Position numbers and translations under genes: made by a program. The notes beneath the pieces are model-generated. The model worked only from the letters and a program-made list of their open reading frames with translations. It searched no databases and was not told the origin of the DNA. Shown here one piece after another: positions 1 through 54,438 of a stretch of DNA of 54,438 bases (positions are counted from its first letter, which is position 1; the number at the start of each line of letters is the position of its first letter). The DNA comes from Halobacterium noricense. GTDB taxonomy: Archaea > Halobacteriota > Halobacteria > Halobacteriales > Halobacteriaceae. The DNA lies in contig NZ_CP089470.1 in assembly GCF_021233435.1 (NCBI RefSeq), positions 1 through 54,438 of the forward strand. Reading direction: 5' to 3'.

Positions 1-40
1 CTGTTTTGGAGGGTTTGGATGGATGACCGCCTTAGACGCG

Positions 41-187
41 AACGAACACGGAAACGATTACGATAACGTGAACGATTACGATAGCAGGAACGAAAACGTT
101 GTTGTGGGGGTGTCGATAGGCGACTTTCCACTTTCACCATATCCGTTAGTGTTTACGTATGCGATTATGATAACGAAAACGTAAACG
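41..187 (+). promoter_or_regulatory. repeat-rich leader of the partition operon; candidate centromere/operator
   Basis: Related repeats precede parA. AACGATTACGATAACG is at 53-68, AACGATTACGATAGCA at 71-86, and a related GCGATTATGATAACG begins near 161, followed by AACG units up to the ATG. Repeats directly upstream of a parA-like operon are the usual place for a plasmid centromere and autoregulatory operator. That role is inference; the repeats are seen directly. Confidence 0.5.
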
Positions 188-1033
188 ATGGCACGAACGA
201 TTTCATACACGGTCTACAGCGAGGCCGGCGGCGTCGGCAAAACGACGCTCGCAGCGAACCTCGCACATGGCCACGAAGAGAACGGTGACGACGTCCTCGC
301 TATCGACCTCGACCCGCAGGAAGGATCCCTGACGCACCTGCTGGACGTCGGAGAGAACCGCGCGGACCCGGACGCAGACAACATCGTCCGACACCTCATC
401 GGCCAGCCGAGAGGAGACGTTGAGGACCTCATCGAGGAGACCGAGGAAGGCATCGACGTCATCCCGAGTCATCACATGCTGGAGCGGCTCACCCGTCTCC
501 TCTACGAGGCAGAGGACCGCGCTGACGGTGAGTTCCATCCGGAACGCCAGTTACATCGCGTGCTCGGCGAATCAGGCATCCCGAGCGAGTACGACGTGAT
601 TCTGGTCGACCCACCGGCGACGAGCGGCGACCATCTCTACAACGCGATTTACGCGACGCGCTCGCTCGTGCTGCCGCTAGAACTGTCCGGGAAGGGAGAG
701 CAAAGCGTCGAAGGCCTCGGTGAGCTCGTCGACGGGCTTGAGCGGAACGTCGGCATCGACGTCGGCGTGCTCGCGGTCGTGCCGAACGGTGTCAAGCACA
801 CGACCGACCAGGAGGAGTACCGCGAGGAGATCGAGGACCTCGGCTACAACGTGCCCGTGGTCATCGACGACCGGACGTCGCTGATGCAGGGCATGTGGCG
901 CGAGCAGTGTACGGCGTTCCGCTACGTCGAGGAGCACCGTTCGCGGCGCCGCGACTACGAGGTCGAGACGCTTGAGGAGATTCGAGAGCTCGTGCAGTTC
1001 ATTACACGCGAAACGCGGGGTGTTGAGGTATGA
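188..1033 (+). CDS. parA: ParA/Soj-family partition ATPase
   Basis: A 281-residue P-loop ATPase of the ParA/MinD superfamily, expected to segregate the replicon by ATP-dependent DNA association. The Walker A motif GGVGKTT lies at residues 14-20. The residue before the two glycines is Ala, where most ParA proteins carry the signature Lys, so the deviant Walker A is atypical. The switch I-like LDPQ is near 42, and VDPPAT near 138 matches the Walker B region. It overlaps the next gene by 4 bp (ATGA), which indicates translational coupling. The repeat cluster immediately upstream is the likely centromere and operator. The family call is secure; the partition role is inferred from family and context. 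Confidence 0.85.
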   Translation: MARTISYTVYSEAGGVGKTTLAANLAHGHEENGDDVLAIDLDPQEGSLTHLLDVGENRADPDADNIVRHLIGQPRGDVEDLIEETEEGIDVIPSHHMLERLTRLLYEAEDRADGEFHPERQLHRVLGESGIPSEYDVILVDPPATSGDHLYNAIYATRSLVLPLELSGKGEQSVEGLGELVDGLERNVGIDVGVLAVVPNGVKHTTDQEEYREEIEDLGYNVPVVIDDRTSLMQGMWREQCTAFRYVEEHRSRRRDYEVETLEEIRELVQFITRETRGVEV

Positions 1034-1458
1034 CTGGTATGAAGTCCGGTGCTGGCGAGGATCCATGGGACGACGAACCCGAGGAGCCGGAGTCTCAGAG
1101 CGAGGGCGAGGAGGCGCTGTTCGACGAGGAAGCTGAGGAAGACGTCTCCGAAACGACGCCGGCGGACATCATCGCGGAGAAGCTGGGAGAGATTGAGGCC
1201 GGCGAGCTGCGGACGAACGTGAATTTCCGGCACGAGAAGTCGAAGGCAATCCTCGCGGCGATGGATGAGTCCGAGGAGCTTCGTGAGGAGCTTGCAGCGC
1301 TCGGTGATGCTGTCGGCGTGGACCTCGACCCGGACGAGTTAGACCAGTCGTCCGTGGCGCGTGCGGCGTTCCTCGCTGGACTGGCGTCTGTGGCGCCGGA
1401 AGTGCTGGAGACGTTCGACGAGGCGGAAGACAAGCACGAAGGCGACTCGCTGCTCTAG
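1030..1458 (+). CDS. acidic partner protein of ParA (ParB-like role)
   Basis: A 142-residue very acidic protein whose ATG overlaps the parA stop. Residues 1-45 are low-complexity Glu/Asp/Ser. The rest looks helical, with FRHEKSKAILAAMDES near 68 and FLAGLASVAPEVLETF near 117. No ParB nuclease or canonical HTH motif is visible. Position and coupling suggest it is the DNA-binding or adaptor partner in segregation, as with other small archaeal ParA partners. I do not recognise the family; the function is inferred only from the operon. The following 277 bp (1459-1735) contain no supported gene. Confidence 0.65.
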   Translation: MTGMKSGAGEDPWDDEPEEPESQSEGEEALFDEEAEEDVSETTPADIIAEKLGEIEAGELRTNVNFRHEKSKAILAAMDESEELREELAALGDAVGVDLDPDELDQSSVARAAFLAGLASVAPEVLETFDEAEDKHEGDSLL

Positions 1459-2852
1459 GAAGCACCATCGCGAGTCGTCTGAGTGCGTCGACGGTGGATT
1501 TAGGGTGGTGTCGCCGACGGTGACGTCTTTTGCGGTGACTGTGAAAGACGGTTAGGCGTGCCAGAGACCAGGTGCGCGAACTTCGCGACGCACGTGATGC
1601 TGTATGCTGCGATAACGACCAGGGCAATGGCGACGAAGCCGGTGTTGGCGTAATCGAGTATGTCGCCTAACGAGACGTCTTCGAGGGCTCCGTCAAGCCG
1701 ATCAACGACGCGGTCGTCGTGTAGGCGGCCGGCGTTTAATCGTCGCTGGATTCCTTGCTGTTCTCGTCTTCGCCGGACGCTGAGTGGTCTTGGGTGTTCG
1801 TGGAGAAACTAGCCGTATCGGCGTCTGACCGACTCCACTCGTCGGAGGATTCCGTGACGTCGCTGCTGTCCATCCGTGAGTCGTCTGGCTGGTTGTCCAT
1901 AGCTGGCTCCGCGTCTTCCCGCGCCTCCGTGCTGTCGTTGGTGGCTGTGGTACCCTCGTATTCTTCGAGGTCCGTCTGCGCGTGGTTCTCGGACTCCGGT
2001 TCTCCGTTTCCATCATCATACTCGTCGATGGAAGCCTGCCGCCTCGCGTTGCCGCCGTCGTCGTCGTTCGACCAGTATTTCTCGCGGAGCTGTTCACTCC
2101 GGAGTGCCATATTCTCCTTCGCTCGCATGCGATACCGGTGCATTCCTTCGGCCGCTGAATTTGCCGTATTGACGGTTGCGTCCGTCGCGTCACTAGCAAT
2201 GCCGCGGGCTGTGGACTCCTCTGCGCGCCGGTTTCGCGCAATTGTATCCGTGGCTCGTTCCGCCCCACTCTTTGTTTTCTTCCCAGCTGTCACCGCACCT
2301 TTCCCAGCTCCTTTTGCGGTCCCTTTGGCGGCGCGTTTACTCCCGCGTGCAGCTTTGCGTGCGCCTGACCCGACGCGTTCGGCACGCTGCTGACGACGAC
2401 GTCGCTGCGACCGCATCCGCCGTGACGACGAGAAATCCGTCTTCGGGTCGTGCTTGTGTTCCTCGCTCGTCCCACTCGACGTTCCGCCACTACGGCTACC
2501 GCCACTTCTGTTGCCCGAAGCCTGTGACGAACCATTGCTTGCTGCCGCTGCGCCTGCCCCTGACGCCCGCATCCCACGAGACACCCCACGGCCTGTCCGC
2601 GACCCCGTCCGGACAGCACTTGACACCTGCGACGAGAACGAAAACACGTACTTCGGAACCAGCGCTGCACCCGCAATCGTCGCGAATCCAAGAACTGTTG
2701 ACGTCATCCCTGCCCCAATTCCGCCGGTTCCTGTGGCAGCGGCCCCTCCGTTGCCTTGGAGGAGTAATGCGCCAATTCGGAGTAGTAAGGCGGTCGGGAG
2801 GGTCATTAAGACGAGCGGAATGAATTTCCCCATCATGCTCTTTGCCCATCCT

Positions 2853-4241
2853 CAGTACCTCACAAAGCATCGCCAGTTAGCCTGACCTGAGCCATCTGTT
2901 CTGTTGTGATGAGTCGTCAGTAACGGTCGAGCAACGCTGATCGAAGAGGGAGCTGTCGCTGTCGGCGGCAGTCAGCCGCCGACGCGACAGCGTTGCCACT
3001 CCTGAAGGGAGCTTGCTCGGTCGGTGACTACCGGTGGAACCGGTCGTCAGGTGGCCGATTCGCGGGGACGGCCCGACGCACCGCGAGGGCCGTCCACGCA
3101 GCCCGCCGAACCATATTCACGAACTCCTTGTACGGCCACCACCAGAGGCGACGCCCGCCTCGGCGCGGCGTCGCCACGTATTCGTAGTGCAGATACCGCC
3201 ACGCATTCTGCAAGAGCAGACTCACCACAACGTACAGAAGTCTCACCGTCGCGTTTCGCGTCGTTGTCGTCGCTATCGCTTGCTCGGACAAGCGATAGCT
3301 TGACTCGATACCGAAGCGTTTCGAGTAATGGTATCGAGCCTGGCGTGGTGTCTCGATAAACGGCGCGTCAGCGGCGTAGCCGTGACGCGCCACACCGTGG
3401 TCGTCGTACCGTCCGTTCAGGTACGTACAGTCGATGTAGACGGGAAACTCGACGGTCCAGCTGTGACCGTCGAGTTTCCCCGTCAGATCGTGTTGAATGA
3501 CGCGACTCCACCCTTCCGCAAGTTCCTGCTGAATCGTCTTCCCCCACTGAATGATCGGGACCACGTAGGCGTAGTTGTGCGCCTGCAACAGCGTGAGACA
3601 CTTGCTGTCGTAGAATCCGCGATCAAGGTAGACGGCCTTGACATCGGCGTCAAGGCCGTCGAGTACACCAAGAAACTCAGCGAGGACACTGCTGGCGGTG
3701 TCGCCGTCTTCGAGACGGCGCACCGCCAGCGTATATCGTTTGTTCTTCACACGCGCGTAGAGTGTGGCGTAGGCGTGGAATGCGGTGGTTCCACGCTTGG
3801 CTTCCGAGTGATAGAGGTTCTCCGTGTCGTCTTCATCACCGTAGTAGGGCCGCAGGTGGAGGTCTGCGCAGACCTCCACCTGCTCAGGAAGCAGTTCGAC
3901 GATATCTCGTCGAAGAAGCGTGTTAGCGACTCGTTCGAGCCGTTTGGGCTCGAACTTCGTCCGGAGATGGTAGAGGATCGTGTTGGCAGCGGGGCCGTTC
4001 TGACTCGACGCACAGAGCGTAGAGACAGAGGTCCCGTCGGCGCAAGCGCCGACGAGGACCTCATAGATGCCCTCAGTAGTGATTTCAGCGTTATTGGCTA
4101 AGGAAAGCGGAACTTCCTCCTCAAGGGTGTTGACGAGAAAGTTAAGAAGCTGGTCCTCGTGAATCTCACTGTCTGCTTGCTGGGTCGTAGACACACCTTC
4201 AGCAAGCAGACGTTCTAACTAAGCGGCTTTGTGATGTACTG
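2853..4241 (-). mobile_element. ISH3-family insertion sequence, complete
   Basis: The element is 1389 bp. Its 16-bp terminal inverted repeats are CAGTACCTCACAAAGC at 2853-2868 and its complement with one mismatch at 4226-4241. Perfect 5-bp target duplications ATCCT flank it at 2848-2852 and 4242-4246. Length, ends and transposase fit the haloarchaeal ISH3 family. Intact ends and identical duplications indicate a recent insertion. Confidence 0.92.
3028..4194 (-). CDS. ISH3-family DDE transposase
   Basis: A 388-residue transposase that fills the insertion sequence. It contains the Asp region DLHLRPYYGDED, a second catalytic Asp in YLDRGFYDSK and the YSKRFGIESSYRLSE segment, which matches the Y-(2)-R-(3)-E signature of the IS4-like superfamily. 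The frame is uninterrupted, so the element may be active. The C-terminal region is Arg-rich. It starts 47 bp inside the right terminal repeat. Confidence 0.9.
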   Translation of the reverse strand: MSTTQQADSEIHEDQLLNFLVNTLEEEVPLSLANNAEITTEGIYEVLVGACADGTSVSTLCASSQNGPAANTILYHLRTKFEPKRLERVANTLLRRDIVELLPEQVEVCADLHLRPYYGDEDDTENLYHSEAKRGTTAFHAYATLYARVKNKRYTLAVRRLEDGDTASSVLAEFLGVLDGLDADVKAVYLDRGFYDSKCLTLLQAHNYAYVVPIIQWGKTIQQELAEGWSRVIQHDLTGKLDGHSWTVEFPVYIDCTYLNGRYDDHGVARHGYAADAPFIETPRQARYHYSKRFGIESSYRLSEQAIATTTTRNATVRLLYVVVSLLLQNAWRYLHYEYVATPRRGGRRLWWWPYKEFVNMVRRAAWTALAVRRAVPANRPPDDRFHR

Positions 4242-4925
4242 ATCCTTCAACGGGCTTGATGGGGACTATCCAGAACATCAACAGAATGGGCATCGCGACC
4301 ATATAGGCGTAGATGCCGACTCGCCGGAGTAGGAAAACAGCAATAACTACCAGTAGGACGCTTGAACCAGCGATATAGATAAGCAGGGCGACGATGCCCG
4401 TGCCGGCTGCAGAAGTGGCAGATCCGGTGATTGCTGATGCAAATTGGTCTGCTGCACCTCCGAGAATGACGTCTGCGAGGTCGTTGTTGAATTTGAGGAA
4501 CCAACCGCCAAACCACCACCATGAATAGGCGAGCGGATAGGCGAAGACAGCTCGACGAATGCTCGTCTGCTTCTGTTTTGGCGTGAAAATGTTGAAGAAC
4601 ATCGCGAGCCCGAGCGCTAGCCCGAATAGTGTGGGAAGAAGCAGGATGACGGTGTCGTTGTATATGTTCTGGAAGAGGGTCGCCCACGGATCCTTCGTCG
4701 GGCTGCCAAATGAATAGAGATTATCGGGGTAGGGGGTGCTGGTGAGGTAGTCCGCTGCGAGGCTGAATAACCACTTGACGAATCCACGGACTGGCTCGAC
4801 GAGCCCACCAATAACGTCGTAGATGGCATTTTTAACTGTCTGTCCGATTCCCGGCATAGATTAGTTCACAATTTCTATCTCTATTATATTTTTGTCGATA
4901 AAACGTTCTAGAAAATGAGAATGGG

Positions 4926-5789
4926 CTACGACTCGCTAACAGTCCAATCCTGAATCGACGACTTTTGACAGCCAACACTCCCCACAGATTGCACTTGACT
5001 ACCAAACAAGGTGAAATCGAGATCTACGGTCGCCACATGCTCATGTGCCGTCTCAAGAACGACATCTGCACTTCGCGACTCACCCGTACACAACTCGTCC
5101 GAATCCCCCGTTAACGGTGACCCACGAGACGTTACTGTCATCGATTCGCCCGGGTTAAATTCCGCAGTCGCCCTTCCGCTAATCCTTGGTCGTTCGAAGC
5201 GAGGCGGCGTCGGATTCGGGACGTCCCCCTCAACACGTAGTACCTCAATTTGCGTCGGGAGATCTCCCGTATTCGACAGTTCCAGAGCAATCTTATCAGT
5301 CACCTGCTTATCTGAGCCAACCCCGCTGGACTTGGCGAGAGTAATATTGTCGACCTCGAAACTCCGTTCAAGCGTAATCGACTGCTCTCCGACAACATTT
5401 CCGTTTTTGACGGCAACGACGTCGAACGCACCGGCTTTAAGCCCGGTAAGAGGCAGCTGTGTTGCGGTGCCGGTAGCGAGTTCACGGCGGGCAACCTCGG
5501 ATCCGTTACTGTTGCGGAGGGTAACTGCGGAGATCGATGTGTCCGTGAGTGCGACGTCCAGGGCTGCGCCTTCCTCGTTCTCGGTGGGGAGGCTGCCAGT
5601 GGTCGGCTCGACCGCCTCGAAGACATCTGCGTTCGACGACTGCGTGGACGTCGACGTGTTTGTTGCGGCTGTGGCATCTCCGCTCTCGGAGTCGTTGGAA
5701 TTGTTGGAGGTGGAGTTACAGCCGGCGAAGACCGTGACGGCGGCTGTACCGATGGAAGCGAGGGCCGCACGGCGGCGCTGGTCTGGCAT
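4926..5789 (-). CDS. Tat-type lipoprotein, surface-anchored
   Basis: A 287-residue predicted lipoprotein. The N-terminus MPDQRRRAAL has the twin-arginine patch, followed by a short hydrophobic stretch and the lipobox FAGC at residues 21-24. A Ser/Thr/Asn-rich linker follows, typical of haloarchaeal lipoproteins, then a probably beta-rich domain with Cys residues near 235 and 271. It should be exported folded and lipid-anchored on the cell surface. It lies just upstream of the split T4SS membrane gene on the same strand and could be an envelope component of that system, but nothing proves it. The specific function is unknown. Confidence 0.75.
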   Translation of the reverse strand: MPDQRRRAALASIGTAAVTVFAGCNSTSNNSNDSESGDATAATNTSTSTQSSNADVFEAVEPTTGSLPTENEEGAALDVALTDTSISAVTLRNSNGSEVARRELATGTATQLPLTGLKAGAFDVVAVKNGNVVGEQSITLERSFEVDNITLAKSSGVGSDKQVTDKIALELSNTGDLPTQIEVLRVEGDVPNPTPPRFERPRISGRATAEFNPGESMTVTSRGSPLTGDSDELCTGESRSADVVLETAHEHVATVDLDFTLFGSQVQSVGSVGCQKSSIQDWTVSES

Positions 5790-5838
5790 AAATCGGATAA
5801 TCTATGCGACCGGAAAATCACTTTCGGGTACTCGAGCG

Positions 5839-5880
5839 CTAACCAACATATTCCATGCGTTGACTACGTTTGTTGGTTAG
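5839..5880. repeat. dispersed inverted repeat, copy 1
   Basis: CTAACCAACA at 5839-5848 and TGTTGGTTAG at 5871-5880 are perfect 10-bp arms separated by 22 bases unrelated to other copies. It sits between a divergent lipoprotein gene and the TumE-like gene, where an operator would act on both. See the finding on the whole family. Confidence 0.85.
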
Positions 5881-5899
5881 GATGGTGGTCTGTTACTAT

Positions 5900-5968
5900 A
5901 ACGGGGACACCCCGTTCACCATGCCGTTAGGGCTAGCCCTAACGGTTATTATGTTAGGGATTATACTA
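5900..5968 (+). promoter_or_regulatory. stacked palindromes upstream of the toxin-antitoxin pair
   Basis: AACGGGG-ACA-CCCCGTT lies at 5900-5916. A perfect 22-bp palindrome with half CCGTTAGGGCT lies at 5924-5945. A third imperfect one, GTTAG...CTAAC, lies at 5953-5970. A TATA-like TTATTATG begins at 5947, about 30 bases before the ATG at 5979. The arrangement fits autoregulation of the downstream pair; the binder is unknown. Confidence 0.6.
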
Positions 5969-5978
5969 ACACTTGTGG

Positions 5979-6206
5979 ATGAGCGATGAGGTCATCGTTC
6001 TCGAAGACGAAATCGAAGCCTACGCGGACAACACAGTCGCCCGAATCCGCATCCTCGACGTCCCCGAATCCGACAAATTCCCTGAAGGCGTCAAATACGC
6101 GTTCCACTACGGCGAAGCCGGCGGCGACACGCCCATCATTCGATTCGACAACCTCTACCGAGCGTGGCGGGCAGCACTCCCCGAAGAGAAACGCACCAAC
6201 TGGTAG
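5979..6206 (+). CDS. TumE/DUF6516-like toxin
   Basis: A 75-residue protein starting MSDEVIVLEDE; a TTG two codons upstream is a weaker start. The core (EGVKYAFHYGEAGGDTPIIRFDN) resembles the DUF6516/TumE family, small proteins that act as toxins of type II modules next to an HTH antitoxin. The next gene is an HTH protein 17 bp away, as expected. Upstream are the stacked palindromes, which suggests autoregulation. The family's C-terminal His-rich end is absent here (it ends EEKRTNW), so activity may differ. The family match is moderate; the toxin role is inferred. Confidence 0.6.
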   Translation: MSDEVIVLEDEIEAYADNTVARIRILDVPESDKFPEGVKYAFHYGEAGGDTPIIRFDNLYRAWRAALPEEKRTNW

Positions 6207-6223
6207 CCACTAACCAACACACC

Positions 6224-6619
6224 ATGACTCAGACACTCCACGTCACGATTGGCTCCCCCGACCGTAGCGGCCTCGAAGACCATCTCAAAGCGATTGATGC
6301 TGGTGAGGACGTCACGGCCCACAATCCGACGCTTGCCATCGAAGACCTCGAAACGTTCGGGCGGGTGTTCCGCAGCACGAACCTTGAGCTCCTAGAAGCT
6401 ATCGTCGAACACAATCCCAGCAGCATTCGGGAACTTGCGCGTCTCGTCGACCGGAACCCCCCGGAGGTCTTGGAGAACGTCAACGAGCTCGCAGACTACG
6501 GCCTCCTAGAACTCAAGGAAGATGGACAGGCGAAACGCCCGGTCGTCTGGTACGACAAGATCGACATCGACCTCCCGCTGACGTCGACGGGAGCCCAACG
6601 GGACCCGGCAAACGCCTAG
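6224..6619 (+). CDS. winged-helix regulator/antitoxin partner (HVO_A0114-like)
   Basis: A 131-residue protein whose start MTQTLHVTIGSP is chosen because it follows the upstream stop by 17 bp. It has an N-terminal beta segment, then a winged helix at about residues 47-105 (LELLEAIVEHNPSSIRELAR, then a wing ending DGQAKRPVVWYDKID). This is the haloarchaeal HVO_A0114-type DNA-binding family, commonly paired with a DUF6516 toxin. It probably represses its own operon. A single half-site CTAACCAACA (6210-6219) lies just before its start and a full inverted repeat follows its stop, which makes it one candidate for the factor that binds that repeat. Confidence 0.7.
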   Translation: MTQTLHVTIGSPDRSGLEDHLKAIDAGEDVTAHNPTLAIEDLETFGRVFRSTNLELLEAIVEHNPSSIRELARLVDRNPPEVLENVNELADYGLLELKEDGQAKRPVVWYDKIDIDLPLTSTGAQRDPANA

Positions 6620-6641
6620 CGCCCGGTTCTCGCCCTCAGTG

Positions 6642-6682
6642 TTAACCAACACCGGCCGAATCTGTCGGCAGGTGTTGGTTAG
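6642..6682. repeat. dispersed inverted repeat, copy 2
   Basis: TTAACCAACACC at 6642-6653 pairs with GGTGTTGGTTAG at 6671-6682 (11 bp perfect), 23 bp after the stop of the HTH gene. With copy 1 it brackets the TumE/HTH pair. Confidence 0.85.
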
Positions 6683-6697
6683 AGTAGTATTGGCCGA

Positions 6698-6870
6698 GCG
6701 ACCCTGAACGAGCCGCGGTTGCCCGGTTGTGTGAACAAGAATGTCCTCAGGACACAGTGTCGCCGTGAATCAGCGTCTAAACGGATGAACCTTCTAATCT
6801 TCCCACGAATTCGTTCACAAAGGATTCCCGATCTCGTGTGCACATCTCGAAAATCAGTTATCTCGACGTG
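6698..6870 (+). repeat. ~170-bp direct repeat, left copy
   Basis: Related to 9366-9533 in the same orientation. A 23-bp start (GCGACCCTGAACGAGCCGCG and on) is identical, and later blocks such as GTGAATCAGCGTCT and ACATCTCG are shared, with diverged bases between. The two copies flank the origin/cdc6 segment. The reverse-strand translations are also similar (both contain GNRGSFRVAR), but no start or domain supports a gene. Confidence 0.75.
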
Positions 6871-6950
6871 GAGCCCCGTGAGGAGACAGAAAGAAGACGG
6901 AACATGAGCTGACCAGCACACTTTTTATTCGCCTTCCTAGATTCGGAAGC

Positions 6951-7400
6951 ATGGTTAACCGCCGTAGGCTACTTGCTTCAGGCGCGACTGCCGTTATCGC
7001 TGCCTCATCGGGCTGCTTAAGTAAGAATTCAGACGCCAGCAGCGCGATTAGTGAATATCGTCTCGGTCATGGTTACTTCCAAGACGCTGAGGAAACCTCT
7101 CCTAACGTTTCAGAAACGAAAGACCGCAAAGAGCCAGCATTATTCAGAGAATCGGCCAATTTGTTCAAGCAGGCTCAGCAGAAATTCTCGGAGGCGAAAC
7201 AGTTAGCGAATACTGAGCGCGCGAAGAAGATTGCACAGATTGCTCTTGAAAAGTCTGCTCTCAAATCACAGGAGATGAATCAGCTTGCCCAAGATAATAC
7301 CCAAATGGCAATCACGAAATCACAGTTAGCTGGTGACCGCCGACTCGCATCCGTTTCTGAATTCAAAGACGCGACGAATAATTCCTATTTCTCCTTCTAA
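6951..7400 (+). CDS. Tat-type lipoprotein with helical body
   Basis: A 149-residue protein. MVNRRRLLASGATAV is a twin-arginine signal and SSGC (residues 20-23) the lipobox. The mature part is mostly helical and Gln/Lys/Ala-rich (FKQAQQKFSEAKQLANTERA), suggestive of a coiled coil or TPR-like helices. Base composition is lower in GC than the T4SS genes, consistent with separate acquisition. Surface anchoring is the likely location; function unknown. Confidence 0.7.
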   Translation: MVNRRRLLASGATAVIAASSGCLSKNSDASSAISEYRLGHGYFQDAEETSPNVSETKDRKEPALFRESANLFKQAQQKFSEAKQLANTERAKKIAQIALEKSALKSQEMNQLAQDNTQMAITKSQLAGDRRLASVSEFKDATNNSYFSF

Positions 7401-7588
7401 ACCACCTGGTCAATCTGGTAACTCTGGCCTGAAACCATACCAGATTTGATAGAATACCGCTATCGGCCTTGAATGGTTTCGCGCTCGCCAGCAGGGCTGG
7501 TTGCGGGTGCGGCTGCGGGGCGGTGGGGAGTGTTTTGGATTGGTGGCCTTAGGCACACGTTCTTTGGTTCCGTTTGGCGACTCAAGTT

Positions 7589-7629
7589 CTAACCAACAGG
7601 CTACTCTTCCGTCCTTAGATGTTGGTTAG
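7589..7629. repeat. dispersed inverted repeat, copy 3
   Basis: CTAACCAACA (7589-7598) and TGTTGGTTAG (7620-7629), perfect 10-bp arms, 189 bp beyond the lipoprotein stop and just before the origin boxes. Confidence 0.85.
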
Positions 7630-7674
7630 GATTCGTCACGCAATTCCGTAACATCGGCTGGCGTGATATGAGAC

Positions 7675-7985
7675 GAGCGACCCCACTGTTTCCGCTGTTC
7701 TTTGGTTCGGGTGGGATGTATATTTGACTACCCTCCCACCCCACTGCTTCCGCTGTTCTAGTGAAGAAGTGATGGGGATAATTCCAGCATCCCCATCATT
7801 TACCGAATAAAGATGGACTACGGATTAATTTTACATTCAACGTCATAAAGGTATCTTCTAGAAATAGACACAACCAGCACTAAACAGGAGACGACAACAG
7901 CAAGAAACCAACTAGGTGGCTGTCCTACGAGCAGCATCCTCAAGAAACTCGAAGAACAGCGGAAGCAGTGGGGTGGGGGTGTCCA
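7675..7985. other. replication origin with inverted Orc1/Cdc6 boxes
   Basis: Two direct boxes with the core CACTGYTTCCGCTGTTCT lie at 7681-7701 and 7739-7759. An inverted box, AGAACAGCGGAAGCAGTGGG, lies at 7953-7972 and is followed by GTGGGGGT, the G-string typical of haloarchaeal origin recognition boxes. Between the inverted boxes is an AT-rich stretch (about 7790-7880) suited to unwinding. It abuts the 3' end of cdc6. The layout of inverted boxes, AT-rich centre and adjacent initiator gene is the standard haloarchaeal origin. There is no other gene in 7401-8029. Confidence 0.8.
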
Positions 7986-8029
7986 GTACGACTCTTGCAA
8001 AACACCCCACCAAAACCGCGACCAGTACC

Positions 8030-9208
8030 TCAATCCCCAATACTCGCTAATGCGGATTGAATCGTCTTCACTTCATACACCAGCTCGTGTTTCGTGAACT
8101 TCCCACCACTCCGTCCCTGATTAATCTCGTTCCGAGACGCAATCCCAAGCTGGCTAAGAGCCGCAAGATTATCCCGAATCGACCGCACCGACACAGGGTC
8201 CTTCCCCGTCTCCTCACAGATCTTCCGGTAAATCGGAATAATCTCTTGAGTCCGTGCCGGCGTCGCACCCTCGTTAGTCATATTCATCAACGTCCGCAGG
8301 AGAACCCGTGCGTGCTCGGAAAGATCCGAAATCCCCTCCGCGATAATCTCCTTCTCAATCTCTTCTTTCCCCCGATTGACGTGCTCCTCTCGAATCATCT
8401 CATCGTGGTTCTTTCTCGCGAGATCGCCCGCCATCAAGAGCAGATCAAGCGCCCGTCGCGCATCACCCGACTCACGCGCTCCATGCGCAGCACAAAGCGG
8501 AATTACATCCTCACTCAGCGTGTCGTCGTAGAACGCCACTTCTTCACGCTGTTTGAGGACTTCTCGGAGCTGTCGCGCATCGTAGGCGGAGAAACTGACC
8601 ACGCGCTCACAGAGGGATGAACGAACTTTTGACGAGAGATTCTCGCGGAACGTCAGGTCGTTCGAGATGCCGATAATACCGAGGTTGACGTCGGAGATGT
8701 TGCCGTTGTCTCGAGCTCGGGTGAGCTGGTAGAGAATTGAATCGTCGTTGAGATGGTCAACTTCGTCAAGGACGATGAGGACCGTCCCATCACAGGCGTC
8801 TAGTTCCTCCCAGAGGAACTGGTAGACCTTCGACTGGGGGTAGCCAGTCGAAGCAATCTGGTCTTCGTGTGGCCGGAGCTGGTTGACAATCTCGATGGCG
8901 GTCTGGTAGCTGGTGTTGAGGCCGTCGCAGTTCACTTCGACGACAGTGACGCTGACGCCGGGGACTTCTTCAACGTCTTCCTGGAGTTGGCCGAGAAGAT
9001 ATCGGGTGGCGGCTGTTTTCCCGACGCCGCTTTTCCCGTAGAGGAAGATGTTGGAGGGGTTTTCGTCGTTGATGACTGGTTGGAGGGCCGCGTGGAACTC
9101 CTCGAGTTCGTCGTCGCGCCCGACGAGTGTGTTCGGAGTGTAGTCCTCCGTGAGGGCGTCTCGATCCCGGAAGATCTGGGTGTCCTGTTCGAACGTGAAG
9201 TCGGCCAT
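8030..9208 (-). CDS. cdc6: Orc1/Cdc6 replication initiator
   Basis: A 392-residue AAA+ initiator that binds origin boxes and loads the helicase. The start MADFTFEQDTQIF is chosen over an upstream frame extension to 9472, which reads through a duplicated non-coding repeat. Walker A GKSGVGKT is near residues 58-65, Walker B LIVLDEVD near 145, and sensor 1 GISND follows. An arginine-rich sensor 2 region (GDARRALDLL) and a C-terminal winged helix (from about 310) complete the family architecture at normal length. Inverted boxes lie beyond its 3' end and box-like sequences lie in its promoter, so it probably controls both the origin and its own expression. Confidence 0.92.
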   Translation of the reverse strand: MADFTFEQDTQIFRDRDALTEDYTPNTLVGRDDELEEFHAALQPVINDENPSNIFLYGKSGVGKTAATRYLLGQLQEDVEEVPGVSVTVVEVNCDGLNTSYQTAIEIVNQLRPHEDQIASTGYPQSKVYQFLWEELDACDGTVLIVLDEVDHLNDDSILYQLTRARDNGNISDVNLGIIGISNDLTFRENLSSKVRSSLCERVVSFSAYDARQLREVLKQREEVAFYDDTLSEDVIPLCAAHGARESGDARRALDLLLMAGDLARKNHDEMIREEHVNRGKEEIEKEIIAEGISDLSEHARVLLRTLMNMTNEGATPARTQEIIPIYRKICEETGKDPVSVRSIRDNLAALSQLGIASRNEINQGRSGGKFTKHELVYEVKTIQSALASIGD

Positions 9209-9239
9209 GGCTGCACGTGGAAAGGATGAGACAATAAAT

Positions 9240-9330
9240 CCACCGACCACCCACTTCCGGTGTTTCCGTTGAAATGAATGTATATAAACAATCCCGGGTA
9301 TCCCAACCCCAGTACTTCCGTTGTTCTCTA
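9240..9330 (-). promoter_or_regulatory. cdc6 upstream region with degenerate origin boxes
   Basis: CCCCAGTACTTCCGTTGTTC at 9307-9326 matches the origin box at most positions, and a weaker CACCCACTTCCGGTG lies near 9247. A TATA-like TATATAAAC (9280-9288) lies between them. Boxes in the promoter suggest autoregulation by Cdc6. Confidence 0.5.
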
Positions 9331-9365
9331 TATTTCCCCTCCTTGCTATCTTAGCTACTTCTCTG

Positions 9366-9533
9366 GCGACCCTGAACGAGCCGCGGTTACCCAACCGGGT
9401 GAACACACGTACGCTCACCGCACGGTGTCTCTGTGAATCAGCGTCTGAGCGGGTGAATATTTTAATCTCCAATTTGTTTACTCAGAATCCCCAATCACGT
9501 GTGAACATCTCGGAAACGAATTCTCTTAGCGTG
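9366..9533 (+). repeat. ~170-bp direct repeat, right copy
   Basis: Partner of 6698-6870, same orientation, upstream of cdc6. The conserved first 23 bases are followed by alternating conserved and diverged blocks. Confidence 0.75.
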
Positions 9534-9594
9534 CAACCCGGTGGTTCACGCGGAAACTCGTTTCCTGGGGATTCGATGAATCGCTAAGTACACG

Positions 9595-9960
9595 TTATGT
9601 ACTGATTGTTACCTGCCCATCGTTGTCGATGCCGATTGTGGTTGCAGAATCATCGCTTGGGAAGGTGTACGTCTTGACAGTCGTGTTCCCATCGACGGTC
9701 ACCGCGACCTGGTACTCGCCGTTTTCGCCGAACGCTTCCAGCTGAGTATCCGATTCGGCGTCAAGCGTCCGACCGGCCGAATACACCAGCTCTCCGCCAC
9801 TGGTAATTTCAACCATAACTGCGTGGCTGACATTATCTTGATTGACCAACTGCATCGTATCGGTCGGGGTACTACTGTTCTGGAACGCACTACAACCCGC
9901 CGTGACGACGAGCAGACCGACGAGCAGGCCGAGTGCTATTTGTTTCCGTGGAGGGCTCAC
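9595..9960 (-). CDS. small lipoprotein, Ig/beta-type
   Basis: A 121-residue lipoprotein. The N-terminus is a hydrophobic signal after KQ with the lipobox TAGC (residues 20-23) and lacks a twin arginine, so Sec export is likelier. The mature part is Thr/Asp-rich with beta-strand periodicity (HAVMVEITSGGELVYSAGR, then EYQVAVTVDGNTTVKTYTF), like a small Ig-fold domain. Function unknown; expected on the outer face of the membrane. Confidence 0.7.
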   Translation of the reverse strand: MSPPRKQIALGLLVGLLVVTAGCSAFQNSSTPTDTMQLVNQDNVSHAVMVEITSGGELVYSAGRTLDAESDTQLEAFGENGEYQVAVTVDGNTTVKTYTFPSDDSATTIGIDNDGQVTIST

Positions 9961-10110
9961 AGGCTAACGTCGCAAACAAAACAGAAAAAATTTGCCAAGA
10001 TACCGTAGTTAGACCCCCATTTTGCGCCCATTTCACGAGGACTGCTAAGGAATTTATACGTCAAGGTGGTCCGAGGTCACGTGCCCGCCGCAATTCTGGC
10101 ATTCGTTTGG

Positions 10111-10569
10111 TCAGGTGGGTGCGGGTTCGTCGCTGGATTCGGCTCCGGCCAACTCAACATCCAGGTGCATTCGCTCGTAGGGAACGTACGGCCGCTTCGC
10201 CTGTCCATCGTCAGCGATGAACAACAGACCGTAGTCTGCGAGTCGGGTGACGTCGTCGTGGACGGTCCGGTAGTCGCGGTCAAGCGCCTCCGCGAGCGCA
10301 GAGATACTCTCTGCGGCACCCTCGGCCGCGACAAGCACGCGCAGCAGTTCGAGACGCCGGTTCATGAAGACGTTCCAGAGTTCACCCACCGTTGCGAACG
10401 AGACGACTGCCGGCTGCTCATCGCCATCGCTAACCGCATCAGCAGCGGCAAGCGTCTGCTCGCGTGTGTGGTCGAAGCCCTCGACGGTGACGCGAAGGAC
10501 GTCAGGGTGAGGGCGGTCGCGAGGGTCGCGGTACTTCTCGGGCCAGCCGTCGCCAGACGTGTCAGTCAT
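10111..10569 (-). CDS. winged-helix DNA-binding protein (HVO_A0114-like), second copy
   Basis: A 152-residue paralogue of the 6224-6619 protein. It has an N-terminal LRVTVEGFD strand, then a winged helix at about residues 66-135 with the shared LADYGLL and DGQAKRPYVPYE wing signature. The acidic C-terminus ends in SSDEPAPT. It follows a 33-codon gene by 35 bp on the same strand, probably as one transcript. It is likely an autoregulator or antitoxin-type protein. The usual DUF6516 toxin is not seen beside it. Confidence 0.7.
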   Translation of the reverse strand: MTDTSGDGWPEKYRDPRDRPHPDVLRVTVEGFDHTREQTLAAADAVSDGDEQPAVVSFATVGELWNVFMNRRLELLRVLVAAEGAAESISALAEALDRDYRTVHDDVTRLADYGLLFIADDGQAKRPYVPYERMHLDVELAGAESSDEPAPT

Positions 10570-10604
10570 TGTTCCGTAGCAAAGACAGAAGAGGGGAGAG
10601 GCGG

Positions 10605-10706
10605 CTACTCGAGTTGGTTGAGGAGTTCGCGGTCCTCGTCGATAATTTCTCGAACCCGCTCCCGGTGCTTGTCGGATCCGTCTGGTTCGCGGTCTTCGTA
10701 ACTCAT
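10605..10706 (-). CDS. 33-residue acidic protein upstream of winged-helix gene
   Basis: A small frame MSYEDREPDG to RELLNQLE, highly charged and helical. Start codon at 10706; longer upstream reading is less acidic and unlikely. It precedes the HVO_A0114-like gene on the same strand. It could be a full mini-gene (antitoxin-like peptide) or the remnant of a longer one. Function unknown. Confidence 0.5.
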   Translation of the reverse strand: MSYEDREPDGSDKHRERVREIIDEDRELLNQLE

Positions 10707-10813
10707 GATATCATGTGTCTGACTTCGAGCACCGTGAATTTTCTCACGGTTCGGGGTCTTCGCCGATGTTACTGGCCCCTGCCACTTCACAATCGTTTCT
10801 GCATTATCTATAG

Positions 10814-11884
10814 CGAGGGTGTCATAGAACGATTACCACACCAAAGAGCAGGGTGAATGCTGAGATGGTATGGCCTCAGCGACCCTGCAAGATGATCCTT
10901 CGGTAGAGACGTTCTTCAATGTCGCGGAGACCGAGACGCTAGCGCTGTTTGAGCACCTCTCCTTCGAGTTTCTCGAAGAGTTCGACGTGTTCGCCCCGGC
11001 GCAGACGGGGCGAACACGAGAGCACGAACCACCAGAGCTGATGCGTGGCTTCCTCCACTGCTACTACAAGGACATCTATGGAATTCGTCCAGTTGAACGA
11101 GAGCTTCGGAACACGGTTGTCTGGCTGAGCTGTGGCTTCGATCGACCGCCGTCGAGAGACGCGGTCGATCGCTTTCTCACCGACCTCGAACACGTCGTCG
11201 ACGAAGTCTTTGACCGACTCGTCGAGCAGGCCGCCGTCCGCGGCCTGCTCGACTTGACCTACTGTATCGATTCAACGGACGTGAGGGCGATGCCTGCCGA
11301 TCAAGACGCGTCGAAGTGCTACGATCCAACCGACGACGAGTACTACTACGGCTACGGCTGTACGATCGTCTCGACCGGGCAAAAGATCCCAATCGCGGCG
11401 GAATTCACAGAGAGTAAACAAGCGCCAGAGGAGACGGCGATGCGCGTCACGCGTGACGCGCTCGCCGTCGCCAAGCCGATCTGGATGGTCGGTGACAGCG
11501 CCTACGACACGCTCGACTGGCACGACCACCTGCTGGCCGCAGGGGTCGTGCCAGTCGCGCCGTACAACGCGCGAAACACTGACGACCCGAAAGACATCGA
11601 GTACAGGGTCGAAGACCGCATCACCGAACACAGCGAGGACGTTCAGCTGAAGCAGTCCACGTTGGATGAGACGTACAACCGCCGTACTGGAGTCGAACGA
11701 ACCAACGAATCAGTGAAGGACTGCGGCCTCGGGCGAACGCACGCCCGAGGCCGCGTCCACGCACGGGCGCAGGTGTTTGTTGCCCTGTGCCTTCGCCTCG
11801 TCGTCGCTATCACCAACTACGAACGTGGAGACAATCCGGGAAGTACGATCATCACGGTGTGAGAAGAGTTCTATGACACCCTCG
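10814..11884 (+). mobile_element. IS5-type insertion sequence, complete
   Basis: About 1.07 kb with perfect 17-bp terminal inverted repeats, CGAGGGTGTCATAGAAC at 10814-10830 and its complement at 11868-11884. CTATAG occurs on both sides (10808-10813 and 11887-11892), offset by two bases on the right, so the exact target duplication is uncertain. It carries one transposase gene. Confidence 0.88.
10870..11862 (+). CDS. IS4/IS5-superfamily DDE transposase
   Basis: A 330-residue transposase. First Asp in YCIDSTDVRAM (about residue 138), second in VGDSAYDTLDWH (about 212), and YNRRTGVERTNESVK (about 275) matches the Y-(2)-R-(3)-E-(6)-K signature. An N-terminal helical region precedes the catalytic core. 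The frame is intact and fills the element, so it may be functional. Confidence 0.9.
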   Translation: MASATLQDDPSVETFFNVAETETLALFEHLSFEFLEEFDVFAPAQTGRTREHEPPELMRGFLHCYYKDIYGIRPVERELRNTVVWLSCGFDRPPSRDAVDRFLTDLEHVVDEVFDRLVEQAAVRGLLDLTYCIDSTDVRAMPADQDASKCYDPTDDEYYYGYGCTIVSTGQKIPIAAEFTESKQAPEETAMRVTRDALAVAKPIWMVGDSAYDTLDWHDHLLAAGVVPVAPYNARNTDDPKDIEYRVEDRITEHSEDVQLKQSTLDETYNRRTGVERTNESVKDCGLGRTHARGRVHARAQVFVALCLRLVVAITNYERGDNPGSTIITV

Positions 11885-12180
11885 TGCTATAGTAATCACA
11901 GTCAGCAGCGAAGAGCTAGGATAAGAGCTGATGTCCGTAATGAGGGCGTTTAGAGAGATTGAGAAGGGTCGGTTCGAGACGGGAAGTTTGTAACTCCCGA
12001 GTGGGGTGAGGTGGGATTGAAAAGGGATGTGACGGCCACGACCCAGCACGGTGTTGTCCTGGCGTGGTCGCCCCATCACCTCCCGCCTCTGAATCACATG
12101 CAATATCTTCCCCAGTGGCAACACACCGCCACCAAGTTGTATCAACCCCTGACCCAGCCCGTACTGTTTCGAGGGCCACG

Positions 12181-12420
12181 ATGACGCGGCGGACGCGTCC
12201 CGAACAGGGACAGACCACACGCGAAGCACTCGAGATGCACCTCGCACAAGCACTCACTCGCTGTGAGTCAGCCGTCGTCCGTGCGCATCTGGAGGCTGCG
12301 TTACGGCAGTGTCGTGACCTCCCGCCGACGCCGCTCGTCGAGTGCCCGGTCTGTGGGCGAGTCGGATTGCCAGAGCGAATTCAAGCACACGACTGCTCGG
12401 AAGCGTCTCGCGACAGCTGA
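12181..12420 (+). CDS. small zinc-finger protein
   Basis: A 79-residue protein. The start MTRRTRPEQG is preferred to longer upstream options, which read low-complexity Pro/Ser. A helical N-terminal half is followed by CPVCGRVGLPERIQAHDC (residues about 56-73), a C2-type zinc-binding motif with His and Cys. Such small zinc-finger proteins are common on haloarchaeal mobile elements. Probably nucleic-acid or protein binding; specific role unknown. The 290 bp before it (after the IS) hold no supported gene. Confidence 0.6.
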   Translation: MTRRTRPEQGQTTREALEMHLAQALTRCESAVVRAHLEAALRQCRDLPPTPLVECPVCGRVGLPERIQAHDCSEASRDS

Positions 12421-12666
12421 CGACACAATCACAGCTCTCCACGCCTATTCTCTCATCGAAGAAGGCGAACCCGCACACCGCTGGAGAGAACGTCCCAATC
12501 CACCGTACCAGAGAACACGCGCCGAAGGCAAGTCGAAGCGTCTGTACTCCTCGCGACAAAGAATACGCTGACTATAGCCCATTCTCGAGCCGACGCCAGC
12601 ACGAATACCGACAACGTCGGAGTCATTCTCGACGACGTGTAACAGCCAATTCAAAGCCTCTCTCGG

Positions 12667-13110
12667 ATGATGGGTTTCGGTGTCTTCCACGGACGCGAGT
12701 TCATCACGCTTCGTGAGGACGGCCAGATTGCGCCGAACTCTACAGTCGGTGAACAGTACCTCGATGACAAGGAAGCCGTCATGCTCGCGTACAACGACAG
12801 TGGCAACGAGATCGCAATCATTCCCCTTGAGGAAAACTACGATCGGGGAGATGTCTACGCCCACCGCGCCGGTAAGACCCACACAATCTCGGCGCGAGGC
12901 TTCCTCAAGAACAACGACATCATGCCCGACGAAACCATCCGCTACACGCCAGAGTGGGACGACGACATCGGCGGCGACAACGTCGAAGGCGGCTTCCGAC
13001 TTGACCTCGACCAAGAGGGCGAAGTCGTAACTATCGACTCATCCACGGAGGAAGTTACCGACGACACCAACGACGACGCCAGCGACGACACCGCAGCACC
13101 CGCTCAGTAA
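12667..13110 (+). CDS. conserved haloarchaeal hypothetical protein
   Basis: A 147-residue protein; a second ATG follows at 12670. A compact domain (residues 1-110) includes FITLREDGQIAPNSTVGEQY, AVMLAYND and TISARGFLKNNDIMP, with beta-strand character that suggests a small barrel. Then comes an Asp/Thr/Ala-rich tail. No catalytic motif is visible. It has its own promoter region and no operon partner. Function not assigned. Confidence 0.65.
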   Translation: MMGFGVFHGREFITLREDGQIAPNSTVGEQYLDDKEAVMLAYNDSGNEIAIIPLEENYDRGDVYAHRAGKTHTISARGFLKNNDIMPDETIRYTPEWDDDIGGDNVEGGFRLDLDQEGEVVTIDSSTEEVTDDTNDDASDDTAAPAQ

Positions 13111-13775
13111 CCGCCACCTGGACATCCCGAGTCGGTACCGCCCACCGCTAGCGCGCCATCCGACTCCTCACGTTGTTCTCTCCTCGCGCGGTCTCCTACC
13201 GGCACGATCGGTTACGAGCGCCACGGCGAGCACACGCTACGCTCAGGCGCACGACACAACGACACCACAGCCACGACGAATGAACGCCACCAGCACAGTC
13301 GATGGGTCTCCACACGACTTCGGGGGTGATGCACGGCGCAGTCCGCACAGGAGAATGCCGAACCCGTACTCCAGCAGCCACCACCGCGTGTTCGACACGA
13401 TGCGGGTGGCGTGTACTGGTCGCGGGCGGTGGGGTCGAATCCGCTGAATCTGATCTGGCGTCTACACCGCCAGTACCGACAGTATACTGTTCGCACAACG
13501 AGCCCACACGCACGAAAGCCGAACGCAGTAACGTTTCTACAACGACGACGGACGTGAGAAACCTCAACGACACCCCGATCCCACAACCAGCACACCATCA
13601 ACAACGAATCGTCCACAGTGACGCCCAGTACCGAACGCGAGTGCTCGGCAGTCGCCGCCCGAGCTCACCCCACGCTATCGCTGAGGTTGTCTTCCCCGTG
13701 ATCATCGGCGGTGTTCTCCCACCGCTCTCGCCATACCTACCATATTCGATATAGTTTAGCCGGTGTTTTTCGGTT
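13111..13775. other. gene-free stretch before the repeat array
   Basis: Open frames here (for example 13302-13754) are Ser/Thr/Arg-rich without domains or acidic bias and look like chance. I see no RNA gene or strong hairpin. It leads into the repeat array. Confidence 0.5.
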
Positions 13776-14262
13776 CTAAGTACACGACGGGGGCCGGATT
13801 CGGGGGTCTCATGTTTATGTCCGTAATTGCCAGATGGCAGTCGGATTCCGGGGGGTGCGTGTTTACTGCCACAGTAGAACTGCGGCGCAGACAGTAACTC
13901 GCGTAATTACCAGACGGCGTTGGGATTACGGGTGTCTGTGTTTACTCCCGTAAGTACCGGACGGCCCCAGAGTTTCACGGGGGTTGTATTTACTCGGTCA
14001 GAGCCCCCTCACAGAATCGCCCCGGCACCCTAATCACCAGACGGCGGCCGGATTCAGGGGGTGTATGTTTAGTACCGTAATCACCGGACGGCAGTAGGAT
14101 TCGGCGTGTCTGTGTTTAACTCTTGAACCGGCTTCAAAACCCCGTGTAATCACCAGACGGCAATCGAATTGGGCGCTTCCATGTTTATTTATGCTTTCTA
14201 CCTGTTAGTTTGTGTAATCACCAGATGGCGGTGCAATTCAGGGGGTAATCTGTTTAATTCGC
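13776..14262 (+). repeat. array of eight degenerate ~45-bp direct repeats
   Basis: Units start at 13776, 13823, 13903, 13950, 14030, 14077, 14146 and 14214. The consensus has three parts: GTAATCACCAGACGGC, then GGATTCNGGGGGTGT, then TGTTTA. Start spacings are 47, 80, 47, 80, 47, 69 and 68 bp, so the first six units form pairs with a 127-bp super-period. Spacers are unrelated and unequal. Iteron, centromere or packaging-signal roles are possible. It is not a CRISPR array because units are imperfect and spacers vary or are absent. Confidence 0.8.
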
Positions 14263-14379
14263 CACCCCCAAATTCAGCCACATACGTTCAGCCACGGAAC
14301 GAGACGCGATTATAGGGTCTATACAGAGTTCTCCACTTGTCTAATATGACCAGCGGAATTCACACAATTAGGGTTCAGG

Positions 14380-15140
14380 GAGGTTGAAGTTCCAGTTGGT
14401 AGTCGCGTGGCGGTTGATTCAGGCGGAGCCGGGTTGGAGGCGAGGAGGAGAGGGGGAGGGAAGGAGTGATGGGAGAGTGGACTACCAGATTGTTGATACT
14501 GGTGGGAACCCTCGGGGGAGCACACGAGTAGGAGGTGGAGTTCGGTCGTTACCGGCGAGGTATTTGAGCGAGAAGGCAGAGGGGGTCAGTGGTCGAGTGG
14601 CGAGGGTGGATGGCTGGCGGGGAGAGTAGCAGTGGTGGGGGTCAGACTGGACTCAGTAGAGACGGGGAACTACTGCGGTCGTGCGGCGGCGAGATGGGGA
14701 CTGGCTGGACTGAGCGAAGTAGGGGATGCATCGCCGCAGCGAGAACGAGAGTTGGTGGGGTCGAGTAGCGAGATGGGAGTGGCGATGGTGAAGCGAGACG
14801 ATGGGGTTCGGGGGTGGGTGCTGCAGGACTTGGGACTGTGGCGGCGACAGCGATGGAGGAGGGGTGAAGGGAGCGAGGACGACGACGATGTGGTGGGGCG
14901 GCAGCGACAACGACGACGACGACAGCGAAGCGGGAGCGGGGGGAGCGAGAGCGAGAACGAAGACGACGACGTCGGGGGTCGAGGGCGATGCGGGATGGGG
15001 GCGATAGCACGAGCAGGCAGCAACGACACAACACGGCTCGGGAACGCAACAGCAACAACGGACAGCGAACATCGACAGCGGACAACAGACAGCGAGGGGG
15101 ACAGCTTGAGGGCCAACGCGGTTCGACGTCCGGGAACAAG
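14380..15140 (+). other. purine-rich, T-depleted non-coding tract
   Basis: The forward strand is G/A-rich and very poor in T: 14881-15120 holds only 12 T in 240 bases. Long frames on both strands exist only because stop codons are rare; they encode Arg/Asp/Gly or Pro/Ser/Arg strings without domains. The tract lies between the repeat array and a strong hairpin. Possible roles are an untranslated RNA, an R-loop region or unwinding DNA. No function can be assigned. Confidence 0.6.
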
Positions 15141-15141
15141 A

Positions 15142-15175
15142 CATCCCCTTCTAGGAGGGCTCTAGAAGGGGGATG
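15142..15175. repeat. strong hairpin closing the T-poor tract
   Basis: CATCCCCTTCTAG (15142-15154) pairs with CTAGAAGGGGGATG (15162-15175) with a one-base bulge and a 7-base loop. There is no T run after it on the forward strand. Could be an RNA processing/termination hairpin or a protein site. Confidence 0.7.
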
Positions 15176-15502
15176 AGAGTGGGGGTTGGTATTAGAGCAG
15201 GAGAAGATCTTGCCCGGCGTTGCCGTAGGCGGGACTCTCAGGGCGGAGCCAGCGTGTCAGTCGGGGCGGGGCCGGATGGTGGGCGCGGCGGCGGGGAGTA
15301 GCCGGGGCCGGCAAACAACAACTAGAACAAGACTAGGTCGGCAAAATGTGGGGGCCTCGACTCAGCGAACGGGATTGTCAACCCAGGTCCCACGGCCAAG
15401 TCAGGCACGTGGCTAATACGTGTGGCGTCGGCTCAGGCGCTTTTGCTCGCTGGGGACGCTGTTTGGATGGTCTGTGTTCTCCATATCGCTTACAACGCTC
15501 TG

Positions 15503-15671
15503 CGGACCGAGACGACAGCAAGGCCTCGGTCCGATGTGATGATTACGGGGAGCCGAACAGGGGGACGCTCGTGATGACTTTGACGATATTTCGGTACGAC
15601 TCTGTGAAGTACCTCGGGGACAAGCCCCGAGGCACTCGCCCTGTTCAGCCTGTAGAGGCGTTATGCGTCTA
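15503..15671 (+). ncRNA. candidate structured RNA
   Basis: Several helices lie in a gene-free region. CGGACCGAG (15503-15511) pairs with CTCGGTCCG (15525-15533). GAACAGGG (15555-15562) pairs with CCCTGTTC (15639-15646) and encloses CCTCGGGG (15612-15619) with CCCCGAGG (15625-15632). TAGAGGC...GCGTCTA (15653-15671) is an imperfect hairpin. Overlapping frames are unconvincing, and the strand is not determined by the helices. I do not recognise a known RNA class. The rest of 15176-16007 shows no gene. Confidence 0.4.
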
Positions 15672-16007
15672 TCGTGGTTGTCCTGGTCTCTGAGTTGGTG
15701 CGACTGAAGTGTGGACGGACGAGATCTGTGACCCTCGTTCAACGAGTAGTCCCTCATCGAAGTTTTCAGTGGTATCAGAGATCACGGGTTCATGGCTAAC
15801 GCGCCCAGCCTCGGTTGAGTGGAAGTCACGGTCACGGTCACGGTAGTTCTGTCTATTGGTGAATCATTCAGAGAAATGCGGATTGACGTTGAATTGTGGG
15901 CTCCTATATCCCTCTACCTCCTCTTCTAACTACCTATTAGATGCGACTCTAGGACCGCAATATCTAATAACTAATTAGTCATTAGTTCATAGTGAGGACG
16001 TTATCGT

Positions 16008-16643
16008 ATGGACTTGAATGAGACAGACCAGCTGATTTTAGCGAAGCTCAGAGAGGGCAGGTGCACCCCGCGGTATTTAGCAGATGAACTCACCCGAAAC
16101 AAATCGTATGTAAGTCAGCGGTTACGGCATCTCCAAGATGAAGGATACGTTGATCGCGTCCATCGAGGATTGTACCGACTTACCGCTGTTGACCCATCTC
16201 ACGTTTCCGCCGATGAGCTAGTAGAATCGTGTGAGCCAGAGGAGTTAGTTTCCCCGTGTGAAGACTCCAGTCAATACGATTCCACAGCGAATGAAGTCCC
16301 GTCTGAGATATCCTCACTACGTATCGAATTCGGCACTGACGATATTGCGAGCGTGGCCTCACGTGTCTGTCAATCCGGGACGGACGAAGAGCAACTGGCC
16401 CTGGAGTCACTCATTCACGATATCCTGTGGGTACTCATTCAAGATGGGGAGCTACCGGGGAAGGCCCTTCGGACCAAAATAAAGCAGCTGAACGATCTCG
16501 ACGTCGTTGATTTCAGGGATATCCACCAGTACAAGGTTGCAATCACGAACAGACTCACAAACCACCCTCAAATTAGCGTGCGACGTAATTCACGATCGAG
16601 AGACGTGGTCTATACTGGCGAATCACCTGTGGTCCGTTTGTAA
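16008..16643 (+). CDS. winged-helix transcriptional regulator
   Basis: A 211-residue protein. Residues 1-65 form a MarR/ArsR-like winged helix (TDQLILAKLREGRCTPRYLA, recognition helix NKSYVSQRLRHLQDEGYV, wing HRGLYRLT). The middle is acidic and the C-terminal part (about 120-211) is helical with a basic end (ISVRRNSRSRDVVYTG). Upstream DNA at 15958-15990 is AT-rich with TAATAACTAATTAGTCATTA, a probable promoter and operator. It stands alone beside the gene-free block. Target unknown. Confidence 0.7.
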   Translation: MDLNETDQLILAKLREGRCTPRYLADELTRNKSYVSQRLRHLQDEGYVDRVHRGLYRLTAVDPSHVSADELVESCEPEELVSPCEDSSQYDSTANEVPSEISSLRIEFGTDDIASVASRVCQSGTDEEQLALESLIHDILWVLIQDGELPGKALRTKIKQLNDLDVVDFRDIHQYKVAITNRLTNHPQISVRRNSRSRDVVYTGESPVVRL

Positions 16644-17180
16644 CGTCTCGGGTGCCGCGAGCGACGCGGTTTCTCGCCGGACAGGATGTTGACTGTCAGG
16701 ATAGTTTCGCATTAATGGTTATCGTGGCATGATTCAAATCGTAATGGGGTGAGTCGAGTCTGTATTGGGTATTTGGTATTGTTGTCTAAGAAACCTAATT
16801 GCCGGGGATTTCATACCGCAAGGGGTGGATAATTAGGGAGAATATTTCTGTGTATTAATCTATTATAGCGATATCTCTTGTAGGGAACAGTCCAATTTCA
16901 ATAGATAAAACACAACGAGACTCGCAACCCCCCACGAAGTACCGCGGGAGTGGGGGCTGTGAGAGACTTGTTTTTAACTACCGGAGGTAGTGGAGTGTGA
17001 ATTAATAGGTCGATAACACTACAAGGAGATTCTTGCGGTACAGACGTTCAAAGACGCAAATACGCGATTCAGGGTTTGTGACAGCGATATAAAAGTCACA
17101 GCCAATCCAACACAGAACTAGCACGATTCTAGCGGAATCCCCCGGCGCAGGCACGCCGGAGGAATCGTGCTGCCACACCG
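16644..17180. other. gene-free AT-rich stretch
   Basis: No supported gene. A hairpin with arms CCCCCAC (16929-16935) and GTGGGGG (16950-16956) is present, along with AT-rich promoter-like sequence around 16840-16900. Confidence 0.45.
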
Positions 17181-17462
17181 ATGACAGCAAGCCAAATTAC
17201 CAGGGTCAACAGTGATAACTCTGTCTCACAGAGCGCCACGCTTGAACACGACCCACTGACACACCACGCCGTACAATTCGCACACCAACGAACTGCCACA
17301 CCCGACGACGACAGCAGTCCCACAGGTATCCAGCTGCGTGAACTGATACCGCAGTATCTACCATGGCACCCGCACGGCACCGACGAACACCGCCCCGACG
17401 ACACCTCCTCGAGAACCCGTCAGACGCATCGACGAACCACACTCACCTCGGGGGCGGTCTGA
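17181..17462 (+). CDS. possible small protein at the head of the nuclease operon
   Basis: A 93-residue frame whose stop directly abuts the next ATG. It is rich in His, Thr and Asp and has no recognisable domain. The tight junction with 17463 favours translation, but composition is not strongly haloarchaeal. It may be chance. Confidence 0.3.
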   Translation: MTASQITRVNSDNSVSQSATLEHDPLTHHAVQFAHQRTATPDDDSSPTGIQLRELIPQYLPWHPHGTDEHRPDDTSSRTRQTHRRTTLTSGAV

Positions 17463-17849
17463 ATGGACGATACAACCGACGACACGGCGTCGCTCGCCAT
17501 CCCGATGGACCCCGACGTCGCGTTCAACGCAATCTCGAATAGTCGTCGTCGACGCGTCTTGTTATCGTTGTCACGCACCAGCGGCGAGCTCACCGCTAAC
17601 GAACTCGCCTTCGAAATCGCGGCCATCGAAAATTCAGTCGACCCCAGCAAAGTCGGCAGTGACGAGCGGACGTCCGTCTACATCACGCTCACCCAATCAC
17701 ATCTCGAGACGCTCGCTGAGTGCGGTGCTATCGACTATGATGGCCGTTCGAAGACTGCGACTGCGGCGGATGCAACCGAACCGCTCGCCGAATACATCCG
17801 CCGACTCCAAACGGCGTGCTACAAGCCAGAATCGGAGGACCCCTCATGA
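17463..17849 (+). CDS. winged-helix protein, DUF7344-like
   Basis: A 128-residue protein. It begins with an acidic stretch, then PDVAFNAISNSRRRRVLLSL, the typical opening of a haloarchaeal winged-helix family in which a short RRR-containing helix precedes the HTH. The wing region is YITLTQSHLETLAECGAIDYDGRSKTAT. It is probably a DNA-binding regulator. It overlaps the next gene by 4 bp (ATGA), and that gene overlaps the nuclease gene, so it is likely the regulator of a coupled three-gene operon. Confidence 0.7.
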   Translation: MDDTTDDTASLAIPMDPDVAFNAISNSRRRRVLLSLSRTSGELTANELAFEIAAIENSVDPSKVGSDERTSVYITLTQSHLETLAECGAIDYDGRSKTATAADATEPLAEYIRRLQTACYKPESEDPS

Positions 17850-18532
17850 CGGACGCCCAGCAGCCAGCACTCGCAGTCCTTCAAGACATCGACGCCAACT
17901 TCCACCGGCTGTTTGAGAGCGTTGCTGAGACCGACGCCACAGAGTCCACACCGGCAGGCGATCCAATTGCCATGCTGCACAGAGCGCGGGCACAGATCGA
18001 CGCTGCACTACTCGACCACCAGCGCCGAACGGACGACACCTCCCTCCCTGACTCTGAGTCGTGTCTCCTCCAGTGGAATCCATCCGGCACACCACCTCGT
18101 CGGCTCGTTCTCGAGCCCAGGGATGGCGACAGCTGGACGCGGCGTGAACTGGAGTGGACGGGAGACGGCTGGCGTGTCTGTCGTCGTGACACCGTCGACG
18201 ACGTCGCGATCCGCGCACCCGCTGCACCACGGTATCCGAACCCGGTCGATCCGCCGTCGATCGACACGCTGCTTGCATGGGTCCGCGGCGCCTGGACGCA
18301 TCCGGATCCACCAGCGCTCGTGTTCGAGGCTACCGCAACGACCGAACAGGGCGTCGTTGTCGCCGTCAACGACGAACTCCGGTATCGAGAGCGCGACAGC
18401 CAGCAGTGGTACACAGTCACCGAAGACGAACTCTACCACCATCTCCAACAGCAAGGCCAGCCGACGCTCCAGTCGCTCGCAGAGACGCCGCTAACGCGAC
18501 AGCACTTCACCCAAAGTCCACTCACACAATGA
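17846..18532 (+). CDS. uncharacterised middle gene of the nuclease operon
   Basis: A 228-residue protein starting MTDAQQPALAVLQDID at the ATGA overlap; an in-frame upstream start is less likely. A helical N-terminus (about 1-60) is followed by Trp-rich beta segments (RRELEWTGDGWRVCRRD, LLAWVRGAWTH, DELRYRERDSQQWYTV). No enzyme motif is visible. Coupled to both neighbours, so it probably acts with the PD-(D/E)XK protein, for example as a specificity or immunity subunit. That is inference. Confidence 0.6.
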   Translation: MTDAQQPALAVLQDIDANFHRLFESVAETDATESTPAGDPIAMLHRARAQIDAALLDHQRRTDDTSLPDSESCLLQWNPSGTPPRRLVLEPRDGDSWTRRELEWTGDGWRVCRRDTVDDVAIRAPAAPRYPNPVDPPSIDTLLAWVRGAWTHPDPPALVFEATATTEQGVVVAVNDELRYRERDSQQWYTVTEDELYHHLQQQGQPTLQSLAETPLTRQHFTQSPLTQ

Positions 18533-19578
18533 CGTCGGATACGCCTTCACTCCCGGACGGATACGACGACCACCTGAGCGTGCTCACGGATATGATTGCG
18601 TCCGTTCGTGACACGCTCAAGACTGACCACACGCTCTCTACTGACCAGCGGAGGTTCGCCCGCCGACTCCTGTTCTTGGCGAGCGAGCCAGTTAACGAAG
18701 CCGAACGCATTCTCCCCAAGTCAGACAGGACTGATGAACCGCGGGACGTCCAGACTCCAGACACGGGGGGCGACTACGAGGACGCACTCACCAATATCGA
18801 ACGAGAGTTGTGTTGGCTGATTCAATCATTCCGAACTGAGCAGCCGGCAGCCTACCACTACGATGAAGCCCCGGCCGCGAAATTCACAACGGCACTTGAG
18901 TATGCGACGGCGCTGCGGGACATCCTGCCAGCGGTGCCGGCAGACAGTCCAGTACTCGCCGAGATGGACACGATCAGTGTCGACGATGTCGACCCGCACG
19001 TTGGTGGTCGTGGCGATAGCGATGGGCGGTGGCTCGAGTACCAGCTCCAGCGAGCACTCGAACGCTGGGGGTACGGTGCGGTGAGACGCCAACATCTCTT
19101 CAGTCTGGAGGTTGACGTCGTTGCCACGCGGAAAACGAAACAGCAGGACCCCAGTGATTGGATTGTCGCCCAATGTAAAGACTGGACGGACGACCCAATC
19201 ACGCCAGTGGCTCTCTTCCGGTTGTGTACTGTGGCGTTTGCCTGCCGGGCGATGCCAGTGCTCTGCCATACGACCGAGCTAACGCCTCGAACGGAGCAAC
19301 TTGCGCGTGAATTCGAGGTGAGGGTGCTTGAGCTACAAGATCTTGAACGTGCTGAGTTGCCTGCCCCGCAGGTTGCCAAACCAACGATGGAGCTCCAGGA
19401 GTGGCGGCCACAGTACCGCGCTCGCGATGATCGGGGCTCGCTCCCGTTGCTGTTCTACAACGAGCCGGGGAAACGGTTTAGCTACGTTCCAGGGTTCACC
19501 CCAGTAGGGAAAGACGCCGACTACGAACCGATTGAGAGTGATCGGGATGAGGATACACATCCCGCTGCTGGACGCTGA
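18529..19578 (+). CDS. PD-(D/E)XK (Mrr-like) endonuclease-domain protein
   Basis: A 349-residue protein starting MTSDTPSLPDG at the overlap with the upstream stop. The helical N-terminal part (about 1-150) has no clear family. At about residues 160-270 it has the Mrr/RecB-like nuclease pattern: GRWLEYQLQRALERWGYGA with the helix Glu, the catalytic Asp in LEVDVVATRK, and the Q-x-K motif in IVAQCKDW about 20 residues later, then a core helix and strand AMPVLCHTT. The residues needed for metal-dependent DNA cleavage are present. It is the last gene of a coupled regulator-unknown-nuclease operon, a layout common in defence or element-maintenance modules. The substrate is unknown. Confidence 0.72.
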   Translation: MTSDTPSLPDGYDDHLSVLTDMIASVRDTLKTDHTLSTDQRRFARRLLFLASEPVNEAERILPKSDRTDEPRDVQTPDTGGDYEDALTNIERELCWLIQSFRTEQPAAYHYDEAPAAKFTTALEYATALRDILPAVPADSPVLAEMDTISVDDVDPHVGGRGDSDGRWLEYQLQRALERWGYGAVRRQHLFSLEVDVVATRKTKQQDPSDWIVAQCKDWTDDPITPVALFRLCTVAFACRAMPVLCHTTELTPRTEQLAREFEVRVLELQDLERAELPAPQVAKPTMELQEWRPQYRARDDRGSLPLLFYNEPGKRFSYVPGFTPVGKDADYEPIESDRDEDTHPAAGR

Positions 19579-19704
19579 CGTCTAAGTCAACACTTCGATC
19601 AGCAGGAGTCCCAGCAGTTACGGTGCGGAGGAGTCTCCGCTCCGGTGGAGTCTCGGCACTCGTTTCGAGATGTCGGGGCTTTGGTTAATTGGTGCGTGTA
19701 CGGC

Positions 19705-19862
19705 TTACTCATCGATGCTCGGTAGTCTGGTCTCCCAATCCGTGTCAGCATACGCGTCATCAATTGGCGTGGATTCGAACAGTTGGACAGCCCCGTCAAG
19801 CCCCTCTAGTCGCTTCTGCAATTGACGGCCGCGCTCCGCGAGAGTGAACACGATGCTTGTTT
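19705..19862 (-). pseudogene. 3' fragment of a winged-helix gene
   Basis: Reverse-strand codons read TSIVFTLAERGRQLQKRLEG to the stop TAA at 19705. They resemble the C-terminal half of the protein at 20832-21173 (LQRRLESVDAAAKLHDATPDDAY). An in-frame stop occurs upstream near 19868 and no HTH part is present. A decayed paralogue is likeliest. Confidence 0.5.
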
Positions 19863-19954
19863 CGGATGTCTGTCACTTGGGCTGCTCTGCCGGCCGATAT
19901 TCGGAAACTTGTTCGGAGGGGAGATGGGCTATAACGCCTAAAATTCGCATATAT

Positions 19955-19980
19955 ACATATCGCAAACGGGGGGTGGAGAC
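19955..19980 (+). repeat. G-string box, divergent copy
   Basis: ACATATCGCAAACGGGGGGT at 19955-19974 is a variant of the ACATTCSGCAAGCGGGGGGT boxes at 21443, 23043 and 23077. Confidence 0.5.
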
Positions 19981-20202
19981 AGTTGTTCAGTACAGTTCGC
20001 AAAGAGGAGGTCTTACCCCGCCGAAACGGCCATCCAGGGCTCGCTCTTGTGTAGAGGTGCAGAAAACGGTCGATCTCCGATGAGAGTTTTGTGCTTGAGG
20101 AGCTGTTTGACGGTCGGCCTCGGCAGAATTCACTTCACCGAGAAAACACACTAATAGCCACTCTACTGCGCCTTTCCATGTTTCTACATAAGAGCGACAG
20201 GA

Positions 20203-20247
20203 CTTAACCAACAGACAGCCGGATTTCCACCTGCTTCGTTGGTTAAG
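20203..20247. repeat. dispersed inverted repeat, copy 4
   Basis: CTTAACCAAC (20203-20212) and GTTGGTTAAG (20238-20247), perfect 10-bp arms with a 25-base centre, slightly longer than other copies. It lies 112 bp past the stop of the reverse-strand gene 20359-20505. Confidence 0.82.
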
Positions 20248-20358
20248 ATTCTGCACCCGCTAAGAGTGGGAAATACATCTCGACTACCCGTCGAACCGAA
20301 ACACCTGGCCAATAGGCCTCTGACACCCTCTCCGTGGGTTTTCTTGTATCTTAGGTTG

Positions 20359-20505
20359 TCAGGTTCGTTTCTCACGGATGCCATTGCGATCACGCGTGAC
20401 GGTCTCACAGCTGGGGCAGGCGCGTGGGCTCGTCACGTCGTCCGGCGTAAACACACGGGCATAGGCATCGGTGACGTGACTCCCACAGTTCTGGCACTCC
20501 GGCAT
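20359..20505 (-). CDS. zinc-ribbon mini-protein (DUF7563-like)
   Basis: A 48-residue protein, MPECQNCGSHVTDAYARVF with a second CPSC pair at about residues 30-33. The CxxC...CxxC pattern forms a zinc ribbon. This short family is widespread in haloarchaea; the start is taken at 20505 because homologues as I recall them begin MPECQNCG. Role unknown. Confidence 0.68.
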   Translation of the reverse strand: MPECQNCGSHVTDAYARVFTPDDVTSPRACPSCETVTRDRNGIREKRT

Positions 20506-20649
20506 ACACCGCCCACTCGACGCCGCTAGTATAGGCTTTCTGTGGCTGCCCACCTGTATCGTTGCCCGGTTCCTCACCCAAGAATCGGTAGCCAGAGCTC
20601 GCTTCCCGAATATCAACGTATTTTGGTGTGCTCAACATGACCGTCAACT

Positions 20650-20769
20650 ATGGCTACGTGTACTGAGTGCGGCGATGACCTCCCGCCTGATACCGAAGTT
20701 GTCTGTGACCATTTTCAGACCGAACACGGATACTTCACCGAGAGTGGCAGCGACACCACTAACGAGTAG
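20650..20769 (+). CDS. zinc-binding mini-protein
   Basis: A 39-residue frame, MATCTECGDDLPPDTEVVCD then HFQTEHG. CxxC, a third Cys and two His residues suggest a zinc finger. It lies 62 bp before the winged-helix gene on the same strand, possibly co-transcribed. Function unknown. Confidence 0.5.
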   Translation: MATCTECGDDLPPDTEVVCDHFQTEHGYFTESGSDTTNE

Positions 20770-20831
20770 TCCCCATCCCAGAATCGGTATTCAGATTCAC
20801 ATGGCTTCGGTGTACCCTTAGTAGTGGACTC

Positions 20832-21173
20832 ATGGGTGATTCGAACGACGAGAACCCGTATGTGGTCATTCCAGACACTGACGAGTACTATGCGCTGGGC
20901 TTTCTCGTCCCCAATCGCGGAGAGCAATTCACGCCGTCTGAGATTGCCGCCAGCACCGACATGAGTGAAGCGGACGCAGCAGACACGATGACCACCCTTT
21001 TCGAAGACGACCTCGTCGAACGGTCTCAGGGAGCCTATTACGTCCCGGTAGATCGCGCAGAAGAGCTTCAACGGCGGCTTGAGTCGGTTGATGCCGCCGC
21101 AAAGTTACATGATGCCACGCCCGATGATGCCTATGCTGTTGAAGGCTGGGAGGAGCAGGTGGACTCTCTATAA
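20832..21173 (+). CDS. small winged-helix regulator
   Basis: A 113-residue protein. After an acidic start, YYALGFLVPNRGEQFTPSEI and an HTH (ASTDMSEADAADTMTTLFED) are followed by a wing (LVERSQGAYYVPVDRAEELQ) and an acidic C-terminus. It fits a MarR-like or antitoxin-type winged helix. A decayed paralogue lies at 19705-19862. No toxin is seen next to it. Confidence 0.65.
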   Translation: MGDSNDENPYVVIPDTDEYYALGFLVPNRGEQFTPSEIAASTDMSEADAADTMTTLFEDDLVERSQGAYYVPVDRAEELQRRLESVDAAAKLHDATPDDAYAVEGWEEQVDSL

Positions 21174-21442
21174 GTGGGTACCGTTCAGTTGGTGGGTGGC
21201 TATTCAACACATGCAGGACGGTGGTTGATCTCGGGTCTTCGGCTTGTTTCACGCTGAACCAACTCTATTAGGCGTGTTTTCGTAGCGGTAGTGTACCGTC
21301 GAGAAACCGTCTGTACAGATGGAGATGATACTTCGAAGACGGTGTGTCCTCGAGGAATGAATGGTAGTGTACAGATAGAGTAGGCCGAGTTTTCGGGGTT
21401 TGACCCTGAGGCGATCCCCCTATTGAGTTGGCCGATTTGATT

Positions 21443-21467
21443 ACATTCCGCAAGCGGGGGGTGTCCG
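21443..21467 (+). repeat. G-string box
   Basis: The box begins ACATTCCGCAAGCGGGGGGT and continues GTCCG. Its first 24 bases differ from the box at 23043 at one position only. It lies just beyond the 3' end of a reverse-strand lipoprotein gene. The G-run resembles haloarchaeal origin boxes but differs from the boxes beside cdc6. Confidence 0.7.
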
Positions 21468-21515
21468 GACTTACCAAGTCGTTACAACGGTTCCGTCCGA
21501 ATTACTTGGTAAGGT

Positions 21516-22001
21516 CTACGTCTGCGGTTCCGGCCCGTTCACGTACAGCGTGAGACTGTCGACCGAATTGATATCCGAGGATTGTGCCGTGGTCGTGAAC
21601 GGATGGTCCTCGCCGGGACCGGGGCGCTCGACCGTCGTCTCGGGCTCTGCTACCGTCTCCCCGCCCTGCTTGAGTTCTCCCCGGATCTCAACGACTTGGC
21701 GAATCTGCTCGCTGACGATGAGCGTCCCACGCACTTCGAGAACATCCCCACGCACGTACGCCGTGACGCCCTCCACCTGAGCGGGCGGCTTCGACTCGTA
21801 CGTGATTCGCTCGCCTTCCGGGAAGTTGAACTGAACCTCCTGACTGAGGTCCACTTCAGTCCACTCCCCGGACCCGGTGCTGCTGCCACCTCCGTTTCCG
21901 TTGTTGTTCTGACTGCCATCACCGCCGCCAGAGCAGCCCGCGAGAGCAGCTGTAGCTGTACCACCGATAGCCGTGAGCAGAGTGCGTCGATTTACCTTCA
22001 T
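21516..22001 (-). CDS. Tat-type lipoprotein
   Basis: A 161-residue protein starting MKVNRRTLLTAIGG (twin arginine), lipobox LAGC at residues 20-23, then a Gly/Asn/Ser-rich linker. A beta-rich domain follows, with VEGVTAYVRGDVLEVRGTLI and HPFTTTAQSSDI, reminiscent of FxLYD-like surface domains in haloarchaea. Expected to be lipid-anchored outside the cell. Function unknown; no operon partner. Confidence 0.72.
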   Translation of the reverse strand: MKVNRRTLLTAIGGTATAALAGCSGGGDGSQNNNGNGGGSSTGSGEWTEVDLSQEVQFNFPEGERITYESKPPAQVEGVTAYVRGDVLEVRGTLIVSEQIRQVVEIRGELKQGGETVAEPETTVERPGPGEDHPFTTTAQSSDINSVDSLTLYVNGPEPQT

Positions 22002-22344
22002 CGTTGGATTACGTCTTCGAGTGGACTCCTTAACTCCTCCCACCGGAGTTTAAAAAATGCCTTCTGGAATGTCGATTCACGAGGGGATGTCTTCATTCGG
22101 TATTCTCTCGGCGGGATCGAGCTTCCTTGTGGTGACTGGTGTGCCAAGACTGCGGTGAGACGCGATGGCCGCCGACTCTTGACAACTCGTGGGTGTGTCG
22201 TGGTACTCCGGGTGGCTGACCTATATGTGGCTGCAGACCCCCTAATCCCATAGCGGGAGCGATACACCCGCTGTCACACGCTCGCACCCCCGGATCCAGC
22301 CTTCTCTGTCGAAGGCTGTCTACCCTACCTTCGAGACACGATCT

Positions 22345-22497
22345 ATGGCCTCGCAGAATCCCCGAGTTGGCGTCTGTCCCCGATGTGGCGACTCGATCAA
22401 CCACTGGCATGTCCTCGTTGAGTACGAGACCGGCAACGACGCACGGTACTGGGCGGAATGCCCGGGCTGTGGCGGCGTTGTCGATCCGAACGCATGA
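22345..22497 (+). CDS. zinc-ribbon mini-protein, first of coupled pair
   Basis: A 50-residue frame: MASQNPRVGVCPRCGDSINH, then WHVLVEY and AECPGCGGVVDP. Two CxxC pairs form a zinc ribbon. The stop overlaps the ATG of the next zinc-ribbon gene (ATGA), so the two are translationally coupled. Function unknown. Confidence 0.62.
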   Translation: MASQNPRVGVCPRCGDSINHWHVLVEYETGNDARYWAECPGCGGVVDPNA

Positions 22498-22640
22498 TCC
22501 GGCGACTCACCCGTCTGTTCGGTGGGCCAGATACTGACTTGATTGTCGAATGCCGGCGCTGTGGGACGACCTTGGAGTCTGGGGATGTCGACCGCTGCTC
22601 TGAATGTGGCAGTTCCGAAATCGCGACGTATCGGCTGTGA
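22494..22640 (+). CDS. zinc-ribbon mini-protein, second of coupled pair
   Basis: A 48-residue protein: basic start MIRRLTRLFGG, then CRRCG and CSECG pairs at about residues 20 and 36. The ATG overlaps the upstream stop. Two tandem, coupled zinc-ribbon genes may form a heteromer; this is inference. Confidence 0.62.
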   Translation: MIRRLTRLFGGPDTDLIVECRRCGTTLESGDVDRCSECGSSEIATYRL

Positions 22641-22774
22641 GCGGTCACCCTGTCGAACGTGGTATTCGAACAGTTACGAGGAGTGGGTTCGCGAACAACC
22701 GAATTGGAACAATCGCCAGTGAGACTGCGGATGTAACGATGGACTGATAGGGTCTGTCGACGCAAAACGAATCA

Positions 22775-23035
22775 ATGGAGGACATCCCGCAACCGGCGAG
22801 TGATTCATATTCGGTCGGTGACCGGGTGCAAATCTACACCGGCTCTGACGATCCTGACTCTCAGTATCACGGTATCGTTTGTGTGATAGTTGAAGTTCTA
22901 ACGGACGACCTTGGGACGGAAACCGGACGAGCCACAGATGGATACTCGTACATTCTGCAAGACGTAGAAACAGACGAAGAGCTCCCAATCTCGTTTCGTC
23001 ATCAGGATTTAGTACCGGCTAAAGGCGCTCAGTAG
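22775..23035 (+). CDS. small beta-barrel-type hypothetical protein
   Basis: An 86-residue protein. YSVGDRVQIYTGSDDPDSQY, GIVCVIVEVLTDD and YSYILQDVETDEELPISFRH look like an SH3/KOW-type barrel. Common in haloarchaea in my reading, but function unassigned. A G-string box begins 8 bp after its stop. Confidence 0.6.
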   Translation: MEDIPQPASDSYSVGDRVQIYTGSDDPDSQYHGIVCVIVEVLTDDLGTETGRATDGYSYILQDVETDEELPISFRHQDLVPAKGAQ

Positions 23036-23042
23036 GCCATCT

Positions 23043-23101
23043 ACATTCGGCAAGCGGGGGGTGTCCGAGTTATTCTACATTCGGCAAGCGGGGGGTGTGT
23101 G
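23043..23101 (+). repeat. tandem pair of G-string boxes
   Basis: Two copies of ACATTCGGCAAGCGGGGGGT start at 23043 and 23077, 34 bp apart, directly repeated. Same motif as at 21443. Tandem spacing of about three helical turns suggests a protein-binding site. Confidence 0.75.
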
Positions 23102-23142
23102 GTCTGAACCCGCGCCATTTCGCACACGGAGGTGCGTTCACG

Positions 23143-23191
23143 AAACCCGCTATACGTATCGAAGCCACACACCACATCGAGGCGGGTTTTT
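23143..23191 (+). terminator. possible hairpin terminator
   Basis: AAACCCGC (23143-23150) can pair with GCGGGTTT (23182-23189), followed by further T residues. The loop is long (31 bases), so this is tentative. Confidence 0.35.
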
Positions 23192-23290
23192 CACAGCACC
23201 GATTCGGAGTGAAACAGCCGCTCAATAGGGATGCCAATTTAGCGGGTGCCCATTACAAGCCGTATTGAATGGGACAAGAGGGCCAATAAT

Positions 23291-23833
23291 ATGCGACAGC
23301 CGAAGACTCATACATTAGTAGAGAAACTGTCGTCTGTGGTGTCAAACGCAGATACTAGTGCGGTTCTTAGTGATGAACGCAAGTATCGGTATCAACTTCG
23401 ACGTAGTTGGGATTCCGAGAAACCCACTCTCGCCTTTATCATGCTGAACCCGAGTACTGCTGATGAGGTTGAAGACGACCCCACTATTCGACGTTGTGTC
23501 GGATACGCTGAAGACTGGGGTTACGGGGAACTTGTCGTCGGGAATCTCTACGCATATCGCACCTCCGACCCGAACGAACTCAATAAAGTTGAGAATCCAG
23601 TCGGCCCAGAGAATGACGAACATCTAGAGGATATTTCCGATGAAGCAGACAAGGTGGTGGTTGCATGGGGAGCAAACGAGGCTGTGGGAGACCGTGAGGT
23701 AGAGGTGGCAGAGGCTCTTAATTCTGAACTACATGCACTGGATACAACAAAGCATGGGCATCCGAATCACCCACTGTATCAGCCTAAGGACGTAGAGCCT
23801 GAGATCTGGGAACCCAGGGTGAGCGACGAGTAG
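23291..23833 (+). CDS. DUF1643 family protein
   Basis: A 180-residue protein starting MRQPKTHTLVEKL; a longer upstream start lacks support. The family signature is clear: YRYQLRRSWD, LAFIMLNPSTADEVEDDPTI, RCVGYAEDWGYGELVVGNLY, then VVAWGAN and the C-terminal LDTTKHGHPNHPLY. DUF1643 proteins occur across bacteria and archaea, often on mobile elements and near defence genes; their biochemical activity is unknown. Length is typical. It stands alone with its own promoter. Confidence 0.85.
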   Translation: MRQPKTHTLVEKLSSVVSNADTSAVLSDERKYRYQLRRSWDSEKPTLAFIMLNPSTADEVEDDPTIRRCVGYAEDWGYGELVVGNLYAYRTSDPNELNKVENPVGPENDEHLEDISDEADKVVVAWGANEAVGDREVEVAEALNSELHALDTTKHGHPNHPLYQPKDVEPEIWEPRVSDE

Positions 23834-24012
23834 GAGGTTTGATTCATTCCTGTTCCAAACCTAAAAATAAGTCGAGCTGAGTCCTGTGGAGCAGAATCCC
23901 AAACCGATTACACCCAAATCACTCGCGGTAAGTGGTTCGTCTGTACTTAGCGGCCTATACTCGAATCTAGTAGCCGTTGAGGGTCTCACCAGCGCCACAC
24001 ATTTCCACCCGC

Positions 24013-24020
24013 TATTTAAG
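24013..24020 (+). promoter_or_regulatory. TATA box of the tbp gene
   Basis: TATTTAAG lies 25-32 bases upstream of the ATG at 24045, the distance expected for leaderless haloarchaeal transcription. Confidence 0.65.
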
Positions 24021-24044
24021 TGAGTTGTCCGAGAAATACTCTGT

Positions 24045-24605
24045 ATGAGCACGCTGGCGGACACGATTCACATCGAGAACGTCGTTGCATCCAGCGATAT
24101 CGGCCAAGAACTTGCCCTCGACCAACTCTCCACAGACCTTCCCGGCGCCGAGTACAACCCCGAGGACTTTCCTGGAATCGTCTACCGCCTCCAGGAGCCG
24201 AAGTCAGCCACGCTGATCTTCCGGTCGGGGAAAGTCGTCTGCACCGGCGCGAAAAGCGTCGATGACGTTCACGAAGCCCTCGAGATCGTGTTTGAGGACA
24301 TCCGCGAGTTAGGCATCGATGTCGACAGTAATCCGCCGATTGAGGTGCAGAATATTGTCTCCAGCGCGAGTCTCGAGCAATCGTTGAACTTGAACGCAAT
24401 CGCGATCGGGCTGGGCTTAGAGCAAATCGAGTACGAACCCGAGCAGTTCCCTGGCCTCGTCTACCGGCTTGACGACCCCGACGTCGTCGTTCTCCTCTTC
24501 GGCAGTGGGAAACTCGTGATTACCGGTGCAAATGAATCTGAGGACGCACAGTCCGCACTGAAACACGTCGAAGACCGCCTCACTGAACTCGGCCTGCTTG
24601 AGTGA
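24045..24605 (+). CDS. tbp: TATA-box-binding protein (TBP)
   Basis: A 186-residue TBP with the two-fold repeat. Repeat 1 has IENVVASSDIGQELALDQLS, FPGIVYRLQEPKSATLIFRS and GKVVCTGAKS; repeat 2 has VQNIVSSASLEQSLNLNAIA, FPGLVYRLDDPDVVVLLFGS and GKLVITGANE. It recruits TFB and RNA polymerase to TATA elements. Haloarchaea carry several TBPs, often on plasmids, which may shift promoter choice. The length is normal and the intercalating Phe positions are retained. It may be a replicon-specific general factor. Confidence 0.95.
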   Translation: MSTLADTIHIENVVASSDIGQELALDQLSTDLPGAEYNPEDFPGIVYRLQEPKSATLIFRSGKVVCTGAKSVDDVHEALEIVFEDIRELGIDVDSNPPIEVQNIVSSASLEQSLNLNAIAIGLGLEQIEYEPEQFPGLVYRLDDPDVVVLLFGSGKLVITGANESEDAQSALKHVEDRLTELGLLE

Positions 24606-24694
24606 GTCCACGGAGCTATCGAGCGACTACCACGCGAAGGGGGCAGTGTTGCTGGAGTGAGTGACACCCATCCCGGAACGCTGGAAACGGGCTG

Positions 24695-24976
24695 TTACTC
24701 GGTGAAGTCGACGTACTGGGTTTCCCAGTCGCGACGAGCAGTAATCTCGCGGCGGCCACGCCGGGTGAGAGTATAGGAGTTTGTGCGCTTGTCGAGTTTG
24801 CCCTTCTCGAGGAGGCCTTTGTCGACGAGGTCGTCGAGGTTCGGATAGAGTCGGCCGTGATTGATTTCTTGTTCGTAGTAGTCGTCGAGTTCATCCTTGA
24901 CTGCGAGCCCATGCGGTTGCTCAAGTCCAGCAATTACATACAAGATGTCCCGCTGGAATCCAGTTAAATCATGCAT
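24695..24976 (-). CDS. PadR-family winged-helix regulator
   Basis: A 93-residue protein: MHDLTGFQRDILYVIAGLEQ, then the PadR-type region INHGRLYPNLDDLVDKGLLE and wing TNSYTLTRRGRREI. PadR proteins repress adjacent genes, usually on ligand or stress cues. It is close to the protein at 49495-49776, so the window has two paralogues. No adjacent effector gene is evident; tbp converges on it. Confidence 0.88.
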   Translation of the reverse strand: MHDLTGFQRDILYVIAGLEQPHGLAVKDELDDYYEQEINHGRLYPNLDDLVDKGLLEKGKLDKRTNSYTLTRRGRREITARRDWETQYVDFTE

Positions 24977-25125
24977 CCGTCTATTTGCCTTCTACTGGGT
25001 TGAATAAGTCCCCTCTGATATCCTAATAGGTGTCGCAGGGCCAAAATCCCAGAGCGACTCGAAGATGGAAACGATGAGGTCATCGGAATCGAGTGATCGG
25101 CGCGGCAGTCAGAAAACCGCCCGAA

Positions 25126-25168
25126 GTTAACCAACAATCCACTGGAAGGCGCTATTCTGTTGGTTAAC
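25126..25168. repeat. dispersed inverted repeat, copy 5
   Basis: GTTAACCAACA (25126-25136) and TGTTGGTTAAC (25158-25168), perfect 11-bp arms, 23 bp past the stop of the mini-lipoprotein gene. Confidence 0.88.
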
Positions 25169-25190
25169 AGTCGTCGTCAATACGGTTTCT

Positions 25191-25280
25191 TTATTTAGTA
25201 TCCTCTGAACCCCCAGAACAACCCGCGAGGAGAGACAGACTGCTCGCCCCAACGAGTCCGAGATAATCGCGCCGATTCAT
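25191..25280 (-). CDS. 29-residue Tat lipoprotein, possibly truncated
   Basis: MNRRDYLGLVGASS then LLAGC and the tail SGGSEDTK. This is a complete twin-arginine lipoprotein signal with lipobox, but the frame stops eight residues after the lipidated Cys. Either the 3' part was lost or a minimal lipopeptide is made. The inverted repeat just downstream may mark the break. Confidence 0.5.
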   Translation of the reverse strand: MNRRDYLGLVGASSLSLLAGCSGGSEDTK

Positions 25281-25332
25281 ATCCAAGCGTTCGTGTTAGA
25301 TGCCTAAAAATAGTGGCACAGCCTGCTTGTCG

Positions 25333-25725
25333 CTATGACTTCGCCAGAATGTATGAAGCCACAAGCAGGAACGTTGCAAGCGAGAAGAACACGCCTGCTA
25401 CGGACAAGTGAACGGCATCCTGTATCCCGCCACCAACGAGTATCGCATCGAATGAGATTGCGAGATAGATCAATCCAATACCGGCGGCAACTACGGCAAT
25501 CAGGTAACCGAGCTGTTGCAGCACGTGTTGGCTACCGGTCGCCTGGTTTTCCTGTTCTCCAGTGTCTTGGGTAAGCTGATGTTCTTCTTGCTCATCGAGC
25601 GGTTCTTCAACTGGGTCGCAGTCGTGGTCATGGTAGTGCTTTCGACAGTAATTCTTCCCACAGTCGTCGCACTCCAATAGCGTAGTCCCCGAAATTTCGG
25701 TCCCACATACTTCGCAGGTTGCCAT
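25333..25725 (-). CDS. AN1-like zinc-finger membrane protein
   Basis: A 130-residue protein starting MATCEVCGTEISG. The N-terminal finger has CxxC, CDDCGKNYCRKHYHDHDC at about 20-37, matching the AN1-type Cys/His spacing of archaeal small zinc-finger membrane proteins. An acidic Gln-rich linker and two hydrophobic segments follow (about 70-93 and 100-127). The finger should face the cytoplasm. Role unknown. Confidence 0.72.
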   Translation of the reverse strand: MATCEVCGTEISGTTLLECDDCGKNYCRKHYHDHDCDPVEEPLDEQEEHQLTQDTGEQENQATGSQHVLQQLGYLIAVVAAGIGLIYLAISFDAILVGGGIQDAVHLSVAGVFFSLATFLLVASYILAKS

Positions 25726-25878
25726 AGTCCACTTGTGACATAACACCTAATTAACTGCTGCTCTTTCACGAGGTAAAAATCCGATCAGGACAAGAACTGT
25801 ACTTAGCACCTCTGTCCGTTCACTCTAGTTGGAAACTGGCCAAGGGATGTGTGTTGAGTACGCAGCTAGAATCTAGTG

Positions 25879-26418
25879 ATGACTTATAATAACCCGTCAG
25901 CAATCCCCTGCCTCCCAACCAGCAACCCGGGGTTCACGGCCGCACAACTCGCCAACACGTATCGACTCACCAAGACGTCTTACCGACTCCTCTATACCCA
26001 TCGTGAGTAAGCACAGCCAAGGCATCTGGAGTTCCTCAACCCGAACAGCGGCGGCAACGGACGCATCGAAGAAGGCACGCAGGATGCCCCTGGGAAGACG
26101 ACGGTCGGGCCGACCAGCGACTTCGAGGGGTTCGGCGGACCAGTCAACCTCCCGGATCGCGAAGACGCACCGGACTACGTCTCAGACATGAGTCCCGCAG
26201 AAAAACAACAGTGGGCGTCGGACAACTCAAAGTCGACGTCCGCGGCGTCGTCGGGCCAGGAGGCTCGGGTGGATGTCGTCGTCCAGGAGGTTGCGGCGCG
26301 GATTGATAGTGGCCGTGCGCTTGAGGATGCGCTCCGCGGTGAACTGGAGAACATGACGCCGGAGCTCAAGCAGAAAGTCGTTGATGAGCTGCGCGATGAA
26401 CTGCCGAACCGGCTTTAG
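25879..26418 (+). pseudogene. reading frame interrupted by an in-frame UAA
   Basis: One frame runs from ATG 25879 (MTYNNPSAIPCLPTSN) to a TAA at 26008-26010, then continues open in the same frame (AQPRHLEFLNPNSGGNGRIE) to the stop at 26418. Without the stop it would encode 179 residues; the C-terminal helical part (DVVVQEVAARIDSGRALEDA) can restart at Met 26188 and give 76 residues. Coding character on both sides suggests a recent nonsense change; recoding cannot be excluded. The family was not identified. Confidence 0.55.
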
Positions 26419-26954
26419 TCCTCGTTGATGAGCTGCGCGTCAACCATCGTGATCCGTGGAATCGTGCGGACGTCGTCGTTGACGGTTGTATATTCGTAGA
26501 GGTCTACGGGGCGCCCCCAGAGTTCGAGGACATCATTCTCGAGGTAGCGCTTGTCGCCACCCCACATCGCGACAATATCACCTTGCCACGCTTGATCGTT
26601 TGTGGAGACTTGGAGTTGGAGGTGGTCGATTCCGCCCTCGTATTCGTCGTAGAGCGTCTGGTAGATGCCGCCGTACGGATAGTATATTGGCGTGTTTTCT
26701 TCGGCGTACTGTTCGAAGTTTCGGAAGAGTTCGTCGTACTCGACTTCGACGGCGTCGTCTTTGAGTTCGTCGACGCTTCGGGTTGTTGGCTGCGTGGTTG
26801 TCGGGTCGGGGGTCGATTCCGCCGTCCGTGTGGGTGTCGACTCTGCCGAGGTGGCCGTCGGCGGGTCCGTGCTGGAGTCTCCGCTGCTACTGCAGCCGGC
26901 GAGTCCGAGGATGCTAGCGGTTCCGGCGGCGGTGAGGAAGCGGCGTCGTTGCAT
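26415..26954 (-). CDS. Tat-type lipoprotein with Thr/Pro-rich linker
   Basis: A 179-residue protein: MQRRRFLTAAGTAS (twin arginine), lipobox LAGC at residues 18-21, Ser/Thr/Pro linker to about 60, then a domain with NFEQYAEENTPIYYPYGGIY and IVAMWGGDKRYLENDVLELW, a beta-rich fold like an OB-type surface domain. The 3' end overlaps the convergent gene by 4 bp. Expected on the outer membrane face; function unknown. Confidence 0.75.
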   Translation of the reverse strand: MQRRRFLTAAGTASILGLAGCSSSGDSSTDPPTATSAESTPTRTAESTPDPTTTQPTTRSVDELKDDAVEVEYDELFRNFEQYAEENTPIYYPYGGIYQTLYDEYEGGIDHLQLQVSTNDQAWQGDIVAMWGGDKRYLENDVLELWGRPVDLYEYTTVNDDVRTIPRITMVDAQLINED

Positions 26955-27065
26955 ACGCGGTCGGTTCGAATCGCTTACAAATAGTCGTTCTCCTCACCGC
27001 GTTCTACGAGAGGACAGAGCTTGCCATCCCAGAGTTTATGATGCAATACTGCATAGGGTCAGGTA

Positions 27066-27233
27066 ATGGCGACCAACGATAAGGGTGGTGTCCGAGAGCC
27101 CAACGAGGGCGATATGCTCCCGGACGAGCGCGCTGTCATCGCCGAGCGCGTCGACGAACTCGACGAACTCGACGAGGACGACTACCTTTCGGTCGAGGAC
27201 GTTGCCGACGACTTAGGCATCGATCTCGGCTAA
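27066..27233 (+). CDS. antitoxin of a RelBE/ParDE-type pair
   Basis: A 55-residue very acidic protein, MATNDKGGVREPNEGDMLPD then DYLSVEDVADDLGIDLG. It sits 3 bp before a RelE-like toxin gene, the usual antitoxin-first order. The LSVEDVADDLGI helix resembles antitoxin HTH fragments. It should bind and block the toxin and repress the operon. Confidence 0.7.
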   Translation: MATNDKGGVREPNEGDMLPDERAVIAERVDELDELDEDDYLSVEDVADDLGIDLG

Positions 27234-27236
27234 GCC

Positions 27237-27572
27237 GTGCCGCACGCGCCCAGCTATCTCGAAATTCTCCCGTCTGCCCGAGACGACATCGCCGGTATTC
27301 AGGAGTACAATCCCGAGCACGCCGAGCGCATCCTCAAGAAAATTCAGGACTGGCAGGAGAAAATCCAGTGGGGGCGGGTTCCCCAAGAGCACATGACGTA
27401 TCTCACCGATGCAGGGCCGTACAACTTCTATCGAGACTACGTTGGCAAAAGCGGGTATCGAGTGATCTACGAGATCTCCAGCGATACGATGCGCGTTGTG
27501 GCAGTCCTCCCGAAGGGCGACGATACATACGACGTAGACGAGCTCACACGCCGTATGAACCGCCACACGTAG
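27237..27572 (+). CDS. RelE/ParE-superfamily toxin
   Basis: A 111-residue protein with a GTG start directly after the antitoxin stop. It shows the RelE/ParE pattern: ILPSARDDIAGIQEYNPEHA (helical hairpin), MTYLTDAGPYNFYRDYVGKS, GYRVIYEISSDTMRVVAVLP. Conserved Arg and Tyr residues in GYRVIYEI are in place. Likely an mRNA interferase or gyrase-type toxin that stabilises the replicon; which of these cannot be told. Confidence 0.82.
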   Translation: MPHAPSYLEILPSARDDIAGIQEYNPEHAERILKKIQDWQEKIQWGRVPQEHMTYLTDAGPYNFYRDYVGKSGYRVIYEISSDTMRVVAVLPKGDDTYDVDELTRRMNRHT

Positions 27573-27698
27573 CCTCTTATTTCTCTCACTCCCACGAAAC
27601 GGTCGTCTTACCACGACAACGGCGACCGCTGGAGGTTCAATCACTGCCGATGGGGATCGCACGGGACTGACACCGCCACCAATCACAGACCATGATCC

Positions 27699-28487
27699 GT
27701 GAGACACACCCCCAACAGCGCGCGTGAACGAACGCGTTCGGAGCAAGAAGCTGTCCGTGAGAAGATCGATGCCTACGACCAGTTCATCTCGCAAGTCCAA
27801 GACTTCTCACCAGAATCAGAGCGCTCCAGCCAACGAGCACCGGTAGTTTCGGCCGGCGGGACACAGTCCGCTGTATCTGCAACCGGAACGGAGACAGGCT
27901 GTGCCAGAGTCCGATCCGCGTTTCGGGACACCGTTCGACCTCACAGTGTCGACAACCTTGATTCCGATGAGCCACTGCTCGAGACGATTCACTCGGAACT
28001 CTCTGAATCGATTGCCGTTGCCCTTGCACCGGCGACGGAGTCCCGATTGACGAGCACTCTCCAAGAGACCATTGTGGCAGCATCACAGACCCGACGCGCC
28101 GAGGCCCAAGCGATGGAGGCAGCGGTGGGCCGAGAAATCAAGCAGCTAGAGACGGCTACAGAGACTATCAAACCGATTCTGGAATGGCTGGTCGACGCCG
28201 ACGAAACACCGCTCACCGAGCTCGGATTCGACAAACTGCAGGCCCGACACTCGACGCTCGATACGTATCGCGAGCACTGTACACAGCTACTGACGGACCG
28301 ACAAGCCTTCCTCGACCAGTCGACGAACCATGGCGGCCAAGCCGGGATCACTCATCGCACGCTCATTGAGTACCTCTACCACGACCTTCCCATCAGTCAT
28401 CCTGTCCTTTCGACGAACGTGCGGGTTGAGACGCTGTGCGCCGACAGCCAACGAAGAATACGTGAGCACCTCACCCGACGCATCTGA
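27699..28487 (+). CDS. helical haloarchaeal protein (possibly DUF7260)
   Basis: A 262-residue protein with a GTG start. It is nearly all alpha-helical: RTRSEQEAVREKIDAYDQFI at the N-terminus, a Ser/Thr linker, then long helices (AEAQAMEAAVGREIKQLETA, LEWLVDADETPLTELG). The N-terminal coiled-coil pattern recalls a haloarchaeal family of unknown function, DUF7260, but the match is from memory. No catalytic motif is visible. Confidence 0.5.
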   Translation: MRHTPNSARERTRSEQEAVREKIDAYDQFISQVQDFSPESERSSQRAPVVSAGGTQSAVSATGTETGCARVRSAFRDTVRPHSVDNLDSDEPLLETIHSELSESIAVALAPATESRLTSTLQETIVAASQTRRAEAQAMEAAVGREIKQLETATETIKPILEWLVDADETPLTELGFDKLQARHSTLDTYREHCTQLLTDRQAFLDQSTNHGGQAGITHRTLIEYLYHDLPISHPVLSTNVRVETLCADSQRRIREHLTRRI

Positions 28488-28559
28488 GTCTGGCTCGTAG
28501 TAGTGGGTGGCCGGTGAATTCAAGACACTACGTAAGAAATCCTTCCGCTGAACGATCTA

Positions 28560-28823
28560 ATGAGCACCGACGATCCTGAAGTAACTACTGTGACCTCGAA
28601 GGGGCAGATCACAATCCCGAGCCAGTTGCGCAAGCAGTTCGGGATCGAGAAGGGGACGAAGCTGATGGTCGTCCCAACCGACTACGGGCTTGTCCTGAAG
28701 AAACTCGAGCTCCCATCGGTCGAAGAGTTCCAACAGCGGGTCGAAGAGCGAGCCGAAACAGTCGAATTGTCGATGGAGAAAGTTGATGAGTTAGTGCACG
28801 AGGCGCGAGGATCTGGTGAATGA
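28560..28823 (+). CDS. AbrB/SpoVT-type antitoxin, orphan
   Basis: An 87-residue swapped-hairpin DNA-binding protein: VTTVTSKGQITIPSQLRKQF, GIEKGTKLMVVPTDYGLVLK, then a helical C-terminus. This is the VapB-like AbrB family, normally followed by a PIN-domain VapC toxin. No toxin gene follows: within five bases the sequence switches to the antisense of a truncated coupling-protein gene. So the pair has lost its toxin, or the antitoxin was captured at a recombination junction. Confidence 0.85.
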   Translation: MSTDDPEVTTVTSKGQITIPSQLRKQFGIEKGTKLMVVPTDYGLVLKKLELPSVEEFQQRVEERAETVELSMEKVDELVHEARGSGE

Positions 28824-28825
28824 AT

Positions 28826-29226
28826 GGTTTTCCCTGCGCCGTCGTTCCGCTCACCCAGAGGTGTCGGCGGAGCGCTGGGAACCGAATCGGTGCCTCACGG
28901 AAGCCGTTGCGGGCGGTGTCGTCGTAGCCAATCCAGAGTGGACGTTCGGGGTCTTCGACAGCACGTTCGAACATTCGGCGAGCCTTCTTCCCGGCCACTG
29001 GCCCCTCTGCCTCGGTTTGGGAGACAACTTCGTACTGGCCGGCCCGCTCGACGTCCACCATGGAGACGTCGTACTGGTCGCCGGTCAGCGACTCTTGTTG
29101 GGGGTTTGGGCCATCCGAACCGTCCTGTTGCTGGGCTTCGTACTGGCTGGTGTCTTCGTCTCCCTCTTCGTCTTCAGGTTGGTCGATGAACTTCGACTCG
29201 TCATCATTACTCCCGAATCCAAGCAT
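28826..29226 (-). pseudogene. truncated T4SS coupling ATPase (VirD4/TraG-like), N-terminal part
   Basis: The reverse-strand gene starts MLGFGSNDDESKFIDQ, has an acidic Gln-rich region, then PLWIGYDDTARNGFREAPIR and RRHLWVSGTTAQGK, ending in the Walker A motif of a haloarchaeal conjugative coupling ATPase. Homology stops after the P-loop Lys at 28828; the frame then runs into the antisense of the abrB gene to a stop at 28609. The nucleotide-binding core, Walker B and all-alpha domain are missing and I find no remainder in the window. The 2-bp gap to the upstream gene indicates an operon. The coupling function should be lost. Confidence 0.75.
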
Positions 29227-29228
29227 CG

Positions 29229-30392
29229 TCAGTCCTCTCCACTATCGGCAGCCGCGTCAGTTGGCCACCCGTCGTCACTGCTGGCCTCCTGGTCGGTTGC
29301 AACATCGGTTGTATTGGCTTCGTCTTTCGAGGCTTCAGCAGCAATCTGGGAGCCGGACTGCGTCGATTTCCACGGAATCTGTGGGACTTCAATGTCCTTG
29401 TTAGGGATGTGTGCAAGGCCGGCGACCTCGTCGATGCTGAGTATCATTCCACGGTCGATCCACCGCCGTTCGAACATTTTGACGAGTAACTGCTGCATTT
29501 CCTCGTCGGTTGCCTTAACGGGGTGGTGGTCGAGGCCCTGCTCAGAGGTGGCGTTGTAGTATTTCGCGAACATCGAGGCGATGCCACGGGCGCGTTCACG
29601 GGCCTCACGCGGCTGTGGTGACGCCGCAAGCACACGAACGTTGACGTGGAAGCCCTGCTCGCCGCGCTGCTGCTCAACGATTTTCGCGGCTTCCTTGTCC
29701 TTGCTACTGCTGTCGCGTTCCTCGAGCTCGCGAATCCCCAGCCAGAAGAGTGGATCCTTGAAGCCCGCGACCTCCCCATTTCGCAGATCCGTAGCGACGT
29801 CCCCAACTGATTCCCCATTTGGGCCGTTCTCCGTCCAGTCTTTCGGTGCTGGCTTGAAGACGACTTGGACGACCGCGAGTGAGTCGTCAAGGGTGAGCAT
29901 TTCACCCATAATATCGCTGTACGGGTCGCCGTGCTCGAACCCCTCGGCGTTGTGGTGGCGGATCGGCAGAAACGTGTGGCGTTCCTCTGCGAGGGTGGCG
30001 GCGGCGACGTGATCCGTCGGCCGCAGTTCCGGGAACGCTGGACCTGTGGTCCGTGGCGTCACCTCCGAATTGGTGTAGGTGTTGGTAGTGCGGCGTTGGA
30101 AGCGGTCACTGGCTCGGTCGTTGGCAGCGTAGAGGCGAAATGAGAATTGGCCGCGGTCAAACCAGATTTCGAAGGCGTGGGCGTCACTCGCGTTCCTACC
30201 GTCCCGGATACGGACGTCGTGGAGGGCTTGGAGGAGATTCGCGCCGGCTTCGATACCGTCGTTATCTCGGTAGGGATGGATATCGAGTAGTTGGCCGGGG
30301 ACGCTTTCGACAGGGACGTCATATCGCGTCTGTATCGGATAGGTGCCGTATTCTTTGGCTTCGCGCGAGTTGTCGTCGAACAGGAGGCCCAT
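29229..30392 (-). CDS. T4SS-associated protein upstream of coupling ATPase
   Basis: A 387-residue protein starting MGLLFDDNSREAKEYGTYPI. It has no membrane segment. Features include FEIWFDRGQFSFRLYAANDR, TFLPIRHHNAEGFEHGDPYS, MLTLDDSLAVVQVVFKPAPK and GEQGFHVNVRVLAASPQPRE, a pattern like the N-terminal non-ATPase domain of VirB4/coupling proteins. The C-terminal 70 residues are acidic and disordered. It ends 2 bp before the coupling ATPase, so the two probably act together at the cytoplasmic face. A subunit role is inferred from context. Confidence 0.6.
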   Translation of the reverse strand: MGLLFDDNSREAKEYGTYPIQTRYDVPVESVPGQLLDIHPYRDNDGIEAGANLLQALHDVRIRDGRNASDAHAFEIWFDRGQFSFRLYAANDRASDRFQRRTTNTYTNSEVTPRTTGPAFPELRPTDHVAAATLAEERHTFLPIRHHNAEGFEHGDPYSDIMGEMLTLDDSLAVVQVVFKPAPKDWTENGPNGESVGDVATDLRNGEVAGFKDPLFWLGIRELEERDSSSKDKEAAKIVEQQRGEQGFHVNVRVLAASPQPREARERARGIASMFAKYYNATSEQGLDHHPVKATDEEMQQLLVKMFERRWIDRGMILSIDEVAGLAHIPNKDIEVPQIPWKSTQSGSQIAAEASKDEANTTDVATDQEASSDDGWPTDAAADSGED

Positions 30393-30560
30393 GCCGTACG
30401 GATGGGGCGTAACCTACTTATTAATTGTTGGCTACTAGAGGGGATTCTATTATTTGAGAATGACTGGTGGGTGCTGCTGCTATCGGATCGTAGTGCGCGA
30501 AAGAAAATACGGGTAGGGGATTTGGGATGACCGCCTTACGGGCGGTCAGATCGTGTTGCG

Positions 30561-33473
30561 TTAATTCTGGCGGAGGGCCAGCAGGGCAGCACCGAGCACG
30601 GCGATGAGCGCGATGCCCATGCCGAAGCCGGGGATGCCGCTACCGGATTCGCCAGACGTGGTCTCTTCAGCCGAGGTGGTGGACGGAGCTTCCGTCGTGG
30701 ACGGACCTTCCGTCGTACTCGGACCTTCCGTCGTGGACGGACCTTCCGTCGTGGACGGACCTTCCGTCGTCGACGGAGTGGTGGTCTCCTCGACTTCTTC
30801 GACGATTTCGATGTCCTGACGGTCAGTCGTCTCACCGTCGTCGGACTCGACCGAGTACTCGCCAGGCTCGACGTTCGCGAGGCTCATCTCGACGGACCAC
30901 TGCCCGTCGGTGCCCCACTCTTCGGTGCTGGTCAGCGTCACCGAGTCACCATCCTGGTCGAGCAGTTCGACCGTGATGGTGTTGTCGTCAGGCTGGCGGT
31001 TGGTCTGGCCCTCGACCGTGAGCGTGCCGCCGGCTTCAACGCCGTCGACAGACTCGATGGTCGTGAGCGCGCTCGCAAGGCGGAGTTCTTCGGTGACGAT
31101 CAGGTCGTCGCTTGCCGTGTCGTCAACCGTGTTCGAGAGAATCTGCTCGCGAACCTGCTCCCCGCTACTGGACCCGCTCGCCCAGCCAGTATCATTTTCA
31201 ATCTGTTCTTCGAGGACGGAAGCCGTATCGTAGGTGCCGCTCTCGCCGAACGTACCGTCACGGCCGGACGACAAGATGTGGGCGGAAACGGTGCCCTCAT
31301 TCAGCTCGCCGAGGCTGAGGCCGTCGTTGTCGAACGTGCCGTCGTTGTCGACGGAGATCGTGTGCGCGACCGCGTCGCCGCGCTCGTCGACGAACGCGAC
31401 AACGAGGTTGTTCTTGCCGGGCGCGGTACCTTCAACGGCAGCCTCGCCGTCTTCAATTGCGATCTGGCCGTTGTAGGTCTGGAATGAGCCGTTGAGCTCC
31501 GTGTCCGTCACCGTGATCGACGAGACACTGCTCACACCACTGTTGAACTCGGACGTGGTGAGATTCGAGTCAGGGGTGTTTTCGTTGTCGACGGCAGCGT
31601 CTTCAGCACTGATGAGGCCGAGCCGGTACGAACCCGGCAGCGAGAGCAGGTCGTTACCCTCGTTACCGGCATCGTCGGTGAGGGTTACGCCGTCCTCACT
31701 GAACGTGTCGTCGCTGTCGACTTCGATCGAGCGATCGCCGTCGATTTCGACGAGCTGGAAGTCATTGTTACTGCGAGCGTACACCGAGACCTCGTCGATC
31801 CCAGCGCTCGCCGTCCCGTTCACAGTCGCTTCGGAGCCCACGACGTATGCACCAGTCGGACTGTCAAGGGAGACAGTGCCCTGGTTCACGTCGAAGGACT
31901 GGTCGTCGTCGGTTTCAGCATCGGTCAGGTTCCCCACGTTGTTGAGTTCGCCGTTGTCCACGTTCACGTAGGTGTCGGCGTTCTCGCTGCCGGACGCGGG
32001 GTAGAGGTCGATGTCGATGGACGAGTCGTCGAGGTACTGCGTGTTGATGGAGCCAACACCGTTGCCGTCATCAATCTCGACGATTCCGTACACGGAGTCA
32101 ACCTCGCTCAGGGTTGTGTCATTAGACTCGAGGTCGTCGGCCGTGCGTGGTTTGTTGGCGTCACCGTCGATGACACCGGTTTCGCTGGTGTCACCGACGT
32201 TCCGGAGGATGTTCGTCGCGTTGCTCGCGGAGATCCCATCACGGAAGTCACTCGAGTCGATGGTGACTGCGTGGAAGTTGCCTTCCGGGCTGTTTTCGAT
32301 GGTGTATCCGAGGTTCTCACCCTGCACGACCTCGTCGGCCGCCAGGCTCAGCGACGCCGTCTGCGAGGACGAAATCGTCACGGAAACTGTCTCCGTGGCG
32401 CTGCCCTCGTCGAGGTGTTCGGCACCCTCGACGGTGAAGGTGTATTCACCAGAGTCGACGGCAGTCGGGTCAATGTTGAATTCGACATTGCCGTTCTGGT
32501 TCGTGATCTCGTCATCGGTGACGATTTCGTCGGTGACGTCGAGGCCGTCCTCGTCTTCGACGATCAGCTCGATGTCTTCAGCGTTGTAGTAGTTGTAGTC
32601 GGTTTCGACAGTTGCCGTGTCCGAATCCGTGGTGAGGATGCCACCGCTAACGTCGGATTCGTCAGCGTTCCACACTTCGAGCATCGTCACACGCGGCGTC
32701 GACACCGTCAGATTAAAGCCATCCGGTCCCTCGTAGGAACCGGTGGTCTGGTCGTCCGGAATCGGCATCTCAAGCGGGACGCCCTGGTCGGAGCCGCTGG
32801 CCCGCTCGAACTCGTTCGCGTTGGGCTCCGCGGTACCATCCTTGAAGGTCAGGTCCTCCTCACCCTGGTAGACGACTTGACCGGGGTAGACCGTCTCGTA
32901 CTGGTTCGGCGTATCGTCATCGTTGTTCTGCCGATTGTCCGCGTTCTCCGTGCTGCTCACTGTGATCGACGTGATTGAACCGGATGCAGCGTCGCCGCCG
33001 GTATCATCCACATCTGCCGAGAACTCAACAGGTGTGGTACCACTGTCGATAGTCGGGTACTGGACAGTCGGATCATTCAGGGTAACTGTAACATCAGTTC
33101 CTGCCGTATCAACGTCAAAGGCCCCTTCAATGACGCCGTTGTCGTTGGGGCTGGCAGTTCCACTAACTTCGGCGCTACCTTCAGTTGCCTCAACGTCCAT
33201 ACTGCTGAGGCTCGTGAATTCACCACCGTTGTTAGCACTGATGTCCAGATTTACCGTCTGATCGGTTGCAGCGATGTCGGTGACGGTAAAGCTAATTGAG
33301 CTATACTCTACTGTTTCGCCGGAAGAGACATCCGAATCGTCGCTAATGTCTCCGGGAATAACTTCATTAGCTGCGGCGGCGGTTCCTGTAAAGGCGATGC
33401 CGGCTGCGAATACGGAGCCGATCATCAGCGCAGTCAGGAAGACCGCGCGGAGCTTATTTGTTGTATCTGTCAT
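30561..33473 (-). CDS. S-layer-type glycoprotein with PGF-CTERM anchor
   Basis: A 970-residue surface protein starting MTDTTNKLRAVFLTALMIGS; Met at 33488 is an alternative and the longer frame to 33665 is not supported. It has a Sec signal ending TGTAAAANE and a long beta-rich acidic body with repeated Ig-like segments. A Thr-rich linker contains four STTEGP hexapeptides, and the C-terminus GIPGFGMGIALIAVLG plus RQN is the PGF-CTERM signal processed by archaeosortase A. This is the architecture of haloarchaeal S-layer glycoproteins. It lies between coupling-protein genes and the VirB4 cluster, which suggests an element-encoded coat that alters the recipient surface, cell contacts or vesicles. 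Confidence 0.88.
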   Translation of the reverse strand: MTDTTNKLRAVFLTALMIGSVFAAGIAFTGTAAAANEVIPGDISDDSDVSSGETVEYSSISFTVTDIAATDQTVNLDISANNGGEFTSLSSMDVEATEGSAEVSGTASPNDNGVIEGAFDVDTAGTDVTVTLNDPTVQYPTIDSGTTPVEFSADVDDTGGDAASGSITSITVSSTENADNRQNNDDDTPNQYETVYPGQVVYQGEEDLTFKDGTAEPNANEFERASGSDQGVPLEMPIPDDQTTGSYEGPDGFNLTVSTPRVTMLEVWNADESDVSGGILTTDSDTATVETDYNYYNAEDIELIVEDEDGLDVTDEIVTDDEITNQNGNVEFNIDPTAVDSGEYTFTVEGAEHLDEGSATETVSVTISSSQTASLSLAADEVVQGENLGYTIENSPEGNFHAVTIDSSDFRDGISASNATNILRNVGDTSETGVIDGDANKPRTADDLESNDTTLSEVDSVYGIVEIDDGNGVGSINTQYLDDSSIDIDLYPASGSENADTYVNVDNGELNNVGNLTDAETDDDQSFDVNQGTVSLDSPTGAYVVGSEATVNGTASAGIDEVSVYARSNNDFQLVEIDGDRSIEVDSDDTFSEDGVTLTDDAGNEGNDLLSLPGSYRLGLISAEDAAVDNENTPDSNLTTSEFNSGVSSVSSITVTDTELNGSFQTYNGQIAIEDGEAAVEGTAPGKNNLVVAFVDERGDAVAHTISVDNDGTFDNDGLSLGELNEGTVSAHILSSGRDGTFGESGTYDTASVLEEQIENDTGWASGSSSGEQVREQILSNTVDDTASDDLIVTEELRLASALTTIESVDGVEAGGTLTVEGQTNRQPDDNTITVELLDQDGDSVTLTSTEEWGTDGQWSVEMSLANVEPGEYSVESDDGETTDRQDIEIVEEVEETTTPSTTEGPSTTEGPSTTEGPSTTEGPSTTEAPSTTSAEETTSGESGSGIPGFGMGIALIAVLGAALLALRQN

Positions 33474-33713
33474 GGTTTGCGTTTGCATGCTCGCTGATTT
33501 GCCAGGTCTCCCAGCCCATCCGTCATGGGTCGGATACTGTGACGCCCTCAGCGCGGCGTGAGGGGCTTGGGTAGGGGTAGATACCACTTCTCTCCCCTTA
33601 CATATATGCCTTGTGTGAAATATCGGCGTGTCACGGCCGCTACCCCCCGTATGCGACACACTCACACACTGGAAGCAATACTCTTATGTACCGTATCCAT
33701 ACCAATCACGTGA

Positions 33714-34628
33714 ATGCAGCACTCGGACGAGGAGCTCCTGACGGATCTCCACCAACTCGCCGACAAACTCGGCCACCCACCAACAAGCACAGACTACCGC
33801 GAACACGGGACGTACAGCCTCTCGGCGTACTACAACCACTTCGACTCATGGGACCAATCGCTGCAAGCAGCTGACCTCGAACCACCATCTCATCACGCGA
33901 AAATCCCCCACAACGACCTCATCCAAGAACTCACCCAGCTTGCTGACGAGCTTGGTGACTCCCCAACTGCGGCACAAATGGCCGAACAGGGCGCGTACTC
34001 GCCACAGACCTACCGGCAGCGCTTCGACTCCTGGACCAGTGCTCTCCGCGCCGCCAACCTCGATCCGACAACACACCCCAACAAAATCCCCGACGACGAT
34101 CTTCTCGACGAACTCACCCAGCTTGCTGACAAGCTTGGTGAGACCCCAACAGTCGCCCAAATGGCCGAACAGGGCGCGTACTCGACACATCCCTACCAGC
34201 AGCGCTTCGGCTCGTGGACCGGTGCTCTCGAAGAAGCTGGGTTTGAACGGCCGTTTAGCGCAACCTCGAAAATCCCTCGTAGCGATCTTCTCGACGAACT
34301 CAAGCGTGTCGGCGAAGCGGTTGCTGATCCACCGCCATCCAAAGCCGATATCGACGACCAGGGCGTATACGCGGCATCGACGTATGCACATCGGTTTGGC
34401 TCATGGGGGAACGCTCTTGAAGAAGCTGGCTTCGAGCCAACACCACCCACGTCCAAGATTCCACGCGACGAATTACTCACGGAACTCACCCGCGTTGCCG
34501 ACGAGATCGATGACCCGCCACCATCCCAGTCAGACATGACTGAACACGGCGCCTATTCGGTCTGGACGTACAAGAACCGATTTGGCTCATGGACGAATGC
34601 TCGCGAAGCCGCCGGCCTTGATGAGTAA
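33714..34628 (+). CDS. protein of five homing-endonuclease-associated repeats
   Basis: A 304-residue protein made of five tandem units of about 60 residues (near 1-60, 64-122, 123-182, 187-245, 246-303). Each has DLLDELTQLADKLG..PT, then AEQGAYS, Y..RFGSW and AL.AAG. This is the repeat found beside HNH homing endonucleases and in DNA-binding modules; no nuclease domain is present here. Probably a modular DNA-binding protein. Coding continues in the same frame after the TAA, with two more partial repeats. The start at 33714 follows a probable promoter at 33680-33700. Confidence 0.85.
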   Translation: MQHSDEELLTDLHQLADKLGHPPTSTDYREHGTYSLSAYYNHFDSWDQSLQAADLEPPSHHAKIPHNDLIQELTQLADELGDSPTAAQMAEQGAYSPQTYRQRFDSWTSALRAANLDPTTHPNKIPDDDLLDELTQLADKLGETPTVAQMAEQGAYSTHPYQQRFGSWTGALEEAGFERPFSATSKIPRSDLLDELKRVGEAVADPPPSKADIDDQGVYAASTYAHRFGSWGNALEEAGFEPTPPTSKIPRDELLTELTRVADEIDDPPPSQSDMTEHGAYSVWTYKNRFGSWTNAREAAGLDE

Positions 34629-34811
34629 TGCACGCGCGCACGAAGAGTAGCGACAAGCACGTACGAGAGTCGCTTCGACTCGTGGACAGACGCACTCGAA
34701 GCAGCAGGGCATAGTCCAAACACATACGCGACCCGGTTCGGATCATGGTCAAAGGCACTCCAAGAAGCATTCGAACACACTACTACTACTACCATCTTCC
34801 CGGGAAACTAG
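34629..34811 (+). pseudogene. in-frame repeat remnants beyond the stop
   Basis: The same frame, after the TAA at 34626-34628, reads STYESRFDSWTDALEAAGHS then TYATRFGSWSKALQEAFEH, two partial copies of the repeat, before a stop at 34809-34811. Loss of repeats or a nonsense mutation shortened the gene. Confidence 0.65.
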
Positions 34812-34832
34812 GACTGCAGCGCGCGTGTTGGT

Positions 34833-34874
34833 TTAACCAACACACTCCCATACTCATCCCAAATTGTTGGTTAA
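34833..34874. repeat. dispersed inverted repeat, copy 6 (with extra half-site)
   Basis: TTAACCAACA (34833-34842) and TGTTGGTTAA (34865-34874). Just before, GTGTTGGTT (34825-34833) forms a second, tight palindrome with AACCAACAC. The right arm contains the TAA stop of the reverse-strand gene that ends at 34871. Confidence 0.85.
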
Positions 34875-35260
34875 GGCTGAACGCGAGGGTGCTCAGCAAC
34901 TCGCGCTCGCCAGAACGCTGCTAGTCCGCTCCGTGTCGGCACGTACTGCTGTGCCGCACCTTTCGCGTCGAACTGGTGGAGATAACCGTAGTCGTTGAGA
35001 TCGCTGAGTGCGCGGTAAATCGTCTGCTGGCTCGAAGACTGTCCGAGCTGCTTCACGCGGCTAACGACGTCCATTCCGGTGGCGTCGTTGTCACTGTCTG
35101 CAAGTTGGATAACAGCGACGAATGTGTCACGCTGGACGGCTGTGAGCGACCGGAAGACGGGGATGATGGCCTGCGTGCCGACGGGGAAGCCCTCACGGCT
35201 GGGGCATTCCTGGTGGATGCCGACTGGCCGGTTGTGTTGATTGGATTCTTTTGAGTGCAT
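34871..35260 (-). CDS. winged-helix transcriptional regulator
   Basis: A 129-residue protein. Residues 35-115 form a winged helix: LTAVQRDTFVAVIQLADSDN, VVSRVKQLGQSSSQQTIYRA, LSDLNDYGYLHQFDAKGAAQ and a wing PTRSGLAAFW. It resembles haloarchaeal PadR/phage-type regulators. Its stop codon lies within the inverted repeat at 34833-34874. It may be expressed with the gene at 35275-35808 upstream. Confidence 0.7.
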   Translation of the reverse strand: MHSKESNQHNRPVGIHQECPSREGFPVGTQAIIPVFRSLTAVQRDTFVAVIQLADSDNDATGMDVVSRVKQLGQSSSQQTIYRALSDLNDYGYLHQFDAKGAAQQYVPTRSGLAAFWRARVAEHPRVQP

Positions 35261-35274
35261 CCTGAATTATCCTT

Positions 35275-35808
35275 TTAGTGAGCGTTCGGCGTGGTGTCGG
35301 GTTCGACCCAGACGTCGACCGCCTTGAGGCGGTGTTCGAAACTCTCCATCTCCACTCGAAGATCGTCTAGAAAGGCTTTGAGGTCGTCCGTCCACTCTTT
35401 GCCCTCGACTTGTCCATCGGCGAGCAGGGTGTTGAGTTCGGCGTCCCCGTTCTCGCGGAGGCGTTCGCAGAGAGCTTCGAGGTCGCCGTATTCGTCGATG
35501 AGTGCTGCGGCGAGAGTATCGTCGACACCGTCCGCGAGAGCGAGTAACGCTTCGTCCGTGTAGAAGGTTGCTTTGTCGCCTTTGCCTGCGATGACGCCAA
35601 GTCGGGTGTCGACGACTTCACGACCGGGTTTGGTGTGATGGTCTGCGAGCTCGTCGACGTCCTCGACGTCGTAGGCATCGAGGATCTGCTGGCGTGTCTC
35701 CTCGTTGTGGATGTTTAATTCGTAGACAACGTCTTGGGGGCCTTCGCGGTGGGTGGTTAGTCGGACGGGCGTTTCAGGACGGCTGCGGTTACGGGCATCT
35801 TCTGCCAT
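35275..35808 (-). CDS. hypothetical protein with HhH-like segment
   Basis: A 177-residue acidic protein. LALADGVDDTLAAALIDEYG then LEALCERL resembles a helix-hairpin-helix, which binds DNA non-specifically. The C-terminus is helical (DDLRVEMESFEHRLKAV). A TATA-like sequence ATATAT (35835-35840, read on the reverse strand) lies about 30 bases before the ATG. It is divergent from the gene at 35911. Function unknown. Confidence 0.62.
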   Translation of the reverse strand: MAEDARNRSRPETPVRLTTHREGPQDVVYELNIHNEETRQQILDAYDVEDVDELADHHTKPGREVVDTRLGVIAGKGDKATFYTDEALLALADGVDDTLAAALIDEYGDLEALCERLRENGDAELNTLLADGQVEGKEWTDDLKAFLDDLRVEMESFEHRLKAVDVWVEPDTTPNAH

Positions 35809-35910
35809 GTCCCTGTATAGTGTCTAACACCCCATATATTTTCCTGCATGATGTGAATTAGGTCCTGTATACTGGGAAAATTCTTGTATACGGGAAACAC
35901 CGGACAGTAT
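35809..35910. promoter_or_regulatory. divergent promoter with tandem operator-like repeats
   Basis: TGTATACTGGGAAA (35866-35879) and TGTATACGGGAAA (35885-35897) are direct repeats 19 bp apart, each containing the palindrome GTATAC. They sit between divergent genes and next to TATA-like sequences, so a shared regulator is likely. Confidence 0.55.
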
Positions 35911-36216
35911 ATGGGCATCCCTAGAGAATCCTCCGCTCATATGGACCGGCGGGCTCTACTGACCGACCGCGAACGCGAAGTCCTCAGTGGCGAGGTCGAC
36001 GACGTCGAAAACCCTGCAGAATACCGTAGCAAGATTCGTAGTCGCATCAAGAAGCGACTCAAGCGTCTCGAAGCCGACGTCGACCTACTCAACGAACACG
36101 AACCCGACCTCTCAGAAGACCTCTATGAACGCATCTGTGGAGATGAGCAGCGCCGACTCGCGAAAGTCGAACGTGAAATTGCAGACCTCCGTGAGGAAAT
36201 CCACGGCAACGAATAA
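35911..36216 (+). CDS. coiled-coil hypothetical protein
   Basis: A 101-residue protein from Met 35911; Met 35941 (MDRRALLTDREREVLSGEVD) is an equally plausible start. It is a long charged helix pair (YRSKIRSRIKKRLKRLEADV and LAKVEREIADLREEIHGN). Such small coiled-coil proteins are common on haloarchaeal plasmids and viruses. Function unknown. Confidence 0.65.
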   Translation: MGIPRESSAHMDRRALLTDREREVLSGEVDDVENPAEYRSKIRSRIKKRLKRLEADVDLLNEHEPDLSEDLYERICGDEQRRLAKVEREIADLREEIHGNE

Positions 36217-36283
36217 TGTGTGAGGCCCGTCAACCGCCTCGGGGTCAAACCCCTGTGAATTTCCAGCAGCGTAGCCACCGTGC

Positions 36284-37993
36284 TTACCAGATTCCTTCCC
36301 ACGGCGGCCAGATATCTAAGTCCAGCATCTTATCAGCCATATAGACGGGTATCCAAAGGATAAACGACGACAAGATCAACGAGAACAGCAGCCACATGTT
36401 CCCGCCGAACGACGACGGCGGATAGAATGCCGTCGTCGACGACGTATACGCGGGATTCCGCTTCCAGAACGGCGCCGGCTCGTAGCGCGCACTCAACCGC
36501 TTCTCCGTCCGTTCAATCGTCACAATCGCCGTCCCCGCTGCATTCGTCTCTACCGGCGTTCCCTCAACGACCACTCGGCTATCGTAGCCGGCTGTCATCA
36601 CCGGCTGCCCCGCCTCGTCAGTCAACTCAACACGAACTCGGAGCGTTGACGACGTCGAATTGATGACCTCCGAATCTAGCGACGTGCCCCGTGTTTCCAC
36701 GGTCGTATAGAACGCCGGGCTTAGCTCTCGCGACGTCCCTGCCACCAGGCCCCGGACTTCCACCTTATCGGGCGCGTAGTCCGTGTGGCGGACTGCAAGC
36801 TGCGAGGAGACGTTATATGACTGGTTCGCCACGTCGACGTTCACTGATGCCGGTAGCTTCGGAACGGTCCGCTGCTCGCCCTGCGTCTGCAGCAGCTCGC
36901 CTTCTGGCTGGCTGAACCCACTCTCGTTTGTTGTGAGCTCTGCCTGACTCGTCGATGGATACGCGTACACTTGCAACGGCTGAGCCGGCGAGGACACCGT
37001 CTCCGTCCCTTCTGGGTTCGTTTTCGTGAGTGAATCCCAGTCTGTCTCTCGCCCGCTGTAGAACCCCCACACGCCGTTTGCGGTATCGTTTCCGGGGAGC
37101 GAGAGTCCCGCCCACGGGTGGTTTTGCTTCGTGACAACTCCCATATCGTCGTTCGGATACTGGGTTACGTATCCCGTCGACAGCAAACTATACTGTTCGA
37201 CGAGTCGGGTGTCCTCGACCGTGACCGACTCGTCGATGTCTTCAGTCTCAGTCTCCCAGTGGCAGTTTTCGTTCCCGTCTTCATCCACGCTGCAAACCTC
37301 TGTCCTCGTGGTCTTGGTGACGTCAATCCTAATCTGGGCCTCAACACCAACCGAGTGGGGGCCGGACTGCAAGCCACTATAGTTGATCTGGACGGTCTGA
37401 CTCGGCGCCGTGGTTCCGATAGTTCGCGCCCCAGAGACCGCTCGAACCGACTCGATTTCCGCACTATTCAAATCATAGAAAACGCGAACGCTACCCGACG
37501 TATCATCTTCCGGGAGGTCGACACGGAAGTCTGTCGTCCCAAGAATCGACCCCTCACTCGGCACGTACAAGGGCTGACGGCTCTCACTCACAAACACGCG
37601 CGTACTCGGCTGCACCGCGAACAGGCGAGTATAGGCGTCCGTAATCCAGCCCCGTTCACTGGACGTCGTTTCTGTTCCCTCGGGGTATACCGACGTCTGC
37701 CGTCCTGTGTTGGGGAATTCTTCGAGGTCCTGCTGGTTCCACTGCTGTACCTCTCGGGGTGGCTCCGAGTACGAAATATCGGTGCCGTTCGCGAGCGCTC
37801 GGATCGCTGTCGCGTTCAACGACACGTTGGCGTCTTCGTCGTGCGACCAGAGGGGATAGAACTCGCTTGCGTTCAGCCCATGATCTGGTTCCTCTGGTGG
37901 GTCTGCTGCGACTGGCAGGACACCGACCGCAAGACAACTCCCTACAAGAACGGATACAACCAGAACGAACCGAATATGGCTACTTGTCGCCAT
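36284..37993 (-). CDS. exported, membrane-anchored T4SS-cluster protein
   Basis: A 569-residue protein. It has an N-terminal signal (residues about 8-30), a large extracellular beta-rich region with a Cys pair (TEVCSVDEDGNENCHWE) and many Asn-x-Ser/Thr sites, and a C-terminal transmembrane segment (MWLLFSLILSSFILWIPVYM) with a short cytoplasmic tail. Its start overlaps the virB4-like gene by 14 bp, so it is translated from the same message. It is probably the surface-exposed part of the transfer apparatus, such as an adhesin or outer ring. The role is inferred from the operon. Confidence 0.72.
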   Translation of the reverse strand: MATSSHIRFVLVVSVLVGSCLAVGVLPVAADPPEEPDHGLNASEFYPLWSHDEDANVSLNATAIRALANGTDISYSEPPREVQQWNQQDLEEFPNTGRQTSVYPEGTETTSSERGWITDAYTRLFAVQPSTRVFVSESRQPLYVPSEGSILGTTDFRVDLPEDDTSGSVRVFYDLNSAEIESVRAVSGARTIGTTAPSQTVQINYSGLQSGPHSVGVEAQIRIDVTKTTRTEVCSVDEDGNENCHWETETEDIDESVTVEDTRLVEQYSLLSTGYVTQYPNDDMGVVTKQNHPWAGLSLPGNDTANGVWGFYSGRETDWDSLTKTNPEGTETVSSPAQPLQVYAYPSTSQAELTTNESGFSQPEGELLQTQGEQRTVPKLPASVNVDVANQSYNVSSQLAVRHTDYAPDKVEVRGLVAGTSRELSPAFYTTVETRGTSLDSEVINSTSSTLRVRVELTDEAGQPVMTAGYDSRVVVEGTPVETNAAGTAIVTIERTEKRLSARYEPAPFWKRNPAYTSSTTAFYPPSSFGGNMWLLFSLILSSFILWIPVYMADKMLDLDIWPPWEGIW

Positions 37994-40526
37994 CCTCAGA
38001 CTGGTTCCTATTCCGGATGTTATCGAACAACCCGCTCAGCGACTCGTCCTCTTTACCGCTGCTATTGTCGTTGTTACCGTCTTCGCCGTCCTCTGAGCGG
38101 TCTAACGCCTCTGAGACTATTCGGTCAAGGTTTGGTCCGGACTGCCGGATTTCATCCTGGTCGACAATCACCTCGTCACCGCTCTCGCCGATACTCCGAA
38201 TTTCGGGAACCAGCTTCTCAGGCTTCACCTCGACTTCAATCTCGTCGCCGTACTTCTCAAGGAGTTGCTCACGAATCTCCTGCACCTCCTTAGGCACTAT
38301 CTCGTCGTCTTTCATCCCCGGAAGTGCGGCTCGAACATCCTCGTCCGGATCAAGGTCAACGACGGCCGCTTCTTTCGGGTTCGCGCTGATATGAACAGGG
38401 AACCAGCCCTCGTCAGCCACCCCAAACGCTGCCTCCGAGTACCCACGTTCCTCGTCACCGGGCGTGGCGGTCCGCACGAATTCGGCTTCCGTCTCGTTCA
38501 TCCCGACCTTTTGCGCGACCTCGTTGTCTAGGCCTTCCGTATGGAAGAAGAGCTTGTGGTCGCACTGGTCGGCAATCGCCTCTGCTTCGGAGTGCTGGAA
38601 GAACTCATCAACAGTCTGCGTAATGAACTGAATCGAGAGGTCGTAGTGCCGAGAGTGGCGGACCGCCTGCTCAAGGAACTCCAGTGCGGCTTTATCCCGC
38701 ATGATATACCGCGCTTCGTCTATCGCGAAAATAACCTGCTTGTCCGTCTGCTTCGCCCGCTCGTAGACCGCAGAGAACAAGAGGTTCATCATCAGGCCGA
38801 GGCCGCCGCGAGATTCCTGCTGCTGGAGATCCAACCACACGACGTCCTCGTCTTCGATATCGAAATCTGAGGATTCCCCGAGATTTGCGAGTGCGCCGCC
38901 CTCCAGGAACGGCTCCATCGCTAGCAGCAACTCAGCGGCGCGCTTCCGCTCCTTGTCGGTCACTTCCTCCGCTGCATCCAAGATATTCTCGATAGTCGCC
39001 TCGTCATCGATGATATCTTGGATGATAGAGTGTTCTTCGACGTCGGTCACCATCTCTAAAAGAATCGGGATGACGTCTTCGCGAATCGTCGGGGATTGCT
39101 GGCCGTGCGTCGCGGGTTCATCGAGATCAATCCCACGGTCAGCGTAAGCCGCCCGAAGCGCACGCTGAAGCGTCGTCCACTTCTCCCCCAGCTCCTCGCC
39201 GCGCATGTCGAAGAACGATTCGAAGAACGATTTCAGGTCCTTCATCTTCGCCGCTCCTGGATTCACCTGCGGGTTCGACTTCACGTCCTCCGGTGGCTCC
39301 TTGATCTCCAAGGGGTTCAACGCGAAATTCCCGCCAACGACGACTTGCTGGCCGTCCAGCGCGGCATTAAGGCCGGCGAACCCCCGGAGCGGGTCCAACA
39401 TAATAATAATTCTATCGTCGTCGTAGAGTTTGTGCCGGTTTAAGTGGAGTTTCGTGGAGAATGACTTACCGGCCCCGATGTTCCCGATGGTGAGCATGTT
39501 GTACCCGCGGTCGTGGCTGAAGCGGTCATAGATAATCGGGCTAGAATTTTCGGCGTGGATGCCGATTGGGATGCCCTCATCCTGAATCAGCGTCCCGCTA
39601 CTAAACGGTAACATCGCACCGACCGCCCCACCCATCATTGAGTGCTTCTTCTCGAGCTCGTCCTTTGCAATAGGCGACGTCGACCGCAGGGTTCGCTCTT
39701 GGTCTTTGGTCTTCAGAATCGGCCGGAGGCCGTTCTCTTGTAGTGTGTCCTCGAGTTGGTCGCTGACGCGATCCAGTTCCTCTTGGCTGTCTGCGGCGAC
39801 GGTGACGTACATCGAGACGTCGACGAACTCAGCGTTGGTGTCTCGAATTGCGTCCCGCATTCCCTGATAGTCCTGGAGTTTTCGGTCGACGTCGCGTGCT
39901 TCGATGGTCTGGCCGTCGTCAGCGAGGAGTTCGTATTCGGATTCCAGTTCTCGGATCCGCTCTTTTAGGTCTTCGAGCGCGTGCGGGGAATCAAGCGGGT
40001 CGATATGGAGGGTAATATCGAAATCGAGGCCGGGCTGGCTGAATAGGCCACGGAACTGGCCGTCTGAGACGCTATCCGGCCACCCATCGATGAAATATGA
40101 ACGCGTGTAGGCGTCACCAACGCGGAGGTGTTCGTGGTAGTTCTCGTCCTCGATGATGTGGCGTGGGGCTATCCCCGACAGTTGGCGTTCCTCCGAGTCG
40201 TCGACGACCTGCATCTCGCCATCACTGACGTCCTCGACCGTCTCCACCGAGAGATCGTCCTCCGTGCTCTCGTCGTCCGGCGACGTTTCCTCAGAAGCTT
40301 GGTGAGTCGGTTCTGCGTTTGGTTCACGGTCGTCGTCAGCGTTGGTGATTGCTGAGTCGTCGGTGAACGTCTGGTTGGATGACACCAGGCCGGCTTTCGT
40401 CGCGATGAATGCAACGAGCCCTAGCGCGATGATGAGACCGATTACGCCAGCAGCGAGGACAACTGGGCTGGCGGGGCCGATGATTGGGAGCGACACGGCG
40501 GCCGTAAATGCGGTATGACTGGTCAT
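37980..40526 (-). CDS. virB4: VirB4/TraC-family T4SS ATPase
   Basis: An 848-residue ATPase that powers pilus assembly or substrate transfer. One membrane segment (residues 18-45) precedes an acidic linker, then a VirB4 N-terminal domain (about 120-330), Walker A TIGNIGAGKSFS (about 346-357) and Walker B VIFAIDEARYI (about 615), with the RecA-like C-terminal core (AVRHSRHYDLSIQFITQTVD) and an acidic tail. The N-terminal membrane anchor is unusual for bacterial VirB4. It overlaps both neighbours: ATGA with the PrgI-like gene upstream, 14 bp downstream. All ATPase motifs look intact, in contrast to the truncated coupling protein. Confidence 0.9.
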   Translation of the reverse strand: MTSHTAFTAAVSLPIIGPASPVVLAAGVIGLIIALGLVAFIATKAGLVSSNQTFTDDSAITNADDDREPNAEPTHQASEETSPDDESTEDDLSVETVEDVSDGEMQVVDDSEERQLSGIAPRHIIEDENYHEHLRVGDAYTRSYFIDGWPDSVSDGQFRGLFSQPGLDFDITLHIDPLDSPHALEDLKERIRELESEYELLADDGQTIEARDVDRKLQDYQGMRDAIRDTNAEFVDVSMYVTVAADSQEELDRVSDQLEDTLQENGLRPILKTKDQERTLRSTSPIAKDELEKKHSMMGGAVGAMLPFSSGTLIQDEGIPIGIHAENSSPIIYDRFSHDRGYNMLTIGNIGAGKSFSTKLHLNRHKLYDDDRIIIMLDPLRGFAGLNAALDGQQVVVGGNFALNPLEIKEPPEDVKSNPQVNPGAAKMKDLKSFFESFFDMRGEELGEKWTTLQRALRAAYADRGIDLDEPATHGQQSPTIREDVIPILLEMVTDVEEHSIIQDIIDDEATIENILDAAEEVTDKERKRAAELLLAMEPFLEGGALANLGESSDFDIEDEDVVWLDLQQQESRGGLGLMMNLLFSAVYERAKQTDKQVIFAIDEARYIMRDKAALEFLEQAVRHSRHYDLSIQFITQTVDEFFQHSEAEAIADQCDHKLFFHTEGLDNEVAQKVGMNETEAEFVRTATPGDEERGYSEAAFGVADEGWFPVHISANPKEAAVVDLDPDEDVRAALPGMKDDEIVPKEVQEIREQLLEKYGDEIEVEVKPEKLVPEIRSIGESGDEVIVDQDEIRQSGPNLDRIVSEALDRSEDGEDGNNDNSSGKEDESLSGLFDNIRNRNQSEDGDK

Positions 40527-41629
40527 TAGTTCGTATTGGAGGTGGATGGCTGGTTGCGGGTGGTGATGCCGTTCGTCTCAAGCTGGTCCTGGAGGTCGAC
40601 GTCCTCGCGCTGGTAGGCGTGCGCGATCAGTTCCGCGTGCTCGACAGCGTCAACACGGGCTGCGTCGATATCTGTAATTTCGCGGAAATGCCCGCGGACC
40701 ATCGCGAGCCGGTCGTATAGCGTCTCTCGCTGGCGACCGCGTAGAACCGCCTTTGGCGCATCCTCTTCGTTGGAGCTGATGAACCGGCCGAATAGCGGCC
40801 ACTCAGCTAGTTGATCTGTGAAGCCGGTCGTCCGTCGCGACGACTCAACTTCCCCAGGGCGGACGGGAACGATGACGTAGAATTCCGTGACACGCGTTCC
40901 ACGGTTCGCGAGTTCTTCTGGATACCATGCGAGAAATTCGGTGAGTAAGTCGTTGAGGACAGGTTCGTCCTTGACGTCTTCGTCCGACCGGCGAGCGCGG
41001 TACGGCTGCAAGAACCCATCTGTATCGAAGTCCCGTGACGTCCGATAGATTTGGGTGGGGAAGTCCAGCGTGTTGATTGTGGAGCTAAGCTGGTTGACGG
41101 TCCGGCTCCAATCGTCGGGAGTTGACAGCGAGAGGTTCGCGGGTTCGATCTGGACAGCCCCAACGAGTGTGCTATCCGAAAGCTGGACGTATCCAGTATC
41201 GCTGCGCTGACTTGAACCGGGTTGGACGCGCTTGACGTCAAGAACGTCTTGTGTTCGTTGGTTCGTCGCCCAGACGGACTGCACCAGCGTCTGCTCGGCA
41301 TGGTCTTTCTGGGTGCGTTGGACGTGGTCATAGTGGGTGGTGAGGTGGTCGTATGCGGATTGGCGGAGGCGGTGGGATGCGTGGAGTTTCACCCACTCAG
41401 TCGGTTTGTAGTAGTCCGGTGTGGTGGCTAGGGCGATGAATGCGCTAAGGAGTAAGAGGCCGGCGAGGAAGACGCCCTGAAGGCGGAACGTTGGCGGCAC
41501 GAGAACGAATGTAAATAGGAGCGCTGTGACACCGGGTGCAAATAGGAACGCGTCGTTGAGCGTGTATCCCCGGAAGAGGGTCATCGAGTCGTCTGTTTGC
41601 TGTGGGATACGGCGTTGTGCGCGTTTCAT
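40526..41629 (-). CDS. PrgI/VirB3-like protein with VirB4-type N-domain
   Basis: A 367-residue protein. Two adjacent membrane helices (about 25-70: DAFLFAPGVTALLFTFVLVP and VFLAGLLLLSAFIALA) recall VirB3/PrgI. The rest is soluble and resembles the ferredoxin-like N-domain of VirB4 (VGAVQIEPANLSLSTPDDW, QIYRTSRDFDTDGFLQPYR, TEFYVIVPVRPGEVESSRR). It lies directly before virB4 with ATGA overlap. Probably the inner-membrane platform subunit. Confidence 0.7.
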   Translation of the reverse strand: MKRAQRRIPQQTDDSMTLFRGYTLNDAFLFAPGVTALLFTFVLVPPTFRLQGVFLAGLLLLSAFIALATTPDYYKPTEWVKLHASHRLRQSAYDHLTTHYDHVQRTQKDHAEQTLVQSVWATNQRTQDVLDVKRVQPGSSQRSDTGYVQLSDSTLVGAVQIEPANLSLSTPDDWSRTVNQLSSTINTLDFPTQIYRTSRDFDTDGFLQPYRARRSDEDVKDEPVLNDLLTEFLAWYPEELANRGTRVTEFYVIVPVRPGEVESSRRTTGFTDQLAEWPLFGRFISSNEEDAPKAVLRGRQRETLYDRLAMVRGHFREITDIDAARVDAVEHAELIAHAYQREDVDLQDQLETNGITTRNQPSTSNTN

Positions 41630-41919
41630 TCTGGCCCGGGAATGTCGGGGTCACGTTTGGGGGAGTCGATTTTGTCGACGAGGTCGTCAATTTCGGTGTG
41701 TTCCAGCAGTTCGTCCGTGTCCGTGCGTTCAAGCATGTGCTGGGCGACGAGCTTGGGGTTGTCTTCTATGATTTCGTCGATGGTCTCCAGGTAGCGCTTG
41801 CCAAATTCGACCATTTCGCGCCACCTCACGTTATGGTCCTCTTTGGCGTCGCGGATGGCATCGAGGCGGTTCGGATCGTGAAACTGCATGTGAACGTATT
41901 CGGGGTCAGTTTCGGACAT
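41626..41919 (-). CDS. small soluble T4SS-cluster protein
   Basis: A 97-residue acidic, helical protein starting MSETDPEYVHMQFHDPNRLD; longer upstream reading is not supported. It contains MVEFGKRYLETIDEIIEDNP. It overlaps the PrgI-like gene by 4 bp and follows the pilin-like gene by 26 bp, so it is part of the operon. Function unknown; perhaps a chaperone or cytoplasmic adaptor. Confidence 0.65.
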   Translation of the reverse strand: MSETDPEYVHMQFHDPNRLDAIRDAKEDHNVRWREMVEFGKRYLETIDEIIEDNPKLVAQHMLERTDTDELLEHTEIDDLVDKIDSPKRDPDIPGPE

Positions 41920-41945
41920 CGTAGTAGGAGATAGTAGGATGGTAG

Positions 41946-42347
41946 TTAGCAGGTGGACATGGGGCCCCACTGGGTGATGAGGTTGACAATCCCAGTGAGC
42001 ATACCGAGACCGAAGCCGTACATGAGCGAGCTCCGGATGTTCTCCTTGTACTCTTTCTTGTTCCCGGATTTGTTGGTGCCGGAAGCTTTCATCATGTTGT
42101 AGCCAGCGTTGGCTGTGCCGACGACTGGACCGGCGACGGTGAGCCACGTCGTTGCGTTTTGGGCGGTCGTGAGCAGGGGTCCGTCGCAGGATTGGGCGGC
42201 GGCGGGGCCGATGAAGAGGGTGAAGGTGAGTGCGGCGACCCAGAGTATCGTGAGTGGGCGTGTGGTGGTTTGGTGAGTGAGGTACGTGCGGAGGACGTGA
42301 AGTTTTGTTTTGAGGGTGGGTCCGCGGTTATGGTCGGATTCTGTCAT
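41946..42347 (-). CDS. VirB2-like pilin subunit
   Basis: A 133-residue protein. A long basic leader is followed by a signal helix (LTILWVAALTFTLFIGPAAA), cleavage expected after AQS, then two hydrophobic segments (TWLTVAGPVVGTANAGYNMM and SSLMYGFGLGMLTGIVNLI) separated by a basic loop (SGTNKSGNKKEYKEN). This is the VirB2/TrbC layout. It is the first gene of the virB3/virB4-like operon. Likely the pilus or channel subunit of the apparatus. Confidence 0.72.
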   Translation of the reverse strand: MTESDHNRGPTLKTKLHVLRTYLTHQTTTRPLTILWVAALTFTLFIGPAAAQSCDGPLLTTAQNATTWLTVAGPVVGTANAGYNMMKASGTNKSGNKKEYKENIRSSLMYGFGLGMLTGIVNLITQWGPMSTC

Positions 42348-42561
42348 GCGATAATCCAGGGCAGGCGTGTTTGTGGCTTATTTGTTTCGTCGTATTATCG
42401 CGTTGTATTTCTAGAATTTGAGAATGACTTATTGGCGTAATATAGTGAATCTAATATAGGGCGTCTAACGTACGTCGGACTACGCGGCCATGGATCGCCC
42501 TGTAGCCCTCCCCCAAAACCACGATGACGGCTTCCCCAAAAGACAGCTGAGACCTGTTTCT

Positions 42562-42846
42562 TCAGGCGTCCTCCGAGGCGTCTCGCTCGCCACGGAGATA
42601 TTCATGACCCCGTTCCGTAATTTCGATGAGAGTCGTGTTTTCGCCCTTCGGCCGACGAATGTAGTCACGGGCTTCGAGCTCGTCCAACGCGCGATAAACG
42701 CTGCTCCGATGAGGCGCATCGTTGGACGACTCGTTAAGTGCGTGTACGATAGCGTTGGGGCTAATCGCGATCTCGACGTCATCGAGCAATTCAAGAACGG
42801 GGTCTGTGGCTTTATTCATCCACTTGCCCCGTTTTCGCCGTGCCAT
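42562..42846 (-). CDS. phage-repressor-like winged-helix protein
   Basis: A 94-residue protein: MARRKRGKWMNKATDPVLEL, then a winged helix (SPNAIVHALNESSNDAPHRS, SVYRALDELEARDYIRR, wing TTLIEITERGHEYL). This matches PhiH1-repressor-type regulators of haloarchaeal mobile elements. It sits just upstream of the T4SS operon on the same strand, 215 bp before the pilin gene, and may repress it. Confidence 0.8.
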   Translation of the reverse strand: MARRKRGKWMNKATDPVLELLDDVEIAISPNAIVHALNESSNDAPHRSSVYRALDELEARDYIRRPKGENTTLIEITERGHEYLRGERDASEDA

Positions 42847-42977
42847 CGTGCGTACGTTCCGCGGACCAGTCTAAATTGCACCGATTGGGTCGGTTGCGGG
42901 GACTACACAGACTCATATTGAAACAGTATCGTGCCAAGATTTAATAGGTTACGACCATGTCTTCGAAATATCCCATG

Positions 42978-43046
42978 CGCTCGGCTCACGACCTGAGTCC
43001 ACTCACGAAAAACGCCCGGACTCCCGCCCATACCGGGAGCCGAGCG
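42978..43046. repeat. nested inverted repeats, candidate oriT or RNA structure
   Basis: CGCTCGGCTC (42978-42987) pairs with GAGCCGAGCG (43037-43046). Inside, GAGTCC (42995-43000) pairs with GGACTC (43018-43023). Two coaxial stems near a T4SS operon could be a transfer origin or a folded RNA. No relaxase gene is recognised, so the oriT idea is weak. The remaining gap 42847-43279 has no clear gene. Confidence 0.5.
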
Positions 43047-43279
43047 TATGGCCCACTAACGCATGATAGCCATAGACGACTACCGGGTTAAAATCTCCGG
43101 CGTGACCTCCGCGCAGTACACGCCCGCACCGCAGGGCCTCCTACAACACCACGGTGCGAGCGCGATAGTACCCAATCACACTCACACCACTAACCACCCA
43201 CCGCAGACAACCACCAAGCCCAGTCAGGGTGATGGCGGTTGCATCGGTAATGGTGACGCTAGTGCAAGAGGTGATTGGC

Positions 43280-43453
43280 GTGTCTAGTTCTAGCCCCCAA
43301 CCCCATAATGATATTGGGTGCTGCCCCTGCTGTAACGTCCGTCTGACAGGTTTCCGGACGTATGCTCCCGGTCAGGTTACTGCTGAACCCTGCGGCTGCC
43401 CAATCGACTCCTTCCCGGCTCGCGAGCTCGCAGCAAATGGAGGGGGTGACTGA
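43280..43453 (+). CDS. small cysteine-rich protein
   Basis: A 57-residue frame with GTG start (ATG 43232 would add a hydrophobic stretch). CCPCCNVRLTGFRTYAPGQ with a later CGC gives a zinc-ribbon-like set. Its stop overlaps the ATG of the next gene, which supports translation. It opens a chain of overlapping genes to 45074. Confidence 0.5.
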   Translation: MSSSSPQPHNDIGCCPCCNVRLTGFRTYAPGQVTAEPCGCPIDSFPARELAANGGGD

Positions 43454-44223
43454 TGCCCGCCAACGACCTCAAGTGCGGGCACTGCGGCTATGACGACTTT
43501 GACACACCCCGCGTCCTCATCGCGCACGTCCGCACGTGCAGCCCTCCCGCCGACGACGTCGACAGTGATCCCGCTGACGCTGACCGTGACCCTCCACTCA
43601 TCACTGACGGGGGCGCACTAACGCGAACCTGTGGCGAATGCGGGCTCGCCACCCGCCGACAACGCCTCATCCCCACCGAGGAGGGATACCTGGTCTGCCC
43701 AGCTTGCGGAAACGTGCTTGAGGCCCACACGGGCATCGACTTCACCGATCCCACCGCATACGTCCTCAAACTCGCTACAAACGGCGGTAGTGCATACAAA
43801 TACCATGTCCCCAGCTTCACGAATCCAACCACGCCCCGCTGCCAGATTACCAATCGGAGAAGCGTCACGTACTCGCCCACCACCCGCGACGTCCTCCGGG
43901 ACCGATACTCGCTCTGCGATAACTGTGCTGCGCTCTTGCCCTCGAATCAGCCCCAGCCCGATCCACCCGAGACCGATGCCGCTCAGGACACCCGTGAAGG
44001 CGACCTCTCGACGACCGTCTGGTACAGCACTACGGGCGAGGTCTATCACGAGGATCTTAGCGGCATCCCGGCTTGCCCTGAGGTCATGCCGAACGTCGAC
44101 GAGCACACGCTTCGAGAGGCCCGGGACACGGGCAAACGCCCCTGTAAGGACTGCTGCCCGGTCCAATATCCGGAGGAAGCAGAGACAGAAGCTCACGCGA
44201 CGAAACTCGGTGATTTCGCATGA
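43453..44223 (+). CDS. multi-zinc-finger protein
   Basis: A 256-residue protein. Finger 1 is CGHCGYDDFDTPRVLIAHVR then TC (about 8-29). A second ribbon has CGECG and CPACG (about 60-85). Further Cys pairs are CDNC (about 157) and CKDCCPV near the end. This suggests a nucleic-acid-binding protein with up to four zinc sites. ATG overlaps the upstream stop, and ATGA overlaps the next gene. Function unknown. Confidence 0.68.
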   Translation: MPANDLKCGHCGYDDFDTPRVLIAHVRTCSPPADDVDSDPADADRDPPLITDGGALTRTCGECGLATRRQRLIPTEEGYLVCPACGNVLEAHTGIDFTDPTAYVLKLATNGGSAYKYHVPSFTNPTTPRCQITNRRSVTYSPTTRDVLRDRYSLCDNCAALLPSNQPQPDPPETDAAQDTREGDLSTTVWYSTTGEVYHEDLSGIPACPEVMPNVDEHTLREARDTGKRPCKDCCPVQYPEEAETEAHATKLGDFA

Positions 44224-44543
44224 CGGAGACACCATCTGGCTCGAACCAACCGCGTGAACGCCCGCCGAACAAGTACGAACAGGCGCTTGCCGCGGCTCGC
44301 GACGACCCCAGTCTGCGCGAGCTCGCGAACAACATCTACGCGCTCCCGCACGTCGTCGAAGTCTTCGTCGACGGCGAGGATGACCCTGGCCGGCCGATAG
44401 TCCTCACCGTTGGCTTCGACGACGACGGACACCGCGCAGTCGGCAACGTCCTCGAAATCATGTGGGTCGCCGGCTGGCGGCCCAACGACGCAACATTCGC
44501 CTACCGACGTCTCCGCTTCCAGCGAGTGAACCCGGATGACTGA
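44220..44543 (+). CDS. hypothetical protein in overlapping gene chain
   Basis: A 107-residue protein. After a Pro/Arg-rich start, YEQALAAARDDPSLRELANN, VVEVFVDGEDDPGRPIVLTV and GNVLEIMWVAGWRPNDATFA look like a small alpha/beta fold. It overlaps the previous gene (ATGA) and the next by 8 bp. No family recognised. Confidence 0.62.
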   Translation: MTETPSGSNQPRERPPNKYEQALAAARDDPSLRELANNIYALPHVVEVFVDGEDDPGRPIVLTVGFDDDGHRAVGNVLEIMWVAGWRPNDATFAYRRLRFQRVNPDD

Positions 44544-44676
44544 GAATCAAACGCGCGACAGTCCGGTGTATCGCATCCACGACGAGCCCGTGGTGGAGAC
44601 GACCGACCAGGAGGCCGCTGCGGCCGCCCGCGATCTCGGCTACCGCGTCGAAGAGGTGACTGCCGATGGCGAGTGA
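44536..44676 (+). CDS. 46-residue acidic hypothetical protein
   Basis: MTENQTRDSPVYRIHDEPVV then EAAAAARDLGYRVEEVTADG. Overlaps both neighbours (8 and 11 bp), which makes translation as part of the chain likely. Function unknown. Confidence 0.55.
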   Translation: MTENQTRDSPVYRIHDEPVVETTDQEAAAAARDLGYRVEEVTADGE

Positions 44677-44869
44677 GCGAGACGGCGGAGACCAGCGCCC
44701 AAGCCTCGGGGTACTGGCGTTCTACACGCTCGGGCTCGCCGGCTTTGGGGCATTCATCCACGCTGTCGCCGAGTACGGGTTTGGCGACCTAGCGGTCGTG
44801 ATGCTACTGTGGGGCGTGGTGTGGATTGCTGGTGGCGAAGGGTTCCGGAGGCTGGAACATGCCAACTGA
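44666..44869 (+). CDS. small two-helix membrane protein
   Basis: A 67-residue protein with hydrophobic segments LGVLAFYTLGLAGFGAFIHA and LAVVMLLWGVVWIAGGEGF. Overlaps neighbours on both sides by about 11 bp. Possibly a holin-like or anchoring protein; unassigned. Confidence 0.62.
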   Translation: MASERDGGDQRPSLGVLAFYTLGLAGFGAFIHAVAEYGFGDLAVVMLLWGVVWIAGGEGFRRLEHAN

Positions 44870-45074
44870 CGCCGAGTCCTCGCAGCAGGTCAATCAGGAT
44901 GACGTCTCGCGGTACCTTGGGGATGACTTCGACCCAAGCGACGTCGACGAGTTCGCGAGGACGGAGTGCGACCACTGTGGTCGGAAGGCGGCGACCGGCG
45001 CGCATGGGTGTTGCCGGTGGTGCCGCGGCTATCTCCACGGAGTTGCGGTCGGTATCCGGGGTGATGGGGCGTGA
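44859..45074 (+). CDS. zinc-binding small protein closing the gene chain
   Basis: A 71-residue protein starting MPTDAESSQQVNQDDVSRYL. A C-terminal zinc motif CDHCGRKAATGAHGCCRWC provides Cys pairs. Overlaps the membrane-protein gene. Function unknown. Confidence 0.6.
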   Translation: MPTDAESSQQVNQDDVSRYLGDDFDPSDVDEFARTECDHCGRKAATGAHGCCRWCRGYLHGVAVGIRGDGA

Positions 45075-45240
45075 GCGCGCTCTGTTTAAGTAGTCTGTCG
45101 CGTCTCCGAGCGGCCGACAACGAACCAATAACCGACCAATACCGCCCGAAAGCGTCCGACACACGTTTATGGTGCTTGAGCAAAAAGGCCACTCTATCAG
45201 GTGACCGATACCCCACGCTAGGACACAGTAATTACCGCGA

Positions 45241-45329
45241 CACCACGACCCTGAAGCCCACGAACGCGTGCCATCGCGTTCGCGGGATGCGGGCCGTGGT
45301 GCCGGAGAAGCCCACGTTCGTGCTTCTCC
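45241..45329 (+). ncRNA. candidate structured RNA, two strong hairpins
   Basis: CACCACG (45241-45247) and CGTGGTG (45295-45301) enclose CCC-A-CGAACGCG (45257-45268) paired with CGCGTTCG-C-GGG (45275-45286). A second hairpin, GGAGAAGC (45304-45311) with GCTTCTCC (45322-45329), follows. They lie in the 413-bp gap between two coding blocks, upstream of the 977-residue gene. Could be an untranslated leader, a processed RNA or DNA cruciforms; class and strand not determined. Confidence 0.4.
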
Positions 45330-45487
45330 TTTCGCGGGCAATCGGTAAAATCGTTTCGCCCCTTCACCAGCGACGCGTATCTGCTGGATTGGGGCGCAAC
45401 ACGCGCTGAGAACCCGGTAGCCCCACGTATGCGTAGTCAGCCCCACCACGACCAGACGCCCTGCGTCCCCCAGCCGGAGGCCCACCG

Positions 45488-45568
45488 ATGACCAACCACG
45501 TCATCGCGTGCTCCGAGTACAGCGGGTCCTGCATCGTCGAAGATAACCTCGAAGAGGTGACCCGATGA
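45488..45568 (+). CDS. 26-residue leader peptide, coupled to large gene
   Basis: MTNHVIACSEYSGSCIVEDN then LEEVTR; its stop overlaps the ATG of the 977-residue protein (ATGA). Position suggests a translational coupler or leader peptide. It could be chance. Confidence 0.35.
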   Translation: MTNHVIACSEYSGSCIVEDNLEEVTR

Positions 45569-48498
45569 GCCAGACACCCGGCTTGACGTGGAGCCAACAG
45601 GCCCCCCTCACCGCGGACGTCGAGCTCGAAGACCCGCCAGTGTCCCGCCCGGAGCTCTGGCGCCGCATCGTCGTCCCCGAGGCCTTCTGGTCCGCCCTTG
45701 ATGATGCGCTGCAGGCGTTCGTCGAGGACGCCTCAGACACGTGGGAGCTGGGTGAAAATCTCCGAGCGGCGACGACACGAGAGTTCGCAGATGTTGCTGT
45801 TCAGTACGTCACGGCAACGGCTGGTGACGAGCGTGGAGCAGAGAAGGAGCGAGAGTTTCGCCGGCAGGCTCGAAATCTCGGCGGCTACGGCGTCGACACG
45901 TCCCTTAAGGACGTGCGAGACGGGCCGCTGGCGTTACTCCAAGCTGCCGACGTCGTTCCAGACATCGTCCTCAACATCGACGCTGACTGGCTGGACGGCC
46001 TGACCGGGACGCAGCTGCGTCGGTGGCTGTCGTTCCTCCCAGTGCTCGCGACCGGCTGCGCCGTCCGCGTGGTTGTCTCGCCCATCGCAGCCCGCCGGCT
46101 CGTCCGGAGTCATGCCGGGAAGCTGCCGGCGGACAGCGTTCAGCAGCTCGCACAGCCGTCCGGTAACGCGTGCGACCACGCGCGCGTTGGCGACCGGACG
46201 CCACTCCCCGGCGACCGCGAGCTCGCACGCGACGCCCTCGATGCGCTGGACCGTGATGGGCCGCTGCTAGCTGTGCTGCGGGCGCTGGCGGCCTCGTCGG
46301 ACCAAATGCTCACGTACGACGCGCTTGACCGCCACGTGCTCCTCGAGGACGCGCCACGGGCGACGTGGCGCTCACGTCTCTTACGGCTCCGCGATCTCGG
46401 CGTGGTCGACCGCCAAGAGTGGGCGGGCGTCGCCCATCATCGTCTCACGACCGCTGGTCTGCTTGTTGTCCAAGAGGACGCTGAGGAGCGCGGTGAGGAG
46501 CCACCAACTCCCGGGAGCGGTTGGGAGACCGACCGCACCGAACAGACACCCGAGCCGCACAGCACGGCAACTGACGCTGCTGACGCTGATGGCGCGCGCG
46601 AGGAACGCGTGCGCCGTGGTGACGACGGTGCGGACGAGGCGTTGTCCAGCCGTTCGGCACCCCCCAAATCTTCCAGCGAGGGCCGTGTACCCATACGCGG
46701 GCAAGACGGCCCCGGGGACGCCGAGGGCCGGGACGCGGCGGCTGAGGGGCGTGAGGTCGCCAAGAGCGGCCGCGAGACGGGCCGCCCCGGCAAGGAAGGC
46801 CGGATGCGACCTGATCGCCACGCCGCGCTCTACTCGGTCACGAACGGCGCCGACGTCGTCACCTGTAACCGGTCGGTAGACAGCGTGAGCGGCCGCCGCA
46901 CCCGGTATGATGAGGACCGTGATGAGGTTTCGGTCTCGGTGGACTACTCCGACGACGTGGCGGTGCTGGCGGTGCGGCTGTGCGCCGCGTTGACCGAGGG
47001 AGATGCCTGGAATTCCGCACTGTCACAGGAACGTCTCGACGGTGCTGGCGGGGACTTAGCCGGCCTCGTGACGTCGAATCCGTACATTCTCCGGAAGGGT
47101 CGCTGCCTCGGCTACCTAGCGAACGAGGACGCGAACGGCCACGACTTCCGAGAACGCCTTCACAAGGAGCGACGGGCACTGCTCGCGATGCTCGACGACC
47201 TCCGCGGTGAGGACGGCGAGTTTCGGGCGGACATCGCCAGTGAAGTCGCCCGGCGAGCACATGGACTGCTTGGAACGCTCGCCCAGCTCTACGACCTCCT
47301 CGGCATCGACATTGTTCGCGAGATTCGCGTCAAGAACTACCGTCGCGACGTCCACGACCGCCGCCGAATTCTCGTAAAATTCCTTTCGTCGGCCATTCCG
47401 AAATCGGCGCGCTACGGCCATTACTCGGCGTATCGCGTCCTCTATGAGCCGCGGAGTGAGAAGCGGTGTAACGACAACACGCTCGGCCAGCCGGACACGA
47501 GAGGCGACAAAACAGGCGAACACATCGGGTCGTGGGTCATCTCGGGACCGGGCGCCGACGACTTGCTTCCCGACCTCGAAGGGTGTGCCGGCCGAGAGTA
47601 CGACCTCCAGGAGGATGCCGAGAACTTCGCGGCGTTCGAGGTGCCGGTCGTCGTCGAGGACGGCTGGCGGCGGGAAGCCATCGCAACGGCGGTGAACCGC
47701 GTCGGTGTCGGGAAGAATCTCGAAGGGACACGGGCCACGATTTCGACGCTGGCCGCGCTCTTGGGGAGCGTCCATGACGTCGCGGCGGCGATCTGGGGGC
47801 TCGGCGCCGAGGACGAGTTCCGTGAGATAGACCTCGCGGAGCTGCGTCCAGCGCTCGGCCGGCTGCCGGCGGACCGAATCCTTCCCGATGTCGGCGGCAG
47901 CACGATCTCCCGAGTGGTCGCGGCGCTGCTGGAGGCCGATGAGCCGCTGTCGGCGTCGACGCTGTCGGAGCGGGCAGACGTCTCGACGCAGAGTCTTCGC
48001 GATAATCGGGACGTCTTGGAGGCGTTCGGCCTCGTCGACGTCACCGAGCAGGGTGCGGGTCGCGCCTCGCTGTGGCGGTTCCGGCTGCCGTTCAAGAGCG
48101 AACGCTTCGATGACGTGCCGGAACGGGAGCCCGAGGAGTACCCCGGCGAGGGGTCGGTACTGCGGCCCTCGGCGCTCCTGCAGGAGCGTGACCCTCGGGT
48201 GTCGGAGGCGGTTCTGGCGGTCTTGGAGGGGCCGCTGATGGAGCTCGGTATCGACGTGACGAGCACCGAGGAGTGGCTAGATCTCGTCACGGACTACCGA
48301 CTGAGTGCTGAGAAAGCAGAGGCGACAGCGAAGCGGTGGCCGTGGATTCGGCCGTGGATGAACGTAGTTGCGGCGTTGCTCGGCTGGGATTGCAAGCTGT
48401 TCACGAACGGGTGGTTGGAGACGTCGTCGACGGAGTACCGCTTCGGGGCGGCACCGCGAGCAGACCAGACGACGCTGCGGAAGGCAACAGCGGATTAA
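45565..48498 (+). CDS. 977-residue winged-helix protein, possible element-specific replication/regulatory protein
   Basis: The largest forward-strand gene. Residues 1-220 are an alpha/beta domain (LWRRIVVPEAFWSALDDALQ, VVPDIVLNIDADWLDGLTG), with a winged helix about 225-300 (LLAVLRALAASSDQMLTYDA, RLRDLGVVDRQEW). An acidic Gly/Arg-rich linker spans about 305-420. The next domain (about 425-740) contains VTSNPYILRKGRCLGYLANE, AQLYDLLGIDIVREIRVKNY and IGSWVISGPGADDLLPDL. A C-terminal winged helix follows (LSASTLSERADVSTQSLRDN, 785-850). No polymerase, relaxase or helicase motif was seen. Size and duplicated HTH suggest a DNA-binding hub of the element; the role is unknown. Confidence 0.65.
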   Translation: MSQTPGLTWSQQAPLTADVELEDPPVSRPELWRRIVVPEAFWSALDDALQAFVEDASDTWELGENLRAATTREFADVAVQYVTATAGDERGAEKEREFRRQARNLGGYGVDTSLKDVRDGPLALLQAADVVPDIVLNIDADWLDGLTGTQLRRWLSFLPVLATGCAVRVVVSPIAARRLVRSHAGKLPADSVQQLAQPSGNACDHARVGDRTPLPGDRELARDALDALDRDGPLLAVLRALAASSDQMLTYDALDRHVLLEDAPRATWRSRLLRLRDLGVVDRQEWAGVAHHRLTTAGLLVVQEDAEERGEEPPTPGSGWETDRTEQTPEPHSTATDAADADGAREERVRRGDDGADEALSSRSAPPKSSSEGRVPIRGQDGPGDAEGRDAAAEGREVAKSGRETGRPGKEGRMRPDRHAALYSVTNGADVVTCNRSVDSVSGRRTRYDEDRDEVSVSVDYSDDVAVLAVRLCAALTEGDAWNSALSQERLDGAGGDLAGLVTSNPYILRKGRCLGYLANEDANGHDFRERLHKERRALLAMLDDLRGEDGEFRADIASEVARRAHGLLGTLAQLYDLLGIDIVREIRVKNYRRDVHDRRRILVKFLSSAIPKSARYGHYSAYRVLYEPRSEKRCNDNTLGQPDTRGDKTGEHIGSWVISGPGADDLLPDLEGCAGREYDLQEDAENFAAFEVPVVVEDGWRREAIATAVNRVGVGKNLEGTRATISTLAALLGSVHDVAAAIWGLGAEDEFREIDLAELRPALGRLPADRILPDVGGSTISRVVAALLEADEPLSASTLSERADVSTQSLRDNRDVLEAFGLVDVTEQGAGRASLWRFRLPFKSERFDDVPEREPEEYPGEGSVLRPSALLQERDPRVSEAVLAVLEGPLMELGIDVTSTEEWLDLVTDYRLSAEKAEATAKRWPWIRPWMNVVAALLGWDCKLFTNGWLETSSTEYRFGAAPRADQTTLRKATAD

Positions 48499-48573
48499 TG
48501 TCGAGAGTTCGGGTTTCGGATGCGGCTGTGGGATATAAGGGCCCGGACGGGGATATTCAAGTCAGTATCGACG

Positions 48574-49065
48574 ATGTCACCTGACGGCCACCCCAGCCCG
48601 GAGGAGATGGCGGAGCATTCGCGCAAGAGGTTAGAGGCGGCTCGCGAGGAGCTCCAGCACATGAGCACCGAGGAGTTCGAGGAGATGTTCGAGGAGCTGC
48701 TTGAACGTCTTGAGGTCTTCGACGAGTCGACGGACTTGATGATTGTTCAGTTCGCGGTCGGTATCGACGAGGGCATCGAGAAGTGGCGGCTCCAGCACCT
48801 CGATAACTCTATCGAGGGCTCACTCTGGGACAAACAGAAGTACGTCCTCGATTTCGACGAGGTCGGGGCGAACGGCCTCGGTATTGACACGTTCACTGTT
48901 AATTTTGTCCAGGAGGGTGCACCAGCACCAGAAGATGCACGCAAGGCGTTGTACGCCGCGTTTCGTGAAGCGTCAGAAGTTGACTCGCCGGATGACCTCT
49001 TCATCTCTGATGTTCAGATGCGCGTCGACGTCACCGAGGACGGCTTTTCAATCTCCTATCTGTAG
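48574..49065 (+). CDS. acidic hypothetical protein
   Basis: A 163-residue protein starting MSPDGHPSPEEMAEHSRKRL; upstream in-frame start is less likely. Helical N-terminal half (AREELQHMSTEEFEEMFEEL), then a beta-rich half (LWDKQKYVLDFDEVGANGLG, FTVNFVQEGAPAPEDARKAL, MRVDVTEDGFSISYL). It follows the large gene by 75 bp. No family recognised. Confidence 0.6.
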   Translation: MSPDGHPSPEEMAEHSRKRLEAAREELQHMSTEEFEEMFEELLERLEVFDESTDLMIVQFAVGIDEGIEKWRLQHLDNSIEGSLWDKQKYVLDFDEVGANGLGIDTFTVNFVQEGAPAPEDARKALYAAFREASEVDSPDDLFISDVQMRVDVTEDGFSISYL

Positions 49066-49189
49066 CAGTCGTCGCTAGCAAGTAGTTCTACCCGTTCCTT
49101 TTCTCTGTCATCGGGCTACTTTATCGAGGGTATCCCCTCGATGAAAGACCCGAAAGTCCGTGTGGATGGTGTGGTCTTGAACGGCGGCG

Positions 49190-49357
49190 CTAGAGGTCGC
49201 GGGGCTGGACCGTCTTGCGGTCGTTGGCCTCGGCGCGTTCGGCAGCGTCGGCAAGCAGTTCGGCGACCTCCTCGTTGAGGGCATCGTAGAAGTCGGCCGC
49301 GACGTTGTAGTCCTCGATTTCGTCCTTCACGGCTGCTTTGACGATTAGGTCAGACAT
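49190..49357 (-). CDS. single histone-fold protein, DUF1931-like
   Basis: A 55-residue protein: MSDLIVKAAVKDEIEDYNVA, DFYDALNEEVAELLADAAER, AEANDRKTVQPRDL. The pattern of helix, central long helix and the RKTVxPRDL end is that of the histone-fold DUF1931 family in archaea. It is probably DNA-binding or architectural as a dimer. It stands alone on the reverse strand, easily missed because of its length. Family from memory. Confidence 0.7.
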   Translation of the reverse strand: MSDLIVKAAVKDEIEDYNVAADFYDALNEEVAELLADAAERAEANDRKTVQPRDL

Positions 49358-49494
49358 TCCATCTGAGGGTTCTCTGGTCCCGTATATAAAGGTTCGAAGT
49401 TTCTCACCCCGGCTTTCGCGCGTCGTACTGCCGGTGTACGTCCGGAATATCGGAGCAGTCTTAATGAACCTATAAAAAGGAGTGAATTGGACGG

Positions 49495-49776
49495 ATGCAC
49501 GACTTCACGGGATTCCAACGCGACCTGTTGTATGTGATTGCTGACTTCGAGGAACCGCACGGCCTTGCCATCAAAGACGAACTCGAGGACTACTACGGGA
49601 ACGAAATCAACCACGGGCGGCTGTACCCGAACCTCGATGAACTCGTGGACAAAGCCCTCGTGGAGAAAGGCGAACTCGACAGGCGAACAAACTCGTATAC
49701 GCTCACGGAACGTGGCCGCCGCGAGCTCGCTGCGCGCCGCGAATGGGAGAAACAGTACGTCGACGTCGGCGAGTAG
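49495..49776 (+). CDS. PadR-family winged-helix regulator, paralogue
   Basis: A 93-residue protein, near-identical in layout to 24695-24976 (MHDFTGFQRDLLYVIADFEE, INHGRLYPNLDELVDKALVE, wing TNSYTLTERGRREL). TATAAAAAGG at 49471-49480 lies 15-24 bases before the ATG, so the transcript is probably leaderless. Two PadR paralogues may cross-regulate. Confidence 0.88.
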   Translation: MHDFTGFQRDLLYVIADFEEPHGLAIKDELEDYYGNEINHGRLYPNLDELVDKALVEKGELDRRTNSYTLTERGRRELAARREWEKQYVDVGE

Positions 49777-49901
49777 GCTACGCCCTCGTGCGCTGCTCAC
49801 CGCCGCACTCGCCGTCGCGAACTTCATCGACTGAGACGAGCCCGGCAATCTCGCCGACGTCCTTCTTCCAGCCGTTCAACACGAGAAGACCGCCCTCCGT
49901 C

Positions 49902-49944
49902 GCTAACCAACAAATCTAATTTAAAGCGGGTTCTGTTGGTTAGC
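49902..49944. repeat. dispersed inverted repeat, copy 7
   Basis: GCTAACCAACA (49902-49912) and TGTTGGTTAGC (49934-49944), perfect 11-bp arms. The right arm ends directly before the ATG at 49945, and the centre contains TTTAAA (49919-49924), a probable promoter element. A bound protein would block transcription. Confidence 0.9.
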
Positions 49945-51012
49945 ATGACCGATGCTAGCGCCGTCGACGACCACCGCCTCGAAATCGACGAGGACACGTG
50001 CCTCGCACTCACGGGCAGCGCCAACCAGTGCGGCAACGGCCTCAACACGGACGCAGCCGACGCGGACGCCGGTCTCTGCGGCATCCACGTTGATACCGAT
50101 GCCGTGAGGCTCACGGACTTCGACGTTGCGGCGTGGGCTGGCCTCCTTGACGAGTTTATTGATCTGTTTCGAGACAACACTACAGCGTACGCTCTCGCGA
50201 CGCTCTCACCCGATATTGAGGACGTCTGGGGCACCGTGACTGGTGTTCAAGAGCTTACGATTGGGCCGGTGGAGTTCAGCGTCTCCCAGGTCTGTGGGCT
50301 TGCTCGCGAGCTCGCCTCCCACCCGGACCTCGACGTCGACGACCACCCGCTCGGGACCGGCGGGTGCATCGCGTTACAGGACACAAGCGCGAAAAACCAC
50401 TCCTGCCCGAACAGCGCGTACGGCCAAAGCCTCCTCTGTGGCGTGCATCAAGACGCAGACCTGCCGGGGACACTCCTCGATGACGACGAGCGCGGCAGCA
50501 ACTATGAGGACGTCACCGTTGACGGCGACGACTACCTCCTTGTCGAACGGCGTGGCGAGGACCTGATCGTCGTCGACGTCGACGAGTGGATGATTCAGCG
50601 CCTCGACGGCGCCGCGTCTATCGCGAGCGATGGGGCGCGAATCGAGGAACCGGAGGCTCCGAGTCAGTTGCCGAAGTATCTCCGTGAGGGCCTGCAGAAG
50701 CAGGACGCGGATGATTTGCGGGTGGTTGCGGAGTTCGCGGAAGAGTTGGCGGCGTATCGCGAGCAACGCCAGCAGCGCGCGCTCGAAGCGAACGCGGACC
50801 GCGACGTCGACGACGTCCCCGACGAGTGGGAGGATGACGAGTGGGAAGATGAGCTCGAGGAAGCCCGCGAGAAAGCCGACCTCTCGGAGACGAAGGGGAC
50901 GTTGACGACGAAAACCATCGAGAATCGGGACTACTACTACCTGCAGTGGCGGGAGGGAGACAAGATCCGGAGCCAGTACGTCGCCCCCGTGGTGCCCGCG
51001 AATTCCAGCTAA
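49945..51012 (+). CDS. duplicated Cys/His-motif protein bracketed by inverted repeats
   Basis: A 355-residue protein from Met 49945. Two similar Cys/His segments occur: CLALTGSANQCGNGLNTDAA..LCGIH (about 16-47) and CIALQDTSAKNHSCPNSAYG..LCGVH (about 140-169), each a potential zinc site. Next come a helical acidic region and a C-terminal segment TLTTKTIENRDYYYLQWREG with KIRSQYVAPV, a compact motif found in DUF6788-like proteins. Inverted repeats lie at its start and over its stop codon (TAA in CTAACC). Autoregulation or cassette-like mobility are both possible. Function unknown. Confidence 0.62.
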   Translation: MTDASAVDDHRLEIDEDTCLALTGSANQCGNGLNTDAADADAGLCGIHVDTDAVRLTDFDVAAWAGLLDEFIDLFRDNTTAYALATLSPDIEDVWGTVTGVQELTIGPVEFSVSQVCGLARELASHPDLDVDDHPLGTGGCIALQDTSAKNHSCPNSAYGQSLLCGVHQDADLPGTLLDDDERGSNYEDVTVDGDDYLLVERRGEDLIVVDVDEWMIQRLDGAASIASDGARIEEPEAPSQLPKYLREGLQKQDADDLRVVAEFAEELAAYREQRQQRALEANADRDVDDVPDEWEDDEWEDELEEAREKADLSETKGTLTTKTIENRDYYYLQWREGDKIRSQYVAPVVPANSS

Positions 51013-51050
51013 CCAACACCGACCACCTTGTTTACCCTTCGTTGGTTAGC
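51008..51050. repeat. dispersed inverted repeat, copy 8
   Basis: GCTAACCAAC (51008-51017) and GTTGGTTAGC (51041-51050), perfect 10-bp arms. The left arm includes the TAA stop of the preceding gene. The centre is unrelated to copy 7. The next 211 bp (51051-51261) hold no gene. Confidence 0.9.
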
Positions 51051-51261
51051 CTCTAAAGTCCTCAATACCAGTAGTTGCCAACGGTTTCTTTACCCGATGG
51101 ATGTGGTGAAACGCCCGGTCATTACAACCAGTTGTCTGACTTTCTACGCAACCCTACCGGTCACCGTAGACCCGAGCGTGGATCGCTGAAGAACCACGTC
51201 CAGGGGTACGCGGGTTGAAAACCGTTCAGCACCGCCAAATACGGAAAAGTTTGAGCGAGGT

Positions 51262-51726
51262 TTAGGTCGCCTGGTTGTCCAGCGTGACTTCCTCTTGCGT
51301 GATAACCGTTCGCGTGCCTTCGCTGCCAATCCCGATAACAGTCACTTGCAGAGTCACCTCCTGGTTATTATCATCACCTGCAGTAATGGTGCCATCGGAG
51401 GAACCATCCTCCTCGTCACTATTATATTGGATTGTTGCGGAGTCACCGACCTGATTGAGAGTGACATTCTTGTTGACATCCTCAGCCGACACGTTCAGGC
51501 TGGATGCGGTGCCTTCGCTAATCCAGGTAACGGTTGCAGTGCCGTCATTTTCGCTCACGTCGACGCCGGCTTGGACGGACTCGTTGACGGAGCCACCGAA
51601 GCCGAGCACGAAGCTGGCGATGACGGCGGCGAGAATAACGGTGATAGCAACCATGAGGATAACTCCGATGACTGGCGACACACCGCGTTCGTCTCGGTCC
51701 GGAATCTCAAGTGTAACCTTCTTCAT
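51262..51726 (-). CDS. archaeal type IV pilin (PilA-like)
   Basis: A 154-residue prepilin starting MKKVTLEIPD. It has the class III signal RDERGVSPVIGVILMVAITV with cleavage expected before the hydrophobic helix, then an acidic Asn/Thr-rich beta domain with Asn-x-Ser/Thr sites. It should be processed by prepilin peptidase and built into adhesion pili. It is not part of the VirB2-type operon, so the element encodes two pilin types. A TATA-like ATATATTTGG lies just before the start. Confidence 0.88.
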   Translation of the reverse strand: MKKVTLEIPDRDERGVSPVIGVILMVAITVILAAVIASFVLGFGGSVNESVQAGVDVSENDGTATVTWISEGTASSLNVSAEDVNKNVTLNQVGDSATIQYNSDEEDGSSDGTITAGDDNNQEVTLQVTVIGIGSEGTRTVITQEEVTLDNQAT

Positions 51727-51907
51727 ATATTTGGTGTGCACGCAACCCAAAGGGATACGGTGGCACCCCACGAACAAACTCGTGGAGCTCGCCCCTCCGT
51801 TTTCCCGGTTGGATTCGCGCGTAGAATGATGTATCAACCGCGCATACTTAAAGGACACCACCAATTAACGAGTTACGAACCAAAGCAATCACACCAGATT
51901 CCGACGG

Positions 51908-52705
51908 ATGGCCCTCCCTACACCACAAGCGCTCGCCCGAACGTACCGCACACCTGGATACGAAGACCCGTGGGAGTGCGTTACGGACTACCAGCGCGTG
52001 CTCGAATACACGACCGAGCACCCGAACCATGGGAGCAGTGCAGTAGCCACTCGGCTCAACTTACCGCGCAGTCGCATCCGGCCATGGATGAACGATAGTC
52101 GCCCCGACGTCGTGCGGGGCATTCAAACAGCAGAAGCGAACGGCTGGCTTGCCGACCACGCCACCCCCGAAACAACAACGGCACTCGTTGCGCTCGCTGC
52201 GTGGGCGCTCAGCGGCGGCAGCATCAACCACGGTGAGGGTGGCGCGCACGTGTACTTCTCCCTCGACCATGACGACGATGACTACTTTGCCACGCTCGCC
52301 TCGACTGCTGGATTCGAATATCGTGTCGTCAACGAAACGGCGACTGAGCGAGCGACTGAAGCACGACCGGCAGCAGATGGCTCCGTGCTCGCGCGTGTGC
52401 TGATAGCTATGGGTGTGCCGCGTACGGCGACGGAGAAGCATACTGCAACCAGTCTGCCAGCGTTTGTCGACACGCTGAGTGCGGAGTTGCGACTGGCATT
52501 TGCTCGGGTGTACGTGTTGAATCGCGGCGCGAAGCATGCGGATAAGGATACGCTGACGATTCGTGTGGAGCGGCCTGCTGCGTATCTCGATGAACTCGTA
52601 GGGGTACTACGGGCTGTTTCGGGTGAGGCAGTGACGCGAACAGGGAAGACAGTGACAGTGTCGGCAGCAGCGGCGCGGGTGTTGCTTCCTGCGCAGCGGA
52701 TGTAG
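51908..52705 (+). CDS. HTH plus LAGLIDADG-like protein
   Basis: A 265-residue protein. The N-terminal HTH (DYQRVLEYTTEHPNHGSSAV, RLNLPRSRIRPWMN) is followed by segments that recall the LAGLIDADG fold: LVALAAWALSGGSINHGEGG with HVYFSLDHDDDDYFATLAST and GFEYRVVNE, and a second half near 190-255. Canonical catalytic Asp residues are not obvious, so it may be a DNA-binding derivative like WhiA. Probably regulatory. Confidence 0.6.
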   Translation: MALPTPQALARTYRTPGYEDPWECVTDYQRVLEYTTEHPNHGSSAVATRLNLPRSRIRPWMNDSRPDVVRGIQTAEANGWLADHATPETTTALVALAAWALSGGSINHGEGGAHVYFSLDHDDDDYFATLASTAGFEYRVVNETATERATEARPAADGSVLARVLIAMGVPRTATEKHTATSLPAFVDTLSAELRLAFARVYVLNRGAKHADKDTLTIRVERPAAYLDELVGVLRAVSGEAVTRTGKTVTVSAAAARVLLPAQRM

Positions 52706-52871
52706 TGTCCGTACTCGCATAGAGCTGGTGGGGTGGTTCTCAACTCCGTTTTCGACAGCTTCCCAAGCGATACTTCCGCATTCCCACTTACCGATTCAGC
52801 CGCCTCAGTTTCAGAACCCGTTCTGAATAAAGAAACCGCGCTAGCAACTACTGATACGGGTGTTTCACGCG

Positions 52872-54008
52872 TTATTCCTCGTCGGTGCTGCTATACCGGA
52901 CCTTCTCGATATCTTTTGCTAAGTCCTCTGGGTGCCGGTCTCGATAGGAGGCATGCGTTGTCTCGATGGACTTGTGTCGAAGGACCTCCTGTGCGCTTTC
53001 GGCGGCGACCTCGCCGTAGAGTTCGTCGCCAAGCCCACGCCGGCCGCCGTGCGGCTTTAAATAATCGCCGTCCATATCGACGTCTGCCTCCTCGCAAAGC
53101 CGCTGTAAGAGCGTTCTCGCGCCCTCTGTCGTCAACGCAGGCGGCGCAACCTCATATTCACGCAGCACCTCGTCGATTTCGCAGTCTTCCAGGACACCCT
53201 CGATTTCCTCGTCTCCGTACCCGCGGTCGGCGAGCTCGTCGCGAACAGCGCCGTACTTTGATGCCGCATCGCCGGTCGGGATGACGGGCCACTCGTCGGG
53301 TGCGTCGATGAGCCGCCGATAGCGCGCCAGCTTCTCCGCAGTTACGCCCGGGAGCGACACCGCTTCTTGGTCGCCGGACTTCCCGAGGACCGTCATCATC
53401 CCCTTCTCGAGGTCGACGTCCTCCCACCGGAGGCCGTTGCGGCGGTCGTCGCGACTGACGCTACAGACCTCCGCACCACGAACGCCGGTATCAGCGAGGA
53501 TGTAGACAAGGGAGCGGTCACGAAACGCGCTTGGGGCGTCGCTGGCGTCGTCCTCAAGGGCGGCATGGGCACGCTCGTCGACGTAGGCAAGCAACCGTTC
53601 GCGAGCATCGGCAGTCCAGAACTGTTGGTCGACGTCGTTGCTTTTCGATGGGAGTGGTTCTTCGGCGGTGGTCGTCGCGAGCGGGTTCTGGTCGATTTCG
53701 CCGCTGCGCTGCCACCAGCCGAAGGTGGCTCGCGCGAGCGCGAAATACGTCCGAATGGAGTTCGCGGCGAGCTCGTTTTTGCCTTCGATTTCGTCTCGCT
53801 GCTGGAGATTGACCGCCCAATCTCGGGCGTCCTGTTCGTCGACGTCCTGGACGCGGTCGACGACGTTGTTCTCGGCGAGGAACTGGAACAGATTGTTAAC
53901 GGCGACCCTCGTGATTTGCTGGGTCTGCGGGCTTTCGAGGCTGACCATCCGGTCGTCGAGGAGGGTTTCGAGGCCGCGAACCCCAGGGGTAGCGTTGGTC
54001 TCAGACAT
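52872..54008 (-). CDS. tyrosine recombinase (integrase)
   Basis: A 378-residue phage-integrase-family protein. The N-terminal core-binding domain is about 15-120. Catalytic residues are visible: Arg in DTGVRGAEV, Lys in LGKSGDQEAV, HxxR in KPHGGRRGLG, His in LRHKSIETTHASY and Tyr at the end of that motif. The spacer between Lys and HxxR is long. It could integrate the element or resolve multimers; no tRNA gene or att repeat was found beside it. It overlaps the gene upstream by 8 bp. Confidence 0.9.
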   Translation of the reverse strand: MSETNATPGVRGLETLLDDRMVSLESPQTQQITRVAVNNLFQFLAENNVVDRVQDVDEQDARDWAVNLQQRDEIEGKNELAANSIRTYFALARATFGWWQRSGEIDQNPLATTTAEEPLPSKSNDVDQQFWTADARERLLAYVDERAHAALEDDASDAPSAFRDRSLVYILADTGVRGAEVCSVSRDDRRNGLRWEDVDLEKGMMTVLGKSGDQEAVSLPGVTAEKLARYRRLIDAPDEWPVIPTGDAASKYGAVRDELADRGYGDEEIEGVLEDCEIDEVLREYEVAPPALTTEGARTLLQRLCEEADVDMDGDYLKPHGGRRGLGDELYGEVAAESAQEVLRHKSIETTHASYRDRHPEDLAKDIEKVRYSSTDEE

Positions 54009-54252
54009 CTAAATCACGCTTCCACGCGTTGAAACACTCCGCATCGTGGAGTACGAAGGATTTGTAGCGGACGCCTCGGCCACCGCCAGCGCCGAATCTG
54101 AGGGTGGTGTGGAGGTGGTAGTTGCTGGTGTCGAGGTCGTCGTCGCAGCCAGCACAGGCGACGATCTCGCTGTTGTTTACGACGGTGCGTTTGGCGATTG
54201 GGCCAGCTTTGACGTTTTGGTGGGGTATAGAGGCTCGCTGTGGGACTTCCAT
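54001..54252 (-). CDS. small zinc-finger protein coupled to integrase
   Basis: An 83-residue protein: CAGCDDDLDTSNYHLHTTLR (about 33-52) and YKSFVLHDAECFNAWKRDL with Cys near 74 give a probable C2-HC zinc site. Its stop overlaps the integrase start by 8 bp, so it may act as an accessory or excision factor. The next 186 bp to the window end contain AACTAAACCAAACCAAACG (54306-54324), a repeat-like promoter region. Confidence 0.6.
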   Translation of the reverse strand: MEVPQRASIPHQNVKAGPIAKRTVVNNSEIVACAGCDDDLDTSNYHLHTTLRFGAGGGRGVRYKSFVLHDAECFNAWKRDLDV

Positions 54253-54438
54253 GGTTCGTGCTTACCGGAGGGCGGCCACCCCCTTAGTTCTGGTTTGTCT
54301 TATCGAACTAAACCAAACCAAACGAAAAACGACCTAATCACACGACTCAGGCGCTCTAAGACACGAGAACGCCCAATTAGCGGGGCTGTAAACTATATAC
54401 CGCTATACAGAACTTCGGGGCGATTTCTCTCAAGGCTG

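Follow-up and report, generated by a model that had tools for sequence, protein, structure and literature searches.

Introduction

Type IV (Mrr-family) restriction endonucleases, which include the Mrr of Haloferax volcanii (PMC6471742), are among the described systems closest to the locus considered here. In bacteria, the controllers BrxR (PMC9122601), CapW (PMC9122588) and CapK/CapS (PMC13373217) have been found at the head of diverse immune operons. In this study we focused on three overlapping genes, termed wH, mid and nuc, in a window of 54,438 bp which is the whole of one contig (C3) of a 3.3 Mb Halobacterium-type genome. The trio resembles the Mrr family in that nuc has a Mrr_cat-like PD-(D/E)XK domain with a D...[QE]xK motif and is accompanied by no methylase. 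However, nuc has a helical N-terminus in place of the Mrr_N winged helix, and the trio adds an obligate-looking Trp-rich partner (mid) and a DUF7344 regulator (wH).

The locus also recalls BrxR, CapW and CapK/CapS, as here too a DNA-binding regulator heads diverse, interchangeable immune or nuclease operons. It differs from them in that DUF7344 is haloarchaeal and has no STAS domain (Pfam) and no WYL domain (Pfam; wH, and ORF0 and DUF7344 of locus L107), in that its head also contains a structured leader, itself conserved, along with another small wHTH ORF, and in that this head is also present at integrase loci. The predicted catalytic domain of nuc superposes on those of the modification-dependent endonucleases AspBHI (Z 8.8) and MspJI (Z 7.9), but no SRA-like recognition domain was detected and the operon organisation is different. 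AddAB/RecB-like helicase-nucleases (UvrD with PDDEXK_1) are another kind of cargo for which this control head is used; they are not present in the window and have no sequence relation to mid and nuc. A literature search returned no paper on DUF7344 and none on the copy of the trio carried by pNRC100.

The three coupled genes

The preliminary description gave the limits of three genes joined by ATGA overlaps, and these proved to be exact. All three lie on the forward strand, wH at 17463..17849 (128 aa), mid at 17846..18532 (228 aa) and nuc at 18529..19578 (349 aa), and both junctions read ATGA. Among the 25 loci measured, wH and mid overlap by 4 nt in 18, while the overlap of mid and nuc is 4 nt in 17 and 14 nt in eight. 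The arrangement is not a matter of chance, since the gene order is identical in 29 loci. Judged from median dN/dS values of 0.12-0.29, all segments of the trio are under purifying selection (wH, 0.18; the two parts of mid, 0.28 and 0.16; the N-terminus of nuc, 0.29; its nuclease domain, 0.12).

The first gene had been read as a winged-helix regulator. It belongs to DUF7344 (PF24035, E=1.1e-20; 74.2 bits, the gathering cut-off being 27.8), and the label of regulator fits both the winged-helix-like nature of this family and an operon with a palindrome centred on its TATA box. The DUF7344 of the window had no match among phage records. A small wHTH gene (cluster c3) lies 1.25 kb downstream of nuc (20832..21173, forward strand). 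Members of this cluster occur in 18 loci of the set and follow nuc in many of the trios, a relationship of association only.

The mid polypeptide comprises a helical hairpin (residues 1-66) and a Trp-rich beta domain (71-228) in which W77, W104, W109 and W150 are invariant. It is indeed, as first described, a Trp-rich protein without a known family. Structure prediction, proposed as a check, gave a good model over much of the beta part but revealed no clear structural relative. A guide-RNA-binding fold of the Whirly/MRP type was considered and rejected: the top Foldseek match had E=0.011 with a TM of 0.19 only, and VIA superposed with Z of about 5 over just 47 residues.

Comparison of related loci was informative in helping to understand the relationship between mid and nuc. 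In Natrialbaceae the beta part of mid is freestanding and is followed by separate proteins of 330-358 aa and a short Mrr-only protein, and both in Halorubrum lacusprofundi pHLAC01 and in L014 a single protein unites a beta region, helices and the Mrr domain. The Trp-rich and nuclease domains of Natrialbaceae and pHLAC01 have thus undergone splitting, duplication or fusion, and these natural rearrangements argue for mid and nuc forming one functional unit. In some relatives mid is duplicated, shortened or devoid of its helical part while nuc is retained, and two loci (L037 and L067) have a nuc relative without any relative of mid. Natrialbaceae versions of the module (L062, L064, L069, L070, L071 and L036) begin with a different winged-helix gene and end in a conserved coiled-coil protein of about 290 aa (cluster c5).

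The nuclease

The nuc polypeptide consists of an N-terminal four-helix region (residues 1 to about 145) and a Mrr_cat-like PD-(D/E)XK domain, the catalytic domain being residues 160-276 (19006..19356, forward strand; E170, D196 and Q215-C-K217). The catalytic Asp and QxK were noticed at the outset from the letters alone, and they have stood up well: E170, D196, C216 and K217 are invariant in alignments of 34 and 27 relatives, and position 215 is occupied by Q or E, apart from a single S. Structure prediction agrees, as the C-terminal domain of the AF2 model (mean pLDDT 67.6 for the whole protein, with the helices and nuclease core better) matches AF1548 with Z 12.5 and 2.6 A over 106 residues. 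EndoMS (Z 11.0), Cdn1/Can2 (Z about 10) and FokI were also among the structural matches. The combination found, a conserved E, D and (D/E/Q)xK in an alpha-beta fold, is that of the PD-(D/E)XK superfamily. The window nuc itself has no match to Mrr_cat (PF04471) up to E=10, below the Pfam threshold, and nine of 27 relatives do match (best 1e-7). The motif first noticed is thus supported by structure prediction, the lack of which had been named as grounds for refutation.

No match to the Mrr_N winged helix was found in nuc, and its N-terminus is predicted to be a helical bundle. This is the most variable part of the protein, with a mean identity of 47% compared to 78% for the nuclease domain. A likeness to Dps/ferritin (Z 8-9.6) is within the chance range for helical bundles and was set aside. 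The N-terminus was also considered as a specificity domain that is swapped between loci; there is one clear replacement only (L041 against L044/L048), and as wH and other segments have been exchanged too, this is better regarded as general mosaicism. A viral origin of nuc was likewise not retained, no relatives being present in IMG/VR or phage records. PADLOC gave no match for mid or nuc up to E=10.

Distribution and genomic setting

The window carries genes for ParA, Orc1/Cdc6, a TraG-like ATPase, TBP and a tyrosine integrase, and is therefore plasmid-like. About 3 kb of it (13111-16007) has almost no coding signal, and may be an origin or a degenerate region; around 14400-15200 there is an odd low-complexity, skewed stretch.

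Conserved synteny of the three genes had been named as the first thing to look for, and the trio with its overlaps was present in 29 loci, from many haloarchaeal genera (Halobacterium, Halorubrum, Halobellus, Halorussus, Haloplanus, Salinibaculum and others). These loci are mosaics, on plasmids and integrative elements and often near integrases; the H. salinarum plasmids pNRC100, pNRC200 and pHSAL2 are among them, the pNRC100 copy being L033 (VNG_RS12775-RS14380). A protein search found relatives of nuc in 26 of 293 genomes of the order, and the GTDB species set gave 36 loci. Most genomes of the same genus lack the trio.

The expectation that the trio would lie beside defence genes was borne out in some loci, but linkage to mobile elements and their integrases is equally strong. 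As raw occurrences, HerA-like and LmuB/PbeC-like genes neighbour the trio genes in L052, and a screen of 137 families neighbouring trio loci traced a type IIG restriction-modification gene to a position 2.9 kb away from L051, a Natrialba locus. The claim that no methylase accompanies the trio holds for the whole window, with none among its 47 genes (PADLOC-DB, E<=1e-5). In lacking the cognate methyltransferase of types I-III the window does not contain a simple restriction-modification set. Several Halorubrum loci (L053-L061) have genes for CetZ (tubulin-like) and a SWIM zinc-finger protein directly upstream of the trio. A PLSDB label of mupirocin resistance on a 48-aa haloarchaeal ORF (L032, 11819-11965; L033, 11816-11962) is almost certainly an annotation artefact.

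The upstream control region

The transcription unit almost certainly begins about 350 nt before wH and exceeds three genes; this upstream part was absent from the preliminary description. Every one of the 29 trios is preceded by a conserved region with a TATA promoter, a structured element of about 150 nt and a short ORF. The promoter lies within the palindrome TGTGAC-N4-ATATAAAA-GTCACA (17077..17100, forward strand), the TATA core being invariant in 25 aligned loci and the palindrome arms largely retained. On sequence grounds the palindrome is probably an autoregulatory operator. Its overlap with the TATA box does no more than hint that the adjacent operon is repressed. The operator reading applies only to the trio subtype; as a general property it was rejected, the arms being no better than shuffles elsewhere.

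The structured leader (17119..17267, forward strand), defined by covariation and conservation, begins with a hairpin at the expected transcription start. It has four parts, namely a nested 5' hairpin, a short stem at the start codon of the ORF termed ORF0, a long-range GGGTC/GACCC helix and an inner hairpin. An invariant ATGACAGC(A) doubles as the ORF0 start, and a conserved AGTGATAACTCTGTC block accompanies the long-range helix.

ORF0 itself (17181..17462, forward strand) has 93 codons, and its stop directly precedes the ATG of DUF7344. In nearly all trio loci an ORF of this type, starting MTA.., ends between -1 and +3 of the wH start. All three codon positions are equally conserved over codons 1-17 (0.87/0.84/0.84), which places the constraint on the ORF0 start at the nucleotide level. 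Full-length, wHTH-like versions of about 100 aa are present in L065, L106, L107 and L109-L111, and the ORF0 of the window is a remnant of this small winged-helix gene.

The case for structure in the leader rests on comparison, single-sequence folding being unremarkable (z-score -1.1). In the trios alone, 92.5% of the cells of its 31 pairs are paired, compared to 35-49% in slid controls, and six pairs are altered on both sides. When distant members are included, in an alignment fitted to the model and hence biased towards it, 17 of the 31 pairs and 96 cells are changed on both sides (slid controls, 11-23 cells). The covariation score is 0.255, against at most 0.07 for slid and 0.10 for shuffled controls, and model hits reached 162 bits (R1) and 140 bits (R2). 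The best match of the window in Rfam 15 was an unrelated snoRNA (E=1.1, 18.9 of the 45 bits needed), and five distant leader copies had no Rfam match.

Such a pattern raises the question of whether the element acts as RNA or as DNA. Its nested perfect palindromes, and the integrase genes just 5' of it in several loci, are what would be expected of a DNA site, either a series of palindromes bound by proteins or a site at which the neighbouring integrases recombine DNA. An excess of G.U pairs does not prove RNA, as G.U to A.C stands at 36 to 45 over the whole set, a ratio that does not favour RNA, with a mixed result per helix. However, in the trios G.U exceeds A.C in the outer hairpin (12:3) and in the long-range helix (6:3), every pair of this helix covaries across a spacing of about 70 nt, and a start codon lies within a conserved short stem. 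In most loci, those with other cargo included, a TATA-like box is found some 25-30 nt 5' of the hairpin, the distance of a transcription start. The position of this box and the long-range helix favour an RNA leader, and a DNA site is the less likely interpretation.

A shared head on varied cargo

The R2 search of the order gave 60 leader copies in 46 of 392 haloarchaeal genomes, representing 26 genera, and in a phylum-wide draw of 247 genomes hits were confined to the order. In 40 of 48 loci examined a DUF7344 gene follows just downstream in the same direction, despite there being only three DUF7344 genes in the genome of the window. Loci with mid and nuc relatives but no DUF7344 (L051, L062, L064, L069 and L071) also have no leader, and a further one, L070, has a weak partial match of 20 bits. 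It follows that it is DUF7344, and not the nuclease, that accompanies the leader. This structured control region is strongly conserved and has not been described before.

The cargo behind the leader includes mid and nuc, UvrD helicase-PD-(D/E)XK operons, integrases, and single HNH and preQ0 cases. Nine leader-headed operons end in a UvrD-helicase/PD-(D/E)XK protein (L107, L108, L109, L111, L113-L115, L137 and L139). Their products, behind leader and DUF7344, are of about 270 aa, about 400 aa and 1160-1185 aa, the last being a UvrD helicase fused to PD-(D/E)XK which is also present on 16 haloarchaeal plasmids; neither of the two smaller ones belongs to a Pfam family. This cargo could be a recombination machine. 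An HNH gene, with DUF7344, lies behind the leader in L138, and an Eco57I-like type IIG restriction-modification gene in L149, where no DUF7344 was detected. A divergent leader in L143 is 5' of a run of radical-SAM, FolE-like and QueC genes (preQ0 synthesis), possibly a DNA-modification cargo.

Leaders lie beside integrases in nine of the 48 loci. In L106 and L110, contigs of 45-46 kb equal in length to IMG/VR viral entries (L162 and L163), the order is integrase, leader, ORF0, DUF7344 and second integrase, both integrases being of the tyrosine type. This arrangement is reminiscent of a region controlling lysogeny or integration.

Function of the module

The first reading of the locus was that of a defence or maintenance module. 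This is borne out in part: a conserved operon with a predicted nuclease is present, but PADLOC has no model for mid or nuc and the link to mobile elements is as strong as that to defence. We suggest, with a probability of about one half, that the trio is a nuclease module which lacks a methylase, is borne by mobile elements and stands under a portable, shared head, probably directed against foreign or rival DNA. The presence of the leader in all 29 trios, the invariant catalytic residues and the other DNA-attacking cargo behind the leader point to a module, and the location of the loci on plasmids and near integrases points to mobile elements.

The operon would consist of mid and nuc, preceded by a head for their control in which a TATA promoter and its operator are followed by the structured leader, ORF0 and DUF7344. 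DUF7344, perhaps together with the leader, may hold expression low until a signal such as the entry of another element releases it, in the way that bacterial immune operons are controlled by BrxR, CapW or CapK/CapS. The mid and nuc polypeptides would then act jointly, possibly as a complex, with the Mrr_cat-like domain cutting DNA and the helical and Trp-rich parts choosing the target or serving assembly. As there is no methylase to shield any sequence, discrimination would depend on the state of the target (its modification, structure or replication form), as in type IV systems.

A less likely but serious alternative is that mid and nuc serve the DNA processing of their own plasmid or integrative element (resolution, copy control, transfer or integration intermediates), with the DUF7344 head as its switch between quiescent and active states. 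The occurrence of leaders beside integrases suggests that the head began as a mobile-element switch, in which case the cargo may belong to element biology and not defence. Besides the genomic setting of the trio and the head placed between two integrases in L106 and L110, a relative of the nuc domain lies on pKBTZ03_58 close to genes for ParA and a recombinase, and the fold of nuc is also near that of the repair nuclease EndoMS/NucS. However, carriage by a minority of genomes and absence from most of the same genus, the existence of mid and nuc without the head, and type IIG and preQ0 genes as other cargo, which are unlike replication functions, do not agree well with such a role. A toxin-like maintenance or abortive module, in which a self-harmful nuc is checked by mid or wH and freed by plasmid loss or infection, would suit the tight translational coupling, the order of regulator, partner and nuclease, the plasmid location and the strong control region, but is quite unlikely given that nuc persists where mid is duplicated, shortened, stripped of its helical part or missing altogether, which would be unusual for an antidote.

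Significance of the leader-DUF7344 head

The larger finding, beyond the trio, is the conserved head of leader and DUF7344. To our knowledge few structured regulatory RNAs have been described in archaea, and we are aware of little on how costly or self-harmful nuclease systems are switched on in these organisms. We tentatively put forward a portable head of haloarchaeal mobile elements, made up of a promoter, a structured RNA leader within which the first start codon lies, a small wHTH ORF and DUF7344, which may switch interchangeable weapon or integration cargo, mid and nuc included; the leader would then represent a hitherto undescribed class of cis-regulatory RNA in archaea, and mid and nuc a new nuclease system without a methylase. 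That the head is a swappable switch for the weapons of mobile elements is a testable idea, and directly so, because Halobacterium salinarum NRC-1, a strain amenable to genetics, carries the locus (pNRC100/200). As one control region stands before restriction-like, helicase-nuclease and integrase genes, a signal or regulator found once would be applicable to many loci, and the leader provides a search key for further defence or mobile-element operons of the haloarchaea.
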